A stretch of 64,000 nt of DNA from Streptomyces sp. NBC_00285 (GTDB lineage Bacteria; Actinomycetota; Actinomycetes; Streptomycetales; Streptomycetaceae): the NCBI RefSeq assembly GCF_036174265.1, contig NZ_CP108055.1:8928001-8992000 (forward strand), read 5' to 3'. The notes beneath the pieces were generated by a model, which was not told where the DNA came from, made no database searches, and saw only the letters and a program-made list of their open reading frames with translations. Below are positions 1 to 64,000 of the stretch, in pieces. The position numbers were made by a program, and so were the translations under genes. How positions within the stretch are numbered: position 1 is the stretch's first letter; each line of letters starts with the position of its first letter.

Positions 1-1
1 C

Positions 2-1237
2 TTCTTCGTGGTGCGGGCCCTCGGTGAGCTGGTCCTCTACCGCCCCTCCTCGGGCTCCTTCGTGTCGTACGCGCGCGAGTTCCTCGGGGAGAAGGGCGCC
101 TACGTCGCCGGCTGGATGTACTTCCTGAACTGGTCGACGACCGGTATCGCCGACATCACCGCGATCGCGCTCTACACGCACTACTGGAGTCTGTTCACGG
201 ACATCCCCCAGTGGACGCTGGCCCTGGTCGCGCTGGCCGTCGTCCTCGCCGTGAACCTGATCTCGGTGAAGATCTTCGGCGAGATGGAGTTCTGGTTCGC
301 GATCATCAAGGTCGCCACACTCGTCGGCTTCATGCTGATCGGCATCTTCCTGCTGGCCACACAGCACGAAGTGGGCGGGGGCACACCCGGCCCCAGCGTG
401 ATCACCGACAACGGTGGCGTCCTGCCGCACGGCGCGATGCCCGTGGTCCTCGTCATGCAGGGCGTGATCTTCGCGTACGCCGCACTGGAGCTCGTCGGTG
501 TCGCGGCGGGCGAGACCGCGGAACCGGAAAAGGTCGTCCCGCGCGCGGTGAACTCGATCATGTGGCGCGTGGCCCTGTTCTACGTCGGGTCGGTCGTCCT
601 GCTGGCCCTGCTGCTCCCCGGCTCGGCCTACTCGGCCGACGAGAGCCCCTTCGTCACCGTCCTGTCGAAGATCGGCATCCCTGCGGCGGGCGACGTGATG
701 AACCTGGTGGTCCTGACGGCGGCGATGTCGTCCCTGAACTCGGGTCTCTACTCCACCGGCCGCATCCTGCGCTCCATGGCGACCGCCGGCTCGGCACCGA
801 GGTTCACCGCGCGCATGAACCGCAGTCAGGTTCCCTACGGCGGCATCCTGCTGACCTGCGCGGTCTGCGTCCTGGGTGTCGGTCTGAACTACCTCATGCC
901 GAGCCAGGCCTTCGAGATCGTGCTGAACATCGCCTCCCTCGGGGTCATCAGCACCTGGGTGATCATCATGGTCTGCCACCTGGTCTTCGTCCGCCGCGCC
1001 CGAGAGGGCCTGGTGGCCCGCCCCTCCTTCCGCCTGCCCTTCAGCCCGGCCACGGAGATCACCACGATCGTCTTCCTCCTGGCCTGCCTCGGCATGATGT
1101 GGAACGACGCGGAGGTCGGCCGCAGGACCCTGCTCCTGATCCCGGTGATCGCGGCGCTTCTGGTCGCGGGCTGGTTCGCCGTCCGCCACAGGGTCCAGAG
1201 CACGACGGACCGCGGCCCGACCGGCCGGACGCACTGA
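2..1237 (+). CDS. ansP: L-asparagine permease-like amino acid transporter (5' end outside window)
   Basis: APC-superfamily amino acid/proton symporter of the AAT family, an inner-membrane permease. The frame is open from base 2, so the N-terminus, including about the first two membrane helices, lies outside the window; 411 residues remain. The visible start ([14 protein letters not shown], then [19 protein letters not shown] and [12 protein letters not shown]) follows E. coli AnsP closely as I remember it, as do VFEIVLN-like and [13 protein letters not shown] stretches later on. About ten hydrophobic helices are visible. Substrate preference for asparagine is inferred from this resemblance; another amino acid is possible. 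A macro-domain gene follows 39 nt downstream on the same strand with no obvious functional link. Confidence 0.8.
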
Positions 1238-1276
1238 GCTGGAGCTGTTGTCAGTGGTGGCGTCTACGGTGGCGTC

Positions 1277-1765
1277 ATGGGGGAGATCGCGTACATCCGA
1301 GGAGACGCCACCACCCCGTCCGTGAAGGGCGTCAAGCTGATCGCGCATGTCTGCAACGACCTCGGGGGGTGGGGGAAGGGCTTCGTCGTCGCGCTGTCCC
1401 GCCGCTGGCCCGAGCCGGAGGCCGCCTACCGTTCCTGGCACCGGGGGCGCGCGTCCAGTGACTTCGGGCTGGGAGCGGTTCAGTTCGTGCAGGTCGAGCC
1501 CCACGTATGGGTGGCCAACATGGTCGGCCAGCGGGGCATGAGGACGGGCAGCAAAGGCGTCCCGGTGCGATACGAGGCGATCGACGAGGCACTGGGGCGG
1601 CTGGCAGACAAGGCCCTGGAGCTCGGCGCGTCCGTGCACATGCCCCGGATAGGGTGCGGGCTCGCCGGGGGAAAGTGGTCCCGTGTGGAGCCCCTGATCG
1701 TCGAGCGGCTGCTGAAGCGTGGCCTCTCGGTCACGGTCTACGACCACGGGGGAAGCGGGAGCTGA
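1277..1765 (+). CDS. Macro domain (ADP-ribose-binding) protein
   Basis: A 162-residue stand-alone macro domain, a fold that binds ADP-ribose or its derivatives and often hydrolyses ADP-ribosyl esters. Visible marks are the N-terminal strand ending in GDAT (residues 9-12), the AHVCNDLGGWGKGF segment in the ADP-ribose loop (around 24-37) and the MPRIGCGLAGG phosphate-binding loop (about 122-132). The short length and the CND-GxWGxG pattern resemble the TARG1-type group of deacylating macro proteins. Whether it is catalytic cannot be decided from sequence alone. The start is the ATG at 1277; the upstream binding site is weak. The next reading frame downstream is a decayed DUF6766 remnant. Confidence 0.85.
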   Translation: MGEIAYIRGDATTPSVKGVKLIAHVCNDLGGWGKGFVVALSRRWPEPEAAYRSWHRGRASSDFGLGAVQFVQVEPHVWVANMVGQRGMRTGSKGVPVRYEAIDEALGRLADKALELGASVHMPRIGCGLAGGKWSRVEPLIVERLLKRGLSVTVYDHGGSGS

Positions 1766-1801
1766 CCGAGGGCCTCGACGCGCTCGTGCCGGGCGACGTG
1801 G

Positions 1802-2182
1802 TCCGACAGGGATCAGCGGGTGGGACGGTACGCCCACCGGGACTCCCCACGATGGGCCGGTGCCGGTGGACTGCGCCAGGCGCTCTGCTCCCACTCCCTC
1901 GGACTGGCCATGGGCACCCTGTTCGCCTTCTCCTGGCCGGCACAGTCGATCAGCGGCGTCGCCGCGTACAACGAGGAGCAACTCCGCCGGCTCCAGGCGC
2001 CCATGAGCTGGGGAAGCTACGTCGGTTCCGCGGACTTCTGGGGCCGGACCCTGCAGAACCGGCAGTCCGAACTCCTCGCCGTGGCCTCCATGGCCGTTCT
2101 CTCCGTGTACCTCAGACAGCGCGGCTCACCGGAGTCCAAGCCGGTCGGGGCGGCCCACACCTCGACGGGTGTCGAAGGACAG
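1802..2182 (+). pseudogene. Remnant of a DUF6766 membrane protein (C-terminal part only)
   Basis: In the frame of position 1820 the translation carries the second half of a DUF6766 protein: DQRVGRYAHRDSPRWAGAGG, then SHSLGLAMGTLFAFSWPAQS (a membrane helix), AAYNEEQL, SWGSYVGSADFW and AVASMAVLSVYLRQRGSPES. Family members are about 200 residues with two such repeats. Here the first repeat and start codon are absent: the homology begins about 35 nt after the macro-gene stop. The usual C-terminal stop after a GVEG-like end is also missing, so the frame reads on into the antisense of the M1 peptidase gene. I therefore call a truncated pseudogene. Family assignment is from memory of homologues. Confidence 0.6.
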
Positions 2183-2355
2183 GACCGCCCCAGGTCCCGG
2201 AAGCCGGGGCGTGCCGCGAAAGCCCCGCTTGCCGGGCGGCGCCGGGCTCGCCCCGACACACCCGACCCAGGGGCGGCCCTCCGCCCTGCGACCGCACCCG
2301 ACAGCCGCCGCCGGCCCAGCCCTACGGCCGGGCGACGCCACCTTCGAAACAGGCC

Positions 2356-3849
2356 CTACTCGGCGTGCACGCCGTCCGTCGCGGCGATCCTCTTCCACGA
2401 CTTCGGCTGCACAAGAGCCCCCGTGGCTCTGGCGATCGACGCGCCCCGCGCCGCCGGCGCCGCCGGCTTCGACGGCTGGAAGAGCCACGTGTCGAACAGC
2501 GCGCCCAGCGACTGCCCGGACACCTCCTCGGCGTATGTCCGGAAGTCGCCGACGGAGGCGTTGCCGTACGCGTGTTTCTGCGGCCAGCCCTTCAGGACCG
2601 CGAAGAACGCCTCGTCGCCGATCTCGTTCCGCAGCGCCTGCAGGGCCAGCGCGCCCCGGTCGTAGACGGCGATGTCGAACTGGTTCTCCGGCCCGGGGTC
2701 ACCCGGCTTCACGGTCCAGAACGTGTCGTCGGCCGGATGGGAGGCGTACACGTAGTCGGCGAGTTCCTGTGCCGTGCCCTCGCCCTCGTGCTCGGACCAC
2801 AGCCACTGCGCGTACCGGGCGAAGCCCTCGTTGACCCAGATGTCCTTCCAGCCCTGCACGGACACGAGGTCGCCGTACCACTGGTGGGCCAGCTCGTGCA
2901 CGATCAGGGAGGTGTTCGACCCGTTCGCGAACTGGCGCGGGCTGTAGAAGGGCCGGGTCTGGGTCTCCAGCGCGTACCCGGTGTTCGTATTCGGCACATA
3001 CCCGCCGAGCGCGTCGAAGGGATACGGCCCGAAGTACCCGCTCAGCCAGTCGGCGATCTCCCCGGTCCGCTCCACGCTGGCCCGCGCCGCCCCGTAGTTG
3101 GCGCCGAGGTCCTTGCTGTACGCGTTGACGACGGGAATCCCGCTGTCGGTCGTACCGGTGGTGAGGTCGAAGCGGCCGACGGCGAGGGTCGCCAGGTAGG
3201 TGGCCTGCGGCTTGGCGGAACGCCAGTTCCAGCGGGTCCAGCCGAGCCGTGAACTCGTCGACTGCAGCGTGCCGTTGGACAGGGCCTGGCTGCCGTCCGG
3301 AACCAGGACCGACACGTCGTAGGTGGCCTTGTCGAGCGGGTGGTCGTTGCTCGGGAACCACCACCAGGCCGACTCGGGCTCGTTCGCCCCGACCCCGCCG
3401 TCGGGGGTGCGGTGCCAACTGGTGAAACCGTACGCCTGCTTCGACGACGGGACCCCGCTGTAGCGCACGACGACACTGACGTCGGTGCCCTTCGCCAGCG
3501 GGGTCTTCGGTGTGATCTCCAGTTCATGCTCGCCCGAGGTGGTGAAGGACGCCTTCGACCCGTTGACCCGCACCTCGCTCACGTCGAGGAGAAAGTCCAG
3601 ATCGAAGCGGGACAGATCCTGCGTGGTGCGGGCCAGGAGGGTGGCCGTGCCCTCCAGTTCGTCCGTCGCGGGCTGGTACTTCAGCCGCAGGTCGTAGTGG
3701 GAGACGTCGTATCCGCCGTTGCCGTAGTCCGGGTAGTAGGGGTCGCCGATCCCTGGAGCGCCGGGGGAGAAGCTCGCCGCCGACGCCGGGATCGCCAGCA
3801 TCAGGGAGGCCGCCGCGAGTGCGCCCGGCGCGATGAGTCTGCGGTGCAC
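2356..3849 (-). CDS. Secreted M1-family zinc metallopeptidase
   Basis: Aminopeptidase-type gluzincin exported to the cell surface or medium. I place the start at the GTG at 3849 (497 aa) because a GGAG box lies 5 nt upstream and translation then begins directly with a signal peptide (VHRRLIAPGALAAAS, cleavage near PASA). The ORF is open further upstream to 3966, but that extension would bury the signal sequence. The N-terminal beta domain covers about residues 30-220. The zinc site HELAHQWYGD is at about 315-324 and the third ligand Glu in WVNEGFARY about 18 residues later. The classical GAMEN exopeptidase motif is not seen; GYALETQTR occupies its place, as in other actinobacterial secreted members. 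Transcribed divergently from the CocE-like peptidase gene. Confidence 0.9.
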   Translation of the reverse strand: MHRRLIAPGALAAASLMLAIPASAASFSPGAPGIGDPYYPDYGNGGYDVSHYDLRLKYQPATDELEGTATLLARTTQDLSRFDLDFLLDVSEVRVNGSKASFTTSGEHELEITPKTPLAKGTDVSVVVRYSGVPSSKQAYGFTSWHRTPDGGVGANEPESAWWWFPSNDHPLDKATYDVSVLVPDGSQALSNGTLQSTSSRLGWTRWNWRSAKPQATYLATLAVGRFDLTTGTTDSGIPVVNAYSKDLGANYGAARASVERTGEIADWLSGYFGPYPFDALGGYVPNTNTGYALETQTRPFYSPRQFANGSNTSLIVHELAHQWYGDLVSVQGWKDIWVNEGFARYAQWLWSEHEGEGTAQELADYVYASHPADDTFWTVKPGDPGPENQFDIAVYDRGALALQALRNEIGDEAFFAVLKGWPQKHAYGNASVGDFRTYAEEVSGQSLGALFDTWLFQPSKPAAPAARGASIARATGALVQPKSWKRIAATDGVHAE

Positions 3850-4010
3850 GAAAACTCCAAGTCGTGGGGGGACGAAGTCTGTTCGCAGCCTATTCACCAC
3901 CTGTGAGCTGGGTGTGTCCACGGCCACTCCTGTCACACGATCGCCATTCAGCCGTTCCGGTCGCAAGGGGCCCTCTTTTGCGCGGGAGTTGACCGCAGTA
4001 CCGTCCGCGC

Positions 4011-5993
4011 ATGTCGATACGCACGCGCTTCACGACCTGGAGACCGCTCGCGACAGCAGCCGCGGCCACCGCCGCCCTGCTGGTCACGTTCCTCGCACCC
4101 GCGACCGCACAGGCGCAGGAACAGGCGGCCCCGCGGCACACGCGGGAGAGCCAACCCGTCTACTCGTACGAGAACGCCGTCCGCGAGGCCGTCTGGGTGG
4201 ACACCCGGCTCGACGGCGACGGTGACGGAAAGACCGACCGCGTGGCCGTCGACATCGTCCGGCCCCGCGAACCCGCCCAGCAGGGCCGCAAGGTCCCGGT
4301 CATCATGGACGCCAGCCCGTACTACTCCTGCTGCGGACGCGGCAACGAGAGCCAGCTGAAGACGTACGACGCCAACGGCAAAGTCGTCCAGATGCCGCTG
4401 TTCTACGACAACTACTTCGTGCCCCGCGGCTACGCCTTCGTCGGCGTCGACCTCGCCGGCACCAACCGCTCCGACGGCTGCGTGGACGTCGGCGGCCGCT
4501 CCGACATCCAGTCCGCCAAAGCAGTGGTCGACTGGCTGAACGGCCGAGCCACCGCCTACACGACCCGAACGGGCACCGCGAAGACCAAAGCCACCTGGAC
4601 CAACGGCAGAACCGGCATGATCGGCAAGAGCTGGGACGGCACCATCGCCAACGGCGTCGCCGCCACCGGAGTCGAGGGCCTGAAGACCATCGTCCCGATC
4701 AGCGCCATCTCCACCTGGTACGACTACTTCTTCTCCCGGGGCGCCCCGCTCTACGACTCCGGCCCCGACTGGCTCTCCGACTACGTCGACAGCCCCGACG
4801 CCCGCACCAAGTGTGCCGCCGTCCAGCAGAAGCTCGTCGACCAGGCGCCCCGCACCGGTGACCGGACCCCGCTGTGGGCCGAACGCGACTACGTGAAGGA
4901 CGCGCACAAGGTCAGAGCCAGCGTCTTCCTGGTCCACGGCATGCAGGACCTCAACGTCCGTCTCCAGCACCTCGGCCCGTGGTGGGACGCCCTCGCGAAG
5001 AACGGCGTCGAGCGCAAGATCTGGCTCTCCCAGACCGGCCACGTCGACCCCTTCGACTTCCGCCGCGCGCAATGGGTCGACACCCTGCACCGCTGGTTCG
5101 ACCACGAACTCCTCGGCTACGACAACGGCGTCGACCGCGAGCCGATGGCCGACATCGAGCGCCACCCCGACCAGTGGGTCACCTCGAAGAGCTGGCCCCC
5201 GCGCGGAACCTCCACGACGACGCTCCGCCCCGCGAAGGGCGCACAGCCCGGCGTCGGAACCCTCGGCCTCATCAAGGCCGCGGGCGCCGAGACCTTCACC
5301 GACGACCCGGCGCTCAGCGAGACCGATTGGGCCGCCCGGATCGACACAGGGACACCCGACAAGGCGGGCTTCACCACCGGCACCCTCACCAGGGACCTGC
5401 GTCTGTCCGGCTCCTCCAAGGTCACCGTGAGGGCGACACCGACCACCACCACGGCCCATCTCTCCGCCGTCCTCGTGGACCTCGGCCCCGACACGATCCG
5501 CGACTACGCGGCCGCGGGCGAAGGCATCACGACGCTCGCCGACCGCACCTGCTGGGGCGCCGGCACGACGGGTGACAGTGCCTGCTTCAAGGCGACCCGG
5601 GCGAAGACCACCGCCGTCGACTACACCGTCGTCAGCCGCGGCTGGGCCGACCTCGGCACCTACGCCGACCCCGGGAAGGGCGTCCCGCTCACACCCGGCA
5701 AGGCCTACACGATCACCCTCGACCTGGGCGCCACGGACCACGTCGTCCCGGCGGGCCACCGCCTCGCCCTGATCGTCGCGGGCACCGACAAGGACCTCAT
5801 CGACCCGCCGTCCACCAGGCCCACCCTCACGATCGACCTGTCCCACACCTCGGCACGGGTCCCGCTGGTCGGCGGCGCGGCCGCCTTCGCGCACGCCACG
5901 AAGGGCGCCAGGACCGTCGTACCGGACGCGGCCACGGCCCTCGACGGCGTCCGCGCCCCGCGCCCCGCCCACCGCGTCCCGGAGGGCCGATGA
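4011..5993 (+). CDS. Secreted Xaa-Pro dipeptidyl-peptidase (CocE/NonD, S15-like)
   Basis: Alpha/beta hydrolase of the CocE/NonD-S15 group that removes Xaa-Pro dipeptides or hydrolyses related esters outside the cell. The 660-residue product has a clear signal peptide (basic MSIRTRFTTWR, hydrophobic AAAATAALLVTFLA, cleavage near AQA). The catalytic Ser is in GKSWDG (about 206), the Asp in VHGMQDLN (about 313) and the His in QTGHVDPF (about 343). A C-terminal beta-sandwich domain (about 400-640) is typical of the family. The annotation as peptidase rather than esterase rests on overall resemblance to secreted Streptomyces X-Pro peptidases. It diverges from the M1 peptidase gene, so both could take part in extracellular peptide breakdown. 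Confidence 0.88.
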   Translation: MSIRTRFTTWRPLATAAAATAALLVTFLAPATAQAQEQAAPRHTRESQPVYSYENAVREAVWVDTRLDGDGDGKTDRVAVDIVRPREPAQQGRKVPVIMDASPYYSCCGRGNESQLKTYDANGKVVQMPLFYDNYFVPRGYAFVGVDLAGTNRSDGCVDVGGRSDIQSAKAVVDWLNGRATAYTTRTGTAKTKATWTNGRTGMIGKSWDGTIANGVAATGVEGLKTIVPISAISTWYDYFFSRGAPLYDSGPDWLSDYVDSPDARTKCAAVQQKLVDQAPRTGDRTPLWAERDYVKDAHKVRASVFLVHGMQDLNVRLQHLGPWWDALAKNGVERKIWLSQTGHVDPFDFRRAQWVDTLHRWFDHELLGYDNGVDREPMADIERHPDQWVTSKSWPPRGTSTTTLRPAKGAQPGVGTLGLIKAAGAETFTDDPALSETDWAARIDTGTPDKAGFTTGTLTRDLRLSGSSKVTVRATPTTTTAHLSAVLVDLGPDTIRDYAAAGEGITTLADRTCWGAGTTGDSACFKATRAKTTAVDYTVVSRGWADLGTYADPGKGVPLTPGKAYTITLDLGATDHVVPAGHRLALIVAGTDKDLIDPPSTRPTLTIDLSHTSARVPLVGGAAAFAHATKGARTVVPDAATALDGVRAPRPAHRVPEGR

Positions 5994-6182
5994 CGATCCG
6001 AACCGTCACCGTGAGCGCCCTGCTCCTCGACGAACGCGTCCATTACCACCTCACGGCCGGGAAACCGGTCGGGAAGGCCGACACCGGCTGCTGAATCGGT
6101 GGAGATCTGCGGTACCTGTGGTAGGTCCTGGGGAAATGTGTGAAACCCGGCGTATCCACCGCTCCAGGGGAAGGTGCCGCAG

Positions 6183-7883
6183 ATGACTGAAGACCTGAAG
6201 AAGAGAGGTGGCCGAGCAGGGCCCGCGGGCCTTCTCGGCCACCAGACCGACCAGGTGGTGTTCGGCGTCACCGCCGCCATCACCGTGGCCTTCGTGATCT
6301 GGGGGTGGGCGGGGACGGACTCCCTGGAGGACGTCTCCACCACCATGCTCGGCGGACTGATCCACAACGGCGGCTGGGCCTTCATCCTGGCCGCCTCGAG
6401 TTTCGTGGTCTTCGCCCTGTGGCTCGCGATGAGCCGCTACGGCCGCATCCACCTCGGTGCCGAGGGCGAGGAACCCGAGTTCAAGACGGTGTCCTGGGTC
6501 GCCATGATGTTCAGCGCCGGCATGGGCATCGGCCTGATGTTCTACGGCGTCAGCGAGCCGCTCGCGCACTACACCACCCCGCCCCCGGGTACGAACCCGC
6601 CCAGCTCCGGCGATCGCATGGAGACGGCGATGGCCACCACCCTCTTCCACTGGGCGCTGCACCCCTGGGCGATCTACGCGGTGGTCGGCCTCGCCATCGC
6701 CTACAGCACCTTCCGCAAGCGCCGGCGTCAGACCATCAGTGCCGTCTTCACCCCGCTCATCGGGGAGAAGCACGCGAACGGCACCGCCGGACGGGTCATC
6801 GACATCCTCGCGATCATCGCCACCGTCTTCGGCTCCGCCGCCTCCCTGGGCCTCGGCGCCCTCCAGATCGGCTCCGGCTTCCGGGAACTGGACTGGATGG
6901 ACGACGTCAGCACCGGGCTGCTCGTCACGATCATCGCCGTGCTGACCCTGGCCTTCGTGCTCTCGGCGGTCTCCGGCATCGAGCGGGGCATCCAGTGGCT
7001 GTCCAACACCAACATGGTGCTGGCCCTGATCCTCGCCGTCTTCGTGTTCATCGCGGGCCCCACGATCATCGTCCTGGACCTGCTGCCCACCTCCGTCTTC
7101 TCCTACCTCGGCGACCTGCCCCAGCTCGCCGGCCGCACGGAAGCCAGCGGCGGCAAGGGCGTCGCGGACTGGCTCGGCAGCTGGACCGTCTTCTACTGGG
7201 CCTGGTGGATCTCCTGGACGCCCTTCGTCGGCATGTTCATCGCCCGCATCAGCCGCGGCCGCACGATCCGGCAGTTCGTCGGCGGCGTCATCCTCGTGCC
7301 CAGCACGGTCAGCCTCGTCTGGTTCGCGATCTTCGGCGGTACGGCCATGAAGCTGAAGGAGGGCGGTGCGCTCGGCGGCGAGAACACCCCTGAGGGTCAA
7401 CTCTTCGGCGTGCTCCAGGAGTTCCCCTTCGCCACCGCCACCAGCCTGCTCGTCATGATCCTGGTCGGCATCTTCTTCGTGTCCGGCGCCGACGCCGCGT
7501 CCATCGTGATGGGCACGCTGTCCCAGCGGGGCGCACTGGAACCCGGCCGTTTCGTCGTCGTGTTCTGGGGTGTGGTCACCGGAGCCGTCGCCGCCATCAT
7601 GCTGCTCGTCGGCAGCGGCCAGGGCGACGCGCTCACCGGCCTGCAGAACCTCACGATCCTGGCCGCCGCGCCCTTCGTCCTCGTGATGATCGGCATGTGC
7701 GTCGCCCTCATGCGCGACCTGCGCCGGGACCCGGTCATCGTGCGCGGCGCGATGGGCTCCGAGGCCGTCGAACTCGCCGTGATCGAGGGCCACAAGAAGT
7801 ACGACGGCGACTTCGAGATCAAGGTCGGCCCGGGCGCCGGCACGGACACCGAGGGCGACCCGCTGGGCCACGACCACGCCTGA
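6183..7883 (+). CDS. BCCT-family betaine/carnitine/choline transporter
   Basis: Trimeric inner-membrane symporter for quaternary ammonium compounds, usually serving osmoprotectant uptake. The 566-residue protein has about 12 hydrophobic helices. Family marks are the glycine stretch MGIGLMFYGVSEP (about residues 115-128) in the helix lining the binding site, and the tryptophan-rich signature FYWAWWISWTPFVGMF followed by ISRGRTIRQF (about 335-365). I choose the ATG at 6183, which follows an AGGGGAAGG box; an in-frame GTG at 6174 lies inside that box. The C-terminal tail from about 515 is hydrophilic and acidic (ending DPLGHDHA), a region that in related osmosensing transporters regulates activity. 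Substrate cannot be fixed from sequence. Confidence 0.93.
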   Translation: MTEDLKKRGGRAGPAGLLGHQTDQVVFGVTAAITVAFVIWGWAGTDSLEDVSTTMLGGLIHNGGWAFILAASSFVVFALWLAMSRYGRIHLGAEGEEPEFKTVSWVAMMFSAGMGIGLMFYGVSEPLAHYTTPPPGTNPPSSGDRMETAMATTLFHWALHPWAIYAVVGLAIAYSTFRKRRRQTISAVFTPLIGEKHANGTAGRVIDILAIIATVFGSAASLGLGALQIGSGFRELDWMDDVSTGLLVTIIAVLTLAFVLSAVSGIERGIQWLSNTNMVLALILAVFVFIAGPTIIVLDLLPTSVFSYLGDLPQLAGRTEASGGKGVADWLGSWTVFYWAWWISWTPFVGMFIARISRGRTIRQFVGGVILVPSTVSLVWFAIFGGTAMKLKEGGALGGENTPEGQLFGVLQEFPFATATSLLVMILVGIFFVSGADAASIVMGTLSQRGALEPGRFVVVFWGVVTGAVAAIMLLVGSGQGDALTGLQNLTILAAAPFVLVMIGMCVALMRDLRRDPVIVRGAMGSEAVELAVIEGHKKYDGDFEIKVGPGAGTDTEGDPLGHDHA

Positions 7884-8153
7884 CCTGGGCGCATGGGCGG
7901 GGGCGCGGTGGGCCCGGTCGCCTCGTCCAGGCCCGCCGTGCCCCGTACCCCTTCGACCGTGCGTACGCCGGTGGCACCGCCCCACGCGGCCGCTCCTCCC
8001 GGCTTTCGATGAGCGGCCGGGGCGCCCACACGCGCGGACGGCCGGGCCCCGGACCACCACGAGCCCGCCGCCCGGCACACCGTTCGCGCGGGGCCCTTAA
8101 CGGAATGACTCATGCCGTGATCGGACCGCCCCGGAGCCGGGAATACTCACAGC

Positions 8154-9185
8154 ATGTCTGCCGCCTACGCCACCTTCGGCCTGGCACCGGCGATGCGTGC
8201 CGGTGAAGTCCTCGCCAACGGTGACTTCCAGATTCACCGGGACTTCGTGGACTTCATCGTCGACGGCCGCCCGCTCCTCTTCCAGCTCTCCGATCTCGAC
8301 GCCGTCTCCCCCCTGGCCTCCGACGTCCCACCCGCGATCTTCACCGCCCAGGTCCGCAGCCTCCTGGGCGAGACGGACGCCCCGCTTCCGGGCGGCCGTT
8401 ACGTCATCTACGGCTGCCCCGAGTGCGAGGACCTGGCCTGCGGTGCCGTCACCGCCGTCATCGAGCGGGAGGGCGACGACTTCATCTGGCGGGAGTTCGC
8501 CTGGCAGACGGAGGAGGCCGCGGACCTCCAGCTCAACGGCTACCACGGCATCGGGCCCTTCCGCTTCCGGGGCGACGAGTACCGGGCCGCCCTGGACTCC
8601 CTCCTCCCGGACGAGGGCGGCGCGTCCCCGGGAGCCCGCCGACGCGTCCTGCTGATCGGCGCCCGCGTCGCCGTCCTCGCCAAACTGGCCGCCGCGCTGC
8701 GCACCATCGGCATCGGCGCCGACATCACCCACGGGGTGGTCGACGTCCCCGCCGACGAACTGCGCGGCTACGGTGCCGTCGCCTTCGGCCGCGCGGTCCC
8801 CGAGGAGGAACGTGCCGCCGTACGCCGCTCCTTCCACCACGCGGGCGTCGACGTGGCCTACGTCGACGGCCTCGCCCCGATCATTCCGCTCCTCGTGGCC
8901 CAGATAGAGCACGCCCTGGACCGCAGCCCGGTCGAACAGCGCCGTCTGACCCACCTGGTGGCCGCCGACGGCGAGGCGGGCGTCGAGGTCACCTCACCGT
9001 GCCGGGTGCGCCTGACCGCGTACCGCCTCGACCGGCTCTACCGCACCCACGCCCACGAGGTCTTCGACGGTCACCTGGCGGCGGGCCGGCACCGGATCCC
9101 GCTGGACGCCAGAGCGGTCAGGGGGCAGTCGTTCGTGGTGGCCCGGACCTCGGGAAGTGTCCTGGTGGAGGCGATGGCACGCTGA
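8154..9185 (+). CDS. Conserved actinobacterial protein, possible oxidoreductase
   Basis: A 343-residue protein of a family common in Streptomyces and often labelled 'oxidoreductase' without experimental support. I can see no classical Rossmann signature. A CPECEDLACGAV stretch (around residues 87-98) resembles a zinc- or thiol-type Cys cluster, and a hydrophobic strand plus basic loop (RRRVLLIGARVAVLAKL, about 162-178) begins the second half. No signal peptide or membrane helix, so it should be cytoplasmic. The start ATG at 8154 has only a poor ribosome binding site (GGGAAT upstream). The ABC-F gene begins 48 nt downstream on the same strand. Function unknown. Confidence 0.75.
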   Translation: MSAAYATFGLAPAMRAGEVLANGDFQIHRDFVDFIVDGRPLLFQLSDLDAVSPLASDVPPAIFTAQVRSLLGETDAPLPGGRYVIYGCPECEDLACGAVTAVIEREGDDFIWREFAWQTEEAADLQLNGYHGIGPFRFRGDEYRAALDSLLPDEGGASPGARRRVLLIGARVAVLAKLAAALRTIGIGADITHGVVDVPADELRGYGAVAFGRAVPEEERAAVRRSFHHAGVDVAYVDGLAPIIPLLVAQIEHALDRSPVEQRRLTHLVAADGEAGVEVTSPCRVRLTAYRLDRLYRTHAHEVFDGHLAAGRHRIPLDARAVRGQSFVVARTSGSVLVEAMAR

Positions 9186-9233
9186 AGTGCGGAGCGCCGG
9201 GCATCCGCTTGGGCCGTTAGGATCGACGGTCTG

Positions 9234-10877
9234 ATGACTGCCACCCTTGTCGCCAAGAACCTCGCCGCCGGCCACGGCGACCGCTCCCTGTTCAGCGGGC
9301 TCGACCTCGTCGTCGCGCCCGGAGACGTGATCGGCCTGGTCGGGGCCAACGGCGCGGGCAAGTCCACCCTGCTCAGGATGCTCGCCGGGCTGCTGGCACC
9401 GGAGGAGGGGGAGCTCAGGCTCTCTCCGCCCTCGGCGACCGTCGGCCACCTTCCGCAGGAGCCGGAGCGGCGCCCCGGGGAGACCGTCCGCGCGTTCCTC
9501 GCCCGCCGCACCGGAGTCGCCGAGGCCCAGCGCACGATGGACGAGGCGACACAGGGCCTGGTCGACGGGACACCGGGCGCGGACGACGCGTACGCCACGA
9601 GCCTGGAGCGCTGGCTGGACCTGGGCGGCGCCGACCTCGACGAACGGGCCGAGGAGATCGCCGACTCGCTGGGTCTTGCGGTGGACCTGGACCAGCCGAT
9701 GACCTCCCTGTCGGGCGGCCAGGCGGCCAGGGCGGGCCTCGCCTCTCTTCTGCTCTCCCGCTACGACGTCTTCCTCCTCGACGAGCCGACCAACGACCTG
9801 GACCTGGACGGCCTGGAGCGCCTTGAGCGGTTCGTGAAGGGCCTCCGTACCGGCACCGTGGTCGTCAGCCATGACCGCGAGTTCCTCACCCGCACCGTCA
9901 CCAAGGTCCTCGAACTCGACCTGGCCCAGCAGCAGATCAACCTCTACGGCGGCGGTTACGAGGCCTACCTGGAGGAGCGGGCGGTGGCCCGCCGTCACGC
10001 CCGCGACGACTTCGAGGAGTACGCCGACAAACGGTCCGCACTCCAGGACCGGGCGCAGATGCAGCGCTCGTGGATGGACAAGGGCGTCAAGAACGCCCGG
10101 CGCAAGGCGAACAACGACAACGACAAGATCGGCCGCAAGTTCCGCAGCGAGGCCAGCGAGAAGCAGGCCGCCAAGGCCCGCCAGACCCAGCGCATGATCG
10201 AACGCCTCGACACCGTCGAGGAACCCCGCAAGGAGTGGGACCTGCGGATGGAGATCGCGTCGGCCCCGCGCTCCGGGGCGGTCGTCGCGACCCTGCGGGA
10301 CGCCGAGGTACGCCAGGGCGATTTCGTGCTCGGTCCGGTCTCCCTGCAGATCGACTGGGCGGACCGGGTCGCGGTCACGGGCGCGAACGGCGCGGGCAAG
10401 TCGACCCTGCTGGGCGCCCTGCTGGGCCGGGTGGCGCTGACCGCGGGAGCTGCCTCCCTCGGTTCCGGCGTCCTGATCGGTGAGGTCGACCAGGCCCGCA
10501 AGCTGTTCCACGGCTCGGAGGCACTGATGGACGCGTTCGGCGCGGCCGTCCCCGACACCGAGCCCGCCGAAGTCCGCACCCTGCTGGCCAAGTTCGGCCT
10601 GAAGGCGGACCACGTGCTGCGCCCGGCGGCGACCTTGTCCCCGGGTGAGCGTACGAGGGCGGCCCTCGCCCTCCTCCAGGGCCGGGGCGTCAACCTCCTG
10701 GTCCTCGACGAGCCGACCAACCACCTCGACCTGCCGGCCATCGAGCAGCTCGAATCGGCTCTGAACGCCTACGAGGGCACGCTCCTGCTGGTCACCCACG
10801 ACCGCCGCATGCTGGACGCGGTGAGCGTGACCCGCCGCCTGGAGGTCGCGGCCGGCAAGGTGACGGAGACCCCTTAG
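9234..10877 (+). CDS. ABC-F family ATPase (ribosome-associated type)
   Basis: Soluble protein of 547 residues with two ABC ATPase domains and no membrane domain: the ABC-F group, which act on the ribosome in translation control or antibiotic protection. Walker A motifs are GANGAGKSTLL near residues 38-48 and again near 385-395. Signature LSGGQ is in domain 1; domain 2 has LSPGERTRAAL. Both Walker B motifs are of the DEPTNDLD/DEPTNHLD form characteristic of ABC-F. The inter-domain linker (about 240-330) is long, charged and helical. Whether it belongs to a housekeeping or resistance subgroup cannot be judged here; the genomic context shows no antibiotic biosynthesis genes nearby. It converges on tex, with a hairpin between the two stops. 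Confidence 0.93.
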   Translation: MTATLVAKNLAAGHGDRSLFSGLDLVVAPGDVIGLVGANGAGKSTLLRMLAGLLAPEEGELRLSPPSATVGHLPQEPERRPGETVRAFLARRTGVAEAQRTMDEATQGLVDGTPGADDAYATSLERWLDLGGADLDERAEEIADSLGLAVDLDQPMTSLSGGQAARAGLASLLLSRYDVFLLDEPTNDLDLDGLERLERFVKGLRTGTVVVSHDREFLTRTVTKVLELDLAQQQINLYGGGYEAYLEERAVARRHARDDFEEYADKRSALQDRAQMQRSWMDKGVKNARRKANNDNDKIGRKFRSEASEKQAAKARQTQRMIERLDTVEEPRKEWDLRMEIASAPRSGAVVATLRDAEVRQGDFVLGPVSLQIDWADRVAVTGANGAGKSTLLGALLGRVALTAGAASLGSGVLIGEVDQARKLFHGSEALMDAFGAAVPDTEPAEVRTLLAKFGLKADHVLRPAATLSPGERTRAALALLQGRGVNLLVLDEPTNHLDLPAIEQLESALNAYEGTLLLVTHDRRMLDAVSVTRRLEVAAGKVTETP

Positions 10878-10880
10878 GGC

Positions 10881-10930
10881 GCGCGGGGAACCGCGCGACC
10901 GGCTACCACCGGCCCGCAGTTCCCCAGCGC
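10881..10930. terminator. Probable bidirectional hairpin terminator between ABC-F gene and tex
   Basis: Between two convergent stop codons lies an inverted repeat: GCGCGGGGAA at 10881-10890 can pair with TTCCCC-A-GCGC at 10920-10930 (one bulged A), enclosing a smaller CCGG/CCGG repeat. No U-tract follows, as is usual in streptomycetes. Prediction from sequence symmetry and gene orientation only. Confidence 0.5.
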
Positions 10931-10932
10931 CT

Positions 10933-13308
10933 CTATCGCCCCTTGTTCTTCGGGTTGAGCAACCCGGCCTTGCGCAGTGCATCGGCCATCGCGTTGTTGG
11001 CCGGAGCGGGCGCCTGCCGCTGCTGTTGCCTCGGTTGCGGCTGCTGCCGCTGCTGCTGAGGGGGCCGCCCGCCCCGCTGCTGCTGGCGCCGCTCACCGCC
11101 GGAGGCCTGCGCTTCGTCGTCGAGCCGCAGGGTCAACGAGATCCGCTTGCGCGGAATGTCGACGTCCAGCACCTTGACCTTGACGATGTCGCCGGGCTTC
11201 ACCACGTCCCGCGGATCCTTGACGAACGTCTTCGACAGCGCGGACACATGCGCCAGCCCGTCCTGGTGGACGCCGATGTCGATGAACGCCCCGAACGCCG
11301 CCACGTTCGTCACGACCCCCTCCAGCACCATCCCGGAGGACAGGTCGGAGATCTTCTCGACACCCTCCTTGAAGGTGGCCGTCTTGAAGGCCGGCCGGGG
11401 GTCGCGCCCCGGCTTCTCCAGCTCCTTGAGGATGTCGCTCACCGTGGGCAGACCGAACGTCTCGTCCACGAAGTCCTGCGGCCGGAGCGAGCGCAGCACA
11501 CCGCTGTTGCCGATGAGGGACGCCACCTCCTGCCCCACGGTCTTCACCATGCGCCGCACCACCGGGTACGCCTCGGGGTGCACGCTGGAGGAGTCCAGCG
11601 GGTCACTGCCGCCACGGATCCGCAGGAAGCCGGCGCACTGCTCGTACGCCTTGGGGCCCAGCCGGGCCACCTTCTTCAGCTCGGTGCGCGAGGTGAAAGG
11701 ACCGTTCGCGTCGCGGTGCGACACGATGTTCTCGGCGAGCCCCGAGGTGATCCCGGAGACCCTGGAGAGCAGCGGAGCGGACGCGGTGTTCACGTCCACC
11801 CCCACGCCGTTCACACAGTCCTCCACCACCGCGTCCAGTGAACGCGACAGCTTCACCTCGGACAGGTCGTGCTGGTACTGGCCGACGCCGATCGACTTCG
11901 GGTCGATCTTCACCAGCTCGGCCAGCGGGTCCTGGAGGCGGCGAGCGATGGAGACCGCGCCGCGCAGTGTCACGTCCATGTCGGGCAGTTCCTGCGAGGC
12001 GAACGCGGAGGCCGAGTACACGGAGGCGCCCGCCTCGGACACCATCACCTTGGTGAGCTTCAACTCCGGGTGCTTGGTGATGAGTTCACCGGCGAGCTTG
12101 TCGGTCTCGCGGGACGCCGTGCCGTTGCCGATAGAGACCAGGTCGACGGCGTGCTCCTTGGCCAGCCGGGCCAGTTTGGCGATCGCCTCGTCCCACTTGT
12201 TGGCCGGGACGTGCGGGTGGATGACGTCGGTGGCGACCACCTTGCCGGTCGCGTCGACCACGGCGACCTTCACACCCGTACGGAAGCCGGGGTCCAGGCC
12301 CAGCGTCGCGCGGGTGCCGGCCGGGGCGGCGAGCAGCAGGTCGCGGAGATTCGCCGCGAAGACGTTGACCGCCTCGTCCTCGGCGGCCGTCCGCAGCCGC
12401 AGCCGCAGGTCGATGCCGAGGTGGACGAGGATCCGGGTCCGCCAGGCCCAACGGACCGTGTCCGTCAGCCACTTGTCACCGGGGCGACCGTGGTTGGCGA
12501 TCCGGAACCTCCCGGCGACGATCCCCTCGTAGGACGAGGGCCCCTCCGTGGCCTCCTCCGGCTCCAGGACGAGGTCGAGGACGTCCTCCTTCTCGCCGCG
12601 CAGCATCGCCAGGATCCGGTGCGAGGGCATCTCGGTGAAGGGCTGGGAGAAGTCGAAGTAGTCGGCGAACTTGGCGCCCGCCTCCTCCTTGCCGTCCCGC
12701 ACCTTCGCGACCAGGCGTCCGCGCACCCACATGCGCTCGCGCAGCTCGCCGATCAGGTCGGCGTCCTCCGAGAACCGCTCGGTCAGGATCGCCCGCGCGC
12801 CGTCGAGGGCGGCCTGCGGATCGGCGACGCCCTTGTCCGCGTCGACGAACGCGGCAGCCGCCGCGACGGGGTCCACTGTCGCGTCGCGCAGCAGGCCCTC
12901 GGCGAGCGGTTCGAGACCCGCCTCGCGCGCGATCTGGGCCTTCGTCCGGCGCTTCGGCTTGAACGGCAGGTAGATGTCCTCCAGGCGGGCCTTGGTCTCC
13001 GCGCCCCGGATCTGCGCCTCCAGCTCCGCGCTGAGCTTGCCCTGCTCGCGCACCGAGTCGAGGATCGCCGACCGGCGCTCCTCCAGCTCCCGCAGATAGC
13101 GCAGCCGCTCCTCGATCGTGCGCAGTTGCGCGTCGTCGAGCATCTCGGTCGCTTCCTTGCGGTAGCGGGCGACGAAGGGAACCGTGGAACCGCCGTCGAG
13201 CAGTTCCACGGCAGCCTTCACCTGCCGCTCCCGCACGCCGAGTTCCTCGGCGATCCTGCCTTCGATGGACCCTACGTTGGTGGACCCGCTGGACCCGGGT
13301 GTCGTCAC
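10933..13308 (-). CDS. tex: Tex-family S1 RNA-binding transcription accessory protein
   Basis: Multi-domain nucleic-acid-binding protein of about 791 residues. In order: helical Tex N-terminal domain (about 10-320) with [17 protein letters not shown], a YqgF/RNase H-like domain beginning [17 protein letters not shown] (about 335-460), helix-hairpin-helix repeats with [14 protein letters not shown] and [13 protein letters not shown] (about 490-560), and an S1 domain starting [20 protein letters not shown] (about 640-710). It ends in an unusual Gln/Arg/Pro-rich tail (about 725-775) before the last 20 residues. I take the GTG at 13308 as start, giving MTTPGSSG-; an in-frame GTG at 13329 is an alternative. 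Tex proteins affect transcription and RNA turnover in other bacteria; the exact role in Streptomyces is not known to me. Confidence 0.93.
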
Positions 13309-13402
13309 GATCCCGTACCGCCTTCTCACTGGGGTTGCGCGGCAATTGTGGCAGGCGGCACCGACAGTCGGGGATCAGGGCGCGGTCATCCGGCCGTGGC
13401 CG

Positions 13403-13534
13403 TCAGGCCCGGCGGCTCCTCGTGGAGTCGGACGCACCGCCGAAGAGCCGGGCCACCGCCCGGAACGGGAGCGTCACCACGGTGGCCACGGCGCCACCGA
13501 TCTGGCGCAGTACGTCTGCGATCGCGCGGAACAT
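13403..13534 (-). CDS. LPFR-motif small protein
   Basis: A 43-codon gene whose product starts MFRAIADVLRQ, continues with a hydrophobic GGAVATVVTLPFRAVARLFG and ends in a short basic tail. The central LPFR motif matches the small actinobacterial 'LPFR motif' proteins as I remember them. The start is firm: an AGGGGAG box sits 4 nt before the ATG at 13534. The amphipathic or hydrophobic stretch suggests membrane association, but no role is known to me. It lies alone between tex and the SCO6745-like gene, all leftward. Confidence 0.75.
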   Translation of the reverse strand: MFRAIADVLRQIGGAVATVVTLPFRAVARLFGGASDSTRSRRA

Positions 13535-13641
13535 GTTCTCCCCTTTCGTCTCCCGGCCACTGCGACCGGAAGCGGAACGGGTACCTCCATGACGGTCGGG
13601 CAATCCTCGGCACGAGACTCCGGCCGACGGATCGCCGCGGT

Positions 13642-14511
13642 TCAGCGCTTGCCGATCAGGTCCGCCGGGAAGGCCCCCGCGGTCATCGCCGCCCGCGCGA
13701 ACCCCGTCGCGAGTTCCGTCAGCCGCAGTACACCCGCGGCGCCCAGATGCTCGTACGGGGCCCGGTCCAGCCGGTCCGTCTCCGCCTCGGTCCGCTCCCG
13801 CAGGGCGCCACCACGCTCCGTCAGCTCACCGTCGGCGTCCAGCAGCCCGCGCTCCCGGAGCCGTCCGGCGGCCGCGTCCCACTCCTGCCGGGTCCAGCCG
13901 CGCGTGGTGAACACCCACGACGGCGTCATGCCCCGGCCCGTCGCGGTGTGGGTCACCAGGGCCTCCAGACCGTCGAGCTCCGCGGACATCAGGGCGGCCA
14001 GATGCCCGTCGCCCCGGTGCTCACGCAGCAGCGTCGCGGCATGCCACAACGCCAGGTGCGGCTCCTCGGGAACCGGCAGGTCGGCATGCGCGGAGTACAG
14101 CGGGCGCCCGCCGCGCGTACAGGCCTCCGTGGCGCGGAGCGCGAGCCGCGCGGCCTCGGCCATGTCGTCGGACGCCACGGCCTCGTCCCCCAGCAGTCGG
14201 CGCAGAGTCGCGTCGACGACACGCAGACGTGCGGCTAGGACCTGCTCCGGTGCGGCGGTCCGCCACACCGCGGGCACATGCTCGGCCACCAGTTCGTACT
14301 TGTAGTTGTAGAACGCCGCCGCCACCGCCCCCGCGCCGACCGGCCCCAGCGCGGCCGACCGCACCGCGAAGTTGACGGCCCGGGGACTGGTGACGCCGAT
14401 CGCGGCCAGCTCTTCGGCCAGGTCGGCGGAGAAGTAGTGCGCGGCGTGCAGGGAGTTCAGCGGGTTGTGACAGCGGCGGCCGGCGCGCGGTTCCAGGACG
14501 GCAGTAGTCAT
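13642..14511 (-). CDS. SCO6745-like helix-turn-helix family protein
   Basis: A 289-residue cytoplasmic protein of the SCO6745 family, widespread in actinobacteria. The N-terminal half (about 1-190) is helical with a conserved opening RRCHNPLNSLHAAHYFSADL. The C-terminal third reads as a winged-helix domain: GWTRQEWDAAAGRLRERGLL looks like the recognition helix, followed by the wing DADGELTERGGALRERTE. This MarR-like layout suggests DNA binding or derivation from a DNA-binding fold. No ligand or target is evident. It is divergently arranged with the GlxA-type regulator, and the two share an intergenic region of about 110 nt. Confidence 0.8.
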   Translation of the reverse strand: MTTAVLEPRAGRRCHNPLNSLHAAHYFSADLAEELAAIGVTSPRAVNFAVRSAALGPVGAGAVAAAFYNYKYELVAEHVPAVWRTAAPEQVLAARLRVVDATLRRLLGDEAVASDDMAEAARLALRATEACTRGGRPLYSAHADLPVPEEPHLALWHAATLLREHRGDGHLAALMSAELDGLEALVTHTATGRGMTPSWVFTTRGWTRQEWDAAAGRLRERGLLDADGELTERGGALRERTEAETDRLDRAPYEHLGAAGVLRLTELATGFARAAMTAGAFPADLIGKR

Positions 14512-14624
14512 GGCGTGCAGGTTACCGACCGCTTGGTATCCCCTCTACGGGGGAGCTCTCGATGGCAGAAAAGGTGGGGAACTCGTCATTGCCGCCATCG
14601 TCGGCACCCCCAAGAATCGAGGGC

Positions 14625-15584
14625 ATGGCCCCGCGAACCGTTCTCTTCGTCCTCTTCGACGGCATGCAGAGCCTCGACGTCACCGGCCCGCTGGAGGTCT
14701 TCGCCGGGGCCGAGCAGCACACCCCGGGCACCTACCGCATCCGTACGGCCTCGCTGGACGGCGCCGCCGTACGCACCTCCAGCGGCCTGACCCTCGTACC
14801 GGACGAAACCCTCGCGCAGGCCGATGCCCCGCACACCCTCGTGGTCCCCGGCGGCCAGGGCACCCGGCGCCCCGACGCGCGCCTCACCGACTGGCTGCGC
14901 GAACACGGCCCCCGGGCGGAGCGGCTGGTCTCGGTGTGCACCGGTGCCATCCGGCTCGCCGAGGCGGGGCTGCTGGACGGGCGCCGCGTCACGACGCATT
15001 GGGCTTACAGCGACAAGCTCGCCCGCGACCATCCGGCCGTCGAGGTGGACCCTGAACCGATCTACATCCGGGACGGACAGGTGTCGACATCCGCCGGCGT
15101 CACCTCGGGCATCGACCTCGCGCTCGCCCTGGTCGAGGAGGACCTGGGCCGGGACACCGCCCTCACCATCGCCCGCCACCTGGTCGTCTTCCTGCGCAGG
15201 CCTGGCAACCAGGCCCAGTTCAGTGCCCAGCTCGCCGCCCAGACCGCGCAGCGCGAGCCGCTGCGGGAGGTCCAGCACTGGATCACCGAGCACCCCGCCG
15301 GCGACCTGAGTGTCGAGACCCTCGCCGCCCGGGCCCGTCTCTCGCCCCGGCACTTCGCCCGCGCCTTCCAGGCCGAGACCGGCATGACGCCGGGCCGGTA
15401 CGTCGACCGGGTCCGGCTGGAGCACGCCCGCCGCCTCCTGGAGGACACCTCCGACGGCATCGAGGAGATCTCCCGCGCCAGCGGCTACGGCACCCCCGAG
15501 GGGATGCGCCGCGCCTTCGTCAAAGCCCTCGGCACGGCCCCGTACGAGTACCGCCGCCGCTTCCGCCCGACCCCGGCCCACTGA
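14625..15584 (+). CDS. GlxA-type transcriptional regulator (DJ-1/PfpI plus AraC HTH)
   Basis: Transcription factor of about 319 residues: an N-terminal DJ-1/PfpI (class I glutamine amidotransferase-like) sensor domain (1-180) and a C-terminal AraC/XylS DNA-binding domain (about 215-315). In the sensor, VSVCTGAIRLAEAGLLDGR carries the nucleophile-elbow Cys position. The DNA-binding part shows two helix-turn-helix units, LSVETLAARARLSPRHFARAF and IEEISRASGYGTPEGMRRAF. I choose ATG 14625, where the domain begins (MAPRTVLFVLFDG); an in-frame ATG at 14562 would add 21 non-conserved residues. A stand-alone DJ-1 protein follows 10 nt downstream, so the two are probably one transcript. Confidence 0.9.
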   Translation: MAPRTVLFVLFDGMQSLDVTGPLEVFAGAEQHTPGTYRIRTASLDGAAVRTSSGLTLVPDETLAQADAPHTLVVPGGQGTRRPDARLTDWLREHGPRAERLVSVCTGAIRLAEAGLLDGRRVTTHWAYSDKLARDHPAVEVDPEPIYIRDGQVSTSAGVTSGIDLALALVEEDLGRDTALTIARHLVVFLRRPGNQAQFSAQLAAQTAQREPLREVQHWITEHPAGDLSVETLAARARLSPRHFARAFQAETGMTPGRYVDRVRLEHARRLLEDTSDGIEEISRASGYGTPEGMRRAFVKALGTAPYEYRRRFRPTPAH

Positions 15585-15594
15585 AAGGACTCCC

Positions 15595-16245
15595 GTGCAG
15601 ATCGCCATCGTTCTCTACGACCGGTTCACCGCTCTGGACGCCGTAGGACCGTACGAGACCCTCGGTCGTCTCCCCGACTCCGAGGTCGTCTTCGTCGCCG
15701 AGGAGACCGGCCCCGTCCGCACCGACAGCGGGCGCCTCGCGCTGATCGCCGACAGGACCCTGGCCGAGGTGCCGAACCCGGATGTGGTGGTCGTCCCGGG
15801 CGGCCCGGGGCAGACCCCGCAGATGGAGAACGAGGCCCTCCTCGACTGGATCCGCGCCGCGGACGCCACCAGCACCTGGACGACGTCCGTGTGCACCGGC
15901 TCCCTGCTGCTGGCCGCCGCGGGCCTCCTTCAAGGGCGCCGCGCCACCTCGCACTGGCTGGCGCTCGACGAACTGCGGAAGTTCGGGACCGAGCCGACGG
16001 GGGAGCGGGTCGTGACGGACGGCAAGTACGTCACCGCGGCCGGCGTTTCCTCCGGCATCGACATGGGCCTCGCGCTGATCGGCCGGATCGCGGGCGAATT
16101 CGTCGCGCAGGCCGTACAACTCGGCATCGAGTACGACCCCCAGCCGCCCTACGACGCCGGAGCCCCGCAGAAGGCGCCCGCGGACGTCGTCGAGCTGCTC
16201 CGGTCGAGGAGCCGGTTCATCCTCGGCCAGGAACCGACCACGTGA
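15595..16245 (+). CDS. DJ-1/PfpI family protein
   Basis: Stand-alone DJ-1/PfpI-superfamily protein of 216 residues, cytoplasmic. The fold marks are VLYDRFTALDAVGPYE at the N-terminus, VVVPGGPGQ (about 62-70) and the nucleophile elbow SVCTGSLLLAAAGLL (about 98-112), with Cys in the reactive position. Such proteins include isonitrile hydratases, glyoxalases and sensors; isonitrile hydratase-like activity is one option but cannot be proved here. The GTG start at 15595 follows an AAAGGA box 7 nt upstream. It follows the GlxA regulator, which bears the same domain. Its 3' end overlaps the convergent crotonase gene by 29 nt. Confidence 0.88.
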   Translation: MQIAIVLYDRFTALDAVGPYETLGRLPDSEVVFVAEETGPVRTDSGRLALIADRTLAEVPNPDVVVVPGGPGQTPQMENEALLDWIRAADATSTWTTSVCTGSLLLAAAGLLQGRRATSHWLALDELRKFGTEPTGERVVTDGKYVTAAGVSSGIDMGLALIGRIAGEFVAQAVQLGIEYDPQPPYDAGAPQKAPADVVELLRSRSRFILGQEPTT

Positions 16246-16981
16246 ACCGCGGCTGACGGCGCTCCAGGAACGCGGCGACGCCCTCCGCGGTGTCGCTGCT
16301 GCCCTGCGCCTGCCCGGCCCAGTGGGCGTCCCGGTCGGTGCGCCCGTTCGCGAACTCCTTCGCCGCGGCCTGCGTCAGTTGTGACCGGGAGACCAGGATC
16401 CGGGTGAACTCCCCGACCCGCTCGGCGAGTTCGTCTCCAGGCAGCACCTCATCGACCAGGCCTGTACGCAGCGCCCGCTCCGCGTCGATCAACTCACCCG
16501 AGAACAACAGATACTTGGCCGCCGCCGGACCGACCAGCGACACCAACCGCCGTGTGGAGGATGCCGCATACACGATGCCGAGCTTCGCCGGTGTCACCCC
16601 GAACAGCGCGCCCTCCTCGGCGAAGCGCAGATCGCAGGCCGCCGCGAGCTGCGATCCGCCGCCCACACAGTGCCCCCGGATCGCCGCGAGTGTCGGCTTC
16701 GGAAACGCGGCCAGCGCCTCCTCGGCGGCCACCGCGAGCCCCTGCGCCTCCGCGGGCGTCTGACGCAGCGTGGAGATGTCGGCGCCCGCGCAGAACGTCC
16801 CGCCCGCACCCGTCAGCACCAGCGCCCGTACGTCCGGATCGGCGGCCAGGGTGTCCAGGAGCGGCGGCAGCGCCCGCCACATCGCCGCTGTCATGGCATT
16901 GCGCTTGGCCGGATGGTGGACTACGACGGTAGCGACCGAGTCGGTGACGGTATGCAACAGCTGCGGCTCCGGGAGCTCCAT
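16217..16981 (-). CDS. Enoyl-CoA hydratase/isomerase (crotonase) family protein
   Basis: Crotonase-fold CoA-ester enzyme of 254 residues. The oxyanion-hole segments are present: HPAKRNAMTAAMW near 22-34, LTGAGGTFCAGADISTL (about 55-72) and GHCVGGGSQLAAACDLRFA (about 98-116). The two glutamates used by classical enoyl-CoA hydratases appear to be replaced: the GGGNE-type Glu by Gln in GGGSQ, and the P-E of the FGxPE loop by P-A in FGVTPAKLG. The reaction is therefore probably not plain hydration; an isomerase, hydrolase or other crotonase chemistry is more likely. Start is ATG 16981. It overlaps the convergent DJ-1 gene by 29 nt at the 3' ends. Confidence 0.87.
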   Translation of the reverse strand: MELPEPQLLHTVTDSVATVVVHHPAKRNAMTAAMWRALPPLLDTLAADPDVRALVLTGAGGTFCAGADISTLRQTPAEAQGLAVAAEEALAAFPKPTLAAIRGHCVGGGSQLAAACDLRFAEEGALFGVTPAKLGIVYAASSTRRLVSLVGPAAAKYLLFSGELIDAERALRTGLVDEVLPGDELAERVGEFTRILVSRSQLTQAAAKEFANGRTDRDAHWAGQAQGSSDTAEGVAAFLERRQPRFTWSVPGRG

Positions 16982-17050
16982 GCGTCGGATGCTAGCCGTA
17001 TCCCCCGACCGTACGATCAAGAAGGGGGTCGCAGCGCGAGGAGGCCCTGT

Positions 17051-17656
17051 ATGGCAGCGAACAAGCCGGAGAACGACGAGACGGCAAAGCTGAGCCGCGA
17101 CTTCGGCCGGCTCGCGGCGCTCGGCGTGATCCTGGTGATCGCCGGACTCGTCGGGCTGATCTACACCGGGCTGGCCACCCTCACCTCGATGCTTCTGTTC
17201 GGCTGGCTCCTGCTGATCGGCGGCACGGTCGGACTGCTCCACGCGATCCAGGCCCGGGGCTCCAACTTCTTCTGGCTCGGTGTGGTGGTCGCAGCCCTGA
17301 ACATCGCGGCCGGCGTCGTCGTCATCGGACGCCCGGAGGCGGCGGCCGCGGCCCTGACCATGTTCGCCGCGCTGCTCTTCCTGACCGGCGGGGTGTTCCG
17401 GCTGGCGGGCAGCCTGGTGGTGCGCGGACCGCAGTTCGGCTGGACGCTGGTGCAGGGCGCCTTCGGCCTGCTGCTCGGCGTCCTGGTGCTGGCCTCCTGG
17501 CCGAGCAACAGCAAGTACGTGATCGGCTGCTTCTTCTCGCTCGGACTGCTCTTCGACGGCCTCGGCCTCATGGCGACCGGATTCGGCGGCCGCAAGATCG
17601 TCGATATCGTCGCCGGACAACAAGAGGCCGCCGCCAAACCGACCCAACCCGAATAG
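17051..17656 (+). CDS. HdeD/DUF308-type membrane protein
   Basis: A 201-residue integral membrane protein with six predicted helices arranged as three DUF308 hairpins, the pattern of HdeD. The N-terminus (MAANKPENDETAKLSRDFGR) is hydrophilic and the C-terminus (about 180-201) charged. HdeD in E. coli is linked to acid resistance; the actinobacterial members are uncharacterised. The start is well supported: GAGGAGG lies 7 nt upstream of ATG 17051. It is divergent from the crotonase gene and shows no operon partner. Confidence 0.85.
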   Translation: MAANKPENDETAKLSRDFGRLAALGVILVIAGLVGLIYTGLATLTSMLLFGWLLLIGGTVGLLHAIQARGSNFFWLGVVVAALNIAAGVVVIGRPEAAAAALTMFAALLFLTGGVFRLAGSLVVRGPQFGWTLVQGAFGLLLGVLVLASWPSNSKYVIGCFFSLGLLFDGLGLMATGFGGRKIVDIVAGQQEAAAKPTQPE

Positions 17657-17794
17657 TTCACAGAGTTGGTGCGACCCGGTCATAAGCGGTCCCACATGTG
17701 ATCGCGTCATGCCGGAACGGTCGGAAGTGCTCGATATCTGCTGACTTCTGTTCAGTCCCGTAGGTCGGAACGCTGCGTTGCCAACACTCGACGT

Positions 17795-18448
17795 GTGGTG
17801 ACAATCGAGCGCGAGGACGGCGACCGGAGAATGGACGACCACGGGCGCGGGTACGGCCCCCGCCCACCAGGCGGCGCGGAAGAAGAACCTCCAGAACCGG
17901 ACCCTCTCGGACAAGACCTTCTCGGACCTGACCCTCTGGGTGCGGCATCTCTGGGACCGGCCCTTCTCGACGTCGGCACACCGGATCCGCCACAGCCACT
18001 GCCGCCACCACCGCCGCCGTACGAGTACGAGGGCGTATGGCGGTTCACCGCTCCCGCTGTCGACGAGTCGGTCCCGCAGGCGCGACACGCCGTACGGGAC
18101 CTGCTGTACCGCCAGGGAGTGCCTGCTTCGGAGGATCTCGTACAGGGGCTCCTGCTGATCGTGTCGGAGCTGGTCACCAACGCCGTCCGGCATGCGGCCC
18201 TGCTCTCGCCGATGCTCGCCGTGGAGGTGGCCGTGGGCGCGGAGTGGGTGCGGGTGTCCGTCGAGGACAACCACCCCTACCGTCCGACCGCCCTGGAAGC
18301 GGCGCACAGCGAGACCGGCGGCCGGGGCCTGCTGCTGGTGCGCGAGGTCACCCGTGAGGCGGGCGGTGCCTGCGACGTCGAGCACACGGCCGGTGGCGGA
18401 AAGGTGATCTGGGCCGCCCTGCCGCTCAGTACCGTGCGCCTGTCCTGA
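17795..18448 (+). CDS. HATPase_c ATP-binding protein (anti-sigma-factor-like), disordered N-terminus
   Basis: Protein of 217 residues with a GHKL/HATPase_c domain in its second half, the RsbW/SpoIIAB-like kind abundant in streptomycetes and used as anti-sigma factors or signalling kinases. The N-box is VSELVTNAVRHA (about 125-136), the G1 box VSVEDNHPYRPT (about 150-161) and the G2 region GGRGLLLVREVT (about 175-186). The first 75 residues are disordered: charged Gly/Pro-rich sequence, then an imperfect repeat of DPLG/LLGPDPLG and a run of seven prolines. No partner sigma factor or anti-anti-sigma gene adjoins it. Start GTG at 17795 is plausible; an in-frame GTG follows at once. Confidence 0.83.
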   Translation: MVTIEREDGDRRMDDHGRGYGPRPPGGAEEEPPEPDPLGQDLLGPDPLGAASLGPALLDVGTPDPPQPLPPPPPPYEYEGVWRFTAPAVDESVPQARHAVRDLLYRQGVPASEDLVQGLLLIVSELVTNAVRHAALLSPMLAVEVAVGAEWVRVSVEDNHPYRPTALEAAHSETGGRGLLLVREVTREAGGACDVEHTAGGGKVIWAALPLSTVRLS

Positions 18449-18454
18449 GGGCGC

Positions 18455-19048
18455 TCACCAGCCGGCGGACGGGCCCGTCAGCTCCCTGACCGCGGGACGG
18501 GCCGCGTCCAGCACCGTCATGAACCACGACGAGAAGATGTCCTTCGCGTGCCGCTCCGCCAGCTCGGCCGGGGTCACGAAGACGGTCGTGTCGACCTCCT
18601 CCGGGTCCGGAGCGAGCGGGGACTGCACCAGGCCGACGAACAGGTGGTTGTACTCCTGTTCGACCAGGCCCGAGTCCGGGTCCGGGTGGTTGTAGCGGAC
18701 CGTGCCCGCCTCGGCGAGCAGGGAGGGGGAGACGCCCAGCTCCTCGTGGGTGCGCCGGGCCGCCGCCGCGAAGGGCGCCTCGCCCGGGTAAGGGTGGCCG
18801 CAGCAGGTGTTGGACCACACACCGGGGGAGTGGTACTTGCCCAGCGCCCGCTGCTGGAGCAGCAACCGGCCCCGCTCGTCGAAGAGGAACACCGAGAAGG
18901 CGCGGTGCAGCTGCCCCGGCGGCTGGTGGGCGGCGAGCTTCTCCGCGGTGCCGATCGTCACACCGTGCTCGTCGACCAGTTCCAGCAGGATCGCGTTCGC
19001 GGTGCCGTTCGACGGAGTGTGCGTCGTGGTGGCAGGTGTGGTCGGCAT
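18455..19048 (-). CDS. idi: Isopentenyl-diphosphate delta-isomerase, type I
   Basis: Interconverts isopentenyl and dimethylallyl diphosphate, supplying both C5 units for isoprenoids. The 197-residue Nudix protein has the metal-site Cys segment WSNTCCGHPYPGE (about 79-91), the Nudix-like AARRTHEELG (about 96-105) and the YNHLFVG strand. The N-terminal 15 residues are Thr-rich and variable. I place the start at ATG 19048, 6-7 nt after an AAGGA box; ATG 19054 overlaps that box. It lies about 10 kb before the hopanoid operon, which carries ispG and dxs, so it likely feeds the same pool; it is on the opposite strand and separately regulated. Confidence 0.93.
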   Translation of the reverse strand: MPTTPATTTHTPSNGTANAILLELVDEHGVTIGTAEKLAAHQPPGQLHRAFSVFLFDERGRLLLQQRALGKYHSPGVWSNTCCGHPYPGEAPFAAAARRTHEELGVSPSLLAEAGTVRYNHPDPDSGLVEQEYNHLFVGLVQSPLAPDPEEVDTTVFVTPAELAERHAKDIFSSWFMTVLDAARPAVRELTGPSAGW

Positions 19049-19235
19049 ACCCATCCTTCACATCGGTTTTCGCGCCCCAAGTGTGCCGCAAGAATCGGGC
19101 ACCCCCGGCCAGTGATCGTGCCCGGCGCGGCGGCCGGGGAACCGCCCGGGGCGGGGCTGTGGGGTGGAGGACGCAAAGGTGAGCCGGATCGCTGCATTCC
19201 GTCAGAACGGGCGTTTCATGCGCCGTACACGCGTG

Positions 19236-20171
19236 TCAGTGGCACAGTCGCGCCTCGTGCTCCGCGTGCCCGACGGGCTCCAGCTGGAAGGTGCAGTGCT
19301 CCACGTCGAAGTGGTCGCCGAGGCAGCCCTGGAGCTCGTGCAGCATCTTCTCGTGACCGATCCCACTCAGGACGTCGGAGCGCACCACCACGTGCGCGGA
19401 CAGCACCGGCATGCCCGAGGTGATCGTCCAGGCGTGCAGGTCGTGGACGTCCTCCACGCCGTCCAGGGCGAGGATGTGGGTCCGTACCTCGGTCATGTCC
19501 ACGTCCCTGGGCGCCGCCTCCAGCAGGACGTCGAGGGTCTCGCGCAGCAGCTTGAAGGTGCGCGGCACGATCATCAGGCCGATCACCAGTGAGGCGATCG
19601 GGTCGGCGGCCTGCCAGCCCGTGGTCAGGATCACCGTCGCCGAGATCAGTACGGCGACCGAGCCCAGCGCGTCCGCCGCGACCTCCAGGAACGCCCCGCG
19701 CACGTTCAGGCTCTCCTTCTGGCCGCGCATCAGCAGGGTCAGGGAGATCATGTTCGCGACCAGGCCGATCGCGCCGAACACGATGGTCAGTCCGCCCTCG
19801 GTGGCGGTCGGCGTGATGAACCGCTGGATCGCCTCGTACAGGACGTAGCCGCCGACACCGAGCAGCAGCAGACAGTTCGCCAGGGCCGCCAGGATCTCGG
19901 CGCGGGCGAAACCGAAGGTGCGGTTGCCGGTCGCCGGGCGGTTCGCGAAGTGGATCGCCAGGAGTGCCATGCCGAGGCCCAGCGCGTCCGTCGCCATGTG
20001 CGCGGCGTCGGCGACCAGGGCGAGGGAGTCCGCGACGACCCCGCCGACGATCTCCACCACCATGACGGTGAGCGTGATCGACAGCGCCACCCGCAGCCTG
20101 CCGACGTACGCCGCGGTCGCCGTACCGCCGGCCGGGGCGTGTGAGTGCCCGTGATCGTGCCCTGCCCCCAT
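19236..20171 (-). CDS. Cation diffusion facilitator (CDF) metal exporter
   Basis: Inner-membrane divalent-cation/proton antiporter of 311 residues, expected to export Zn2+ or a similar ion. The N-terminus is His-rich (GAGHDHGHSH), six membrane helices span about 25-215, and the metal-site motifs are DAAHMATDA in helix 2 (about 54-62) and EVAADALGS in helix 5. The cytoplasmic C-terminal domain (about 220-311) has the usual VHDLHAWTI strand and His residues near the end. A strong AGGAGG box precedes ATG 20171. It is leftward like idi and galE, 187 nt upstream of idi. Metal specificity is not decided by sequence. Confidence 0.92.
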   Translation of the reverse strand: MGAGHDHGHSHAPAGGTATAAYVGRLRVALSITLTVMVVEIVGGVVADSLALVADAAHMATDALGLGMALLAIHFANRPATGNRTFGFARAEILAALANCLLLLGVGGYVLYEAIQRFITPTATEGGLTIVFGAIGLVANMISLTLLMRGQKESLNVRGAFLEVAADALGSVAVLISATVILTTGWQAADPIASLVIGLMIVPRTFKLLRETLDVLLEAAPRDVDMTEVRTHILALDGVEDVHDLHAWTITSGMPVLSAHVVVRSDVLSGIGHEKMLHELQGCLGDHFDVEHCTFQLEPVGHAEHEARLCH

Positions 20172-20314
20172 GGAAGCCGCCTCCTACGCGTCGACCCGGA
20201 ACGGCCCGCCCGGGATCACAGTGAACTACGGGCGGGGGGTACCGGGCAACGCGGCACTGAACACCGTTGTCATGTGCTCTGACCTGGGGAAACGAATCGC
20301 AGGTCAGGGGAGCC

Positions 20315-21283
20315 TCAGTTGTGGTGCAGCAGCCAGCCCCGCCAGGCGGAGTCGATCATCTCGCGCACCCCTCGCCGCGCGCTCCAGCCGAGCGCCTCGG
20401 CGGCCCGGACCGCCGAGGCCACCGACACGGGCGCGTCCCCGGGACGCCTCGGCTCGACGACGGGCGGGCGCCTGTCTCCGGTCACGTCCGCGATGACCGT
20501 GACCATCTCGCGCACGGAGACGCCCTCCCCTCGACCGATGTTGACCGTCAGGTCGCCGCTCAGGTCGCCTTCGGACAGCCGCCGGGCCGCCGCGAGGTGG
20601 GCCTCGGCCAGGTCGGACACATGGATGTAGTCACGGATGCAGGTGCCGTCCGGCGTCGGGTAGTCGTCGCCGAAGATCCGCGGGGCCTGGTCGCGGGTGA
20701 GCCGGTCGAAGACCATCGGGACGATGTTGAAGACCCCGGTGTCCGCGAGTTCCGGCGCGGCGGCCCCGGCGACGTTGAAATAGCGCAGGCAGACGGTGGA
20801 GATTCCGTGCGCCTGCCCGGCCGCCCGCACCAGCCACTCCCCGGCGAGCTTCGTCTCGCCGTAGGGGTTCACCGGCGCGCACGGCGTCTCCTCCGTGATC
20901 AGTTCCGCATCCGGGTTGCCGTAGACGGCCGCCGACGAGGAGAAGAGGAAGCGGGAGACGCCCGCCTCCGCGACGGCCTCCAGGAGGGTCGCGAGACCGC
21001 CGACGTTCTCCTGGTAGTAGCGGGCCGGCTGCGCCACCGACTCGGCTACCTGCTTGCGCGCCGCGAGATGCACCACACCCGTCACCGCGTGTTCGGCCAG
21101 CACCCGCTTCAGCAGGCCGCCGTCGAGCGAGGAGCCGCGGACCAGCGGCACGTCTGCGGGGAGCCGGGCGGGCACGCCCGCCGACAGGTCGTCCAGGACG
21201 AGCACTCGCTCCCCGGCCCCCGTCATGGCCCGCGCCACATGCGCCCCTATGTACCCGGCACCGCCGGTGATCAGCCACGTCAT
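20315..21283 (-). CDS. galE: UDP-glucose 4-epimerase
   Basis: NAD-dependent SDR-family epimerase that interconverts UDP-glucose and UDP-galactose (or their N-acetyl forms). The 322-residue protein has the Rossmann signature GGAGYIG (7-13), the Ser/Thr segment SSSAAVYGNP (about 115-124), the catalytic YGETK (Tyr about 140, Lys 144) and RYFNVAGA in the substrate region. It is divergent from the phosphotransferase-led cell-surface cluster beginning at 21562. UDP-galactose could feed the GT2 enzyme of that cluster, but this link rests on position only. Confidence 0.92.
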   Translation of the reverse strand: MTWLITGGAGYIGAHVARAMTGAGERVLVLDDLSAGVPARLPADVPLVRGSSLDGGLLKRVLAEHAVTGVVHLAARKQVAESVAQPARYYQENVGGLATLLEAVAEAGVSRFLFSSSAAVYGNPDAELITEETPCAPVNPYGETKLAGEWLVRAAGQAHGISTVCLRYFNVAGAAAPELADTGVFNIVPMVFDRLTRDQAPRIFGDDYPTPDGTCIRDYIHVSDLAEAHLAAARRLSEGDLSGDLTVNIGRGEGVSVREMVTVIADVTGDRRPPVVEPRRPGDAPVSVASAVRAAEALGWSARRGVREMIDSAWRGWLLHHN

Positions 21284-21561
21284 GGTCGCCCACCCTATGC
21301 CGACGCTCCGAGGCGCCTCACGGTGTCCCGGATGTCCGCTCTGCGGGGCACGGTTTGTGGGCGGGGGCCCGGATCACCGATGATGATCGCGGCAAAGGCC
21401 GGGGGAGACGGTGTTGATCGGCCCGTGAACGGGCGGTGAACGCAGCCTTCTTGGCATCCGATAGCCTCTGCCGACATGCCGCCCGCCTGGTGTTCCCAAG
21501 GGGCGCCCCCATCATGCACATGACCGGCGCCCGCGCGTCGGCACCCAGGGAGTGAGTTCGG

Positions 21562-23355
21562 TTGTCGACCGCCATCCTCACCGGTCAGCCGGTCCCCGGA
21601 TCGTCGATCGAGGGTGATCTGCGGTCCCTCGGCTTCGACGTGAAGGTCGCCGTGGACGCCGCCGACGCCGAGCGCATGGTCGCCGAGGCGCCCTGCGACC
21701 AGCGCGTCAGCCTCGTCGACGCCCGCTTCGTCGGCCACGTGCACTCCCTGCGCCTGGGCCTCACCGACCCCCGCTTCCCGCTCGCCGCACTGCCCGGCGC
21801 CGTCACCGCGCAGCCCGACGGCCGCGTGCCCCTCACCCGGGCGCTGGCCCGCGAGAACTCCGCGGGCGGCGGCACGGCGGTGGCCGTGAACAGCGTGCCC
21901 GACCGTGTCGTCACCGCGCTGGCCGACGACGGCGCCGACGTGTACCGCCCCGAACTCGGCAGCCTGGTCGCCGCCGTCCCCGCCGACCCGCAGGCCCGCA
22001 ACGAGGCACGGCAGGCCGTCGCGGACGTCGACGACGAGGCCGTACGCCTGAAGTCGGCCGTGAAGTCCCGTGACGGCTTCTTCACCACCCACTTCATCAG
22101 CCCGTACTCCCGCTACATCGCCCGCTGGTGCGCCCGCCGCGGTCTGACCCCGAACCAGGTCACCACCGCCTCCCTGATCACCGCGCTGGTCGCGGCGACC
22201 TGCGCCGCCACCGGCACCAGGCCCGGCTTCATCGCCGCCGGCCTCCTGCTCATCGCGTCCTTCGTGCTGGACTGCGTGGACGGCCAGATCGCCCGCTACG
22301 CCCTGCAGTACTCCACGCTCGGTGCCTGGCTCGACGCCACCTTCGACCGGGCCAAGGAGTACGCCTACTACGCGGGCCTCGCCCTCGGAGCGGCCCGCGG
22401 CGGCGATGACGTCTGGGCCCTCGCCCTCGGTGCGATGGTCCTCCAGACCTGCCGCCACGTCGTCGACTTCGCCTTCAACGAGGCCAACCACGACGCCACC
22501 GCCAACACCAGCCCCACGGCCGCCCTTTCGGGCAAGCTCGACAGCGTCGGCTGGACGGTGTGGGTCCGGCGGATGATCGTCCTGCCGATCGGAGAGCGCT
22601 GGGCGATGATCGCCGTGCTCACGGCGGTCACGACGCCCCGGATCACCTTCTACGCCCTTCTCGTCGGGTGCGCCTTCGCGGCGACGTACACCACGGCGGG
22701 CCGGGTGCTGCGGTCGCTGACCCGCAAGGCACAGCGCACGGACCGGGCGGCGCAGGCGCAGGCGCTGGCGGATCTGGCGGACAACGGACCGCTGGCCGGA
22801 CTGCTGGCACGTGTCTCGCGGGCCCCTCTCGGAGGCCCGCTCGTGGCGGCGCTGGGCGGCACGGTGATCCTGGCCGTCGCCCTCTTCTCCGGCGTCACCT
22901 GGGCGCCCGTCGCGGGTGCCGTCGTCTACGCGGACGCCGCCGGTCAGGCCCTGTACCGCCCCCTCAAGGGCGCCCTCGACTGGCTCGTCCCCCCGCTCTT
23001 CCGCGCCGCCGAATACGGCACCGTGCTGATCCTCGCGGCCCGAGCGGACGTGAACGGAGCCCTTCCTGCGGCTTTCGGGCTGGTGGCCGCGGTCGCCTAC
23101 CATCACTACGACACGGTGTACCGCATCCGCGGCAACGCCGGAGCGCCCCCGGCCTGGCTGGTGCGCGCCATCGGAGGGCACGAAGGACGGACGCTGCTCG
23201 TCACCGTCCTGGCCGTCCTCCTCACCGCTTCGCAGTTCACGGTCGCGCTCACGGTCCTCGCCGTGGCCGTCGCCCTGCTGGTGCTCGTCGAGAGCATCCG
23301 CTTCTGGGTGTCCTCCGGGGCGCCCGCCGTACACGATGAAGGAGAACCCGCATGA
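21562..23355 (+). CDS. CDP-alcohol phosphatidyltransferase-family membrane protein with DUF5941
   Basis: A 597-residue membrane enzyme that should transfer an alcohol phosphate from a CDP-activated donor. Residues 1-170 form a soluble domain of unknown role. The CDP-alcohol phosphotransferase core (about 185-380) has the full signature: DCVDGQIAR, eight residues, then GAWLDATFD, so all four metal/catalytic Asp are present. The C-terminal part (about 390-597) has several more helices and corresponds, from memory, to DUF5941. Start is TTG 21562, with AGGGAG 9 nt upstream. The last 4 nt overlap the start of the nucleotidyltransferase gene (ATGA), indicating coupled translation. Donor and acceptor are unknown; see the cluster finding. 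Confidence 0.85.
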   Translation: MSTAILTGQPVPGSSIEGDLRSLGFDVKVAVDAADAERMVAEAPCDQRVSLVDARFVGHVHSLRLGLTDPRFPLAALPGAVTAQPDGRVPLTRALARENSAGGGTAVAVNSVPDRVVTALADDGADVYRPELGSLVAAVPADPQARNEARQAVADVDDEAVRLKSAVKSRDGFFTTHFISPYSRYIARWCARRGLTPNQVTTASLITALVAATCAATGTRPGFIAAGLLLIASFVLDCVDGQIARYALQYSTLGAWLDATFDRAKEYAYYAGLALGAARGGDDVWALALGAMVLQTCRHVVDFAFNEANHDATANTSPTAALSGKLDSVGWTVWVRRMIVLPIGERWAMIAVLTAVTTPRITFYALLVGCAFAATYTTAGRVLRSLTRKAQRTDRAAQAQALADLADNGPLAGLLARVSRAPLGGPLVAALGGTVILAVALFSGVTWAPVAGAVVYADAAGQALYRPLKGALDWLVPPLFRAAEYGTVLILAARADVNGALPAAFGLVAAVAYHHYDTVYRIRGNAGAPPAWLVRAIGGHEGRTLLVTVLAVLLTASQFTVALTVLAVAVALLVLVESIRFWVSSGAPAVHDEGEPA

Positions 23356-24104
23356 TCGGCCTTGTGCTGGCGGCCGGCGCCGGACGCCGTCTGCGCCCCT
23401 ACACCGACAGCCTGCCCAAGGCTCTGGTGCCGGTGGGCCCCGCGGGCATAGAGGGCGAACCGACGGTTCTCGACCTCACCCTCGCCAACTTCGCGGAGAT
23501 CGGGCTGACCGAGGTCGCGATCATCGTCGGCTACCGCAAGGAGGCCGTGTACGACCGCAAGGCGGCCCTCGAGGAGAAGTACGGCCTCAAGCTCACCCTC
23601 ATCGACAACGACAAGGCCGAGGAGTGGAACAACGCCTACTCCCTGTGGTGCGGCCGTGACGCCCTCAAGGACGGCGTGATCCTCGCCAACGGCGACACCG
23701 TGCACCCGGTCTCCGTCGAGCGGACGCTGCTCGCCGCGCGCGGTGAGGGCAGGCGGATCATCCTCGCCCTGGACACCGTGAAGTCGCTGGCCGACGAGGA
23801 GATGAAGGTCGTCGTCGACGCCGAGAAGGGCATGACGAAGATCACCAAGCTGATGGACCCGGCCGAGGCGACCGGTGAGTACATCGGGGTCACCCTCATC
23901 GAGGGCGACGCCACCGCCGAGCTGGCCGACGCGCTCAAGACGGTGTGGGAGACCGACCCGCAGCAGTTCTACGAGCACGGCTACCAGGAGCTCGTGAACC
24001 GCGGCTTCCGGATCGACGTGGCCCCGATCGGCGACGTCAAGTGGGTCGAGATCGACAACCACGAGGATCTGGCCAAGGGGCGGGAGATCGCATGCCTGTA
24101 CTGA
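23352..24104 (+). CDS. Sugar-/alcohol-phosphate nucleotidyltransferase
   Basis: NTP-transferase fold enzyme of 250 residues, probably activating a phosphorylated alcohol or sugar as a CDP (or other NDP) derivative. The nucleotide loop is LVLAAGAGRRLRP and the following Lys in SLPKAL (about 20-25). The metal-binding Asp is in LANGDTVHP (about 113-121), and EIDNHEDLAKG closes the fold near the C-terminus. The general look is that of phosphocholine or inositol-phosphate cytidylyltransferases rather than glucose-1-phosphate enzymes. It overlaps the upstream phosphotransferase gene by 4 nt and the downstream dehydrogenase gene by 13 nt. Together with both CDP-alcohol phosphotransferases, a CTP-using role is the best guess. 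Confidence 0.83.
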   Translation: MIGLVLAAGAGRRLRPYTDSLPKALVPVGPAGIEGEPTVLDLTLANFAEIGLTEVAIIVGYRKEAVYDRKAALEEKYGLKLTLIDNDKAEEWNNAYSLWCGRDALKDGVILANGDTVHPVSVERTLLAARGEGRRIILALDTVKSLADEEMKVVVDAEKGMTKITKLMDPAEATGEYIGVTLIEGDATAELADALKTVWETDPQQFYEHGYQELVNRGFRIDVAPIGDVKWVEIDNHEDLAKGREIACLY

Positions 24105-25153
24105 CCCGGCTGATTCCCTCGCCGGTCGTCGTGGACATCCGCCCGGGTGCCCTCGACGACCTGGCCGGTGTGCTCGCCGACCAGCGCATCTCGCACTCCG
24201 GCCGGCTCGCGGTCGCCGTCAGCGGCGGCTCCGGCGCCCGGCTGCGCGCGCGCCTCGAACCGAGCCTGCCCGGCGCCACCTGGTACGAGGTCGGCGGCGG
24301 CACACTCGACGACGCGATCCAACTGGCGGGTGACATGAAGGCCGGTCACTACGACGCGGTCGTGGGTCTCGGCGGCGGCAAGATCATCGACTGTGCCAAG
24401 TTCGCCGCTGCGCGCATCGGCCTGCCGCTGGTCGCCGTACCGACGAACCTCGCGCACGACGGCCTGTGTTCGCCGGTCGCCACCCTCGACAACGACGCGG
24501 GGCGCGGCTCCTACGGCGTGCCGAACCCGATCGCGGTCGTCATCGACCTCGACGTGATCCGCGAGGCACCGGTCCGCTTCGTGCGGGCGGGCATCGGGGA
24601 CGCGATCTCCAACATCTCCGCGATCGCGGACTGGGAGCTCGCGAACCGCGTCAAGGGCGAGAAGATCGACGGTCTGGCCGCGGCCATGGCCCGACAGGCG
24701 GGCGAGGCCGTCCTACGGCATCCCGGCGGGGTCGGCGACAACGCCTTCCTCCAGGTGCTCGCAGAGGCGCTCGTGCTCAGCGGGATCGCCATGTCGGTGT
24801 CGGGCGACTCACGCCCGTCCTCCGGCGCCTGCCACGAGATCAACCACGCCTTCGACGTGCTCTATCCCAAGCGCGCTGCCGCCCACGGCGAACAGTGCGG
24901 GCTGGGCGCGGCCTTCGCGATGTACCTGCGCGGAGCCCACGAGGAGTCGGCCTACATGGCCGAGGTGCTGCGCCGGCACGGACTGCCGGTGCTGCCGGAG
25001 GAGATCGGCTTCACGCCCGCGGAGTTCGTCCGTGTCGTGGAGTTCGCTCCGGAGACCCGCCCCGGCCGCTACACCATCCTCGAACACCTCGACCTCACGA
25101 CCGACCAGATCAAGGACATCTACACCGACTATGTCAAGGCCATCGGTAGCTGA
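24092..25153 (+). CDS. sn-Glycerol-1-phosphate dehydrogenase-like enzyme
   Basis: Iron-containing alcohol-dehydrogenase-fold protein of 353 residues most like G1P dehydrogenases (EgsA/AraM), which reduce dihydroxyacetone phosphate to sn-glycerol-1-phosphate. The NAD(P) loop is VGLGGGKIIDCAK (about 91-103). All three metal ligands of the G1PDH type are visible: Asp in PTNLAHDGLCS (about 114-124), His in GACHEINHAFD (about 245-255) and His in AAAHGEQCG (about 262-270). Start is ATG 24092, overlapping the nucleotidyltransferase gene by 13 nt; the next gene begins 23 nt before its stop. In context it could supply G1P for cytidylylation by its neighbour. That chain is inference. Confidence 0.83.
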   Translation: MPVLTRLIPSPVVVDIRPGALDDLAGVLADQRISHSGRLAVAVSGGSGARLRARLEPSLPGATWYEVGGGTLDDAIQLAGDMKAGHYDAVVGLGGGKIIDCAKFAAARIGLPLVAVPTNLAHDGLCSPVATLDNDAGRGSYGVPNPIAVVIDLDVIREAPVRFVRAGIGDAISNISAIADWELANRVKGEKIDGLAAAMARQAGEAVLRHPGGVGDNAFLQVLAEALVLSGIAMSVSGDSRPSSGACHEINHAFDVLYPKRAAAHGEQCGLGAAFAMYLRGAHEESAYMAEVLRRHGLPVLPEEIGFTPAEFVRVVEFAPETRPGRYTILEHLDLTTDQIKDIYTDYVKAIGS

Positions 25154-25910
25154 ACTCCGTCCGGTCGTCCACCCCGCAGGGGTCAAGGACCGGCGCAGCG
25201 GTGAGCACTGGATGGGACGCCTCTACATGCGTGAGGTGTCCCTGCGGGTGGACCGCTACCTGGTGAACACCAGGGTCACGCCCAACCAGCTCACGTACCT
25301 GATGACCGTCTTCGGCGTCCTCGCGGCCCCGGCGCTCCTGGTACCGGGGATCCCGGGCGCCGTGCTCGGCGTGGTGTGCGTCCAGATGTACCTGCTGCTG
25401 GACTGCGTCGACGGCGAGATCGCGCGCTGGAAGAAGCAGTACTCGCTGAACGGCATCTACCTCGACCGGGTCGGCGCCTACCTGACCGACGCGGCCGTGC
25501 TCGTCGGCTTCGGACTGCGCGCCGCCGACCTGTTCGGCAGCGGCCGTATCGACTGGCTGTGGGCCTTCCTCGGCACCCTGGCCGCCCTCGGCGCGATCCT
25601 CATCAAGGCCGAGACCGACCTCGTCGGCGTCGCCCGCCACCAGACCGGCAAGCCCCCCGTGCAGGAGGCCGCCGCCGAGATGCGCTCCTCCGGCATGGCT
25701 CTGGCCCGCAAGGCCGCCGCCATGCTGAAGTTCCACCGGCTGATCCTCGGCATCGAGGCGTCCCTGGTGATCCTGGTGCTGGCGATCGTGGACAACGTTC
25801 GCGACGACCTCTTCTTCTCCCGGCTCGGCGTCGCCGTGATGGCCGGCATCGCGCTCCTGCAGACCCTTCTGCACCTCGTCTCCATCCTCGCCTCCAGCAG
25901 GCTGAAGTGA
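25131..25910 (+). CDS. CDP-alcohol phosphotransferase-family membrane protein with altered active-site motif
   Basis: A 259-residue membrane protein of the CDP-alcohol phosphatidyltransferase family with about six helices. The signature starts well, DCVDGEIAR plus eight residues and GIYLD, but the fourth Asp expected three residues later is Ala (RVGAY); the next Asp is four residues further on. In this family the fourth Asp is the proposed catalytic base, so the protein may have changed chemistry or be inactive. The start is ATG 25131 (MSRPSVAELRP), overlapping the dehydrogenase gene by 23 nt. The region around 170-200 contains a hydrophilic cytoplasmic loop. It is followed by the GT2 gene with a 4-nt GTGA overlap. 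Confidence 0.83.
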   Translation: MSRPSVAELRPVVHPAGVKDRRSGEHWMGRLYMREVSLRVDRYLVNTRVTPNQLTYLMTVFGVLAAPALLVPGIPGAVLGVVCVQMYLLLDCVDGEIARWKKQYSLNGIYLDRVGAYLTDAAVLVGFGLRAADLFGSGRIDWLWAFLGTLAALGAILIKAETDLVGVARHQTGKPPVQEAAAEMRSSGMALARKAAAMLKFHRLILGIEASLVILVLAIVDNVRDDLFFSRLGVAVMAGIALLQTLLHLVSILASSRLK

Positions 25911-26791
25911 GCACCGGCATGAAGGTCGGCGCGGTGATCATCACCATGGGCAACCGCCCCGAGGAACTGCGCGCCCTGATCGACTCGGTCGCCAAGCAGG
26001 ACGGCGACCCGGTCGAGGTGGTCGTCGTCGGCAACGGCTCGCCCGTCCCGGACGTCCCCGACGGTGTCCGGACGATCGAGCTGCCCGAGAACCTCGGCAT
26101 CCCCGGCGGCCGCAACGTCGGCATCGAGGCCTTCGGTCCCAGCGGCCGTGACGTCGACATACTGCTCTTCCTCGACGACGACGGCCTCCTGGCCACCCAC
26201 GACACCGCCGAGCTGTGCCGCCGGACGTTCACCGAGGACCCGAAGCTCGGCATCGTCAGCTTCCGCATCGCGGACCCGGAGACCGGCATCACTCAGCGTC
26301 GGCACGTCCCGAGGCTGCGTGCCGCCGACCCGATGCGCTCCTCCCGGGTCACCACCTTCCTCGGCGGCGCCAACGCCGTACGCACGCAGGTCTTCGCCGA
26401 AGTGGGCGGCCTCCCGGACGAGTTCTTCTACGCCCACGAGGAAACCGACCTGGCATGGCGGGCTCTCGACGCGGGCTGGATGATCGACTACCGGTCCGAC
26501 ATGGTGCTGTACCACCCCACGACCGCGCCCTCGCGGCACGCGGTCTATCACCGCATGGTCGCCCGCAACCGCGTCTGGCTCGCCCGCCGCAACCTCCCCG
26601 CGCCGCTCGTCCCGGTCTACCTCGGCGTCTGGCTGCTGCTCACGCTTGTGCGCCGCCCCTCCCGGCCGGCCCTCAAGGCCTGGTTCGGAGGGTTCCGGGA
26701 AGGCTGGAGCACACCGTGCGGCCCGCGCCGGCCCATGAAGTGGCGTACGGTGTGGCGGCTCACCCGACTGGGCCGGCCTCCTGTGATCTGA
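25907..26791 (+). CDS. Family 2 glycosyltransferase
   Basis: GT-A fold sugar transferase of 294 residues, cytoplasmic or membrane-associated. Residues 5-15 form the first nucleotide-binding strand (VGAVIITMGNR). GIPGGRNVGIEAFG (about 63-76) is the conserved loop before the metal motif, and LLFLDDDGLL (about 86-95) carries the DxD. EVGGLPDEFFYAHEETDLAWR (about 165-185) contains the ED motif of the catalytic base. A hydrophobic segment near 235-255 (VPVYLGVWLLLTLV) may anchor it to the membrane. It is translationally coupled to the upstream phosphotransferase and precedes the ABC exporter, so it probably decorates or extends the exported polymer. Confidence 0.9.
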   Translation: MSTGMKVGAVIITMGNRPEELRALIDSVAKQDGDPVEVVVVGNGSPVPDVPDGVRTIELPENLGIPGGRNVGIEAFGPSGRDVDILLFLDDDGLLATHDTAELCRRTFTEDPKLGIVSFRIADPETGITQRRHVPRLRAADPMRSSRVTTFLGGANAVRTQVFAEVGGLPDEFFYAHEETDLAWRALDAGWMIDYRSDMVLYHPTTAPSRHAVYHRMVARNRVWLARRNLPAPLVPVYLGVWLLLTLVRRPSRPALKAWFGGFREGWSTPCGPRRPMKWRTVWRLTRLGRPPVI

Positions 26792-26888
26792 CAAGCTCGT
26801 CCCTGAGAGCACCCGGGCCGCACCGCGGCCCCACACCCGTGCCCTGCCTGCACAGGCCGCGCATCTCGAAGACGAAAGACACCCACCA

Positions 26889-27818
26889 TTGAGTGAGACA
26901 ACGCACGACGGCAAGGTCGCGACCAGCGTGTCCGCGTCGCCCGCCCAGGGCCCGACGGCCGCGCAGCTCGCCGAGCGGCACGGACTGTCCGTGAGCGGCG
27001 CCCGGCCCTCGCTCGTCGCATACGTACGCCAGCTCTGGGCCCGGCGTCACTTCATCCTCGCGTTCTCGCGGGCGAAGCTGACCGCCCAGTACAGCCAGGC
27101 CAAGCTCGGCCAGCTGTGGCAGGTGGCGACCCCGCTGCTGAACGCCGCCGTGTACTTCTTCATCTTCGGCGTCATCCTGAACGCCAGCCGGGGCATGTCG
27201 AAGGACGTGTACATCCCGTTCCTCGTGACGGGTGTCTTCGTGTTCACCTTCACGCAGAGCTCGGTCATGGCGGGCGTGCGCGCCATCTCCGGCAACCTCG
27301 GCCTCGTCCGCGCGCTGCACTTCCCGCGCGCCTCGCTGCCGATCTCCTTCGCGCTCCAGCAGCTCCAGCAGCTGCTGTTCTCGATGGTCGTGCTGTTCGC
27401 CGTGGCCATCGGCTTCGGCCACTACCCCGACCTGTCCTGGGCGCTCATCGTCCCGGTGCTGGCCCTGCAGTTCCTCTTCAACACCGGCCTGGCGCTGATC
27501 ATGGCCCGCGCGGGTGCCAAGACGCCCGACCTGGCACAGCTCATGCCGTTCGTGATGCGTACCTGGATGTACGCCTCCGGCGTGATGTTCTCGATCCCGA
27601 TCATGCTGGCCGACAAGCCGCAGTGGGTCGCCACGGTTCTCCAGTGGAACCCGGCGGCCCTCTACATGGACCTGATGCGCTTCGCGCTCATCGACGAGTA
27701 CGGCGCCGAGAACCTGCCCGACCACGTCTGGGCGGCCGCGGTCGGCTGGGCGGCGCTCTTCGCGCTCGGTGGCTTCGTGTACTTCTGGAAGGCTGAGGAG
27801 AGGTACGGCCGTGGCTGA
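26889..27818 (+). CDS. ABC-2 type polysaccharide/teichoic acid export permease
   Basis: Membrane component of a two-gene exporter of the TagG/Wzm type. The 309-residue protein has a hydrophilic N-terminus (about 1-45), then an amphipathic region and six helices, with LTAQYSQAKLGQLWQVATPLL just before the first membrane span, a hallmark of this family. The start appears to be TTG 26889 (MSETTHDG-). About 97 nt separate it from the GT2 gene, so a secondary promoter is possible. The next gene, the ATPase subunit, starts inside its last codons. Substrate is probably the glycopolymer made by the preceding five genes. Confidence 0.9.
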   Translation: MSETTHDGKVATSVSASPAQGPTAAQLAERHGLSVSGARPSLVAYVRQLWARRHFILAFSRAKLTAQYSQAKLGQLWQVATPLLNAAVYFFIFGVILNASRGMSKDVYIPFLVTGVFVFTFTQSSVMAGVRAISGNLGLVRALHFPRASLPISFALQQLQQLLFSMVVLFAVAIGFGHYPDLSWALIVPVLALQFLFNTGLALIMARAGAKTPDLAQLMPFVMRTWMYASGVMFSIPIMLADKPQWVATVLQWNPAALYMDLMRFALIDEYGAENLPDHVWAAAVGWAALFALGGFVYFWKAEERYGRG

Positions 27819-28590
27819 GCAGATCACCGACGAGCAGGTCCCCACGGTCATCGCGGACGAACTGCACATCGTCTACCGCGTCAACGGCGCCAAGACCGGC
27901 AAGGGCAGTGCCACCTCCGCCCTGAGCCGCATCCTCAAGCGCGGCGAGGAGCGCGGTGTGCGCAAGGTGCACGCCGTCCGGGGTGTCTCCTTCGTCGCCT
28001 ACAAGGGCGAGGCGATCGGCCTGATCGGTTCCAACGGTTCCGGCAAGTCGACGCTGCTGCGCGCGATCGCGGGCCTTCTGCCCGCCGAGAGCGGCTGTGT
28101 CTACACCCACGGTCAGCCTTCCCTCCTCGGCGTGAACGCGGCGCTGATGAACGACCTCACCGGCGAGCGGAACGTCATCCTGGGCGGCCTCGCCATGGGC
28201 ATGTCCCGGGAGCAGGTCAAGGAGCGCTACCAGGAGATCGTCGACTTCTCCGGGATCAACGAGAAGGGCGACTTCATCACCCTTCCGATGCGGACGTACT
28301 CCTCCGGCATGGCGGCCCGGCTGCGCTTCTCCATCGCCGCCGCCAAGGACCACGACGTCCTCATGATCGACGAGGCCCTGGCCACCGGCGACCGCTCCTT
28401 CCAGAGGCGTTCGGAGGAGCGCATCCGCGAACTGCGCAAGCACGCGGGCACGGTGTTTCTCGTCAGTCACAACAACAAGTCGATCCGTGACACCTGCGAC
28501 CGGGTGCTGTGGCTGGAGCGCGGCGAACTGCGCATGGACGGCCCGACCGACGAGGTCATCCAGGAGTACGAGAAGTTCACGGGCAAGTAG
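27811..28590 (+). CDS. ABC exporter ATPase subunit (TagH/Wzt type)
   Basis: ATPase partner of the preceding permease, 259 residues. Walker A is IGSNGSGKSTLLRAIAG (about 71-87); the signature is the YSSGMAARLRFSIA form typical of TagH/Wzt rather than LSGGQ; Walker B is DVLMIDEALATGD (about 187-199). The N-terminal 60 residues include the long loop before Walker A (RILKRGEERGVRKVHAV) found in polysaccharide exporters. It lacks the C-terminal carbohydrate-recognition domain of some Wzt proteins. The GTG start at 27811 overlaps the permease gene by 8 nt. A strong hairpin terminator follows 37 nt after the stop and ends the cluster. Confidence 0.92.
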   Translation: MAEQITDEQVPTVIADELHIVYRVNGAKTGKGSATSALSRILKRGEERGVRKVHAVRGVSFVAYKGEAIGLIGSNGSGKSTLLRAIAGLLPAESGCVYTHGQPSLLGVNAALMNDLTGERNVILGGLAMGMSREQVKERYQEIVDFSGINEKGDFITLPMRTYSSGMAARLRFSIAAAKDHDVLMIDEALATGDRSFQRRSEERIRELRKHAGTVFLVSHNNKSIRDTCDRVLWLERGELRMDGPTDEVIQEYEKFTGK

Positions 28591-28627
28591 TCCACCCCGC
28601 CCGGACGAAAGAGACCGCTCCGCTTCC

Positions 28628-28662
28628 CAGGGCCTCGCCGGAACTGCTCCGGCGGGGCCCTG
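28628..28662 (+). terminator. Strong hairpin terminator ending the exporter cluster
   Basis: CAGGGCCTCGCCGGA (28628-28642) pairs over 15 positions, including one G-T wobble, with TCCGGCGGGGCCCTG (28648-28662), leaving a 5-nt loop. It lies 38 nt after the ABC ATPase stop and separates that unit from the hopanoid operon. Confidence 0.8.
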
Positions 28663-28975
28663 CGTCTGCAAAGGAAACGTCAACTTCGGCCCCCCTTAGG
28701 AATCTTGGGGCCAATCGGTGTGTTGTTGTGATGTGCAGGACACCCCGACGATCCTTAACGCGTTGTACAACGTAAGCTGTACCGGTGCTCAATCGCGTCA
28801 AGTGGGGCGATAACGCGCGACACCCGCTACCCTGACGCCGCACGGACGGCCGGGCGGCGTGTCCGAAATAGTGCGTCTTGGGTCGGCGGTGTAGAACGGG
28901 AGATGTGACGGCAATGGCGACCGAAGATCCCCAGCTCCACCCGGCTCATGCCGTCCCCATCCCGGGAAGTGAGCG
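28663..28975 (+). promoter_or_regulatory. Hopanoid operon upstream region with a perfect 12-bp palindrome
   Basis: About 310 nt between the terminator and hpnC. It is less GC-rich than its surroundings near 28690-28800, as expected for a promoter region. It contains CGTTGTACAACG (28761-28772), a perfect palindrome and a good operator candidate. A second loose inverted repeat, GTAC...GTAC, overlaps it at 28765-28782. A short leader ORF occupies the last 66 nt. I could not assign -35/-10 boxes with confidence. Confidence 0.5.
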
Positions 28976-28979
28976 GTGA
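28914..28979 (+). CDS. Possible 21-residue leader ORF coupled to hpnC
   Basis: ATG 28914 opens a 21-codon frame (MATEDPQLHPAH-) whose TGA stop at 28977-28979 overlaps the hpnC GTG start in a GTGA junction, the same arrangement used between genes inside the operon. An in-frame GTG at 28905 is an alternative start. The GGGAG box upstream is at an awkward distance from either start (11 or 2 nt). Coding potential is too short to judge; the exact overlap is the only support. Confidence 0.3.
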   Translation: MATEDPQLHPAHAVPIPGSER

Positions 28980-29878
28980 CGGAAACTGGTACGGCCCGCG
29001 CCGGTGATCCGGAGCGTGGCACGCTCGACAAGGCCGCGGGGGAGAACTTCCCCGTGGCTCCGTTCTTCCTGCCCAAGGACTGGCGCACCGACCTCATGGC
29101 CGTCTACGGGTTCGCCCGCCTTGTCGACGACATCGGCGACGGCGACCTGGCCCCCGGCGGTGCCGACGCGGAGCTGCTCGGCGTGTCGCCCGAGGAGGCC
29201 GAGGACCGGCTGATCCTCCTCGACGCCTTCGAGGCCGACCTGAACCGGGTCTTCTCCGGAGAGCCCCGCCACCCCCTGCTGCGCCGCCTCCGGCCGACCG
29301 TCCGCCGTCGCGCCCTCACTCCTGAGCCTTTCCTCGGCCTGATCGCCGCCAACCGTCAGGACCAGTTGGTCACGCGCTACGAGACCTACGACGACCTGCT
29401 CGCCTACTGCGAGCTGTCCGCCAATCCCGTCGGCCGTCTCGTGCTCGCCGTCACCGGCACCTCGACCCCCGAGCGGATCCGGCTCTCCGACGCGATCTGC
29501 ACCGCCCTCCAGATCGTCGAACACCTCCAGGACGTCGCCGAGGACCTCGGCCGCGACCGGATCTATCTGCCCGCCGAGGACATGAAACGCTTTCACGTCC
29601 AGGAGGCGGATCTCGCCACGAAAACCGCGGGCGCATCGGTGCGCGCACTGGTTGCATACGAAGCACAACGCGCTCGCGAACTCCTGAATGAAGGCGCCCC
29701 TCTGGTGGGTAGCGTCCACGGCAGGTTGAAGCTGCTGCTCGCAGGGTTCGTGGCGGGGGGAAGGGCGGCGATCCGCGCGATCGCCGCCGCCGAATACGAC
29801 GTACTTCCCGGCCCGCCCAAGCCCGGCAGGATCCAGCTGCTGCGCGAAGTGGGCGTCACTCTGCGAGGAAAGGGGTGA
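28976..29878 (+). CDS. hpnC: Hydroxysqualene synthase HpnC
   Basis: Trans-isoprenyl-diphosphate synthase-fold enzyme of 300 residues. In the HpnCDE route HpnC converts presqualene diphosphate to hydroxysqualene. Two Asp-rich metal sites are visible: LVDDIGDGD (about 43-51) and EHLQDVAEDLGRDRIYLPAED (about 182-202). FFLPKDWRTDLMAVYGFARL (about 25-44) is typical of the HpnC branch. Start is GTG 28976. The next gene, hpnD, begins within the last 4 nt (GTGA). First enzyme gene of the hopanoid operon. Confidence 0.93.
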   Translation: MTETGTARAGDPERGTLDKAAGENFPVAPFFLPKDWRTDLMAVYGFARLVDDIGDGDLAPGGADAELLGVSPEEAEDRLILLDAFEADLNRVFSGEPRHPLLRRLRPTVRRRALTPEPFLGLIAANRQDQLVTRYETYDDLLAYCELSANPVGRLVLAVTGTSTPERIRLSDAICTALQIVEHLQDVAEDLGRDRIYLPAEDMKRFHVQEADLATKTAGASVRALVAYEAQRARELLNEGAPLVGSVHGRLKLLLAGFVAGGRAAIRAIAAAEYDVLPGPPKPGRIQLLREVGVTLRGKG

Positions 29879-30825
29879 TCCGGACCGTGGAGTCATCACC
29901 ACCCGCGTCCGCACCGGTACTCGCCGCCTACAGCTACTGCGAGGCAGTCACCGGGCAGCAGGCCCGGAACTTCGCGTACGGCATCAGGCTGCTGCCGACA
30001 TCCAAGCGGCGCGCGATGTCCGCGCTCTACGCGTTCTCACGGCGCGTCGACGACATCGGCGACGGTGCGCTGGCGGACGAGGTCAAGACCGCGAGACTCG
30101 AGGACACCCGGGCGATGCTGGCCCGGGTGCGCGACGGCTCGGTCGACGAGGACGACACCGATCCGGTGGCCGTCGCCCTCGCCCACGCCGCCGAGACCTT
30201 CCCGATCCCGCTCGGCGGCCTGGACGAACTGATCGACGGCGTCCTCATGGACGTACGCGGCGAGACCTACGAGACCTGGGACGACCTGAAGGTGTACTGC
30301 CGCTGTGTGGCGGGCGCCATCGGGCGGCTCTCGCTCGGCGTGTTCGGCCCGGAACCCGGGGCGCGCGCTGCCGAACGCGCGCCGGAGTACGCCGACACGC
30401 TCGGGCTCGCGCTCCAGTTGACCAACATCCTCCGGGACGTCCGTGAGGACGCCGAGGGCGGGCGCATCTACCTGCCCGCCGACGACCTCGCGAAGTTCGG
30501 CTGCTCGGCCGGCTTCAAGGGGTCACAACCACCCGAGGGCGCCGACTTCGCGGGCCTCGTGCACTTCGAAGTGCGACGGGCCCGCGCTCTTTTCGCCGAG
30601 GGCTACCGGCTGCTCCCCATGCTCGACCGGCGCAGCGGTGCCTGTGTCGCCGCCATGGCCGGCATCTACCGCCGGCTGCTCGACCGCATCGAGCGCGACC
30701 CCGAGGCGGTGCTGCGCGGCCGCGTCGCGCTGCCCGGGCGTGAGAAGGCGTATGTCGCCGTCCGCGGCCTGTCCGGGCTGGACGCACGGCATGTGACCCG
30801 GCGGACCGTCAGGAGGCGTGCCTGA
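29875..30825 (+). CDS. hpnD: Presqualene diphosphate synthase HpnD
   Basis: Condenses two farnesyl diphosphates to presqualene diphosphate, the step before HpnC. The 316-residue protein has NFAYGIRLLPTSKRRAM (about 32-48), first Asp-rich site SRRVDDIGDG (about 55-64), and second site LTNILRDVREDAEGGRIYLP (about 182-201), matching the squalene/phytoene synthase signature. It overlaps hpnC by 4 nt at a GTGA junction and abuts the DUF6380 gene at a TGATG junction. An AGGAGG box at its 3' end serves that next gene. Confidence 0.94.
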   Translation: MIRTVESSPPASAPVLAAYSYCEAVTGQQARNFAYGIRLLPTSKRRAMSALYAFSRRVDDIGDGALADEVKTARLEDTRAMLARVRDGSVDEDDTDPVAVALAHAAETFPIPLGGLDELIDGVLMDVRGETYETWDDLKVYCRCVAGAIGRLSLGVFGPEPGARAAERAPEYADTLGLALQLTNILRDVREDAEGGRIYLPADDLAKFGCSAGFKGSQPPEGADFAGLVHFEVRRARALFAEGYRLLPMLDRRSGACVAAMAGIYRRLLDRIERDPEAVLRGRVALPGREKAYVAVRGLSGLDARHVTRRTVRRRA

Positions 30826-30974
30826 TGGGCAGTGTGGACAATTCGGTCCAAGGTGATGCCACCGGAGAAAAGTGGCACGCAACCCTCCGCTCCGGGACGG
30901 CGTCCCTGACTGCAACGGTCGGCCGCGTACATCTCGAACACCGCGGCGGCCGCGCAGGGGAGGGTGTGCGATGA
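30825..30974 (+). CDS. DUF6380-like microprotein inside the hopanoid operon
   Basis: A 49-codon gene between hpnD and hpnE. Its ATG at 30825 shares one base with the hpnD stop (TGATG) and is preceded by a perfect AGGAGG box 8 nt upstream; its TGA overlaps the ATG of hpnE (ATGA). The product (MGSVDNSVQGDATGEKWHAT-, ending HRGGRAGEGVR) is hydrophilic and basic at the C-terminus, with no membrane helix or metal motif. It resembles, from memory, the DUF6380 family found at this position in other streptomycetes. A role in the HpnD-HpnE handover or as a coupling device is possible but unproven. Confidence 0.65.
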   Translation: MGSVDNSVQGDATGEKWHATLRSGTASLTATVGRVHLEHRGGRAGEGVR

Positions 30975-32365
30975 CCGACGGGCATCAGTCCGCGCGGTAC
31001 GCCGTCGTGATCGGGGGCGGGCTCGCCGGCATCACCGCCGCGCTCGCGCTCGCCGATGCCGGAGTGCGCGTCACCCTGCTCGAAGGCAGGCCACGCCTGG
31101 GCGGCCTCGCCTTCTCCTTCCAGCGCGGAGAACTGACCGTCGACAACGGACAGCACGTCTATCTGCGTTGCTGCACCGCCTACCGCTGGTTCCTCGATCG
31201 CATCGAGGGGACGGCGCTGGCGCCGCTGCAGAATCGTCTCGACGTACCCGTACTCGACGTGGCCCGGCCCGAGGGCCGACGGCTCGGCAGACTACGGCGC
31301 GACGCGCTGCCGGTGCCCCTGCATCTGGGGCGCAGCCTCGCGACCTATCCGCATCTCTCGCTCGCCGAGCGGGCCAGGGTGGGGCGTGCCGCGCTCGCTC
31401 TCAAGGGGCTCGACCTCGCCGATCCGAGCCTGGACGCACAGGACTTCGGCAGCTGGCTGACCGCGCACGGTCAGTCGGCGCGTGCCGTCGAGGCCCTGTG
31501 GGACCTGGTCGGGGTCGCCACCCTCAACGCGGTCGCGGGCGACGCCTCGCTGGGGCTCGCCGCGATGGTGTTCAAGACCGGTCTGCTGTCCGACCCGGGC
31601 GCGGCCGACATCGGCTGGGCGCATGTCCCGCTGGGTGAACTGCACGACCGGCTCGCTCGCAAGGCGCTCGACTCCGCGGGCGTGCGTACCGAGGTCCGTA
31701 CACGCGTCACCTCCATCTCTACTGACGAGAACGGCAGTTGGAGCGTTCAGGTTCCCGGACAGACGCTCCGCGCCGACGCCGTGGTCCTCGCCGTCGCCCC
31801 GAACGAGGCCGCTGACCTGCTGCCGGAGGGCGCGCTCGACTCCCCGGAAAATCTCCGGGAGATCGGCACCGCCCCGATTCTCAACATCCATGTCGTCTAC
31901 GACCGCAAGGTCCTCGACAAGCCGTTCTTCGCGGCCCTGGGCACCCCGGTGCAGTGGGTCTTCGACCGCACCGACGCCTCCGGACTGCGCGAGGGCCAGT
32001 ACCTCGCCCTGTCCCAGTCGGCCGCGCACGACGACATCGACAAACCCGTGGCGGAGCTGCGCGAGCGCTATCTGCCCGAGCTGGAGCGGCTGCTGCCCCT
32101 CGCGCGCGGCGCGCAGGTGCAGGACTTCTTCGTGACCCGGGAGCGCACGGCGACGTTCGCTCCGGCCCCCGGCGTCGGACGGCTGCGGCCCGGCGCCCGT
32201 ACGAAAGCCCCCGGCCTCTACCTGGCCGGCGCGTGGACCGCCACAGGGTGGCCCGCGACCATGGAAAGTGCGGTCCGCAGTGGCGTGAGTGCGGCGGACG
32301 CCGCGCTGAGCGTCCTGGGCCGGCCCCGCCCCGCCCGCCTCTTCGAGTTCGAGGAGGTCGCATGA
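30971..32365 (+). CDS. hpnE: Hydroxysqualene dehydroxylase HpnE
   Basis: FAD-dependent amine-oxidase-fold enzyme of 464 residues that reduces hydroxysqualene to squalene, completing the HpnC-D-E route. The dinucleotide motif VIGGGLAGITAALALADAG and VTLLEGRPRLGG are at about 12-45. The C-terminal FAD contact GLYLAGAWTATGWPATMESAV is at about 415-436. Start is ATG 30971, overlapping the microprotein stop (ATGA). Its own stop overlaps the ATG of the polyprenyl synthase gene, with a GAGGAGG box just before it. Confidence 0.93.
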   Translation: MTDGHQSARYAVVIGGGLAGITAALALADAGVRVTLLEGRPRLGGLAFSFQRGELTVDNGQHVYLRCCTAYRWFLDRIEGTALAPLQNRLDVPVLDVARPEGRRLGRLRRDALPVPLHLGRSLATYPHLSLAERARVGRAALALKGLDLADPSLDAQDFGSWLTAHGQSARAVEALWDLVGVATLNAVAGDASLGLAAMVFKTGLLSDPGAADIGWAHVPLGELHDRLARKALDSAGVRTEVRTRVTSISTDENGSWSVQVPGQTLRADAVVLAVAPNEAADLLPEGALDSPENLREIGTAPILNIHVVYDRKVLDKPFFAALGTPVQWVFDRTDASGLREGQYLALSQSAAHDDIDKPVAELRERYLPELERLLPLARGAQVQDFFVTRERTATFAPAPGVGRLRPGARTKAPGLYLAGAWTATGWPATMESAVRSGVSAADAALSVLGRPRPARLFEFEEVA

Positions 32366-33501
32366 TGCTCGATCAGCACGGCGCGTCAGGCCCCCGCACC
32401 CCTGGTACCGGAACAAGAGGAGAGACTGTGCCCACTGTGCCCCCGGCCGAGACGGCCGCTCGGAGGACCGCGGTGGACGTGACCGCGCTCCTCGAGCGCG
32501 GCCGGACCCTGGCCACCCCGGTGCTGAAGGCGGCCGTGGACCGTCTGGCGTCCCCGATGGACACCGTTTCCGCCTATCACTTCGGTTGGATCGACGCGGC
32601 GGGCAACCCGGCCGACGGGGACGGCGGCAAGGCCGTGCGCCCCGCCCTGGCCGTCCTCTCGGCGGAGGTCACCGGCGCCGCGCCCGAGACCGGCATCCCC
32701 GGCGCGGTCGCCGTCGAGCTGGTCCACAACTTCTCGCTCCTGCACGACGACCTGATGGACGGCGACGAGCAGCGCCGCCACCGCGACACCGTCTGGAAGG
32801 TGCATGGTCCCGCCCAGGCCATCCTGGTCGGCGACGCCCTGTTCGCGCTGGCCAACGAGGTCCTGCTTGAGCTCGGCACCGTCGAGGCCGGTCGTGCCAC
32901 CCGCCGCCTGACCACCGCCACCCGCGCCCTCATCGACGGCCAGGCGCAGGACATCTCCTACGAGCACCGCGACCGCGTCAGTGTCGAGGAGTGCCTGGAG
33001 ATGGAGGGCAACAAGACCGGCGCCCTGCTCGCCTGCGCCAGCTCCATCGGCGCGGTGCTGGGCGGCGCGGACGACCGCACCGCCGACATCCTGGAGAAGT
33101 ACGGCTACCACCTCGGCCTCGCCTTCCAGGCCGTCGACGACCTGCTCGGCATCTGGGGCGACCCGGTCGCCACCGGCAAGCAGACCTGGAGCGACCTGCG
33201 CCAGCGCAAGAAGTCCCTGCCCGTGGTGGCGGCGCTCGCGGCGGGCGGACCCGCCTCCGAGCAGCTCGGCGAGATCCTCGCCGCCGACGCCAAGAGCAGC
33301 GACTTCGAGAACTTCTCCGAGGCGGAGTTCGCAGCCCGCGCCGCCCTCATCGAGGAGGCCGGCGGCCGCGAGTGGACCGCCGAAGAGGCACGCCGTCAGC
33401 ACACCATCGCCATCGAGGTCCTCGACGCCATCGACATGCCCGACCGGGTACGGGCGCAGTTCACGGCGCTCGCCGACTTCGTCGTCGTACGAAAGAGATG
33501 A
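32362..33501 (+). CDS. Polyprenyl (farnesyl/geranylgeranyl) diphosphate synthase
   Basis: Chain-elongating prenyltransferase that makes the allylic diphosphate, here most likely farnesyl diphosphate for squalene. The first Asp-rich motif is LLHDDLMDGDEQRRHRD (Asp pair near residue 130) and the second FQAVDDLLGIWGD (about 255-267). The first motif has DDxxD spacing with no two-residue insertion, so FPP versus GGPP product cannot be assigned safely. ATG 32362 overlaps the hpnE stop (ATGA) after GAGGAGG and gives 379 aa. A second good start is GTG 32428, behind AGAGGAG, which would drop 22 variable residues. A 121-nt gap with a hairpin precedes shc. Confidence 0.9.
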   Translation: MMLDQHGASGPRTPGTGTRGETVPTVPPAETAARRTAVDVTALLERGRTLATPVLKAAVDRLASPMDTVSAYHFGWIDAAGNPADGDGGKAVRPALAVLSAEVTGAAPETGIPGAVAVELVHNFSLLHDDLMDGDEQRRHRDTVWKVHGPAQAILVGDALFALANEVLLELGTVEAGRATRRLTTATRALIDGQAQDISYEHRDRVSVEECLEMEGNKTGALLACASSIGAVLGGADDRTADILEKYGYHLGLAFQAVDDLLGIWGDPVATGKQTWSDLRQRKKSLPVVAALAAGGPASEQLGEILAADAKSSDFENFSEAEFAARAALIEEAGGREWTAEEARRQHTIAIEVLDAIDMPDRVRAQFTALADFVVVRKR

Positions 33502-33534
33502 TCACTATCGGTCGAATAGCCCTCGCGTAGTCGC

Positions 33535-33570
33535 CGGCCGGTGCTGCGAGGAAAGGAAAGGCACCGGCCG
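33535..33570 (+). terminator. Intra-operon hairpin between prenyl synthase and shc
   Basis: CGGCCGGTGC (33535-33544) and GCACCGGCCG (33561-33570) form a perfect 10-bp stem with a 16-nt purine-rich loop. It sits in the only sizeable gap of the operon. It could attenuate transcription, stabilise a processed 3' end or be part of a control site for shc; no U-tract follows. Confidence 0.5.
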
Positions 33571-33622
33571 ACGGCGGACCCACAGCAGAGCACCACATTG
33601 CACACTGCACGAAGGGGAAGCC

Positions 33623-35614
33623 ATGACAGCGACGACCGACGGAAGCACCGGGGCCCTGCCGCCCCGTGTTGCCGCGGCCAGCGAAACCGACATCGAGATC
33701 CCCGTGGCGACCGGGGTACAAGAAGCCGCCGTACGCGCAGTTCAACGTGCCACCGATCACCTGCTCGCAAGACAGGACGCCCAGGGCTGGTGGAAGGGCG
33801 ACCTCGAGACCAACGTCACGATGGACGCCGAGGATCTGCTGCTCCGTCAGTTCCTGGGCATCCGCGACGAGTCCACCACGCGGGCCGCCGCCAGGTTCAT
33901 CCGCGGTGAGCAGCGCGAGGACGGCACCTGGGCCTCCTTCTTCGGCGGTCCCGGCGAACTCTCCACCACCATCGAGGCGTACGTCGCCCTCCGCCTGGAC
34001 GGTGACGCGCCGGACGACCCGCACATGGCGACCGCCTCCGCCTGGATCCGCGCGCAGGGCGGTATCGCCGCCGCCCGGGTGTTCACCCGGATCTGGCTCG
34101 CCCTGTTCGGGTGGTGGAAGTGGGAGGACCTGCCCGAACTCCCGCCGGAGCTCATCTACTTCCCCAAGTGGGCCCCCCTCAACATCTACGACTTCGGGTG
34201 CTGGGCGCGCCAGACCATCGTCCCGCTGACGATCGTCTCCGCGAAGCGGCCGGTCCGGCCCGCGCCCTTCGCGCTCGATGAGCTGCACATCGACGCGGCC
34301 GACCCGAACCCTGCCAAGCCCCTTGCGCCGGTGGCGAGTTGGGACGGCGCATTCCAGCGTCTGGACAAGGCGCTGCACCAGCTGCGCAAGGTCGCTCCGC
34401 GCAGACTCCGCAGAGCCGCGATGAACAGTGCGGCCCGCTGGATCATCGAGCGGCAGGAGAACGACGGCTGCTGGGGTGGCATCCAGCCGCCGGCCGTGTA
34501 CTCGGTGATCGCGCTGCACCTGGTGGGCTACGACCTCGAACACCCGGTCATGCGGGCCGGGCTGGAGTCCCTGGACCGCTTCGCCATCTGGCGTGAGGAC
34601 GGGTCCCGGATGATCGAGGCCTGCCAGTCGCCGGTGTGGGACACCTGCCTCGCCACCATCGCGCTCGCCGACGCGGGAGTGCCCGCCGACCATCCGCAGC
34701 TCGTCAAGGCGGCGGACTGGATGCTCGGCGAGGAGATCGTGCGGCCCGGCGACTGGTCGGTGAAGCGACCTCAACTGCAGCCGGGCGGCTGGGCGTTCGA
34801 GTTCCACAACGACAACTACCCCGACATCGACGACACCGCCGAGGTCGCCCTCGCCCTGCGCCGGGTCAGGCACCACGACCCCGATCGGATCGAGAAGGCC
34901 ATCGGGCGCGGAGTGCGCTGGAACCTCGGGATGCAGTCGAAGAACGGCGCGTGGGGCGCGTTCGACGTGGACAACACCAGCCCGTTCCCCAACCGGCTGC
35001 CGTTCTGCGACTTCGGCGAGGTCATCGATCCGCCGTCCGCCGACGTCACCGCACATGTGGTGGAGATGCTGGCCGTCGAGGGGCTTTCGCACGACCCGCG
35101 CACCCGGCGGGGCATCGACTGGCTGCTCGCCGAACAGGAGCCGGACGGCTCGTGGTTCGGGCGCTGGGGCGTCAACTACGTCTACGGCACCGGCTCGGTG
35201 GTGCCCGCGCTGACGGCCGCCGGTCTGCCCGCCTCGCACCCGGCGATCCGGCGGGCCGTGGACTGGCTGGAGAAGGTGCAGAACGACGACGGGGGCTGGG
35301 GCGAGGACCTGCGCTCCTACAAACACGCCAAGGAGTGGAGCGGCCGCGGTGCCTCGACGGCCTCGCAGACCGCCTGGGCGCTGATGGCGCTGCTGGCCGC
35401 GGCGGAGAGGGACTCCAAGGCCGTCGAGCGGGGCATCGAGTGGCTCGCGAGCACCCAGCGCGAGGACGGCTCCTGGGACGAGCCCTACTTCACGGGCACC
35501 GGCTTCCCCTGGGACTTCTCCATCAACTACCACCTCTACCGGCAGGTCTTCCCGCTCACCGCACTGGGCCGCTACGTCCACGGAGAACCGTTCTCCCGGC
35601 CCGAGGCGGCCTGA
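33623..35614 (+). CDS. shc: Squalene-hopene cyclase
   Basis: Class II terpene cyclase that folds squalene into hopene/hopanol, a monotopic membrane enzyme. Length 663 aa fits the family. The protonating motif DIDDTA is at about residues 401-406. Several QW repeats are visible, e.g. DAQGWWKGDLETNVTM near 55, QREDGTWASFFGGPGEL near 100, QENDGCWGGIQP near 280, DDGGWGEDLRSY near 557 and REDGSWDEPYFTGTGFP near 615. Start ATG 33623 follows GAAGGGGAAG. Its stop overlaps the hpnG start (TGATG), so hopene formation is coupled to side-chain modification. Confidence 0.96.
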   Translation: MTATTDGSTGALPPRVAAASETDIEIPVATGVQEAAVRAVQRATDHLLARQDAQGWWKGDLETNVTMDAEDLLLRQFLGIRDESTTRAAARFIRGEQREDGTWASFFGGPGELSTTIEAYVALRLDGDAPDDPHMATASAWIRAQGGIAAARVFTRIWLALFGWWKWEDLPELPPELIYFPKWAPLNIYDFGCWARQTIVPLTIVSAKRPVRPAPFALDELHIDAADPNPAKPLAPVASWDGAFQRLDKALHQLRKVAPRRLRRAAMNSAARWIIERQENDGCWGGIQPPAVYSVIALHLVGYDLEHPVMRAGLESLDRFAIWREDGSRMIEACQSPVWDTCLATIALADAGVPADHPQLVKAADWMLGEEIVRPGDWSVKRPQLQPGGWAFEFHNDNYPDIDDTAEVALALRRVRHHDPDRIEKAIGRGVRWNLGMQSKNGAWGAFDVDNTSPFPNRLPFCDFGEVIDPPSADVTAHVVEMLAVEGLSHDPRTRRGIDWLLAEQEPDGSWFGRWGVNYVYGTGSVVPALTAAGLPASHPAIRRAVDWLEKVQNDDGGWGEDLRSYKHAKEWSGRGASTASQTAWALMALLAAAERDSKAVERGIEWLASTQREDGSWDEPYFTGTGFPWDFSINYHLYRQVFPLTALGRYVHGEPFSRPEAA

Positions 35615-36255
35615 TGAGCACCGAGCCCGCCACCGCCCCGCTGCTGATCGCCTGCGCCCTCGGCATCGAACAGCTCGCCCTGCGCACGGGCGAGCGCGGC
35701 GGTGCCGACGGGCCGGTCATCGTGCTCCGCACGGGCATGGGGCCCAAGGCGGCGGAACGGTCCGTCACCCGCCGGCTGGCCGACCCCCTGCTCGACGGGG
35801 CCGCCGTACTGGCCACCGGCTTCTGCGCGGGGCTCGCTCCCGGGATGCACCCCGGCGATCTGGTGGTCGCCGAGGAAACCCGGCATCCGGACGGAACCGT
35901 TCCGTGTGTGGAGACCGACCTACTCGTCAAAGAGCTCGTACGGGCCGTACCGGGACGCACCGTGCATACCGGTCCGCTCGCCGGCTCCGATCACGTCGTC
36001 CGTGGTCACGAGCGGTCGGATCTGCTTGCGACCGGCGCGATCGCGGTCGACATGGAGTCCGCTGCCACGCTGCTGAGCGCGGTGCGCGCGGGCGAGCGCC
36101 CCGTTGCGGCCGTCCGGGTGGTCGTGGACGCTCCACAACATGAACTCGTCCGGATCGGCACGGTACGCGGTGGAATATCGGCCTTCCGTGTTCTTCGTTC
36201 CGTCCTTCCCGCTTTCCATGAATGGCACCGTTCCTTGCTGCTCCCCAGGAGGTGA
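35614..36255 (+). CDS. hpnG: Adenosylhopane nucleosidase/phosphorylase HpnG
   Basis: Nucleoside-phosphorylase-fold protein of 213 residues. HpnG removes adenine from adenosylhopane, made by HpnH, to give ribosylhopane. The strand-loop LLIACALGIEQLAL, the RTGMGPKAAE phosphate-loop equivalent (about 38-47), ATGFCAGLAPGMHPGDLVVAE (about 66-86) and AVDMESAA (about 147-154), with the Asp typical of MTA/SAH nucleosidases, are all visible. Start ATG 35614 shares one base with the shc stop. HpnH begins 5 nt after its stop, with an AGGAGG box inside the end of hpnG. Confidence 0.9.
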   Translation: MSTEPATAPLLIACALGIEQLALRTGERGGADGPVIVLRTGMGPKAAERSVTRRLADPLLDGAAVLATGFCAGLAPGMHPGDLVVAEETRHPDGTVPCVETDLLVKELVRAVPGRTVHTGPLAGSDHVVRGHERSDLLATGAIAVDMESAATLLSAVRAGERPVAAVRVVVDAPQHELVRIGTVRGGISAFRVLRSVLPAFHEWHRSLLLPRR

Positions 36256-36260
36256 GCCAG

Positions 36261-37283
36261 ATGGCCATGCCGCTGCGCCAGACCATCAAGGTCGCTACAT
36301 ACTTGGCCGAACAAAAGCTCCGCAAGCGGGAGAAGTTCCCGCTCATCGTGGAACTGGAACCCCTCTTCGCGTGCAACCTCGCATGCGAGGGCTGCGGCAA
36401 GATCCAGCACCCCGCCGGGGTGCTCAAACAGCGCATGCCGGTGGCCCAGGCCGTCGGGGCGGTCCTTGAGTCCGGTGCGCCGATGGTGTCCATCGCCGGC
36501 GGTGAGCCGCTGATGCACCCTCAGATCGACGAGATCGTGCGGCAGTTGGTGGCGAAGAAGAAGTACGTCTTCCTCTGCACCAACGCCATGCTGCTGCGCA
36601 AGAAGATGGACAAGTTCAAGCCCTCCCCGTACTTCGCCTTCGCCGTGCACATCGACGGGCTGCGTGAGCGGCACGACGAGTCCGTGGCGAAGGAGGGCGT
36701 CTTCGACGAGGCCGTGGCGGCGATCAAGGAGGCCAAGCAACGCGGCTTCCGGGTCACCACCAACTCGACCTTCTTCAACACCGACACCCCGCAGACCATC
36801 ATCGAGGTGCTCAACTACCTCAACGACGACCTCAAGGTCGACGAGATGATGATCTCCCCCGCCTACGCCTACGAGAAGGCGCCCGACCAGGAGCACTTCC
36901 TGGGCGTGGAACAGACCAGGGAGCTGTTCAAGAAGGCCTTCGCCGGCGGCAACCGCAAGAAGTGGCGGCTCAACCACTCCCCGCTCTTCCTGGACTTCCT
37001 GGAGGGCAAGGTCGACTTCCCGTGCACGGCCTGGGCGATCCCCAACTACTCCCTGTTCGGCTGGCAGCGCCCCTGCTACCTGATGAGCGACGGGTACGTG
37101 CCGACGTACCGCGAACTCATCGAGGAGACCGACTGGGACAAGTACGGCCGCGGCAAGGACCCGCGCTGCGCCAACTGCATGGCGCACTGCGGCTACGAAC
37201 CGACCGCCGTCCTCGCCACCATGGGCTCCCTGAAGGAGTCCCTGCGGGCCATGCGCGAGACCGTCAGCGGAAACCGCGAGTAG
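36261..37283 (+). CDS. hpnH: Adenosylhopane synthase HpnH (radical SAM)
   Basis: Radical-SAM enzyme that joins a 5'-deoxyadenosyl group to hopene to give adenosylhopane, the entry to C35 bacteriohopanepolyols. The 340-residue protein has the [4Fe-4S] motif CNLACEGC (about residues 37-44), the SAM-binding [10 protein letters not shown] (about 78-87) and a C-terminal Cys cluster [15 protein letters not shown] (about 300-314). The start is ATG 36261, directly after AGGAGGTGAGCCAG. An upstream in-frame ATG at 36222 lies within hpnG and lacks support. ispG follows after 4 nt. Confidence 0.95.
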
Positions 37284-37287
37284 CGCC

Positions 37288-38445
37288 ATGACCGCCATCT
37301 CCTTGGGTATCCCCGAGGTACCGGTCCGGCCGATCGCCGAGCGGCGCCAGTCGCGGCAGATCCACGTCGGACCGGTGGCGGTCGGGGGCGGGGCGCCGGT
37401 GTCGGTGCAGTCGATGACGACGACCCGTACGTCGGACATCGGTGCCACGCTCCAGCAGATCGCGGAGCTCACGGCGTCCGGTTGCCAGATCGTGCGGGTG
37501 GCCTGTCCGACGCAGGACGACGCGGACGCCCTCGCGACGATCGCGCGCAAGTCGCAGATCCCGGTGATCGCGGACATCCACTTCCAGCCGAAGTACGTGT
37601 TCGCGGCGATCGAGGCGGGCTGTGCCGCGGTGCGTGTGAACCCCGGGAACATCAAGCAGTTCGACGACAAGGTCAAGGAGATCGCGCGGGCCGCGAAGGA
37701 CCACGGCACGCCGATCCGGATCGGCGTCAACGCCGGGTCGCTGGACCAGCGGCTGCTCAAGAAGTACGGGAAGGCAACTCCGGAGGCACTCGTCGAATCG
37801 GCGTTGTGGGAGGCGTCGTTGTTCGAGGAGCACGGCTTCCGGGACATCAAGATCTCCGTCAAGCACAACGACCCGGTCGTCATGGTGGCCGCCTACACAC
37901 TGCTCGCCGAGCAGTGCGACTACCCGCTGCACCTGGGGGTCACGGAGGCCGGCCCCGCCTTCCAGGGGACGATCAAGTCGGCGGTGGCCTTCGGGGCGCT
38001 GCTCAGCAGGGGGATCGGCGACACCATCCGGGTGTCCCTGTCCGCCCCGCCCGCCGAGGAGGTCAAGGTCGGCATCCAGATCCTGGAGTCGCTGAACCTT
38101 CGGCAACGGCGGCTGGAGATCGTCTCGTGCCCGTCCTGCGGGCGCGCGCAGGTCGACGTCTACAAGCTGGCCGACGAGGTCACCGCGGGCCTCGAGGGCA
38201 TGGAAGTGCCCCTGCGGGTAGCGGTGATGGGGTGTGTGGTCAACGGTCCCGGCGAGGCACGGGAGGCGGACCTGGGTGTCGCCTCCGGCAACGGCAAGGG
38301 GCAGATCTTCGTCAAGGGCGAGGTCATCAAGACCGTCCCGGAATCGAAGATCGTGGAGACCCTCATCGAGGAAGCGATGAAGATCGCCGAACAGATGGAA
38401 CAGGACGGCGTCTCGGCGGGGGAGCCGGCCGTCACCGTGAGTTGA
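37288..38445 (+). CDS. ispG: 4-Hydroxy-3-methylbut-2-enyl-diphosphate synthase
   Basis: Penultimate MEP-pathway enzyme (GcpE), an iron-sulfur reductase converting MEcPP to HMBPP. 385 residues with the TIM-barrel start [13 protein letters not shown], and Fe-S cysteines in [10 protein letters not shown] (about 277-286) and [11 protein letters not shown] (about 313-323), spacing as in the family. Placed 4 nt after hpnH and 27 nt before dxs, so precursor supply and hopanoid synthesis are co-transcribed. Streptomycetes usually carry further ispG/dxs copies elsewhere; this pair then looks pathway-dedicated (inference). Confidence 0.95.
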
Positions 38446-38472
38446 ACAGCACGGACCGAAGGGGGCCCGAGC

Positions 38473-40389
38473 GTGACGATGCTGGAGAACATCCGGGGAC
38501 CACGTGACCTGAAGGCGCTGTCCGAGTCGGATCTCGGTGAACTGGCCGAGGAGATCAGAGAGTTCCTGGTACACGCGGTCGCCAGGACCGGAGGACACCT
38601 CGGACCCAACCTGGGGGTGGTGGAACTGTCCATCGCGCTCCACCGGGTCTTCGAGTCGCCGGTCGACCGCATCGTGTGGGACACCGGCCATCAGAGCTAT
38701 GTGCACAAGATCCTGACGGGGCGTCAGGACTTCTCGAAGCTGCGCGGCAAGGGAGGCCTCTCCGGCTACCCCTCGCGCGAGGAGTCCGAGCACGACATCG
38801 TCGAGAACAGCCACGCCTCCACCGCGCTCGGCTGGGCCGACGGACTCGCCAAGGCGCGCCAGGTACAGGGGGAGAAGGGTCATGTCGTCGCGGTCATCGG
38901 CGACGGCGCCCTCACCGGCGGGATGGCCTGGGAGGCACTGAACAACATCGCGGCCGCCAAGGACCGGCCACTGATCATCGTCGTCAACGACAACGAGCGG
39001 TCGTACTCGCCGACCATCGGCGGCCTCGCCAACCACCTGGCCACCCTGCGCACGACAGACGGCTACGAGAAGGTGCTGGCCTGGGGGAAGGACGTACTCC
39101 TCAGGACTCCCCTGGTCGGCAACACCGTCTACGAGTCGCTGCACGGCGCGAAGAAGGGCTTCAAGGACGCCTTCGCTCCGCAGGGCATGTTCGAGGACCT
39201 CGGGCTGAAGTACGTCGGCCCGATCGACGGGCACGACATCGGTGCCGTCGAGTCCGCGCTGAGGCGCGCGAAACGCTTCCACGGACCGGTGCTCGTCCAC
39301 TGTCTGACGGAGAAGGGGCGCGGCTACGAACCCGCCCTCGCCCACGAGGAGGACCACTTCCACACCGTCGGTGTGATGGACCCCCTCACCTGCGAGCCGC
39401 TGGCGCCGTCCAACGGGCCTTCCTGGACCTCGGTGTTCGGCGACGAGATCGCCGCGATCGGGGCGGAGCGCGAGGACGTCGTGGCGATCACGGCGGCCAT
39501 GCTGCACCCGGTCGGCCTCGGCAAGTTCGCCGCCCGGTTCCCGGACCGGGTGTGGGACGTCGGGATCGCCGAGCAGCACGCGGCGGTGTCCGCGGCCGGT
39601 CTTGCGACCGGTGGCCTGCACCCTGTCGTCGCCGTCTACGCGACCTTCCTCAACCGGGCCTTCGACCAGCTCCTCATGGACGTCGCCCTGCATCGCTGCG
39701 GGGTCACGTTCGTGCTGGACCGGGCGGGTGTCACCGGGGTCGACGGGGCGTCCCACAACGGCATGTGGGACATGTCGATCCTTCAGGTGGTACCAGGACT
39801 GAGGATCGCCGCGCCGCGGGACGCCGACCAACTGCGGGCGCAGCTGCGGGAGGCGGTCGCCGTGGACGACGCGCCGACGCTGGTGCGGTTCCCGAAGGAG
39901 TCGGTGGGCCCTTCGGTGCCGGCCGTCGACCGGGTGGGCGGGCTGGACGTCCTGCACCGGTCCGCGGAGGCGCCCGACGTCCTCCTGGTCGCCGTCGGCG
40001 TCATGGCCCCCGTCTGCCTCCAGGCCGCCGAGCTGCTTGAGGCCCGCGGCATCAACTGCACGGTGGTGGACCCCCGTTGGGTCAAGCCCGTCGATCCCGC
40101 ATTGCCGGGACTCGCCGCGGAACACCGGTTGGTGGCCGTCGTCGAGGACAACAGCCGGGCCGCCGGGGTGGGCGCCGCGGTCGCGCTCGCGCTGGGCGAC
40201 GCCGATGTCGACGTGCCCGTACGGCGGTTCGGGATCCCGGAACAGTTCCTCGCGCACGCCAAGCGGGGCGAGGTGCTCGCCGACATCGGGCTGACGCCCG
40301 TGGAGGTCGCCGGACGGATCAGCGCGAGCCTGGCCGTGAAGGAGACCCTGGCCGAAACGGCCCTGGCCGGCAAGGAGAAACCTGAATGA
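38473..40389 (+). CDS. dxs: 1-Deoxy-D-xylulose-5-phosphate synthase
   Basis: Thiamine-diphosphate-dependent first enzyme of the MEP pathway, 638 residues. Visible marks are [13 protein letters not shown] (about 75-87), the ThDP motif [16 protein letters not shown] (about 140-155), the central [15 protein letters not shown] (about 360-374) with the catalytic Glu, and the transketolase C-terminal domain (about 500-620). GTG 38473 is the likely start; an in-frame ATG at 38479 is an alternative. Its TGA overlaps the ATG of the aminotransferase gene. Confidence 0.95.
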
Positions 40390-41771
40390 CCAAGGAGTTC
40401 GACCTCGGCGCACTGCTGGCCGAGCGCGGAGCCGAGCGCTACGAGCTGCACGGCAAGTACCTCAACCACCAGCTCCCGCGCATGCTGCACACCATCGGCT
40501 TCGACAAGGTCTACGAGCGCGCCGAGGGCGCCCACTTCTGGGACGCGGACGGCAACGACTACCTGGACATGCTCGCCGGGTTCGGGGTGATGGGCCTGGG
40601 CCGCCACCACCCCGTCGTCCGCAAGGCACTGCACGACGTCCTCGACGCCGGCCTCGCCGACCTCACCCGCTTCGACTGTCAGCCACTGCCCGGACTGCTC
40701 GCCGAGAAGCTCCTCGCCCACAGCCCGCACCTGGACCGGGTGTTCTTCGGCAACAGCGGCACGGAGGCGGTGGAGACCGCGCTGAAGTTCGCCCGGTACG
40801 CCACCGGGAAGCCGCGGGTCCTGTACTGCGACCACGCCTTCCACGGACTGACCACTGGGGCGCTGTCGGTCAACGGCGAGTCCGGTTTCCGGGACGGCTT
40901 CGCACCCCTGCTGCCCGACACCGCCGTCCCCCTCGGCGATCTCGACGCCCTGGCAAGGGAGTTGAAGAAGGGCGACGTGGCCGCCCTGGTGGTCGAGCCG
41001 ATCCAGGGCAAGGGCGTGCTCGAGGCCCCGCCCGGCTATCTGCGGGCCGCGCAGGAGCTGCTGCGGGGGCACAAGGCGCTGCTCATCGCCGACGAGGTGC
41101 AGACCGGGCTCGGCCGGACCGGGGACTTCTACGCCTACCAGCACGAGGACGGCGTCGAACCCGACCTGGTGTGCGTGGCCAAAGCGCTCTCCGGCGGCTA
41201 TGTCCCGGTCGGCGCCACCCTCGGCAAGGACTGGATCTTCAAGAAGGTCTACTCCTCGATGGACCGGGTGCTGGTGCACTCGGCGAGCTTCGGATCCAAC
41301 GCCCAGGCGATGGCGGCCGGCCTCGCGGTCCTGTCGGTCATGGAGAACGAGCAGATCGTCGCGAACGCCCGCGCCACCGGCGACCTGCTCAGGTCCAGGC
41401 TCGCGGCGCTGACCGACACGTACGAACTGCTCGCCGACGTCCGCGGCCGGGGCCTGATGATCGGCATCGAGTTCGGCCGGCCCAGGTCGCTGAAGCTGCG
41501 CAGCCGCTGGACCATGCTCCAGGCCGCACGCAAGGGCCTGTTCGCGCAGATGGTCGTCGTCCCGCTGCTCCAGCGGCACCGGATCCTCACCCAGGTCTCC
41601 GGGGACCACCTGGAGGTCATCAAGCTCATCCCGCCGCTCGTCGTCGGGGAGGCGGACGTGGACCGGTTCGTCGACGCCTTCACCGCCGTCATGGACGACG
41701 CGCACAGCGGCGGCGGGCTGATGTGGGACTTCAGCAAGACGTTGGTGAAGCAGGCGGTGGCCAACCGCTAG
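40386..41771 (+). CDS. hpnO: Class III aminotransferase, HpnO-like (aminohopanetriol formation)
   Basis: PLP-dependent aminotransferase of 461 residues. HpnO converts an aldehyde derived from ribosylhopane to 35-aminobacteriohopanetriol. The cofactor-binding [16 protein letters not shown] (about 118-133), [13 protein letters not shown] (about 234-246) and the Schiff-base Lys in CVAKALSGG (about 260-268) are visible. Assignment to HpnO rather than a general acetylornithine-type enzyme rests on its overlap with dxs at the end of the hopanoid operon. It is followed by the XRE operator region, so it is the last operon gene. Confidence 0.85.
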
Positions 41772-41787
41772 CGAATCCGGGAGTATT

Positions 41788-41823
41788 TTGCCTCTGAGGC
41801 AAGAAATTTGCCGCAGAGGCAAA
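41788..41823 (+). promoter_or_regulatory. Two palindromic operator sites before the XRE-cupin gene
   Basis: TTGCCTCTGAGGCAA (41788-41802) is a perfect inverted repeat with 7-bp arms around a single central T. TTTGCCGCAGAGGCAAA (41807-41823) is a second copy with one mismatch per arm. Their centres are 20 bp apart, about two helical turns, so two dimers could bind the same face. They end about 20 nt before the regulator's ATG, which suggests autorepression. Confidence 0.75.
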
Positions 41824-41842
41824 CCTCCGGCTCAATGGAGGC

Positions 41843-42448
41843 ATGAGCTCCTCGGAAGCCTTCACGGAGCTGCCTTCGGTGGCTCCTCAGCTCCGCGCAC
41901 TGCGCCGCCGCGCCTCCCTCACCCTGGAGGCCGCGGCCGGTGCCGCGGGCTTGTCGCCCGCCCACCTCTCCCGGCTAGAGACCGGGCAGCGCCAGCCTTC
42001 GCTGCCGATGCTGCTGGCCCTCGCCCGTATCTACGGTACGACGGTCTCGGAACTGCTCGGCGAGACGGTCGCCGAACGGGACGCCGTCATGCGCTCCGGC
42101 GACATGGAACCGACCGCGGCGGGCGGCTGGACCTATTTCCAGGCGGGCGCGCCCGGCCGTGGCATGCAGGCCCTGCGGGTCCATGTGCCGCACGGCTCCC
42201 AGGGCGACATCGTGCGGGTGCACCCGGGCGAGGAATGGCTCTACGTCCTCAAGGGGCGGCTCCGGCTGCGCCTCGGCGACAGCACACACCGGCTCGACCC
42301 GGGCGACAGTGCCCACTTCGACTCGCTGACCCCGCACCGCATCGCCGCCCACGACCCCGACGGCGTCGAGCTCCTGTTCGTCCACACCCTCTTGCAGAGT
42401 CCCACGGCCACGCTGTGCCTGGGCCCGAACCTTGGAGAGACACCATGA
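41843..42448 (+). CDS. XRE-family regulator with C-terminal cupin domain
   Basis: Small-molecule-sensing transcription factor of 201 residues. An N-terminal Cro/XRE helix-turn-helix (about 15-70, LEAAAGAAGLSPAHLSRLETG with LPMLLALARIYGTTVSEL) is followed by a cupin beta-barrel (about 115-190) with HPGEEWLYVLKGRLRLRLGD and LDPGDSAHFDSLTPHRI. Related XRE-cupin proteins regulate transporters or amine and amino-acid catabolism. Two palindromes just upstream are probable autoregulatory operators. Its stop overlaps the ATG of a 40-aa membrane-protein gene (ATGA), so the two are co-translated. Confidence 0.9.
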   Translation: MSSSEAFTELPSVAPQLRALRRRASLTLEAAAGAAGLSPAHLSRLETGQRQPSLPMLLALARIYGTTVSELLGETVAERDAVMRSGDMEPTAAGGWTYFQAGAPGRGMQALRVHVPHGSQGDIVRVHPGEEWLYVLKGRLRLRLGDSTHRLDPGDSAHFDSLTPHRIAAHDPDGVELLFVHTLLQSPTATLCLGPNLGETP

Positions 42449-42567
42449 CCGACATGGAGGAGAAGTTTCCCCGCGCCCTGTGGGTGCGCCTGATCATCTA
42501 CCTCGCGGCCGGCCACGTCTTCGCGGCCTTCATCTACTTCCTCTTCGCGGTGGGGGCAGGGCAGTAG
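42445..42567 (+). CDS. DUF6126-like small membrane protein
   Basis: A 40-residue protein with a short acidic/basic head (MTDMEEKFPRALWVR) and one membrane helix (LIIYLAAGHVFAAFIYFLF), ending VGAGQ. ATG 42445 overlaps the regulator stop by 4 nt. It fits the DUF6126 family, which I remember as being found next to XRE-cupin genes in streptomycetes. No function is known to me; co-translation suggests it acts with, or is sensed through, the cupin regulator. Confidence 0.8.
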   Translation: MTDMEEKFPRALWVRLIIYLAAGHVFAAFIYFLFAVGAGQ

Positions 42568-42619
42568 CCGCTGCTCCGGCTCCCGGACAGAGGCAGGGCG
42601 GCAGGGGCGGCCGCACAGC

Positions 42620-43420
42620 TCAGTCGAGGAGCCGCTCCCGCAGGCGCTCGCGGATCTCCGGGGTGAGGCCGAGGCCCTGCTCCAGGTACGCGTCCACGCT
42701 GCCCCACGTCTCCTCGATGGTCTCGAAGGCCGCCGTCAGATACTCGACGCGTGCGTCGAAGAGGGGGCTGAGCAGCTCCATGACCTCGGGGGAGTAGGCG
42801 GTGGCGACGTCGTCACCACTGCGGCGCACCTTGTACCGCCGGTGCTTGGCGTTCGACTCCAGATAGTCGGCGACGATCGCCTCGCGCTCGGCGCCCACGG
42901 CGAGCAGGGTCACGGCTATGGACAGGCCCGCACGGTCCTTGCCGGCCGCGCAGTGCATCAGGGCGGGCACGCTGTCCTCGGCGAGGGAGCGCAGCACCTG
43001 GGAGTGCTCCGCGGTGCGCTCCTTGATGATCCTGCGGTAGGAGCTGATCATCCGGTTCGCGCCCTTGCCGTCGCTGAGGATCTCGCGCAGCTGGTCGAGC
43101 TCGCCGTCCCGGACCATCTTCCAGAACTCCACGCCGTCGGCCGGGTCGCTCAGCGGGAGGTTCACATTGCGCACCCCTGCCAGCTCGACGTCCATGCCCT
43201 CCAGCTTCTGGTCCGCCTCGTTACGGAAGTCGAAGACCGTGTGCAGGCCGAGAGAGGACAGGAACGCGGCGTCGTCCTCCGTCGCGTGCGCGAGGTGACC
43301 GCTGCGGAACAGCACTCCGTACCGCACCCGACGTCCGTCCACCGTCGGCATTCCGCCCACATCACGGAAGTTGCGGACAGCGGCCAGTTCGGGTTCGGTC
43401 GACGGGATCTGCTGCGTCAC
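42620..43420 (-). CDS. Tyrosine-protein phosphatase (DSP-like, PtpB type)
   Basis: Cysteine-based phosphatase of 266 residues, cytoplasmic. The P-loop is HCAAGKDRAG (Cys about residue 155), the form seen in actinobacterial PtpB-type enzymes where Lys-Asp replaces the usual pair. The N-terminal NFRDVGG (about 17-23) and DFRNEAD (about 65-71) are also family marks. Substrates could be phosphotyrosine proteins or phosphoinositides. It diverges from the alpha-galactosidase gene across a 200-nt region that holds two DnaA-box-like repeats. Confidence 0.88.
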   Translation of the reverse strand: MTQQIPSTEPELAAVRNFRDVGGMPTVDGRRVRYGVLFRSGHLAHATEDDAAFLSSLGLHTVFDFRNEADQKLEGMDVELAGVRNVNLPLSDPADGVEFWKMVRDGELDQLREILSDGKGANRMISSYRRIIKERTAEHSQVLRSLAEDSVPALMHCAAGKDRAGLSIAVTLLAVGAEREAIVADYLESNAKHRRYKVRRSGDDVATAYSPEVMELLSPLFDARVEYLTAAFETIEETWGSVDAYLEQGLGLTPEIRERLRERLLD

Positions 43421-43506
43421 GGGGTTCCTCCCAGCCGGTCACCGCCGACGCTGCTCGTCGACGGGCACGCTCTCGACGATACGACACGTGTTCCTGGGGC
43501 AATGAG

Positions 43507-43538
43507 TTGTCCACAGCCCTGGCAATCAGTCGTCCACA
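43507..43538. repeat. Pair of DnaA-box-like direct repeats in a divergent promoter region
   Basis: TTGTCCACA at 43507-43515 equals the Streptomyces DnaA-box consensus, and TCGTCCACA at 43530-43538 differs by one base. The surrounding AGTYGTCCACAG is a 12-bp direct repeat spaced 23 bp. Location between the phosphatase and alpha-galactosidase genes suggests a regulatory rather than replication role; one or two boxes do not make an origin. Confidence 0.45.
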
Positions 43539-43623
43539 GGCGTTGCAGCCGGGCTCGTGGCCGTTGATGATGTTGGTGCCTGAGCACACCTGATGGCACC
43601 TGTTCGAATCTGTGAGGGGCACG

Positions 43624-45699
43624 ATGCTGGAGATCGCCGAGAACGGCCGTACGTGGATTCTGTCCGGGTCGGCCAGTAGTTACGCCCTGCACCTCACTGC
43701 CGAGGACGAGCTGCTGCACCTGCACTGGGGCCCGAGGATCGCCCTCGCCGACGCCGAGGCCCTCGCCGCCCGCCCGCTGCCCGAGTACCGGCCCTTCGAG
43801 GCCCCGCTCGACGGGCACGAGGAGTACCCGGTCGAAGGCGGCCCCCGCTTCAGCCGTCCCGCCCTGTCCGTGCGCACGGACGAGCGGCGTGGCACCGAGT
43901 GGAGCTTCGAGGCTTATGACACCGAGGGCGACGAACTTCGGCTGCGGTTCCGGGACGCCGGGCTGACCGTGACACTGCACTACCGGATGCGCCACGACGT
44001 CCTGGAGCGCTGGGTGACCCTGGACAACCAGGGCCCGGCACCGGTCGAGCTGCTGCGCGCCGACTCGGCCACCTGGACCCTGCCCGACCGCGAGGACGGC
44101 TGGCGGCTCTCCCAGCTCCACGGCCGCTGGGCTGCCGAGTCCCAGCTCACCCAGGCCCCCCTCACCTACGGCGAGAAGGTGATCGGCAGCCGCCGCGGCC
44201 ACACCGGGCACCAGCACCTGCCGTGGGTCGCCCTCGACACCGACGCGACCGAGGAGCACGGCGAGGTCTACGGCTGCGCCCTCGGCTGGTCCGGGTCCTG
44301 GCGGATCGCCGTGGCCCAACTCCCCGACGCGCGTGTGCAGATCACCGGCGGCGCAGGCTATGACGACTCCGGCCTGCTGTGCCTGGCGGCCGGGGAGTCG
44401 TTCACGACGCCCGTCTTCGCCGGCCTCTGGAGCGACGGTGGCTTCGGCGGCGCGAGCCGGGCCTGGCACGCCTGGCAACGGGCGTACGTCATCCCGGACG
44501 CGGACCAGGACCGGCCCGTGCTGTTCAACTCCTGGGAGGCCACGACCTTCGACATCTCCGAGGAGCAGCAGGGCACCCTCGCCAGGCGGGCCGCGGCGAT
44601 CGGCGTCGAACTGTTCGTCGTCGACGACGGCTGGTTCGGCACCCGTACCAGTGACCGGGCCGGGCTCGGCGACTGGGAGCCCAACCCCGACCGCTTCCCG
44701 GCCGGCCTGAAGCCACTCGCCGACCGCGTGCGCTCGCTCGGCATGCAGTTCGGCATCTGGGTCGAGCCGGAGATGGTCAACCCGGACAGCGAGCTCTACC
44801 GCGCCCATCCGGACTGGGTGCAGTACCAGACGGGACGAAAGCGGACGGAGTTCCGTAATCAGCTCGTACTGAACCTCGCGCGTGAGGACGTCCAGGAATA
44901 CCTGTGGGAGCAGCTGGACACGCTGCTCTCCTCGGCCCCGATCGACTATGTGAAGTGGGACTTCAACCGCTGCTTCACCGACGCGGGCTGGCCCGGCGAC
45001 CCGTACCCGCAGCGCCTGTGGGTCGACCATGTGCGCGGCTTCTACGCCCTGTTGGACCGCCTGCGCGAGGCTCACCCCGGCGTTGCCTTCGAGTCCTGCT
45101 CGGGTGGCGGCGGCCGGATCGACCTCGGGGTGCTGAGCCGCACCGACCAGGTGTGGACCTCCGACAACACCGACCCGCTCGACCGCCTCGCCATCCAGTA
45201 CGGATTCAGTCAGGTCCATCCCGCGCGGGTGATGGCCGCCTGGGTCACCGACAGCCCCAACACCCAGCTCAACGGCCGGGTGAGCTCTCTTCGGTTCCGG
45301 TTCGTGAGTGCGATGGCCGGGGTTCTCGGCGTCGGCGGGGACCTCGAGGAGTGGACCGAGGAGGAGCTCGCCGAGGCCCGTCAGTGGGTGGACCTCTACA
45401 AGGAGATCCGGCCCGTGGTGCAGCGCGGCGACCTCTACCGGCTGCGGCCTCCGCGGGGCGGGCTCAGTGCGGTGCAGTACGTCCTCGGGGACGAGGCCGT
45501 CGTCCTCGCCTGGCTCCAGGCGCAGCAGTACGGCGAGCCCGTCCAGGCGTTGCGGCTGCGTGGACTCGACCCGACGGCGTCGTATGAATGCCTCGAAACG
45601 GGCGAAGTTCACCGAGGGGCTGTATTGCTGCATCACGGACTTTCCACCGGCTTGCGGGGTGACCTTGATGCGACGGTTATCCGACTCCGTCGCATCTAG
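43624..45699 (+). CDS. Alpha-galactosidase, GH36
   Basis: Glycoside hydrolase of 691 residues that releases alpha-linked galactose. It has no signal peptide, so it acts on imported oligosaccharides. An N-terminal beta-sandwich (about 1-290) precedes the TIM barrel. VDDGWFG (about 337-343), MQFGIWVEPEMVNPDS (about 375-390), the nucleophile in DYVKWDFNR (Asp about 446) and the acid/base in TSDNTDPLDR (about 514) fit family GH36. The start is ATG 43624, 4 nt after GAGGGG; an upstream GTG at 43612 overlaps that box. No transporter or sugar regulator adjoins it. Confidence 0.93.
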   Translation: MLEIAENGRTWILSGSASSYALHLTAEDELLHLHWGPRIALADAEALAARPLPEYRPFEAPLDGHEEYPVEGGPRFSRPALSVRTDERRGTEWSFEAYDTEGDELRLRFRDAGLTVTLHYRMRHDVLERWVTLDNQGPAPVELLRADSATWTLPDREDGWRLSQLHGRWAAESQLTQAPLTYGEKVIGSRRGHTGHQHLPWVALDTDATEEHGEVYGCALGWSGSWRIAVAQLPDARVQITGGAGYDDSGLLCLAAGESFTTPVFAGLWSDGGFGGASRAWHAWQRAYVIPDADQDRPVLFNSWEATTFDISEEQQGTLARRAAAIGVELFVVDDGWFGTRTSDRAGLGDWEPNPDRFPAGLKPLADRVRSLGMQFGIWVEPEMVNPDSELYRAHPDWVQYQTGRKRTEFRNQLVLNLAREDVQEYLWEQLDTLLSSAPIDYVKWDFNRCFTDAGWPGDPYPQRLWVDHVRGFYALLDRLREAHPGVAFESCSGGGGRIDLGVLSRTDQVWTSDNTDPLDRLAIQYGFSQVHPARVMAAWVTDSPNTQLNGRVSSLRFRFVSAMAGVLGVGGDLEEWTEEELAEARQWVDLYKEIRPVVQRGDLYRLRPPRGGLSAVQYVLGDEAVVLAWLQAQQYGEPVQALRLRGLDPTASYECLETGEVHRGAVLLHHGLSTGLRGDLDATVIRLRRI

Positions 45700-45972
45700 G
45701 GCCTCTGTCCGAATTGCTGGTTTCCTTCCAACTCCTTCCGGGATATGGGTTCCTGTGAATTCGTGACGTGAGGAGCGTCATATCCGTGACGGTGTGTCGC
45801 TGGTCATGTTCACGTAATTCTTGTGGTTTTCAAGGGGATTCGGGTCGGTAATCGGGCATCCGATGCACTCAGGGTGACTGTCAATTCCCGTAGGCGATCA
45901 ACAGAAACGCATTCACAGGGAACCTCCCACTTGTCCCTTTGCGTCTTGCTCGCTTACGTTCACCACCGATCC

Positions 45973-46152
45973 GGTCGGACGCCTAATCCTGCCGCCGAAC
46001 GGATTCCGCCCACACTCACCCGTACACGGCAGGAGCGGGGGACCCACAGGCAGTACCGCCTGTTCCGGTCTCCGGAACAGGCTTGGGGTCAAGTCGCGCC
46101 TCGGCGCGGCCGGACATCTCCAGTCCGCACCCGACAGCTCACCTCGCAGGCG
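45973..46152 (+). ncRNA. Probable c-di-AMP (ydaO/yuaA) riboswitch before the LysM-M23 gene
   Basis: The 470-nt gap between the alpha-galactosidase and the wall hydrolase contains blocks I recognise from streptomycete ydaO elements: CGGACGCCTAATCCTGCCGC, AGGAGCGGGGGACCCACAGG (46031-46050), a GGCTTGGGG core (46080-46088), CATCTCCAGTCCG and CCCGACAGCTCACCTCGCAG (46130-46149). The CGCCT near the 5' end can pair with the AGGCG near the 3' end to close the P1 stem. In streptomycetes this RNA lies before rpfA and M23/NlpC-type wall hydrolases and lowers expression when c-di-AMP is bound. The bases 45700-45970 hold the promoter and no gene. The core here reads GGGGTCAAG where I expect GGGGTGAA. Confidence 0.75.
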
Positions 46153-46169
46153 CCGGAGAGGAATTCGCC

Positions 46170-47105
46170 ATGCCCGCGAAGGGTAAGCACCGCCGTCCGA
46201 AGCCCCAGCGCTTCACCCGCTCGATCGCCGTCGCCGGAACCGGGGGTGCCGCACTCGCCCTCCCGCTCATGGGGGCCACCGGTGCTCACGCCGCCACCTC
46301 GCAGTCGGTGTCGGAAAAGGCCGTTCAGTCGCTTCCGGTGACGCAGAAGGTCGCTGAGAAGACCGCCGAAAAGACAGCCACGAAGAAGAAGGCCGCGACC
46401 GTGCGCACCTATTCGGTGCGGACCGGTGACTATCTCTCGAAGATCGCCGACGAGCAGAACGTCACCGGCGGCTGGGAGAAGCTCTACGCCGACAATCGCC
46501 AGGCCGTCGGCGAGGACCCCTCGCTCATCCACCCCGGTCTGAAGCTCTCGATCGGCAAGAGGGCCACGACGAGCACCGCGAGGACCGAGTCCTCCGCTTC
46601 CTCTTCGTCGGCCTCCTCGAAGACCGAGAAGGCCGAGGCGAAGTCGTCGTCGAACTCGACTGCCGCCACCCGGAGCTCCGACACCACCAGCTCCAGCGGC
46701 TACACCCTTCCGGTCTCCGGTGCCACCATCGGCACCGGTTACCGCGTGGCGGGCAGCATGTGGTCCAGCGGCTATCACACCGGCGTGGACTTCGTCGTCC
46801 CGACCGGCACCGCGCTGAAGGCCGTCGCCGCGGGCACGGTCGTCTCCGCGGGCTGGGGCGGCGCCTACGGCAACCAGGTCGTCATCAAGCTGGACGACGG
46901 CTACTACGCGCAGTACGCCCACCTGTCCCAGCTCTCCGTCTCGGCCGGCCAGACCGTGACCGAGGGCCAGCAGATCGGCCTCTCCGGCGCGACCGGCAAC
47001 GTCACCGGCCCGCACCTGCACTTCGAGATCCGCACCACGCCGGACTACGGCTCGGACGTGGACCCGGTCTCCTACCTCCGCTCGAAGGGCGTCGCCGTCG
47101 GCTGA
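46170..47105 (+). CDS. Secreted LysM-M23 peptidoglycan hydrolase
   Basis: Cell-wall endopeptidase of 311 residues. A signal peptide (basic PAKGKHRRPKPQRFTRS, hydrophobic core, cleavage near AHA) is followed by an Ala/Lys-rich stretch, a LysM domain (about 80-128, RTYSVRTGDYLSKIADEQN), a Ser-rich linker (about 130-185) and an M23 domain (about 195-305). Zn ligands are seen in HTGVDFVVPTGT and GPHLHFEIRTT. The start ATG 46170 follows GGAGAGGAATTCGCC. A probable c-di-AMP riboswitch lies directly upstream and a strong terminator downstream, so it is a self-contained unit controlled by wall or osmotic status. Confidence 0.94.
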   Translation: MPAKGKHRRPKPQRFTRSIAVAGTGGAALALPLMGATGAHAATSQSVSEKAVQSLPVTQKVAEKTAEKTATKKKAATVRTYSVRTGDYLSKIADEQNVTGGWEKLYADNRQAVGEDPSLIHPGLKLSIGKRATTSTARTESSASSSSASSKTEKAEAKSSSNSTAATRSSDTTSSSGYTLPVSGATIGTGYRVAGSMWSSGYHTGVDFVVPTGTALKAVAAGTVVSAGWGGAYGNQVVIKLDDGYYAQYAHLSQLSVSAGQTVTEGQQIGLSGATGNVTGPHLHFEIRTTPDYGSDVDPVSYLRSKGVAVG

Positions 47106-47117
47106 CGCCCCTGTGCC

Positions 47118-47157
47118 ACCGAAGGCCGGACCCCGATCCCCGGGTCCGGCCTTCGGT
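47118..47157 (+). terminator. Strong hairpin terminator after the LysM-M23 gene
   Basis: ACCGAAGGCCGGACCC (47118-47133) and GGGTCCGGCCTTCGGT (47142-47157) are perfect complements of 16 bp with an 8-nt loop, 13 nt after the stop codon, followed by a short T-containing stretch (GTTCCCTGCT). Confidence 0.88.
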
Positions 47158-47272
47158 GTTCCCTGCTGAGTGTCCTTGCGCCTTCATGATCACTTCATTG
47201 CGGTCTTGTGGCAGACATGCTCGTAGCGTCGACAGGCGGGGGAGGGTGGGGACACAGTGAACTCCATAGTTG

Positions 47273-47286
47273 TGCAAGCGCTTTCT
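47273..47286. promoter_or_regulatory. LacI-family operator before the pectin cassette
   Basis: TGCAAGCGCTTTCT contains the palindromic AAGCGCTT core and matches the cre-like consensus of LacI-family regulators at most positions. It lies 20 nt before the polysaccharide lyase start, in a position suited to repression. No LacI gene is found in the window. Confidence 0.6.
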
Positions 47287-47305
47287 GCGGCCTTCGGAGG
47301 TCACT

Positions 47306-50029
47306 GTGTCCGGCGTCGACCGACGCACCGTCTTCAAGGGCGCCGCAGCCGCGGCCGCCCTCACCCAGTTCTCCTGGGCCGTGTCCCACGCCGCCACAGC
47401 GGCGGACGGCGACGCCACCGAACTCCACTGGCTGGACGGTTCGGCCCCCGACGTCCACGCCGGTGCCACCTGGGGAGTCCCCTGGGCTCGTGGCACCCAT
47501 CGCCCGGAGCAGCCGTTCCGGCTCGCGACCTCCGGCGGCGACGAGGTCCCGGTCCAGAGCTGGGTCACCGGCTACTGGCCCGACGGCTCGGTGAAGTGGA
47601 CCGCACACGCGATAGCGCCCGACGCGCCCAAGGCCGACCGTTACGTACTCAGCGCCGGCAGCCCGGCCGCTCCCGTTCACCGGGTCGAGGTCGGCCGGAG
47701 GAGCGGCCGCATCGAGGTGTCGACCGGCGTGATCACCGCCGTCTTCGAGGCCAGGGGCTCCGACACCGTCATACGCAGCATCCGGCGCGGTACGACCGAG
47801 ATCGCCCGGGACGGGCGGCTGGTCGCCCTGCGGCAGGAGTCCGTGCGTGAGGGCGCGGACCTCGACGGTTTCGCCGGCCGGATCGAGAAGATCGCGGTCG
47901 AGCAGGAGGGATCCGTCCGTGCCGTGATCCGGGTCGAGGGCCGGCACCGGCACGGCGGCAGGGCCTGGCTGCCCTTCGTGCTGCGGTTCGCGTTCTCCGC
48001 CGGTGCGGAATCCTTCCGTCTGGTGCACACCTTCGTCTGGGACGGCGAACAGCAGCCCGGTTCCGACCGGGGGGACTTCCTGCGCGGGCTCGGTGTCCGC
48101 TTCACCGTGCCGCTGAGCGACCAGCCGTACGACCGCCATGTGCGGTTCGCGGACTCGGGCGGCGGCCTGTTCAGCGAGGCCGTCCAGGGCGTCACCGGGC
48201 TGCGCCGCGACCCGGGAGCCGCAGTGCGGGCCGCGCAGATCGCGGGCGAGAGGCTTCCGGACACCGTCACCTGGGACACCCGGGTGTCGAGCCGGCTGGC
48301 GTACATCCCGCGGTGGGGCGACTACACCCTGACCCAGCCGACCGCCGACGGCTACCTCGTGCGCAAGCGGACCAAGGCCGGGTACGGCTGGATCACGGCC
48401 GCGGCCGGACAGCGCGCCACCGGCTTCGGATACGTCGGCGGCGCGAGCGGCGGACTCTCCTTCGGTCTCAGGGACTTCTGGCAGCGCCACCCCACCCAGC
48501 TGGACGTCCGCGGCGCGGCCTCCGACGCCGCCGAGGTCACCCTCTGGCTCTACTCGCCCGAGGCCCAGCCCCTCGACCTGCGCTTCTACCACGACGGCCT
48601 CGGTCAGGACACCTACGAGGAGCAGTCCGACGGCGGTCTGGAGATCACGTACGAGGACTACGAGCCCGGCTTCGGCACCCCGTACGGCATCGCCCGGACC
48701 AGTGAACTGACCTTCTGGGCACTGGAGAAGACTCCGTCCGCCGCCGCTCTGGCGGCTCAGGCGAAGGCGGTGGCCGCTCCTCCACTGCTGGTGGCCTCGC
48801 CCCAACGGCTGCGCTCCGCGGGCGTGTTCGGCGACTGGGCGCCCGTGGACCGCTCCTCGAAGGCCCGCGCGGCGATCGAGGACCACCTCGACGACCTGTT
48901 CGCCTACTACCGCGACCAGCGCGAGGAGCGCCGCTGGTACGGCTTCCTCGACTACGGCGACGTCCAGCACACCTACGACAACGACCGGCACGTCTGGCGC
49001 TACGACATCGGCGGATTCGCCTGGGACAACTCCGAGTTGGGCACCGACCTCTGGCTCTGGTACCACTTCCTGCGCACCGGCTCCGCCGAGGCGTTCCGGT
49101 TCGTGGAGGCGATGACCCGGCACACCGGTGAGGTCGACGTCTACCACCTCGGCAAGTGGGCGGGCCTCGGCACCCGCCACGGCGTGCAGCACTGGGCGGA
49201 CAGCGCCAAACAGGTCCGTATCTCCACGGCCGCCAACCGTCGCTTCCACTACTTCCTCACCGGCGACGAACGCACCGGCGACCTGCTGAGCGAACTCGTC
49301 GACGTGGAGCTGACGTTCCTGGAGGTCGACCCGCAACGCAAGGTCCGCACCGACGGTTACGAGCCCGGCGACCGGCACGCCCTGTCGGTGGGCTTCGGCA
49401 CCGACTGGGGTGGGGTGTCGGCGGCCTGGCTCACCGAATGGGAGCGGGGCGGCCCGCGCGCGGCCGAGGCGAAGGCGAAACTCGTCAACTCCCTGCGGAC
49501 GATCGCCGCGCAGCCCAACGGCTTCTTCACGGGAACGGGTCTCCTCGACGCCGACACCGGCAAGTTCGCCGTGACGACCGACACGGCCGTCAACGTCTCC
49601 CATCTCAGCGCTGTCTTCGGACTCGTCGAGACCAACAGCGAGATCGTGTCGCTGCTGGGCGACGAGGAGCCGGAGTTTCGCACGGCCTGGCTGAACTACG
49701 CGCAGTACTACAACGCCTCCGACGCCCAGAAGAAGCAACTCACCGGCTCCACCTGGAAGTCGGCACTGCCCGCCGCGCACTCGCGCATCACCGCCTACGC
49801 CGCTCAGCGCAAGAACGATCCGGCTCTCGCCACACGCGCGTGGAACGAGTTCCTGACCGGCAACGACACCTACTTCCCGTCCAACGACTGGAACCCCGTC
49901 ACGATCAAGACCCCGGCGGTCCTGCGGACCACGAAGGAGATCCCCTGGATCTCCACCAACTCCTCCGCCCAATGGGCCCTCGCCGCGATCCAGAACCTGG
50001 CTCTGATCGGAGACCGGATCCCGTCATGA
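47306..50029 (+). CDS. Tat-secreted exo-rhamnogalacturonan lyase-like protein (PL26/YetA type)
   Basis: Extracellular polysaccharide lyase candidate of 907 residues. The GTG start at 47306 follows GGAGG and gives a twin-arginine signal peptide (DRRTVFKGAAAAAALTQF). The first folded domain begins with HAGATWGVPWARGTHRPEQP and GYWPDGSVKWTAHA, the pattern of the PcRGLX/YetA N-terminal RIFT barrel. A long central beta domain and a C-terminal alpha/alpha-barrel-like domain (about 560-900, e.g. DYGDVQHTYDNDRHVWRYD) complete the family layout. Family members attack rhamnogalacturonan I, but the exact substrate is inferred. It is followed by an SGNH esterase gene (4-nt overlap) and a DUF6250 gene, with a LacI-type operator upstream. 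Confidence 0.8.
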   Translation: MSGVDRRTVFKGAAAAAALTQFSWAVSHAATAADGDATELHWLDGSAPDVHAGATWGVPWARGTHRPEQPFRLATSGGDEVPVQSWVTGYWPDGSVKWTAHAIAPDAPKADRYVLSAGSPAAPVHRVEVGRRSGRIEVSTGVITAVFEARGSDTVIRSIRRGTTEIARDGRLVALRQESVREGADLDGFAGRIEKIAVEQEGSVRAVIRVEGRHRHGGRAWLPFVLRFAFSAGAESFRLVHTFVWDGEQQPGSDRGDFLRGLGVRFTVPLSDQPYDRHVRFADSGGGLFSEAVQGVTGLRRDPGAAVRAAQIAGERLPDTVTWDTRVSSRLAYIPRWGDYTLTQPTADGYLVRKRTKAGYGWITAAAGQRATGFGYVGGASGGLSFGLRDFWQRHPTQLDVRGAASDAAEVTLWLYSPEAQPLDLRFYHDGLGQDTYEEQSDGGLEITYEDYEPGFGTPYGIARTSELTFWALEKTPSAAALAAQAKAVAAPPLLVASPQRLRSAGVFGDWAPVDRSSKARAAIEDHLDDLFAYYRDQREERRWYGFLDYGDVQHTYDNDRHVWRYDIGGFAWDNSELGTDLWLWYHFLRTGSAEAFRFVEAMTRHTGEVDVYHLGKWAGLGTRHGVQHWADSAKQVRISTAANRRFHYFLTGDERTGDLLSELVDVELTFLEVDPQRKVRTDGYEPGDRHALSVGFGTDWGGVSAAWLTEWERGGPRAAEAKAKLVNSLRTIAAQPNGFFTGTGLLDADTGKFAVTTDTAVNVSHLSAVFGLVETNSEIVSLLGDEEPEFRTAWLNYAQYYNASDAQKKQLTGSTWKSALPAAHSRITAYAAQRKNDPALATRAWNEFLTGNDTYFPSNDWNPVTIKTPAVLRTTKEIPWISTNSSAQWALAAIQNLALIGDRIPS

Positions 50030-51108
50030 GACGCACGCTCCTGACAGCGGCGACCCTGGCGGGCCTGCTCGTCGGCGCGGTGCCGCCCGCCGTCGCCTCC
50101 GGCGGCTCGGACGTCGTGCGCCCCGATGATCGCCGTATCGCCTATGAGGGCCGCTGGGGCCGGACCGCTGCGGCGGCCGTCACCGTCAACTCCGGTTCCC
50201 GGCTGCGCTTCCGCTTCACCGGCCCGGCCGTCCACGCGCTCTTCGACGTCTCGTCCATCACCGTGCCCGCGCAGATCTACGTGTCGGTCGACGGCGGCCC
50301 CAAGGAGGCGTACGCCGTCGACCGACCCGACCTGGAGATCAGGGCGGTCGGCCGTGGGCGCCACTCCGTCGAGATCTCCGTCAAGGATGTCTTCTCGCGG
50401 GCGAACCGGTGGGTCCCGCCACTGGAGACCGGGGTGGTGCTGACCGGGATCAGGGGACATCTGCTTTCTCAACATCCTGTGAAGAAGCTTCAGTTGGCGT
50501 TCTACGGTGACTCGATCACCCAGGGCGTCATGGCCCTGTGCGACGTGAACACCTCCGACTGCGCGGACGGTACGGCCGCCTACCCCACTCTGATCGCCGA
50601 CGCCCTGCACGCCTCGCTCACCCAGGTCGGGTTCGGGCGGCAGGGTGTGATCCGGACCGGCAACGGGGGAGTGCCCGCGGCAACTGACGCCTACGGGTGG
50701 AACTATGCAGGTTCCAGGGCGGATTCGGACCGCCGGGCCGACGCGATCGTGCTGAACCAGGGCACCAACGACGCCGCGTCCGGCTCGGCCGAGTTCACGG
50801 CCGCCTACCGCGCCTGTCTGTCACGGCTCCGGGCCGCCGCACCACACGCCCGCATCCTCGCCCTCCGCCCCTTCGACGGCACCCATGCCGCGGACATCGC
50901 GGCCGTCGTCGCCGAACTCGCCGATCCGCGCATCCAGTTCGTCGACACGACCGGCTGGCTCGACGCGGCGCAGGGCGACTTCAACGGCGCCGTCCACCCC
51001 AGCGCCCAGGGTCACCGGAAGGTGGCCGACCGACTGATCGACCTCATCTCGAAGAAGCCCGCGACCACCACCCCGGAAGGAACGCCCTCCAGTGACCACC
51101 ACGCGTAG
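50026..51108 (+). CDS. Secreted SGNH/GDSL esterase with N-terminal beta domain
   Basis: Extracellular carbohydrate esterase candidate of 360 residues. A signal peptide (MRRTLLTAATLAGLLVGAVPPAVA) precedes a beta-sandwich domain (about 35-150) and an SGNH hydrolase domain (about 155-345). Block I is FYGDSITQG (catalytic Ser), block III LNQGTNDAAS and block V HPSAQGH (catalytic His). The two-domain layout is like CE2 acetylesterases. ATG 50026 overlaps the lyase stop (ATGA) and the next gene overlaps its 3' end by 17 nt. Removal of acetyl groups from pectin to help the lyase is a reasonable inference. Confidence 0.85.
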   Translation: MRRTLLTAATLAGLLVGAVPPAVASGGSDVVRPDDRRIAYEGRWGRTAAAAVTVNSGSRLRFRFTGPAVHALFDVSSITVPAQIYVSVDGGPKEAYAVDRPDLEIRAVGRGRHSVEISVKDVFSRANRWVPPLETGVVLTGIRGHLLSQHPVKKLQLAFYGDSITQGVMALCDVNTSDCADGTAAYPTLIADALHASLTQVGFGRQGVIRTGNGGVPAATDAYGWNYAGSRADSDRRADAIVLNQGTNDAASGSAEFTAAYRACLSRLRAAAPHARILALRPFDGTHAADIAAVVAELADPRIQFVDTTGWLDAAQGDFNGAVHPSAQGHRKVADRLIDLISKKPATTTPEGTPSSDHHA

Positions 51109-51808
51109 AGCCTTCGGAGCCCTCGCTGCCGGCGCCGCCCTGGCCGCCCTCGCCCCCGCGGCCACCGCGAGCGCCTCGGCCCGCCACCGCCGTCTCATCG
51201 CCCACGACGACTTCCGTCACGGCCTCGGCCGATGGGCCGTCGAACTGGAGCAGGGCGGCAGCGTCACCGCCGAGCGAGGAAACCTGGAGGTCGACGTGCC
51301 CGCGGGAGCGACCGTCTGGTTCAGGAAGCGGCTCGAAGGCCCGTACGTCATCGAATACACCGCCACCCCCGTCTCCGCGGGCGGGGTCAACGACCGGGTC
51401 TCCGACCTGAACAACTTCTGGAACGCCGTCGACGTCCGGTCCCCCGACGACATCTTCGCCACCCACAGGGGCGGGGCGCTCGCGGAGTACGACTACCTGA
51501 GGACGTACTACTCCGGCTACGGAGCCAACTACAACACCACGACCAGGCTGCGCCGTTACGTGGGCGAGGCGGGGGTGCGGCCGCTGATCTACGACTACAC
51601 CGAGCCGCTGCTCGTCGCGAACGAGCCGAACCGGGTGCGGATCGTCTCCGATGGCACCACGGTGCAGTGGTGGAACAACGGCCGGCTCGTCTTCGACTAC
51701 ACCGATCCGCAGCCCTACACGAGCGGCCACTTCGCGTTCCGGACCACCTGGAGCCACTTCCGGATCAGCGGCTTCCGCGTGTGGCGGTCGCAGCGTCAAC
51801 ATCCATGA
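51092..51808 (+). CDS. Tat-secreted DUF6250 protein
   Basis: A 238-residue exported protein. The N-terminus TTTRRAFGALAAGAALAALA is a twin-arginine signal. The mature part (about 40-235) is rich in beta strands with many Trp and Tyr (VSDLNNFWNAVDVRSPDD, YYSGYGANYNTTTRLR, FRTTWSHFRISGFRVWRS) and looks like a concanavalin-type jelly roll; it fits DUF6250 from memory. Members are found near rhamnogalacturonan-degrading enzymes. The role could be binding or lyase activity. The GTG start at 51092 lies within the esterase gene, after GGAAGGAACG. Confidence 0.82.
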   Translation: MTTTRRAFGALAAGAALAALAPAATASASARHRRLIAHDDFRHGLGRWAVELEQGGSVTAERGNLEVDVPAGATVWFRKRLEGPYVIEYTATPVSAGGVNDRVSDLNNFWNAVDVRSPDDIFATHRGGALAEYDYLRTYYSGYGANYNTTTRLRRYVGEAGVRPLIYDYTEPLLVANEPNRVRIVSDGTTVQWWNNGRLVFDYTDPQPYTSGHFAFRTTWSHFRISGFRVWRSQRQHP

Positions 51809-51920
51809 CGACACACCTATTCCACGTTTGGCGAACACTTTAGGAGTGGCTTATCTCACCGCCCGTCAAGTCCTTCCTACGGTCGCGTAAGTCACATTCG
51901 AAGGTGAATCATGAACTGCT

Positions 51921-52739
51921 GTGGCAGACGATTCGAAGAATGACAGAAGATCAGTGATCGGGTCGTACGTGGCGGTGGGGGACAGCTTCACCGAGGGCGT
52001 CGGCGATCCCGGCCCCGACGGGGCGTTCGTCGGCTGGGCCGACCGGTTCGCGGTACTTCTCGCGGACCGGCGGCCCGAGGGCGACTTCAGGTACAGCAAT
52101 CTCGCCGTGCGCGGGAAGCTGCTCGACCAGATCGTCGAGGACCAGCTTCCGCAGGCCGTGGAACTGGCACCCGACCTGGTGTCGTTCTGTGCGGGCGGCA
52201 ACGACATCATCCGGCCCGGTACCGACCCCGACGAGGTCGCCGAGCGCTTCGAGCGGGCCATCGCCCGGCTCACCGAGGTGTGCGGCACCGTCATGGTGAC
52301 GACCGGCTTCGACACCCGTAATGTGCCCGTGCTCAAGCATCTGCGCGGCAAGATCGCCACGTACAACGGGCATGTGCGGGCCGTCGCCGATCGCTACGGC
52401 TGCCCGGTCCTCGACCTGTGGTCCCTGAAGACCGTCCAGGACCGACGCGCCTGGGACGGCGACCGGCTGCATCTCTCTCCGGAGGGCCACACGCGTGTGG
52501 CGCTTCGCGCAGGGCAGGTGCTGGGGGTCGAGGTGCCCGCGGACCCGGATCAGGCGTGGCCGCCGTTGCCGCCGCGGGGACCGCTGGATGTCCGGCGTGA
52601 CGATGTGCACTGGGCGCGTGACTACCTGGTGCCGTGGATCGGACGCAGGCTTCGGGGGGAGTCCTCCGGGGACCATGTGACGGCCAAGGGTGTGCTGTCG
52701 CCGGACGACATCAAGACGCGGATCGCTTCGGTGGCCTGA
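51921..52739 (+). CDS. Cytoplasmic SGNH/GDSL hydrolase
   Basis: Serine esterase of 272 residues without signal peptide. Block I is VAVGDSFTEGVGD (Ser about 22), the oxyanion residues are in NLAVRGK (Gly) and FCAGGNDIIRPG (Asn), and DRLHLSPEGH carries the catalytic Asp-x-x-His pair. The C-terminal 60 residues extend beyond the SGNH fold and are well structured in related streptomycete proteins (DDVHWARDYLVPWIGRRLRG). Natural substrate unknown. The start GTG 51921 lacks a strong binding site. It is unrelated to the preceding secreted cassette by spacing (112 nt) and localisation. Confidence 0.88.
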   Translation: MADDSKNDRRSVIGSYVAVGDSFTEGVGDPGPDGAFVGWADRFAVLLADRRPEGDFRYSNLAVRGKLLDQIVEDQLPQAVELAPDLVSFCAGGNDIIRPGTDPDEVAERFERAIARLTEVCGTVMVTTGFDTRNVPVLKHLRGKIATYNGHVRAVADRYGCPVLDLWSLKTVQDRRAWDGDRLHLSPEGHTRVALRAGQVLGVEVPADPDQAWPPLPPRGPLDVRRDDVHWARDYLVPWIGRRLRGESSGDHVTAKGVLSPDDIKTRIASVA

Positions 52740-52768
52740 AGGCACGCGGGGACTGCGGCCGGGCGCGG

Positions 52769-53377
52769 CTACGGCGTCGGCGCCGCCTCCAGGCACAGTT
52801 CCCGGGCCAGTGCCTCGTCCACCCACTTCTGGGCCCGGCTGCGGGGCACCGCGCCCGCGTAGGACGTCAGTTGGACCGCCAGCCCGTCCAGAAGAGCGGT
52901 GAGGCGCAGGGCCGTGGCCTCCGGGTCGGGGCAGTGGAACTCGCCCTCGGCGACGCCCTCGGCGATCACCTCTGCGAGCGCCGCTTTCCAGCGCCTGTCG
53001 AGGTTGCGGGTGACCTCCTGGAGCGCCGGTTCGCGCAGGGCCACCGCCCAGCCCTCGATCCACAGGCGCCAGCCCTTGGCCTGGCCGGTCGGGGCGTACC
53101 ACCGTACGGCCGCCCTCAGCCTTCGCAGGGCGCTGGTGCGGCGGCTCAGAAGCTTCCGGAGGTGGGCCAGGTCCTCCTCGGCGGCGTAGGTGAACGCGGC
53201 GGCGACCAGCTTCTCCTTGGTCGAGAAGTGGTACAGCACCAGGGCGCTGCTCACGCCGAGCGCCGAGGCCACGTCGGCGATCCTGACGGCCGCCACGCCC
53301 CGCGCCTCGATCTGCTCCATGGCGGCCCGCAGCAGCTCCTCGCGCCGCTCGGCCACCGTCAACCGCACTCTTGCCAC
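52769..53377 (-). CDS. TetR-family transcriptional regulator
   Basis: A 202-residue one-component repressor type. The N-terminal helix-turn-helix (about 10-55) reads ERREELLRAAMEQIEARGV, then VRIADVASALGVSSALVLYHF. The C-terminal ligand domain resembles the BetI-like subgroup, with SYAGAVPRSRAQKWVDEAL near the end. Target and ligand unknown. It converges on the SGNH gene and lies downstream of the amino-acid dehydrogenase gene on the same strand with a 52-nt gap, so they may be co-transcribed or the regulator may control that gene. Confidence 0.9.
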   Translation of the reverse strand: MARVRLTVAERREELLRAAMEQIEARGVAAVRIADVASALGVSSALVLYHFSTKEKLVAAAFTYAAEEDLAHLRKLLSRRTSALRRLRAAVRWYAPTGQAKGWRLWIEGWAVALREPALQEVTRNLDRRWKAALAEVIAEGVAEGEFHCPDPEATALRLTALLDGLAVQLTSYAGAVPRSRAQKWVDEALARELCLEAAPTP

Positions 53378-53429
53378 GAGACCACCCTATTCCGTCACCG
53401 CGGGTGTTACCGCTCGGCGGCGGACGAGG

Positions 53430-54608
53430 TCAGCGGTACCGGCCGAACCGTTCCGCGATCACCGGCAACCGGTCCGCGACCAGCGCATGGGCGGCGGCGC
53501 GTGGCGAGGTGCCGTCCGCCTCCGCGCGGGCCAGCAACTGCTCGACCAGGGCACGCATGGAACGCCGTACATGCGCGAACGCCTCGTCCGCGTCGGCGCC
53601 GATGTCGCCGAACAGGGTCCACCACCACCAGGCGTTCGTCGCGGAGTTGACGACGACGTCCGGCAGTACGGTGATCCCGCGCGCGGCCAGCAGTGTCTCC
53701 GCGGCGGGCAGGACCGGCATGTTGGCCGCCTCGACGATCCAGCGCGCCCGGATCCGCGCCTGGTTGGCGGAGTCGATCGCGTACGAGACCGCCGCGGGGA
53801 CCAGTACCTCCACGTCCAGTGACAGCCAGGCGTCGCCGGGCAGTTCGCGGTCGGCGGCACGCAGGGCGGCGCGGTCCACGGTGCCGTAGGCGTCCCTGGC
53901 GGCGAGCAGCGTCTCGACGTCGAGACCCGAGGGGTTGAAGACCGTGCCCTTGATGTCGGCGACAGCCACCACGGTCAGCCCCGCGCGCGTGAGGAAGCGC
54001 GCCGTGGCCCCGCCCATGGTGCCGAGGCCCTGCACGGCCACACGTGTGCCCGCGTACGGCACTCCGGCCCGGTCCAGGGCCGCGAGCAGCGACTCGGCCA
54101 CCCCACAGCCGCCCGCCAGCTCGTCCAGCCCGATGCCGTCCACCTCGACGGCGAAGGCGTCCGCGAGCCGCTGCCGGGCCGCGGCCTCGTCGTCGAGCAG
54201 CGGGTAGACCGCCTGGATCGAGGAGACGAGTCCGGCCTCCGTGGCCGCGCGGTCCACCAGGTCCTGGCTGAGACCGAGGTCCTCGCCCGTCGTCCAGAAG
54301 GTCTCGATGTACGGCCGCACGGCGCGCAGGTAGCGCACGAGGACGCCGTACGCCTCAGGGTCCCGGGGGTCGCAGTCGATGCCGCCCTTGGCGCCGCCCA
54401 GCGGGACGTACCGGGCCTGCGGGTCGTAGTGCAGCGCCTCTTTCATGGTCATGCCACGGGCGAGCCCGGCGACCTCCTCCAACGTGCAGCCCTGGCGCAT
54501 CCGCAGACCGCCGCTGGCGACGCCCCGCACCAGCCGGTCGACCACCAGGAAGCCCCGGCGCCCGGAGACATGGTCGGTCCAGGTGAGCGACAGCAAGGGG
54601 GTGGTCAC
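53430..54608 (-). CDS. Glu/Leu/Phe/Val dehydrogenase-family protein
   Basis: NAD(P)-dependent oxidative deaminase of amino acids, 392 residues. The dimerisation/catalytic domain (about 1-150) has MTMKEAL and VPLGGAKGGIDCDPRD, holding the substrate and catalytic Lys positions. The Rossmann domain starts GTRVAVQGLGTMGGATARFL (about 170-190). VVNSATNAWWWW near 325 shows an unusual run of four Trp where glutamate and leucine enzymes usually have a Gly-Gly-V or similar segment. It is not the typical streptomycete valine dehydrogenase. The start is GTG 54608, 6 nt after GGAG. It diverges from the MBL-fold gene. Confidence 0.85.
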   Translation of the reverse strand: MTTPLLSLTWTDHVSGRRGFLVVDRLVRGVASGGLRMRQGCTLEEVAGLARGMTMKEALHYDPQARYVPLGGAKGGIDCDPRDPEAYGVLVRYLRAVRPYIETFWTTGEDLGLSQDLVDRAATEAGLVSSIQAVYPLLDDEAAARQRLADAFAVEVDGIGLDELAGGCGVAESLLAALDRAGVPYAGTRVAVQGLGTMGGATARFLTRAGLTVVAVADIKGTVFNPSGLDVETLLAARDAYGTVDRAALRAADRELPGDAWLSLDVEVLVPAAVSYAIDSANQARIRARWIVEAANMPVLPAAETLLAARGITVLPDVVVNSATNAWWWWTLFGDIGADADEAFAHVRRSMRALVEQLLARAEADGTSPRAAAHALVADRLPVIAERFGRYR

Positions 54609-54704
54609 GCGGGCTCCGGGGGTGGACGAGCAGCTACTGAACGGGGGGTCAGTATTGGCATCGGCGTGCGCCCTGTCAACGTGATCCGCTCCGGCGGCGT
54701 CCTT

Positions 54705-54724
54705 ACCCGTGTGAACCCGTGTGA
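54705..54724. repeat. Tandem 10-bp direct repeat in the divergent dehydrogenase/MBL promoter region
   Basis: ACCCGTGTGA occurs twice in exact tandem. It lies 97 nt upstream of the dehydrogenase start and 72 nt upstream of the MBL gene start. A direct repeat with one-turn spacing is a reasonable binding site for a regulator working on both genes. Confidence 0.4.
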
Positions 54725-54795
54725 CCGGACAGACCCCGGCACTGTCGGAGGGGCGGACCATAATGGATGCCTCAGCAATTCCACCTGGAGGTACC

Positions 54796-55974
54796 GTGAC
54801 CGGCTTCCGTTCCCTGAGCTCCGGGCTCCGCGCGCTGCAGCCTGCGGCCTTCGGTGCGGACCCGAGCGGTGAGCGCATGGCGCGTATCCGCAGATCCCCC
54901 CACTTCAAGAACGGTGTCTTCCAGAACCCCGGCGGAACCTCCGCGCGGATCCGGCCCGACGGGTCGGCGCTCGATTTCGCCAAGGTCTTCTTCGACAGCG
55001 ACACCCGGCCCCACCGGGCTCCCGAAGGCCGTATCCCGGTGCACGCCACCACGCTCGCCGACCTCGCGAAGCCGCCCGCCACCGGACTCCGGCTGACCTG
55101 GATGGGACACTCCAGCGTGCTCGCCGAGATCGACGGCCGTCGGGTGCTGTTCGATCCGGTGTGGGGTGAGCGGTGCTCCCCGATGCCCTTCGCCGGACCC
55201 AAGCGGCTGCACCCCGTGCCGCTGCCGCTCGCGGCGCTCGGGCCGGTCGACGTGGTCGTCATCTCCCACGATCACTACGACCATCTGGACATGCCCTCGA
55301 TCAAGGAACTGGCCGGGACGGACACCGTCTTCGCCGTGCCCCTCGGGGTGGGGTCACATCTCGAGCACTGGGGCGTCTCCGCGGACCGGCTGCGTGAGCT
55401 GGACTGGCACGAGTCGACCCAGGTCGCCGGACTCACGCTCACCGCCACACCGGCCCGGCACTTCTGCGGCCGGGGCCTGCGGAACACCCAGCACACGCTG
55501 TGGGCGTCCTGGGTCGTCTCCAGCGGGGAGCACCGGGTGTATCACAGCGGTGACACCGGGTATTTCGACGGATTCAAGGACATCGGCGCCTCCTTCGGGC
55601 CCTTCGACGCCACGATGATCCAGCTCGGCGCCTACTCCGAGCTCTGGCCGGACATTCACATGACGCCTGAAGAGGCTCTCCGGGCCCATCTGGATCTTCA
55701 GGGCGGGGATGCGGCGCAGGGGGTGCTGTTGCCGATCCACTGGGGGACGTTCAATCTCGCCACGCATCCCTGGGCGGAGCCCGCGGAGCAGACGATGTTG
55801 CTGGCCCACAAGGCCGGAGCGGCCATGGCGACGCCTCGGCCGGGGGAGCCGTTCGAGCCGGGGGCGGTGCCAGTGGTCGATCCGTGGTGGCGGGGAGTGG
55901 CGAAGGTGCCGGCCGGTGGGTGGGCCGCCCTGCCGACGGTGGCGGAGGAGTCGGAGGCTGGGGTCGAGCACTGA
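54796..55974 (+). CDS. MBL-fold metal-dependent hydrolase
   Basis: Metallo-beta-lactamase-fold protein of 392 residues in the UlaG/NAPE-PLD-like group. The metal motif is VISHDHYDHLD (about 155-165), preceded by LTWMGHSSVLAEIDG and LFDPVWGERCSP. Further ligands are in ATPARHFCGRG, HSGDTGYFDGF and LLPIHWGTFNL. The long N-terminal part before the fold (about 1-95, including SPHFKNGVFQNP) is typical of NAPE-PLD-type bacterial members. No signal peptide. GTG 54796 follows GGAGG by 4 nt and is preferred to upstream in-frame starts. Substrate unknown; a phosphodiester or lactone is likely. Confidence 0.9.
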   Translation: MTGFRSLSSGLRALQPAAFGADPSGERMARIRRSPHFKNGVFQNPGGTSARIRPDGSALDFAKVFFDSDTRPHRAPEGRIPVHATTLADLAKPPATGLRLTWMGHSSVLAEIDGRRVLFDPVWGERCSPMPFAGPKRLHPVPLPLAALGPVDVVVISHDHYDHLDMPSIKELAGTDTVFAVPLGVGSHLEHWGVSADRLRELDWHESTQVAGLTLTATPARHFCGRGLRNTQHTLWASWVVSSGEHRVYHSGDTGYFDGFKDIGASFGPFDATMIQLGAYSELWPDIHMTPEEALRAHLDLQGGDAAQGVLLPIHWGTFNLATHPWAEPAEQTMLLAHKAGAAMATPRPGEPFEPGAVPVVDPWWRGVAKVPAGGWAALPTVAEESEAGVEH

Positions 55975-56982
55975 TCTGTTCCGCGGGTGGTGCGGACGCG
56001 AGCGCGGGCGGGTGGGGCGGGTTCTGGTTTGCCGCCCCTGCCCGCCCGTGGGTGTCTGACCGTGCGGGGCTGTGACTGCGGCTGCGGCTGCGGCTGCGGT
56101 CGGCGTGGTGGGTGCCGTGGATGCTGTGGTGACGGGTTCGGTGGCGGACGGTCCGTCGGAGGTGGCTGTGTACGGGCGGGAGGTGCTACCGCGTCCGTGG
56201 CCGGGGTGGGTTCGCCTCGGCGGTCTGCTTGGGCGGGGCGCTGAGGCGGTCGGGGCGACTGAGCTGCCGGCCCTGGCAGGCGGTGCGTGAATTCTTCGGC
56301 TCCGAGGCGCGCTTGTGTGTAGTGCGGGTCGTAGGGGTGGCGGAGGTCACCGCTCGGCGTCGGCTGGGGGTGGTGAGTCGGGGCGGGCGGGTGCGGGTCC
56401 GGGTCGTCGGTGCCGCAGGTGGTTTGAGCGCGCGCCCTCCCGCGGCAGTCTCGGACGGGAAGACGGTGCTCTGCCGGTCCGTCCATGGCGCGGGACGTCA
56501 GCTCCGACACCGGTGAGCGACTTCGTCAGGTGGTCTCCCCGGCTGCGCGATGGCGCGTGGACGGACGTGCCAACGGTCTTCGGCCGGCTGCGGCGGGGCG
56601 GGAGCTCGTGCCGTGGCTGGGTGACGACGAACCTCGACACGCTCAGTGACAATCGGGAAGGCTCGGGCCAATGCTTCGAGGGGCCGTCGAAGGGCTTGCC
56701 GCCTGTGTGGAAGTGGCCGGCCGACGAGCGTGGCGCGTGGACGTCCGGGACCCTCGTCGCCTGTTCATGACTGCTTCTGACCAGGCCTGATCGGTATTCA
56801 CTCGTTCGAGGGTTCCTGTCCTGTCGACTTGTCGGTCTGTCGTGCGAAGCCTCATACCAGAGTGGGAAGCGCCGCGAGGGACTTTGTCAACTGCCCACCG
56901 CACATGATGCGTTGGCGACTACTGTGAGTGTCCGCCGGGCAACAGAGGGCCGAAGATTTCGGTTCTCCGGACCGGCACCGCA
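55975..56982. other. One-kilobase region without a convincing gene
   Basis: Between the MBL gene and the conservon I find no ORF with a good start, ribosome binding site and recognisable product on either strand. It contains a short run of GCGGCT repeats (56076-56100) and a repeated GGCGCGTGGACG segment (56553 and 56731). The stretch 56770-56980 is less GC-rich and probably holds the conservon promoter. Open frames here encode Gly/Arg/Pro-rich nonsense. Decayed gene or element remnants are possible. Confidence 0.5.
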
Positions 56983-57234
56983 ATGACGCACGCCCATGCC
57001 CACGGCGCGGAGCCGCGAACCGGAGGAGGGAGTCGACGCGATGAGGCTTTCTCCCGCCCGACCGCGGCCGGGAACCCGGGGGCGCCGGTGACCGACGACC
57101 ACGCCGCGGCGGAGCCCGCCCGGCAGGGACGCAGCCGACAGCCCGCGGGAGCGCACGCCGGAGCCCGCCGGGTCGGGCAGGTCAGCCCGGGCCCCTCCGG
57201 CCATCAGGACCGACGGACGAGTACAAGGACACCG

Positions 57235-59895
57235 ATGTCTCACCTCCGTGCACCGGCCGCACGCGCAGACCGCCGTGAGGGCGGGCGGCACGGGCGGCCG
57301 GTCGCCCGCCCCGCCACCTCGCTGCCGGAGACGCACATACGGCCCCAACTGCTGCGCCTGGCCGTGCTCCCACCGATCGCGGTCGCCCTCAGCGGCTGCG
57401 CGGCCGTCCTGTTCACCGTCCGCTCCACCGGGGCACAGCCCGGCCTCATCCTGTGGGGTGTCCTGGCCGGAGCGGTCTCGGTGGCGCTCGCGGGCATCCT
57501 GATCGCCGCCGTGGCCGCCGACCGCGCCGCCAAGATGGTGAGCGACCGCGTCGGCGCACTGCGCCGCAGCAGCGCGCGCCGCGAGGTGGATCTGCGGGCG
57601 CTCGTCGAGGGGCTGCGCCGTGGGGAGGTCCCGCCGGGGCGCAGCCCACGCAGCGGTCCGCCCGACGACGCCGACGACTTCGACCTGCTCTCCGCCGACC
57701 TGGCCCGCGCCCACGACGGGGCAGTGACCGCCGTCGTTCAGGCCGCCCAGCTCTCCAGCCAGGCCGGCAGTGAACAGAAGCTGGAGGTCTTCGTCAACCT
57801 CGCGCGGCGGCTTCAGTCGCTGGTGCACCGGGAGATCTCCATCCTCGACGAGCTGGAGAACGAGATCGAGGACCCCGACCTGCTCAAGGGGCTCTTCCAC
57901 GTCGACCATCTCGCCACCCGGATCCGCCGCCACGCCGAGAACCTCGCCGTCCTCGGCGGAGCCGTCTCACGTCGGCAGTGGAGCAACCCCGTTTCGATGA
58001 CGGAGGTACTGCGCTCCGCCATCGCCGAGGTAGAGCAGTACTCGCGGGTCAAACTCGTGCCGCCGATCGACGGCACCCTGCGCGGGCACGCCGTTGCCGA
58101 CGTCATTCATCTGCTGGCCGAACTCGTCGAGAACGCCACGGTGTTCTCGGCGCCGCACACCCAGGTACTGCTGCGCGCCAACCTCGTGACCTCCGGGCTC
58201 GCCGTCGAGGTCGAGGACCGCGGACTCGGCATGCCCGTCGGCGAACAGCACCGGATGAATGCGCTGCTGACGGACCCGGACCAGGTCAACGTCGCCAGCC
58301 TGCTCGCGGACGGCCGTATCGGACTGTTCGTGGTCTCCCAGCTCGCCAAGCGGCACGGCATCCATGTCCGGCTCCAGACCAACATCTACGGCGGGGTACA
58401 GGCGGTGCTCGTCGTGCCGCAGGCGTTGCTGGGAACGGCACCGGGGGCGGTCGGGGCGCAACTGCCGGACGCTGCCGGGACGCACGGGGTGGCGGGGGCG
58501 GCCGTACCCGCCACCCGTCCGGTTCTACCAGGGCCATCAGGAGCCGGCCATGCGGCACGGCACCGGGGGGCACCCGCGGAGCCGCGTCCCGGGGCGGACC
58601 TGAACCGGCGCGAGTCCCGGGGCGCCGGATCGACCCTCAACGGCAGCGCGGCGCCGACGGCGAAGGGCGCCGGAGCGCTGCCGCAGGGCGCCCGGACCCC
58701 GGCGAACGGGCTGGGGACGGTGTCCAACGGCACCGCGCCCCCACGGAACGGGAGTGGTCGTGCCCCGGTCGAGGGCGGGCGTGGGCCTGATGGCATCGGT
58801 GTGTCGGCGAACGGCACCGGGGCCCAGCTGGACGGTGGGTCGGCTGCGTCGCATGGCGGTGGGCGGGAGGCTGACGGCAGTGATCCTCTGCAGAGCGGCA
58901 GCGGGCCCTTCATGAACGGTGGTTCGGGGGCGGCGAGTGGTGGCGGGGGCGCGCCGAACGACAGTGGCGCGCGTCCCGGACGTCCCTTGCCGCTGCCCGT
59001 ACGCGGGGCCCGTGCGGAGCGGCCCAATCCTGCCGAGGCCATGCCCGGGATCAGGCCCGACGACCGGCAGCTGGTCACGGAGCACGGGACCACGCCGCCC
59101 ACCCCGCGCACCGGGACCGTGCGCGGCACCATGGGCAAGCCCCAACTGCCCCGGCGCCGCGCCCAGGAGCACATCGCGCCCCAGCTGCGTGGGGGGCCTG
59201 CGCCCCGGCAGGAAACCGAGTACCTGGCCGACCACGACCCGGGGTTGATGGCGGCCTTCCAACGCGGCATCAGCCTCGCCGAGACACAGCAACACCTGGA
59301 CCCGACCTCCGGCGAACCGGCCATGCCCATGGTGCCGCCACGGAGGGTGCCGCCCCTTACAGACGCCGACCACACGGGCCCGTCACCCATGGCGTCCGGG
59401 TACATGGCCTCGGACTCCCCGTCTCTGGGCTCGGCCCATATGGCGTCCGGACACATGGACCCCATCCACACGGACCCAACGCGCATGGACCCGACCCGCC
59501 CGGACTCCGCGCACATGGGGTCCACCCACCCAGACCCCGCGACCCCCGGTCCGACGCACACGGATACGGCCTTCATGGGCAGCGGCACCACAGGAGCGAC
59601 CGCGGGTACAGGCAGTACGCACACCGGCCGCGGGGATGTCGGTCATACAGACACTGGCCGTACGGACACAGGCTCCCTGTCATTCGGGCCCTTGGAGTCC
59701 CGCCCCGCCCCGGCGCCGAAACCCTCCGCCTCCTTCGACTTCGACCTCGACGCGGGCCACACGGAGTCCGCCCCCACGACCGAGTCCGGCGCCATAGAAG
59801 CGACCCCCATGGAGCGGTCCCGCATATCCGAGGCGCACGGTCTCGATCTCGACCACACCACCCCCCGGCACGACGGGAGCGCACCCGCCGGATGA
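57235..59895 (+). CDS. cvnA: Conservon sensor-like ATP-binding membrane protein CvnA
   Basis: Sensor-kinase-like component of a conservon, the streptomycete module thought to work like a membrane G-protein switch. From ATG 57235 (AAGGACACC box) the product is 886 aa: two membrane helices (about 40-105), a coiled signalling region with LEVFVNLARRLQSLVHREI (about 183-201), a histidine-kinase-like ATPase domain (about 250-405; N-box LLAELVENATVFS, G1 EVEDRGLGMP), then a 480-residue disordered tail with Asn-Gly-rich and His-Asp-Pro-rich repeats. An in-frame ATG at 56983 would add 84 low-complexity residues. cvnB starts inside the stop codon (ATGA). Confidence 0.87.
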   Translation: MSHLRAPAARADRREGGRHGRPVARPATSLPETHIRPQLLRLAVLPPIAVALSGCAAVLFTVRSTGAQPGLILWGVLAGAVSVALAGILIAAVAADRAAKMVSDRVGALRRSSARREVDLRALVEGLRRGEVPPGRSPRSGPPDDADDFDLLSADLARAHDGAVTAVVQAAQLSSQAGSEQKLEVFVNLARRLQSLVHREISILDELENEIEDPDLLKGLFHVDHLATRIRRHAENLAVLGGAVSRRQWSNPVSMTEVLRSAIAEVEQYSRVKLVPPIDGTLRGHAVADVIHLLAELVENATVFSAPHTQVLLRANLVTSGLAVEVEDRGLGMPVGEQHRMNALLTDPDQVNVASLLADGRIGLFVVSQLAKRHGIHVRLQTNIYGGVQAVLVVPQALLGTAPGAVGAQLPDAAGTHGVAGAAVPATRPVLPGPSGAGHAARHRGAPAEPRPGADLNRRESRGAGSTLNGSAAPTAKGAGALPQGARTPANGLGTVSNGTAPPRNGSGRAPVEGGRGPDGIGVSANGTGAQLDGGSAASHGGGREADGSDPLQSGSGPFMNGGSGAASGGGGAPNDSGARPGRPLPLPVRGARAERPNPAEAMPGIRPDDRQLVTEHGTTPPTPRTGTVRGTMGKPQLPRRRAQEHIAPQLRGGPAPRQETEYLADHDPGLMAAFQRGISLAETQQHLDPTSGEPAMPMVPPRRVPPLTDADHTGPSPMASGYMASDSPSLGSAHMASGHMDPIHTDPTRMDPTRPDSAHMGSTHPDPATPGPTHTDTAFMGSGTTGATAGTGSTHTGRGDVGHTDTGRTDTGSLSFGPLESRPAPAPKPSASFDFDLDAGHTESAPTTESGAIEATPMERSRISEAHGLDLDHTTPRHDGSAPAG

Positions 59896-60398
59896 CCACC
59901 CCCGCGTACACCCCACCCCCCAGCGCTCCCGCAGACCTTCGTACCTCAAGGAGTCGATCCACCATGGCGAGCGAAGCGCCGACCGGCCATGTATCCGATC
60001 TCGACTGGCTGATGAGCGGTCTCGTGCAGCGCGTCCCGCACACCAGCAGCGCGGTCCTCCTGTCCTGCGACGGGCTCGTGAAGTCGGTCCACGGCCTCGA
60101 TGCGGACAGCGCCGACCACATGGCGGCCCTGGCCGCCGGCCTCTACTCCCTCGGCCGCAGCGCGGGCGTCCGCTTCGGCGACGGCGGAGACGTACGCCAG
60201 GTCGTCGTCGAACTCGACTCGACGCTGCTGTTCGTGACCACCGCGGGGTCCGGCACCTGCCTTGCCGTGCTCGCCGGCCGTGAGGCCGACGCGGCAGTGC
60301 TCGGCTACGAGATGGCGATGCTCGTCAAGAGCGTCCGCCCCTACCTGGTGACCGCGCCCCGGCAGCACGCCGTCGAATCCCCGGCGATGAGGCCTTGA
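59892..60398 (+). CDS. cvnB: Conservon roadblock/LC7 protein CvnB
   Basis: Roadblock/LC7-fold protein, the probable GAP-like partner of the conservon GTPase CvnD. From ATG 59892 (4-nt overlap with cvnA) it has 168 residues. ATG 59964, about 10 nt after AAGGAG, gives 144 and matches where the conserved part begins (MASEAPTGHVSDLDWLMSGL). The LC7 core (VPHTSSAVLLSCDGLVKSVH, then MAALAAGLYSLGRSAG, and VVVELDSTLLFVTTAG) is well preserved. Its stop overlaps the start of cvnC. Confidence 0.9.
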   Translation: MTTPAYTPPPSAPADLRTSRSRSTMASEAPTGHVSDLDWLMSGLVQRVPHTSSAVLLSCDGLVKSVHGLDADSADHMAALAAGLYSLGRSAGVRFGDGGDVRQVVVELDSTLLFVTTAGSGTCLAVLAGREADAAVLGYEMAMLVKSVRPYLVTAPRQHAVESPAMRP

Positions 60399-60772
60399 GC
60401 GTGGCGGCGGCCGGCGACGGGCCCTGGCTCGACGATGCGGCAGGGCGACTGGTGCGGCCCTTCACGGTCAGCAACGGCCGCACCCGGCCCACCATCGCGC
60501 TCGACCTGCTGTCGCACGTGATGGCCACCGGTGCCACCCCCCTCGGCTACCTCGGCCCCGAGCACGCGCAGGCACTCGACATGTGTCGCGCGCCCGTATC
60601 GGTCGCCGAGCTCGCCGCCCATCTGAAGCTGCCGGCGGTGGTCACCAAGGTGCTGCTGTCCGACCTGGTGGATTGCGGGGCGCTGACCACCAAGCCCCCC
60701 GAGTTCACCCACAACCCGACTGACCGGGCTCTTCTGGAGGCAGTGCTCGATGGACTACGACGACAACTCTGA
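60395..60772 (+). CDS. cvnC: Conservon DUF742 protein CvnC
   Basis: DUF742 protein of about 125 residues, the third conservon member. The family opening RLVRPFTVSNGRTRP (about 18-32), the helix-turn-helix-like VSVAELAAHLKLPAVVTKVLLSDL (in pieces about 68-91) and the end LLEAVLDGLRRQL are visible. A TTG at 60395 overlaps the cvnB stop (TTGA); GTG 60401 is a second possible start. The gene's end overlaps cvnD by 23 nt. Conservon studies place CvnC in the membrane complex with CvnA, B and D; its exact role is open. Confidence 0.9.
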   Translation: MSVAAAGDGPWLDDAAGRLVRPFTVSNGRTRPTIALDLLSHVMATGATPLGYLGPEHAQALDMCRAPVSVAELAAHLKLPAVVTKVLLSDLVDCGALTTKPPEFTHNPTDRALLEAVLDGLRRQL

Positions 60773-61349
60773 CCCGTTCCCCACCGCACTCAAGATCCTT
60801 GTGGCGGGCGGGTTCGGAGTCGGCAAGACGACCTTCGTGGGAGCGGTCAGTGAGATCGCCCCCCTCAGCACGGAGGAACTGCTCACCACGGTCAGCGCCG
60901 CGACCGACAGCCTCGACGGTATCGAGAACAAGGTCGAGACGACGGTGGCCATGGACTTCGGGCGCATCACCCTCGACCCGGAACACGTCCTGTACCTGTT
61001 CGGCACGCCCGGACAGGAGCGGTTCTGGTTCATGTGGGACGAGCTCTCCGAGGGCGCACTCGGCGCGGTCATCCTCGCCGACACCCGCAGACTGGAGGAC
61101 TGTTTCGCGGCGGTGGACTTCTTCGAGCAACGCGGCCTCGGGTTCATCGTCGCGATCAACGAGTTCGACGGGGGGTACCGCTACGACCCGGAGGAGGTTC
61201 GCGCCGCGATCGACCTGTCGCCGGAGATCCCCGTCGTGCGCTGTGACGCCCGGATCTCGAGTTCCGGCGTGCAGACCCTGCTCACCCTCGTACGACATCT
61301 CATCGCGCACAGCCCGGCGCCCGCGCCGAGCCATGGCGCCCACATGTGA
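60750..61349 (+). CDS. cvnD: Conservon small GTP-binding protein CvnD
   Basis: Ras-like/SRPRB-type GTPase of 199 residues, the switch of the conservon. The P-loop GGFGVGKTTF is at about 20-29. DFGRI and LFGTPGQERF (about 70-95) are the switch regions, the latter with the usual Gln. VAINEFDGG takes the place of the N-K-x-D base-specificity motif, as in other CvnD proteins. ATG 60750 is preceded by GGAGG. It overlaps cvnC by 23 nt; a GAF-domain gene follows after 61 nt. Confidence 0.93.
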   Translation: MDYDDNSDPFPTALKILVAGGFGVGKTTFVGAVSEIAPLSTEELLTTVSAATDSLDGIENKVETTVAMDFGRITLDPEHVLYLFGTPGQERFWFMWDELSEGALGAVILADTRRLEDCFAAVDFFEQRGLGFIVAINEFDGGYRYDPEEVRAAIDLSPEIPVVRCDARISSSGVQTLLTLVRHLIAHSPAPAPSHGAHM

Positions 61350-61410
61350 CCGCCGCACACACCGCCACGGAGCCGCATATGACCGACGCCCACAACGACG
61401 GAATCCGCCC

Positions 61411-61986
61411 ATGAGCTATGACCCACCGCGCCCGGCCGGTCGTCTGCTGCTCACCCCGGAGGACAAGGAGGCCCCGGACCGGGCGCGACGGCTCCGCCTG
61501 CTGGGCCTGGGGGAGCATCCGGAGCCCGCGCTCGACGCCTTCGCCGAGCGGCTCGCCGAACACGCGAGCGCGCCGTACGCGATGGTCAACTTCATCGGTG
61601 AGAAACGCCAGTTCTTCGCCGGTCTGCGGGTCCCCGCGGCGAGGCCCCCGGCGGACAGCGAAAAGCCCAAGCCGGAAGTGGGCCGCTATATGGAGCGCGA
61701 CCATGGGTTCTGCCCCCATGTGGTCGTTCGCCGCAAGGCGCTGGCTCTGGAGGACGTCCGTGATTACCCGCGGTTCGCGGGCAACCCGGTCGTCGACGAG
61801 TTCGGGATCCGTTCCTATCTGGGCGCACCGCTCATCGACTCCACCGGGATGGTCCTCGGCACGGTGTGCGTGGCGGACGTGGAGCCGCGGACCTGGGGGA
61901 GGCCCGGTCTGGAGACCATCAAGTCGTCGGCGGCGGAACTCGTGGCACGACTGGAGCGGGGGGAGGCCGACGGGCTCCCGCTGTGA
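61411..61986 (+). CDS. GAF-domain protein following the conservon
   Basis: A 191-residue cytoplasmic sensor-type protein consisting largely of one GAF domain (about 40-180). The sequence GEKRQFFAGL, the DHGFCPHVV segment with a Cys-His pair (about 97-105) and FGIRSYLGAPLIDSTGMVLGTVCV are typical of GAF domains that sense small molecules or light/redox. No output domain is attached. Its position 61 nt after cvnD on the same strand suggests it is part of the conservon signalling unit, in the place where some conservons carry a cytochrome P450 (cvnE). Ligand unknown. Confidence 0.85.
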   Translation: MSYDPPRPAGRLLLTPEDKEAPDRARRLRLLGLGEHPEPALDAFAERLAEHASAPYAMVNFIGEKRQFFAGLRVPAARPPADSEKPKPEVGRYMERDHGFCPHVVVRRKALALEDVRDYPRFAGNPVVDEFGIRSYLGAPLIDSTGMVLGTVCVADVEPRTWGRPGLETIKSSAAELVARLERGEADGLPL

Positions 61987-62250
61987 GCGTCCCGTACGTC
62001 CTACGGCCCGCCACGCCCTACGGCCCACCCGCGTCGATGCGCCGCCTGCCGCGCCTCCGTCCGCGTGCCGCCGACCACACCTGCGCCCAAGTGCCCTCGG
62101 CTACGCCCGAGTCGGTGTGCCGCCGGCGAGGCCGGGACCCGTGCCGCCCGCCACGTCTGCGTACCCGCGCCGCCCACCACACCCGGGGCCGTGCGACCCG
62201 TCCCGCGCCCGTGTTCGCGCGTCGCAGGCCGCACCCGGCCTACCCGACCG

Positions 62251-62859
62251 TCACACGCCTCCCCGCCAGATGTTGTCGAACGCGGCGCTCTCGATCGCCC
62301 GCCGTTGGCGCACCGCCTCCAGTTCCATCACCGCGTCTCCGACGGCGGCCAGGACGGTCGTGATCGCCTCGCCGATGAGGCCTTCGCCGAACTCCGGCCC
62401 CTTGTCGTCGACGCCGGCGGCCGCGGCCAGGGCGGCGAGGACGGGCTCGCCCGAAGTCCGGCGTTCCGCGGCGCCGCTGCGGGCGGGTGAGTCGACCGGT
62501 ACCGTCCGTCCCGTCCTGAGCGGGAACCGGCGGCCGCGCTCGCGGGTGACCAGTCCGATCTTCTCCAGGTCGTCGACGTAGGCGGCGGAGAGCTCGCGGC
62601 CCCGGCGCCACAGCCAGTCCTCGACCGTCTCGTAGGGCTCCCGCCGGACCAGCGAGGCGGCGGCGTCGTCCAGGAGCCGGTCTCCCGTCGCCGTCTTCGA
62701 GCCCGGCACGATGCGGTCGCCGTCCAGGGCGAGTGCCTCGGCCTCGACGAGGTCGATGACCTCGGCCCCCGCGAGCGCGAGAGACAGGTCGCCCTGTTCC
62801 ACGGAGCGTTCGGGCGGCATGTCCAGAGCGACGATCGCGAGGTCCCGTGCGGTGGTCAT
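62251..62859 (-). CDS. GPP34-family phosphoinositide-binding-like protein
   Basis: A 202-residue protein with the GPP34 (GOLPH3/Vps74-like) fold. It is all-helical with the family opening ARDLAIVALD, LSLALAGAEVIDLVEAEALAL and DRIVPGSKTATGDRLLDDA, and a hydrophobic helix (EAITTVLAAVGDAVMELEAV) near 165-185. In eukaryotes GOLPH3 binds PI4P on Golgi membranes; bacterial members are common in streptomycetes and uncharacterised. The start ATG 62859 follows GGAG by 6 nt. It begins 13 nt after the stop of the upstream MFS gene on the same strand, so the two are likely one operon. Confidence 0.85.
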   Translation of the reverse strand: MTTARDLAIVALDMPPERSVEQGDLSLALAGAEVIDLVEAEALALDGDRIVPGSKTATGDRLLDDAAASLVRREPYETVEDWLWRRGRELSAAYVDDLEKIGLVTRERGRRFPLRTGRTVPVDSPARSGAAERRTSGEPVLAALAAAAGVDDKGPEFGEGLIGEAITTVLAAVGDAVMELEAVRQRRAIESAAFDNIWRGGV

Positions 62860-62872
62860 GAGCGGCTCCACG

Positions 62873-64000
62873 TCAGTCGGCCGAGTGCGGGGCGAGGGCG
62901 TCGGGACCGAGGTGCGTGGGCCGGGCGTCCTTGGTCGATTCTCTCCGGGATCCGCCCGCCGCGACCATGGGACGGGGGAATCCGATCCGGAGGACGACGG
63001 TGGCCGCGGCCGAGGCGAGCACCACGAGGGTGGCCAGGAACAGCGCCGCGCGGTAGCCGTCGTGGAGCAGCGGGGCCACGGCCGGCGGGCCGAGGATCTG
63101 TCCGACGGAGTACCCGGCGGTCAGCAGCGCGACGGAGCGCGGGAAGCCCAGCTGGGTGCCGGTGGCGAGGGCGAGGGTGCAGATCCCGAGGAAGGTGGCG
63201 CCGAACAGCACCGCGGAGACCAGTGCGGCCGCCACGCCGCCGACCAGGGCGGGCAGAGCGATGCCCACCGCCTGGACCAGCAGGGCGGCCGACAGCAGAC
63301 CGGGACGTGACCAGCGGCGCGCCAGACGGGCCCACAACGCCGTCGACGGTACGGCGGCCAGGCCCACGAGCACCCACGCGGCGCTGCCGACCCGGCCGGG
63401 GGAGTTCTGCCCGATCGCGGCCACCAGGAAGGTCCCGGCGACGATGTATCCGGCGCCCTCCAGGGTGTAGGCGACCAGCAGTGTCCAGAACCAGCGGTGC
63501 GTACGCCGGCCGGTCCCAGCGGCTGGACCGGAGGCCGACTCCTGGGGCCGTAGCGTCCACGCGCCGGCTGTGAGCACCGCGGCCAGTGCGGCCGACGCCC
63601 ACCACGCGGCTCGCCAGTCGGACGCCGTGCCCGGAGCGAGGACCAGCAGACCGGACAGCGCGATCCCGGCCCCCACGCCGCCGAAGGCCCAACCGGACAG
63701 ATGCGGCGGGTGGGCTCGCAGATGCTGCAGGAGCGAGCCGGCCGCCACGACGAAGACCAGGGCGCTGGCCACGCCGGCCACCAGCCGCAGAACCGCCCAC
63801 ACCGTCGTGCTGTGGGTGAGGGGCATCGCCGCGAGGGTCGCGGTGAGCACGATCAGCGAGCCGCGCAGCACGGCGCGCGAGCGGACCAGGGCCGGGACGA
63901 GGATGCCCGCGAGCGCTCCGAGAAGGTAGCCGGCGTAGTTGGCGGTGGCCAGATCCGCCCCGGCCGCGGCGGACAGCCCGGCGCGGGTCTGCATCAGGGG
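62873..64000 (-). CDS. YbfB/YjiJ-type MFS transporter (5' end outside window)
   Basis: Major facilitator, about 11 of 12 helices visible in 376 residues. The frame runs to the window end, where it reads P-L-M-Q-T-R-A-G, the typical end of the first helix of YbfB-type proteins, so the missing part is short. Marks of the group are ATANYAGYLLGALAG, VVWAVLRLVAGVASAL-like helix 4, and GYSVGQILGPPAVAPLL in helix 11. Substrate unknown. The C-terminal tail (about 345-376) is hydrophilic. Its stop lies 13 nt before the GPP34 gene. Confidence 0.87.
   Translation of the reverse strand, partial: PLMQTRAGLSAAAGADLATANYAGYLLGALAGILVPALVRSRAVLRGSLIVLTATLAAMPLTHSTTVWAVLRLVAGVASALVFVVAAGSLLQHLRAHPPHLSGWAFGGVGAGIALSGLLVLAPGTASDWRAAWWASAALAAVLTAGAWTLRPQESASGPAAGTGRRTHRWFWTLLVAYTLEGAGYIVAGTFLVAAIGQNSPGRVGSAAWVLVGLAAVPSTALWARLARRWSRPGLLSAALLVQAVGIALPALVGGVAAALVSAVLFGATFLGICTLALATGTQLGFPRSVALLTAGYSVGQILGPPAVAPLLHDGYRAALFLATLVVLASAAATVVLRIGFPRPMVAAGGSRRESTKDARPTHLGPDALAPHSAD

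Follow-up and report, generated by a model that had tools for sequence, protein, structure and literature searches.

In the textbook division, bacteria use sn-glycerol-3-phosphate and archaea sn-glycerol-1-phosphate. What, then, is made by a Streptomyces gene cluster in which a dehydrogenase resembling sn-glycerol-1-phosphate dehydrogenase (G1PDH) stands among a nucleotidyltransferase, two CDP-alcohol phosphotransferases and an ABC exporter? A 2019 paper saw in the G1PDH gene of Streptomyces a sign of possible archaeal-like lipids (PMC6431249), and a 2021 paper holds that by far most bacteria lack free glycerol-1-phosphate and that CDP-1-glycerol is likely absent (PMC8262930). The analysis established by computation which domains and motifs are present, how the genes co-occur, that a TagD-like gene replaces part of the cluster in some relatives and how DUF5941 folds. 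In our view it is probable that the product, made from CDP-activated sn-glycerol-1-phosphate and then exported, is a glycan bearing glycerophosphate, either a teichoic-acid-like polymer or a lipoglycan.

Layout and surroundings of the locus

Within the window (the whole 64,000-nt stretch analysed), seven genes, all on the + strand, occupy positions 21562–28590. Recomputed coordinates agree with the first-pass annotation on their place, their common strand and the overlaps of 4–23 nt among the first five, and Pfam matches bear out its domain assignments: in gene order, CDP-OH_P_transf with DUF5941, NTP_transferase, Fe-ADH_2, CDP-OH_P_transf, Glycos_transf_2, ABC2_membrane and ABC_tran.

20315–21283, − strand: galE-like gene for a UDP-glucose 4-epimerase, pointing away from the operon (TIGR01179, 318.9 bits, exceeding the cut-off of 262.3)
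21562–23355, + strand: CAP1, comprising a cytidylyltransferase-like domain (residues 1–156), an intact CDP-alcohol phosphotransferase (about 170–390) and DUF5941 (about 392–597), by Pfam, motif and fold
23352–24104, + strand: LicC-like nucleotidyltransferase (NTase), proposed CTP:sn-glycerol-1-phosphate cytidylyltransferase, from its best PDB sequence match and its pairing with the dehydrogenase
24092–25153, + strand: G1PDH-like Fe-ADH_2 dehydrogenase, proposed to convert dihydroxyacetone phosphate (DHAP) to sn-glycerol-1-phosphate, from NF002022 and PDB matches
25131–25910, + strand: CAP2, from a subfamily of CDP-alcohol phosphotransferases in which another residue takes the place of the fourth Asp (Pfam; AF2299 is the best PDB match)
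25907–26791, + strand: GT2 glycosyltransferase (Pfam Glycos_transf_2; in 49 of 51 module loci)
26889–27818, + strand: ABC exporter permease, TagG/Wzm type (ABC2_membrane)
27811–28590, + strand: ABC exporter ATPase, TagH/Wzt type (ABC_tran)
28630–28660, + strand: strong hairpin 3' of the last gene, without a U-tract, a possible terminator (arms 28630–28642 and 28648–28660, 13 nt each)

The NTase gene overlaps CAP1 by 4 nt, the dehydrogenase gene overlaps the NTase gene by 13 nt, CAP2 follows with an overlap of 23 nt and GT2 with one of 4 nt; after a gap of 97 nt comes the permease gene, which overlaps the ATPase gene by 8 nt. The cluster was present throughout the sampled Streptomyces genomes, and since the same genes recur across Actinomycetota, its layout is not a matter of chance. 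A promoter scan of positions 21000–29100 gave no Sigma-70-type promoter, and Rfam gave no match at the gathering threshold in 20000–30000. Downstream, where a 15-bp terminator had been described as closing the unit, the hairpin is real (minimum free energy −37.6 kcal/mol, z −3.91, with 1 of 200 shuffles as good), but it lacks a T-run and went uncalled in the terminator scan.

The adjacent hopanoid operon had also been pointed out. HpnC lies near the dehydrogenase–NTase module (defined below) in 20 of 51 module loci, 17 from Streptomyces, Kitasatospora or Wenjunlia and three from same-genus genomes. All 20 are Streptomycetaceae by title or kinship. With proximity restricted to one family the link looks positional, and a functional link to hopanoid synthesis was rejected. 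The divergent epimerase gene, named galE in S. fungicidicus, has a homologue of at least 50% identity close by at 11 of the 51 module loci; because 10 of these 11 also have HpnC, location by itself gives GalE no advantage over the hopanoid genes. It is kept as a possible supplier of UDP-galactose to the cluster because of its function and because of the arrangement at the Actinospica locus L120, where a galE homologue with the orientation of the operon separates CAP1 from the NTase gene.

The dehydrogenase–nucleotidyltransferase module and TagD

The NTase and dehydrogenase genes, treated together as a module, were counted over 394 genomes of the class and 51 module loci. Both occurred in 99 of the 394 genomes, one alone in two and neither in 293, and at all 51 module loci they lie on one strand with their matched stretches at most 188 nt apart. 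Locus L046 has an NTase without the dehydrogenase. These counts support a joint role for the two proteins, which would act as one module.

Against NF002022, the G1PDH equivalog model, the dehydrogenase scored 244.4 bits, under the cut-off of 413; this was by far the best model, glycerol dehydrogenase reaching 93.3 bits and glycolaldehyde reductase 66.4 bits. PDB matches comprised 3ce9, 4rgq, 5fb3 and the AraM structure 9h4x. The Asp-His-His metal ligands previously read from the sequence hold up in alignment: D170, H248 and H265, the presumed ligands, align with stretches of the solved chains 4rgq, 5fb3 and 3ce9, and the motifs shared by EgsA and AraM (GGG, [NH]DG, SRPxSG and HG) are present. 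At one presumed ligand His, the dehydrogenase clade has His-Glu-Ile versus His-Leu-Phe/Ile in the solved chains, and the L120 enzyme carries Glu in place of the presumed ligand Asp; because of these residues, another keto-phosphate is possible as substrate. A homologue at L144 has 45 of 63 clade-invariant columns in common with the clade, the same number as the solved chains. In a plasmid search for G1PDH relatives, most of the 60 records listed, out of 196, carried the label glycerol dehydrogenase.

The top PDB sequence match of the NTase is LicC, a phosphocholine enzyme (1jyk, E 6e-13, over residues 3–111 only), with further matches to 4jd0, presumably an inositol-phosphate enzyme, and 6pd1. 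In S. fungicidicus the NTase is labelled 'phosphocholine cytidylyltransferase family protein', which denotes no more than a family.

The distribution of TagD bears on the alcohol that is activated. Six Intrasporangiaceae loci that carry CAP1, CAP2 and the ABC pair have no module; each has instead a TagD-like gene ~1 kb past CAP2 on the same strand. The TagD-like protein of L065 scored 123.6 bits with TIGR01518, below the cut-off, and 72.6 bits with the next family. Over the 394 genomes, TagD-type genes occurred in 32 and the module in 99, with an overlap of 0 versus 8.0 expected, uncorrected for kinship. None of the 32 TagD-bearing genomes is a Streptomyces, and family f7 has TagD in 23 genomes and the module in three; the exclusion is in part phylogenetic. 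The Streptomyces genome studied gave no TagD match at E ≤ 1e-3, and it encodes a TagF-like protein elsewhere (G000:C1:4430081, 404.4 bits). A TagF-like neighbour is also found at the six TagD loci, perhaps at all but L066, where it is doubtful, and TagD there might serve this neighbour and not the CAPs. The comparisons support a putative exchange of the module for a TagD-like cytidylyltransferase in relatives. Taken together, the TagD-like replacement, the zero overlap and the presence of a TagF-like protein without TagD point to CDP-glycerol.

Phosphotransferases, DUF5941 and the exporter

CAP1 carries the complete DxxDGxxARx8GxxxDxxxD motif, in agreement with the earlier description of the first enzyme as intact; the last Asp is retained in 48 of 49 scored CAP1 segments, and the fold is that of a CDP-alcohol phosphotransferase. 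CAP2 fails the canonical motif, its fourth and last Asp being Ala in the window. This position is His in 79 and Ala in 17 of 96 CAP2 segments, and loci not selected by CAP2 gave 14 His and 2 Ala (n = 16). Both proteins are nearest to AF2299, a relative of the CDP-inositol enzyme IPCT-DIPPS. CAP2 is the phosphotransferase present in all 51 module loci. The catalytic part of CAP1 was detected in 25 and undetected in 26, three of which are ended by a contig end. With that part missing from so many loci, CAP1 was dropped as the general transferase. Fourteen CAP2-only loci gave no clue to the pathway.

On its own, DUF5941 has the fold of a CDP-alcohol phosphotransferase; support came from fold comparison alone, profile comparison with the CAP domain giving none (hhalign probability 0.3%). 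The phosphotransferase D..DG motif occurs in 0 of 18 DUF5941 rows and a motif of its own, H.YD..YR, in 18 of 18. DUF5941 is a motif-less, dead phosphotransferase half of CAP1. CDP-alcohol phosphotransferases are dimeric, and DUF5941 probably supplies the second half of such a dimer, for CAP1 within the fusion and perhaps for CAP2 at loci without a detected CAP1. It was undetected at the six Intrasporangiaceae TagD loci.

The ATPase has TagH (7dd0, E 3e-54) as its top PDB match, scored 180.8 bits with NF010066 (TagH equivalog, cut-off 320) and was matched in 41 of 51 module loci; the permease scored 48.6 bits with NF050109 (galactan export Wzm), under the cut-off of 380. Comparison across loci supports the earlier placement of a TagGH/Wzm-Wzt-type pair, which very likely belongs to the unit. 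The seven genes include no polymerase and no TagB/TagF (PF04464). At other loci the module lies beside Stealth-like genes (L069, L083) or, in family f7, beside GlfT2 and a TagGH-like exporter (L154, L155), L154 also having UDP-galactopyranose mutase; TagF-like, PF02397 and most Stealth/TagF-like neighbours occur at loci without the full module.

Alternative readings and the proposed pathway

The same logic could serve another alcohol, with the dehydrogenase reducing a different ketose or keto-polyol phosphate and the NTase making CDP-2-glycerol, CDP-arabinitol, CDP-ribitol or similar for the exported glycan. Room for this is left by the score under the equivalog cut-off, the clade-specific residues next to the presumed metal ligand, a family that includes other activities (such as glycolaldehyde reductase) and L144, of putative function, which matches the clade as well as the solved chains do. 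However, G1PDH is far ahead of glycerol dehydrogenase as a model, and the TagD-like replacement and exclusion favour glycerol, so that another alcohol seems unlikely but worth keeping in mind. The PDB matches of the NTase and its S. fungicidicus label would fit phosphocholine, phosphonate or inositol-phosphate decoration by a LicC/PntC/IPCT-type enzyme, with the dehydrogenase in a side role. Against this, the dehydrogenase nearly always accompanies the NTase and the label names a family; a phosphonate pathway was rejected because the best genome match to PEP mutase (TIGR02320) reached 52.2 bits versus a cut-off of 319.55. We judge such decoration improbable.

Two further readings end in lipids. 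In Kennedy-type synthesis, a diacylglycerol-like lipid would receive phosphoglycerol from CDP-1-glycerol through CAP1, and the resulting phosphatidylglycerol, or lipid with a related head group, would be flipped by the ABC pair; we hold this to be very improbable. Archaeal-type ether lipids would take glycerol-1-phosphate into GGGPS and DGGGPS, and Streptomyces is said to include species with G1PDH, GGGPS and DGGGPS (PMC6431249). Yet GGGPS (PF01884), the archaeal-lipid partner, is absent from this genome and from 101 of 101 sampled genomes of the genus, although a single species could still have one, and the dehydrogenase is tied to the NTase; an archaeal-type lipid was rejected as extremely unlikely.

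In the CDP-1-glycerol pathway that we infer, whose substrates, stereochemistry, acceptor, dimer role and product are predictions, the G1PDH-like enzyme would convert DHAP to sn-glycerol-1-phosphate and the LicC-like enzyme would make CDP-1-glycerol, two steps standing in for the TagD route of other actinobacteria. The acceptor of the glycerophosphate moved by CAP2, and in Streptomyces also by CAP1, would be a lipid or lipid-linked sugar held in the membrane; GT2 would add sugar, perhaps from UDP-galactose via the neighbouring GalE, and the TagGH/Wzm-Wzt-type pair would export the product. The first-pass annotation had called this a mirror-image phosphoglycerol, which holds in relation to wall teichoic acid only. 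Lipoteichoic acid and phosphatidylglycerol are known to contain sn-glycerol-1-phosphate units (PMC8262930); the novelty would therefore be the CDP-1-glycerol route.

The predicted system shares with TagD/TagF/TagGH poly(glycerol phosphate) wall teichoic acid synthesis (Bacillus, Staphylococcus) a putative CDP-glycerol donor, a TagGH-like exporter, a glycosyltransferase and an envelope product. In contrast, it has an NTase of another family and its own G1PDH-like enzyme instead of TagD, CDP-alcohol phosphotransferases where Tag has TagB/TagF, and the opposite predicted glycerol enantiomer. Archaeoglobus fulgidus AF2299 and IPCT-DIPPS likewise have a cytidylyltransferase-fold domain fused to a CDP-alcohol phosphotransferase, one that resembles the enzyme here in sequence and fold, and an A. 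fulgidus activity prefers glycerol-1-phosphate (PMC8262930); here, however, the NTase likely to be catalytic has a gene of its own, and a motif-less phosphotransferase half and an exporter are added. AraM-PcrB of Bacillus subtilis (glycerol-1-phosphate-based heptaprenylglyceryl phosphate) also uses a bacterial G1PDH-family enzyme, whereas this cluster has no PcrB/GGGPS and couples the dehydrogenase to an NTase. Galactan export by Wzm-Wzt with GlfT1/GlfT2 (mycobacteria, corynebacteria) has a similar ABC pair, and the f7 relatives place the module beside such genes; this cluster adds phosphotransferases, and galactofuranose was rejected for this strain, whose genome has no UDP-galactopyranose mutase.

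The synteny is already in print as a Streptomyces block with araM, tagG, tagH, a CDP-alcohol transferase and GT2 (929 genomes), linked to teichoic acid biosynthesis (PMC13118837). It contains the same genes, and neither a pathway nor CDP-1-glycerol, DUF5941 or non-Streptomyces relatives are discussed in the accessible text. No description of the pathway proposed here was found in the accessible text of open-licence PMC papers.

More tentatively, and with a little less than even confidence, we propose that a complete CDP-1-glycerol pathway (G1PDH plus a LicC-type cytidylyltransferase) has taken over from the TagD branch of teichoic-acid metabolism in many actinobacteria, Streptomyces among them. 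Membrane CDP-alcohol phosphotransferases, in many cases with a dead DUF5941 partner, would attach sn-glycerol-1-phosphate to a glycan in the cytoplasm, which in actinobacteria would be a main role for the 'archaeal' G1PDH. DUF5941 gains a fold class. If the proposal is true, CDP-1-glycerol is made throughout a large genus, the lack of TagD in Streptomyces has an explanation, wall glycerol phosphate combines lipoteichoic-acid stereochemistry with a wall-teichoic-acid-type route, and the G1PDH genes of actinobacteria serve a purpose beyond lipid backbones.

Cluster architecture and flanks

Within a 10.3-Mb genome, seven genes on the forward strand form the cluster (21562–28590).

Genes of the cluster (chosen starts, named by Pfam domains) and flanking features
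20315–21283, divergent, 278 nt upstream of the cluster: GalE (318.9 bits against a cut-off of 262.3)
21562–23355, +: CAP1-DUF5941, first CDP-alcohol phosphotransferase
23352–24104, +: NTase, LicC-like nucleotidyltransferase, 4-nt overlap with CAP1-DUF5941
24092–25153, +: G1PDH-like dehydrogenase, 13-nt overlap with NTase
25131–25910, +: CAP2, second CDP-alcohol phosphotransferase, 23-nt overlap with the dehydrogenase
25907–26791, +: GT2, 4-nt overlap with CAP2
26889–27818, +: permease, 97 nt after GT2
27811–28590, +: ATPase, 8-nt overlap with the permease
28630–28660, 3' of the last gene: hairpin (folding z −3.91)

Recomputation confirmed the seven same-strand genes of the first-pass annotation and the overlaps among the first five (4, 13, 23 and 4 nt). 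The terminator said to close the unit was borne out in part: the hairpin folds well but lacks a T-run. Two squalene/phytoene-synthase-family genes follow 3', their counterparts in Streptomyces fungicidicus being HpnC and HpnD; a record of that species shows the same gene order, with 89% (dehydrogenase) and 90% (CAP2) identity. Two records labelled as plasmids have chromosome-like content: an 11.85-Mb Nonomuraea record (L148, NZ_LT559118.1) and a 927-kb S. fungicidicus record (L147, NZ_CP023408.1), the latter carrying both this cluster and hopanoid genes. PMC13118837 ties a conserved syntenic Streptomyces region containing the cluster's genes to teichoic acid biosynthesis.

Linkage of the nucleotidyltransferase and dehydrogenase

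DUF5941 was present in 109/394 class genomes and 13/296 genomes of the phylum sample. Among the same 394, the dehydrogenase (E <= 1e-50) and NTase (E <= 1e-40) were each found in 100: together in 99, singly in one genome each and neither in 293. By this co-occurrence the two enzymes form one module. DUF5941 was present as well in 87 of the 99. All 40 same-genus genomes named in the match lists (own included) carried all three, and none of the genus was among the 20 misses listed per search (DUF5941, dehydrogenase, NTase).

A set of 100 loci (20 hand-picked from DUF5941 matches, 80 of 588 CAP2-profile matches) contained both enzymes in 51, NTase alone in one (L046) and neither in 48. The pair shared one strand in 51/51 module loci, with matched stretches overlapping by 10 nt in 42, and CAP2 was constant across them. 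A distinct NTase-B occurred without the module in 14/100 loci; this NTP_transf_3 enzyme (e.g. L056 15347–16051, L058 12722–13528) is frequently divergent from the operon. The L069, L080 and L089 contigs are titled Bifidobacterium breve MAG or Rubrivirga MAG, titles that may be wrong; their locus is arranged as in other actinobacterial MAGs.

Two Streptomyces (G433, G539) carry a second module copy and a third (G403) a second dehydrogenase copy.

Extra copies in Streptomyces, all beside rplU/obg-like gene starts
L150 8802–10603: second module copy
L151 8753–10569: second module copy; GalU over cut-off
L152 9379–10506: second dehydrogenase copy, no NTase; GalU-like start nearby

Each copy is flanked on one side by a large gene, which Pfam identifies as RNase E/G in G433, and on the other by genes whose first residues resemble those of rplU or obg. 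TagF-like matches lie 6–10 kb from the copy in G403 (48–56% identical to those of locus L043) and, more weakly (32–52%, some short), 3–8 kb from that in G539.

A solitary second CAP2 paralogue (48–51% identical), with other cluster genes absent, was seen in 14 loci (L079 10001–10774, L081, L091, L097, L105, L115, L121, L122, L124, L126, L127, L132, L134, L139); Ala replaces the fourth Asp of the phosphotransferase motif in 14/14. The L079 copy has a TIGR03701 gene (menaquinone biosynthesis decarboxylase) about 1.5 kb away.

The DUF5941 fold could be established, and the domain would act as a partner. In Nocardiopsis/Streptomonospora loci (L101 7484–8062, L104, L110, L112, L116, L117, L137) a DUF5941 match was present and the CAP1 catalytic part undetectable; there DUF5941 may partner CAP2. 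A Kitasatospora locus (L092, upstream of 8150) carries a decayed DUF5941-like remnant (FGLVATVAYHH...) 5' of NTase, as if CAP1 had been lost. No mention of DUF5941 by name was found in open-licence PMC literature.

Glycerol as the candidate alcohol

The dehydrogenase scored 244.4 bits with the G1PDH model versus 93.3 with that for glycerol dehydrogenase, below the G1PDH equivalog cut-off, and its closest PDB chains by sequence search were solved G1PDH and 3ce9. Across 51 clade sequences, 64 columns are invariant; the M. jannaschii stretch matched 41 of the 56 that it covers, 5fb3 39/57 and 3ce9 42/58. Two proteins that are sn-glycerol-1-phosphate dehydrogenases by label alone matched 35/63 and 31/63, and the L144 protein, without such a label, 45/63. 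In the alignment, the window enzyme keeps the residues that we presume to be metal ligands, and reads His-Glu-Ile versus His-Leu-Phe/Ile in solved chains; in L120 the presumed Asp ligand is Glu. The best NTase match was LicC. The L144 gene (8983–10032, Nitratidesulfovibrio plasmid; G1PDH-like, 34% identical) has type III secretion genes within a few kb, and no cytidylyltransferase is annotated in the 19 kb examined.

Genomic context argues for glycerol as the alcohol handled by the module. Six loci from genera that we place in Intrasporangiaceae (L065, L066, L068, L072, L073, L075) have CAP1, CAP2 and the ABC pair; the module is absent from all six and is replaced by a same-strand TagD-like gene ~1 kb beyond CAP2 (6/6). 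The L065 protein, to which the others are 79–92% identical, scores 123.6 bits with TIGR01518 (cut-off 165.4; next family 72.6). DUF5941 was undetected in these loci, and each has a TagF-like match that could consume CDP-glycerol. TagD-type genes (E <= 1e-20; four genomes above cut-off, two at 81–84 bits only) occurred in 32/394 class genomes, none of which has the module (shared genomes: 0 against 8.0 expected; outside the genus 0 against 5.3; both uncorrected for kinship). One family, f7, has TagD in 23 genomes and the module in 3. In the own genome there is one TagF-like protein and TagD was not found; GGGPS, the would-be user of glycerol-1-phosphate for lipids, is absent from this and the sampled genus genomes.

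One earlier paper notes Streptomyces G1PDH, GGGPS and DGGGPS and proposes archaeal-like lipids (PMC6431249). Another argues that CDP-1-glycerol is likely absent from bacteria; it places glycerol-1-phosphate in several surface structures, lipoteichoic acid and phosphatidylglycerol among them, and cites an A. fulgidus activity that prefers this phosphate (PMC8262930). Open-licence PMC literature yielded no description of a bacterial CDP-1-glycerol pathway.

Likeness to teichoic acid pathways

The original reading, in which DHAP would be converted to sn-glycerol-1-phosphate and CDP-1-glycerol for transfer onto a lipid or polymer and ABC export, is partly supported and sharpened. Sequence comparison establishes the gene layout and its conservation, module linkage, and the replacement by, and non-overlap with, TagD; the substrates, chirality, acceptor and polymer are inferred. 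Since TagD and an in-cluster TagF were looked for and not found, we do not class the cluster as a Tag system.

In module loci elsewhere, the neighbours include Stealth-like genes (L069, L083) or TagF-like matches that are weak (29–41%; L055, L061, L067, L111, L120, L131) and may in part reflect the query's GT2 or linker stretch. Three loci without the full module (L043, L058, L046) contain clear PF04464, Stealth and PF02397 genes. In two f7 loci (L154, L155) the module lies near GlfT2 and a TagGH-like exporter, with UDP-galactopyranose mutase in one. Further neighbours there start like sulfotransferases; the one tested (L154 11206–12396) had no Pfam match. The window exporter ATPase is TagH-like. 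Taken together, these Stealth/TagF-like and GlfT2–exporter neighbours and the TagH-like ATPase suggest a mode of action similar to that of teichoic-acid pathways, with another activation module and other transferases.
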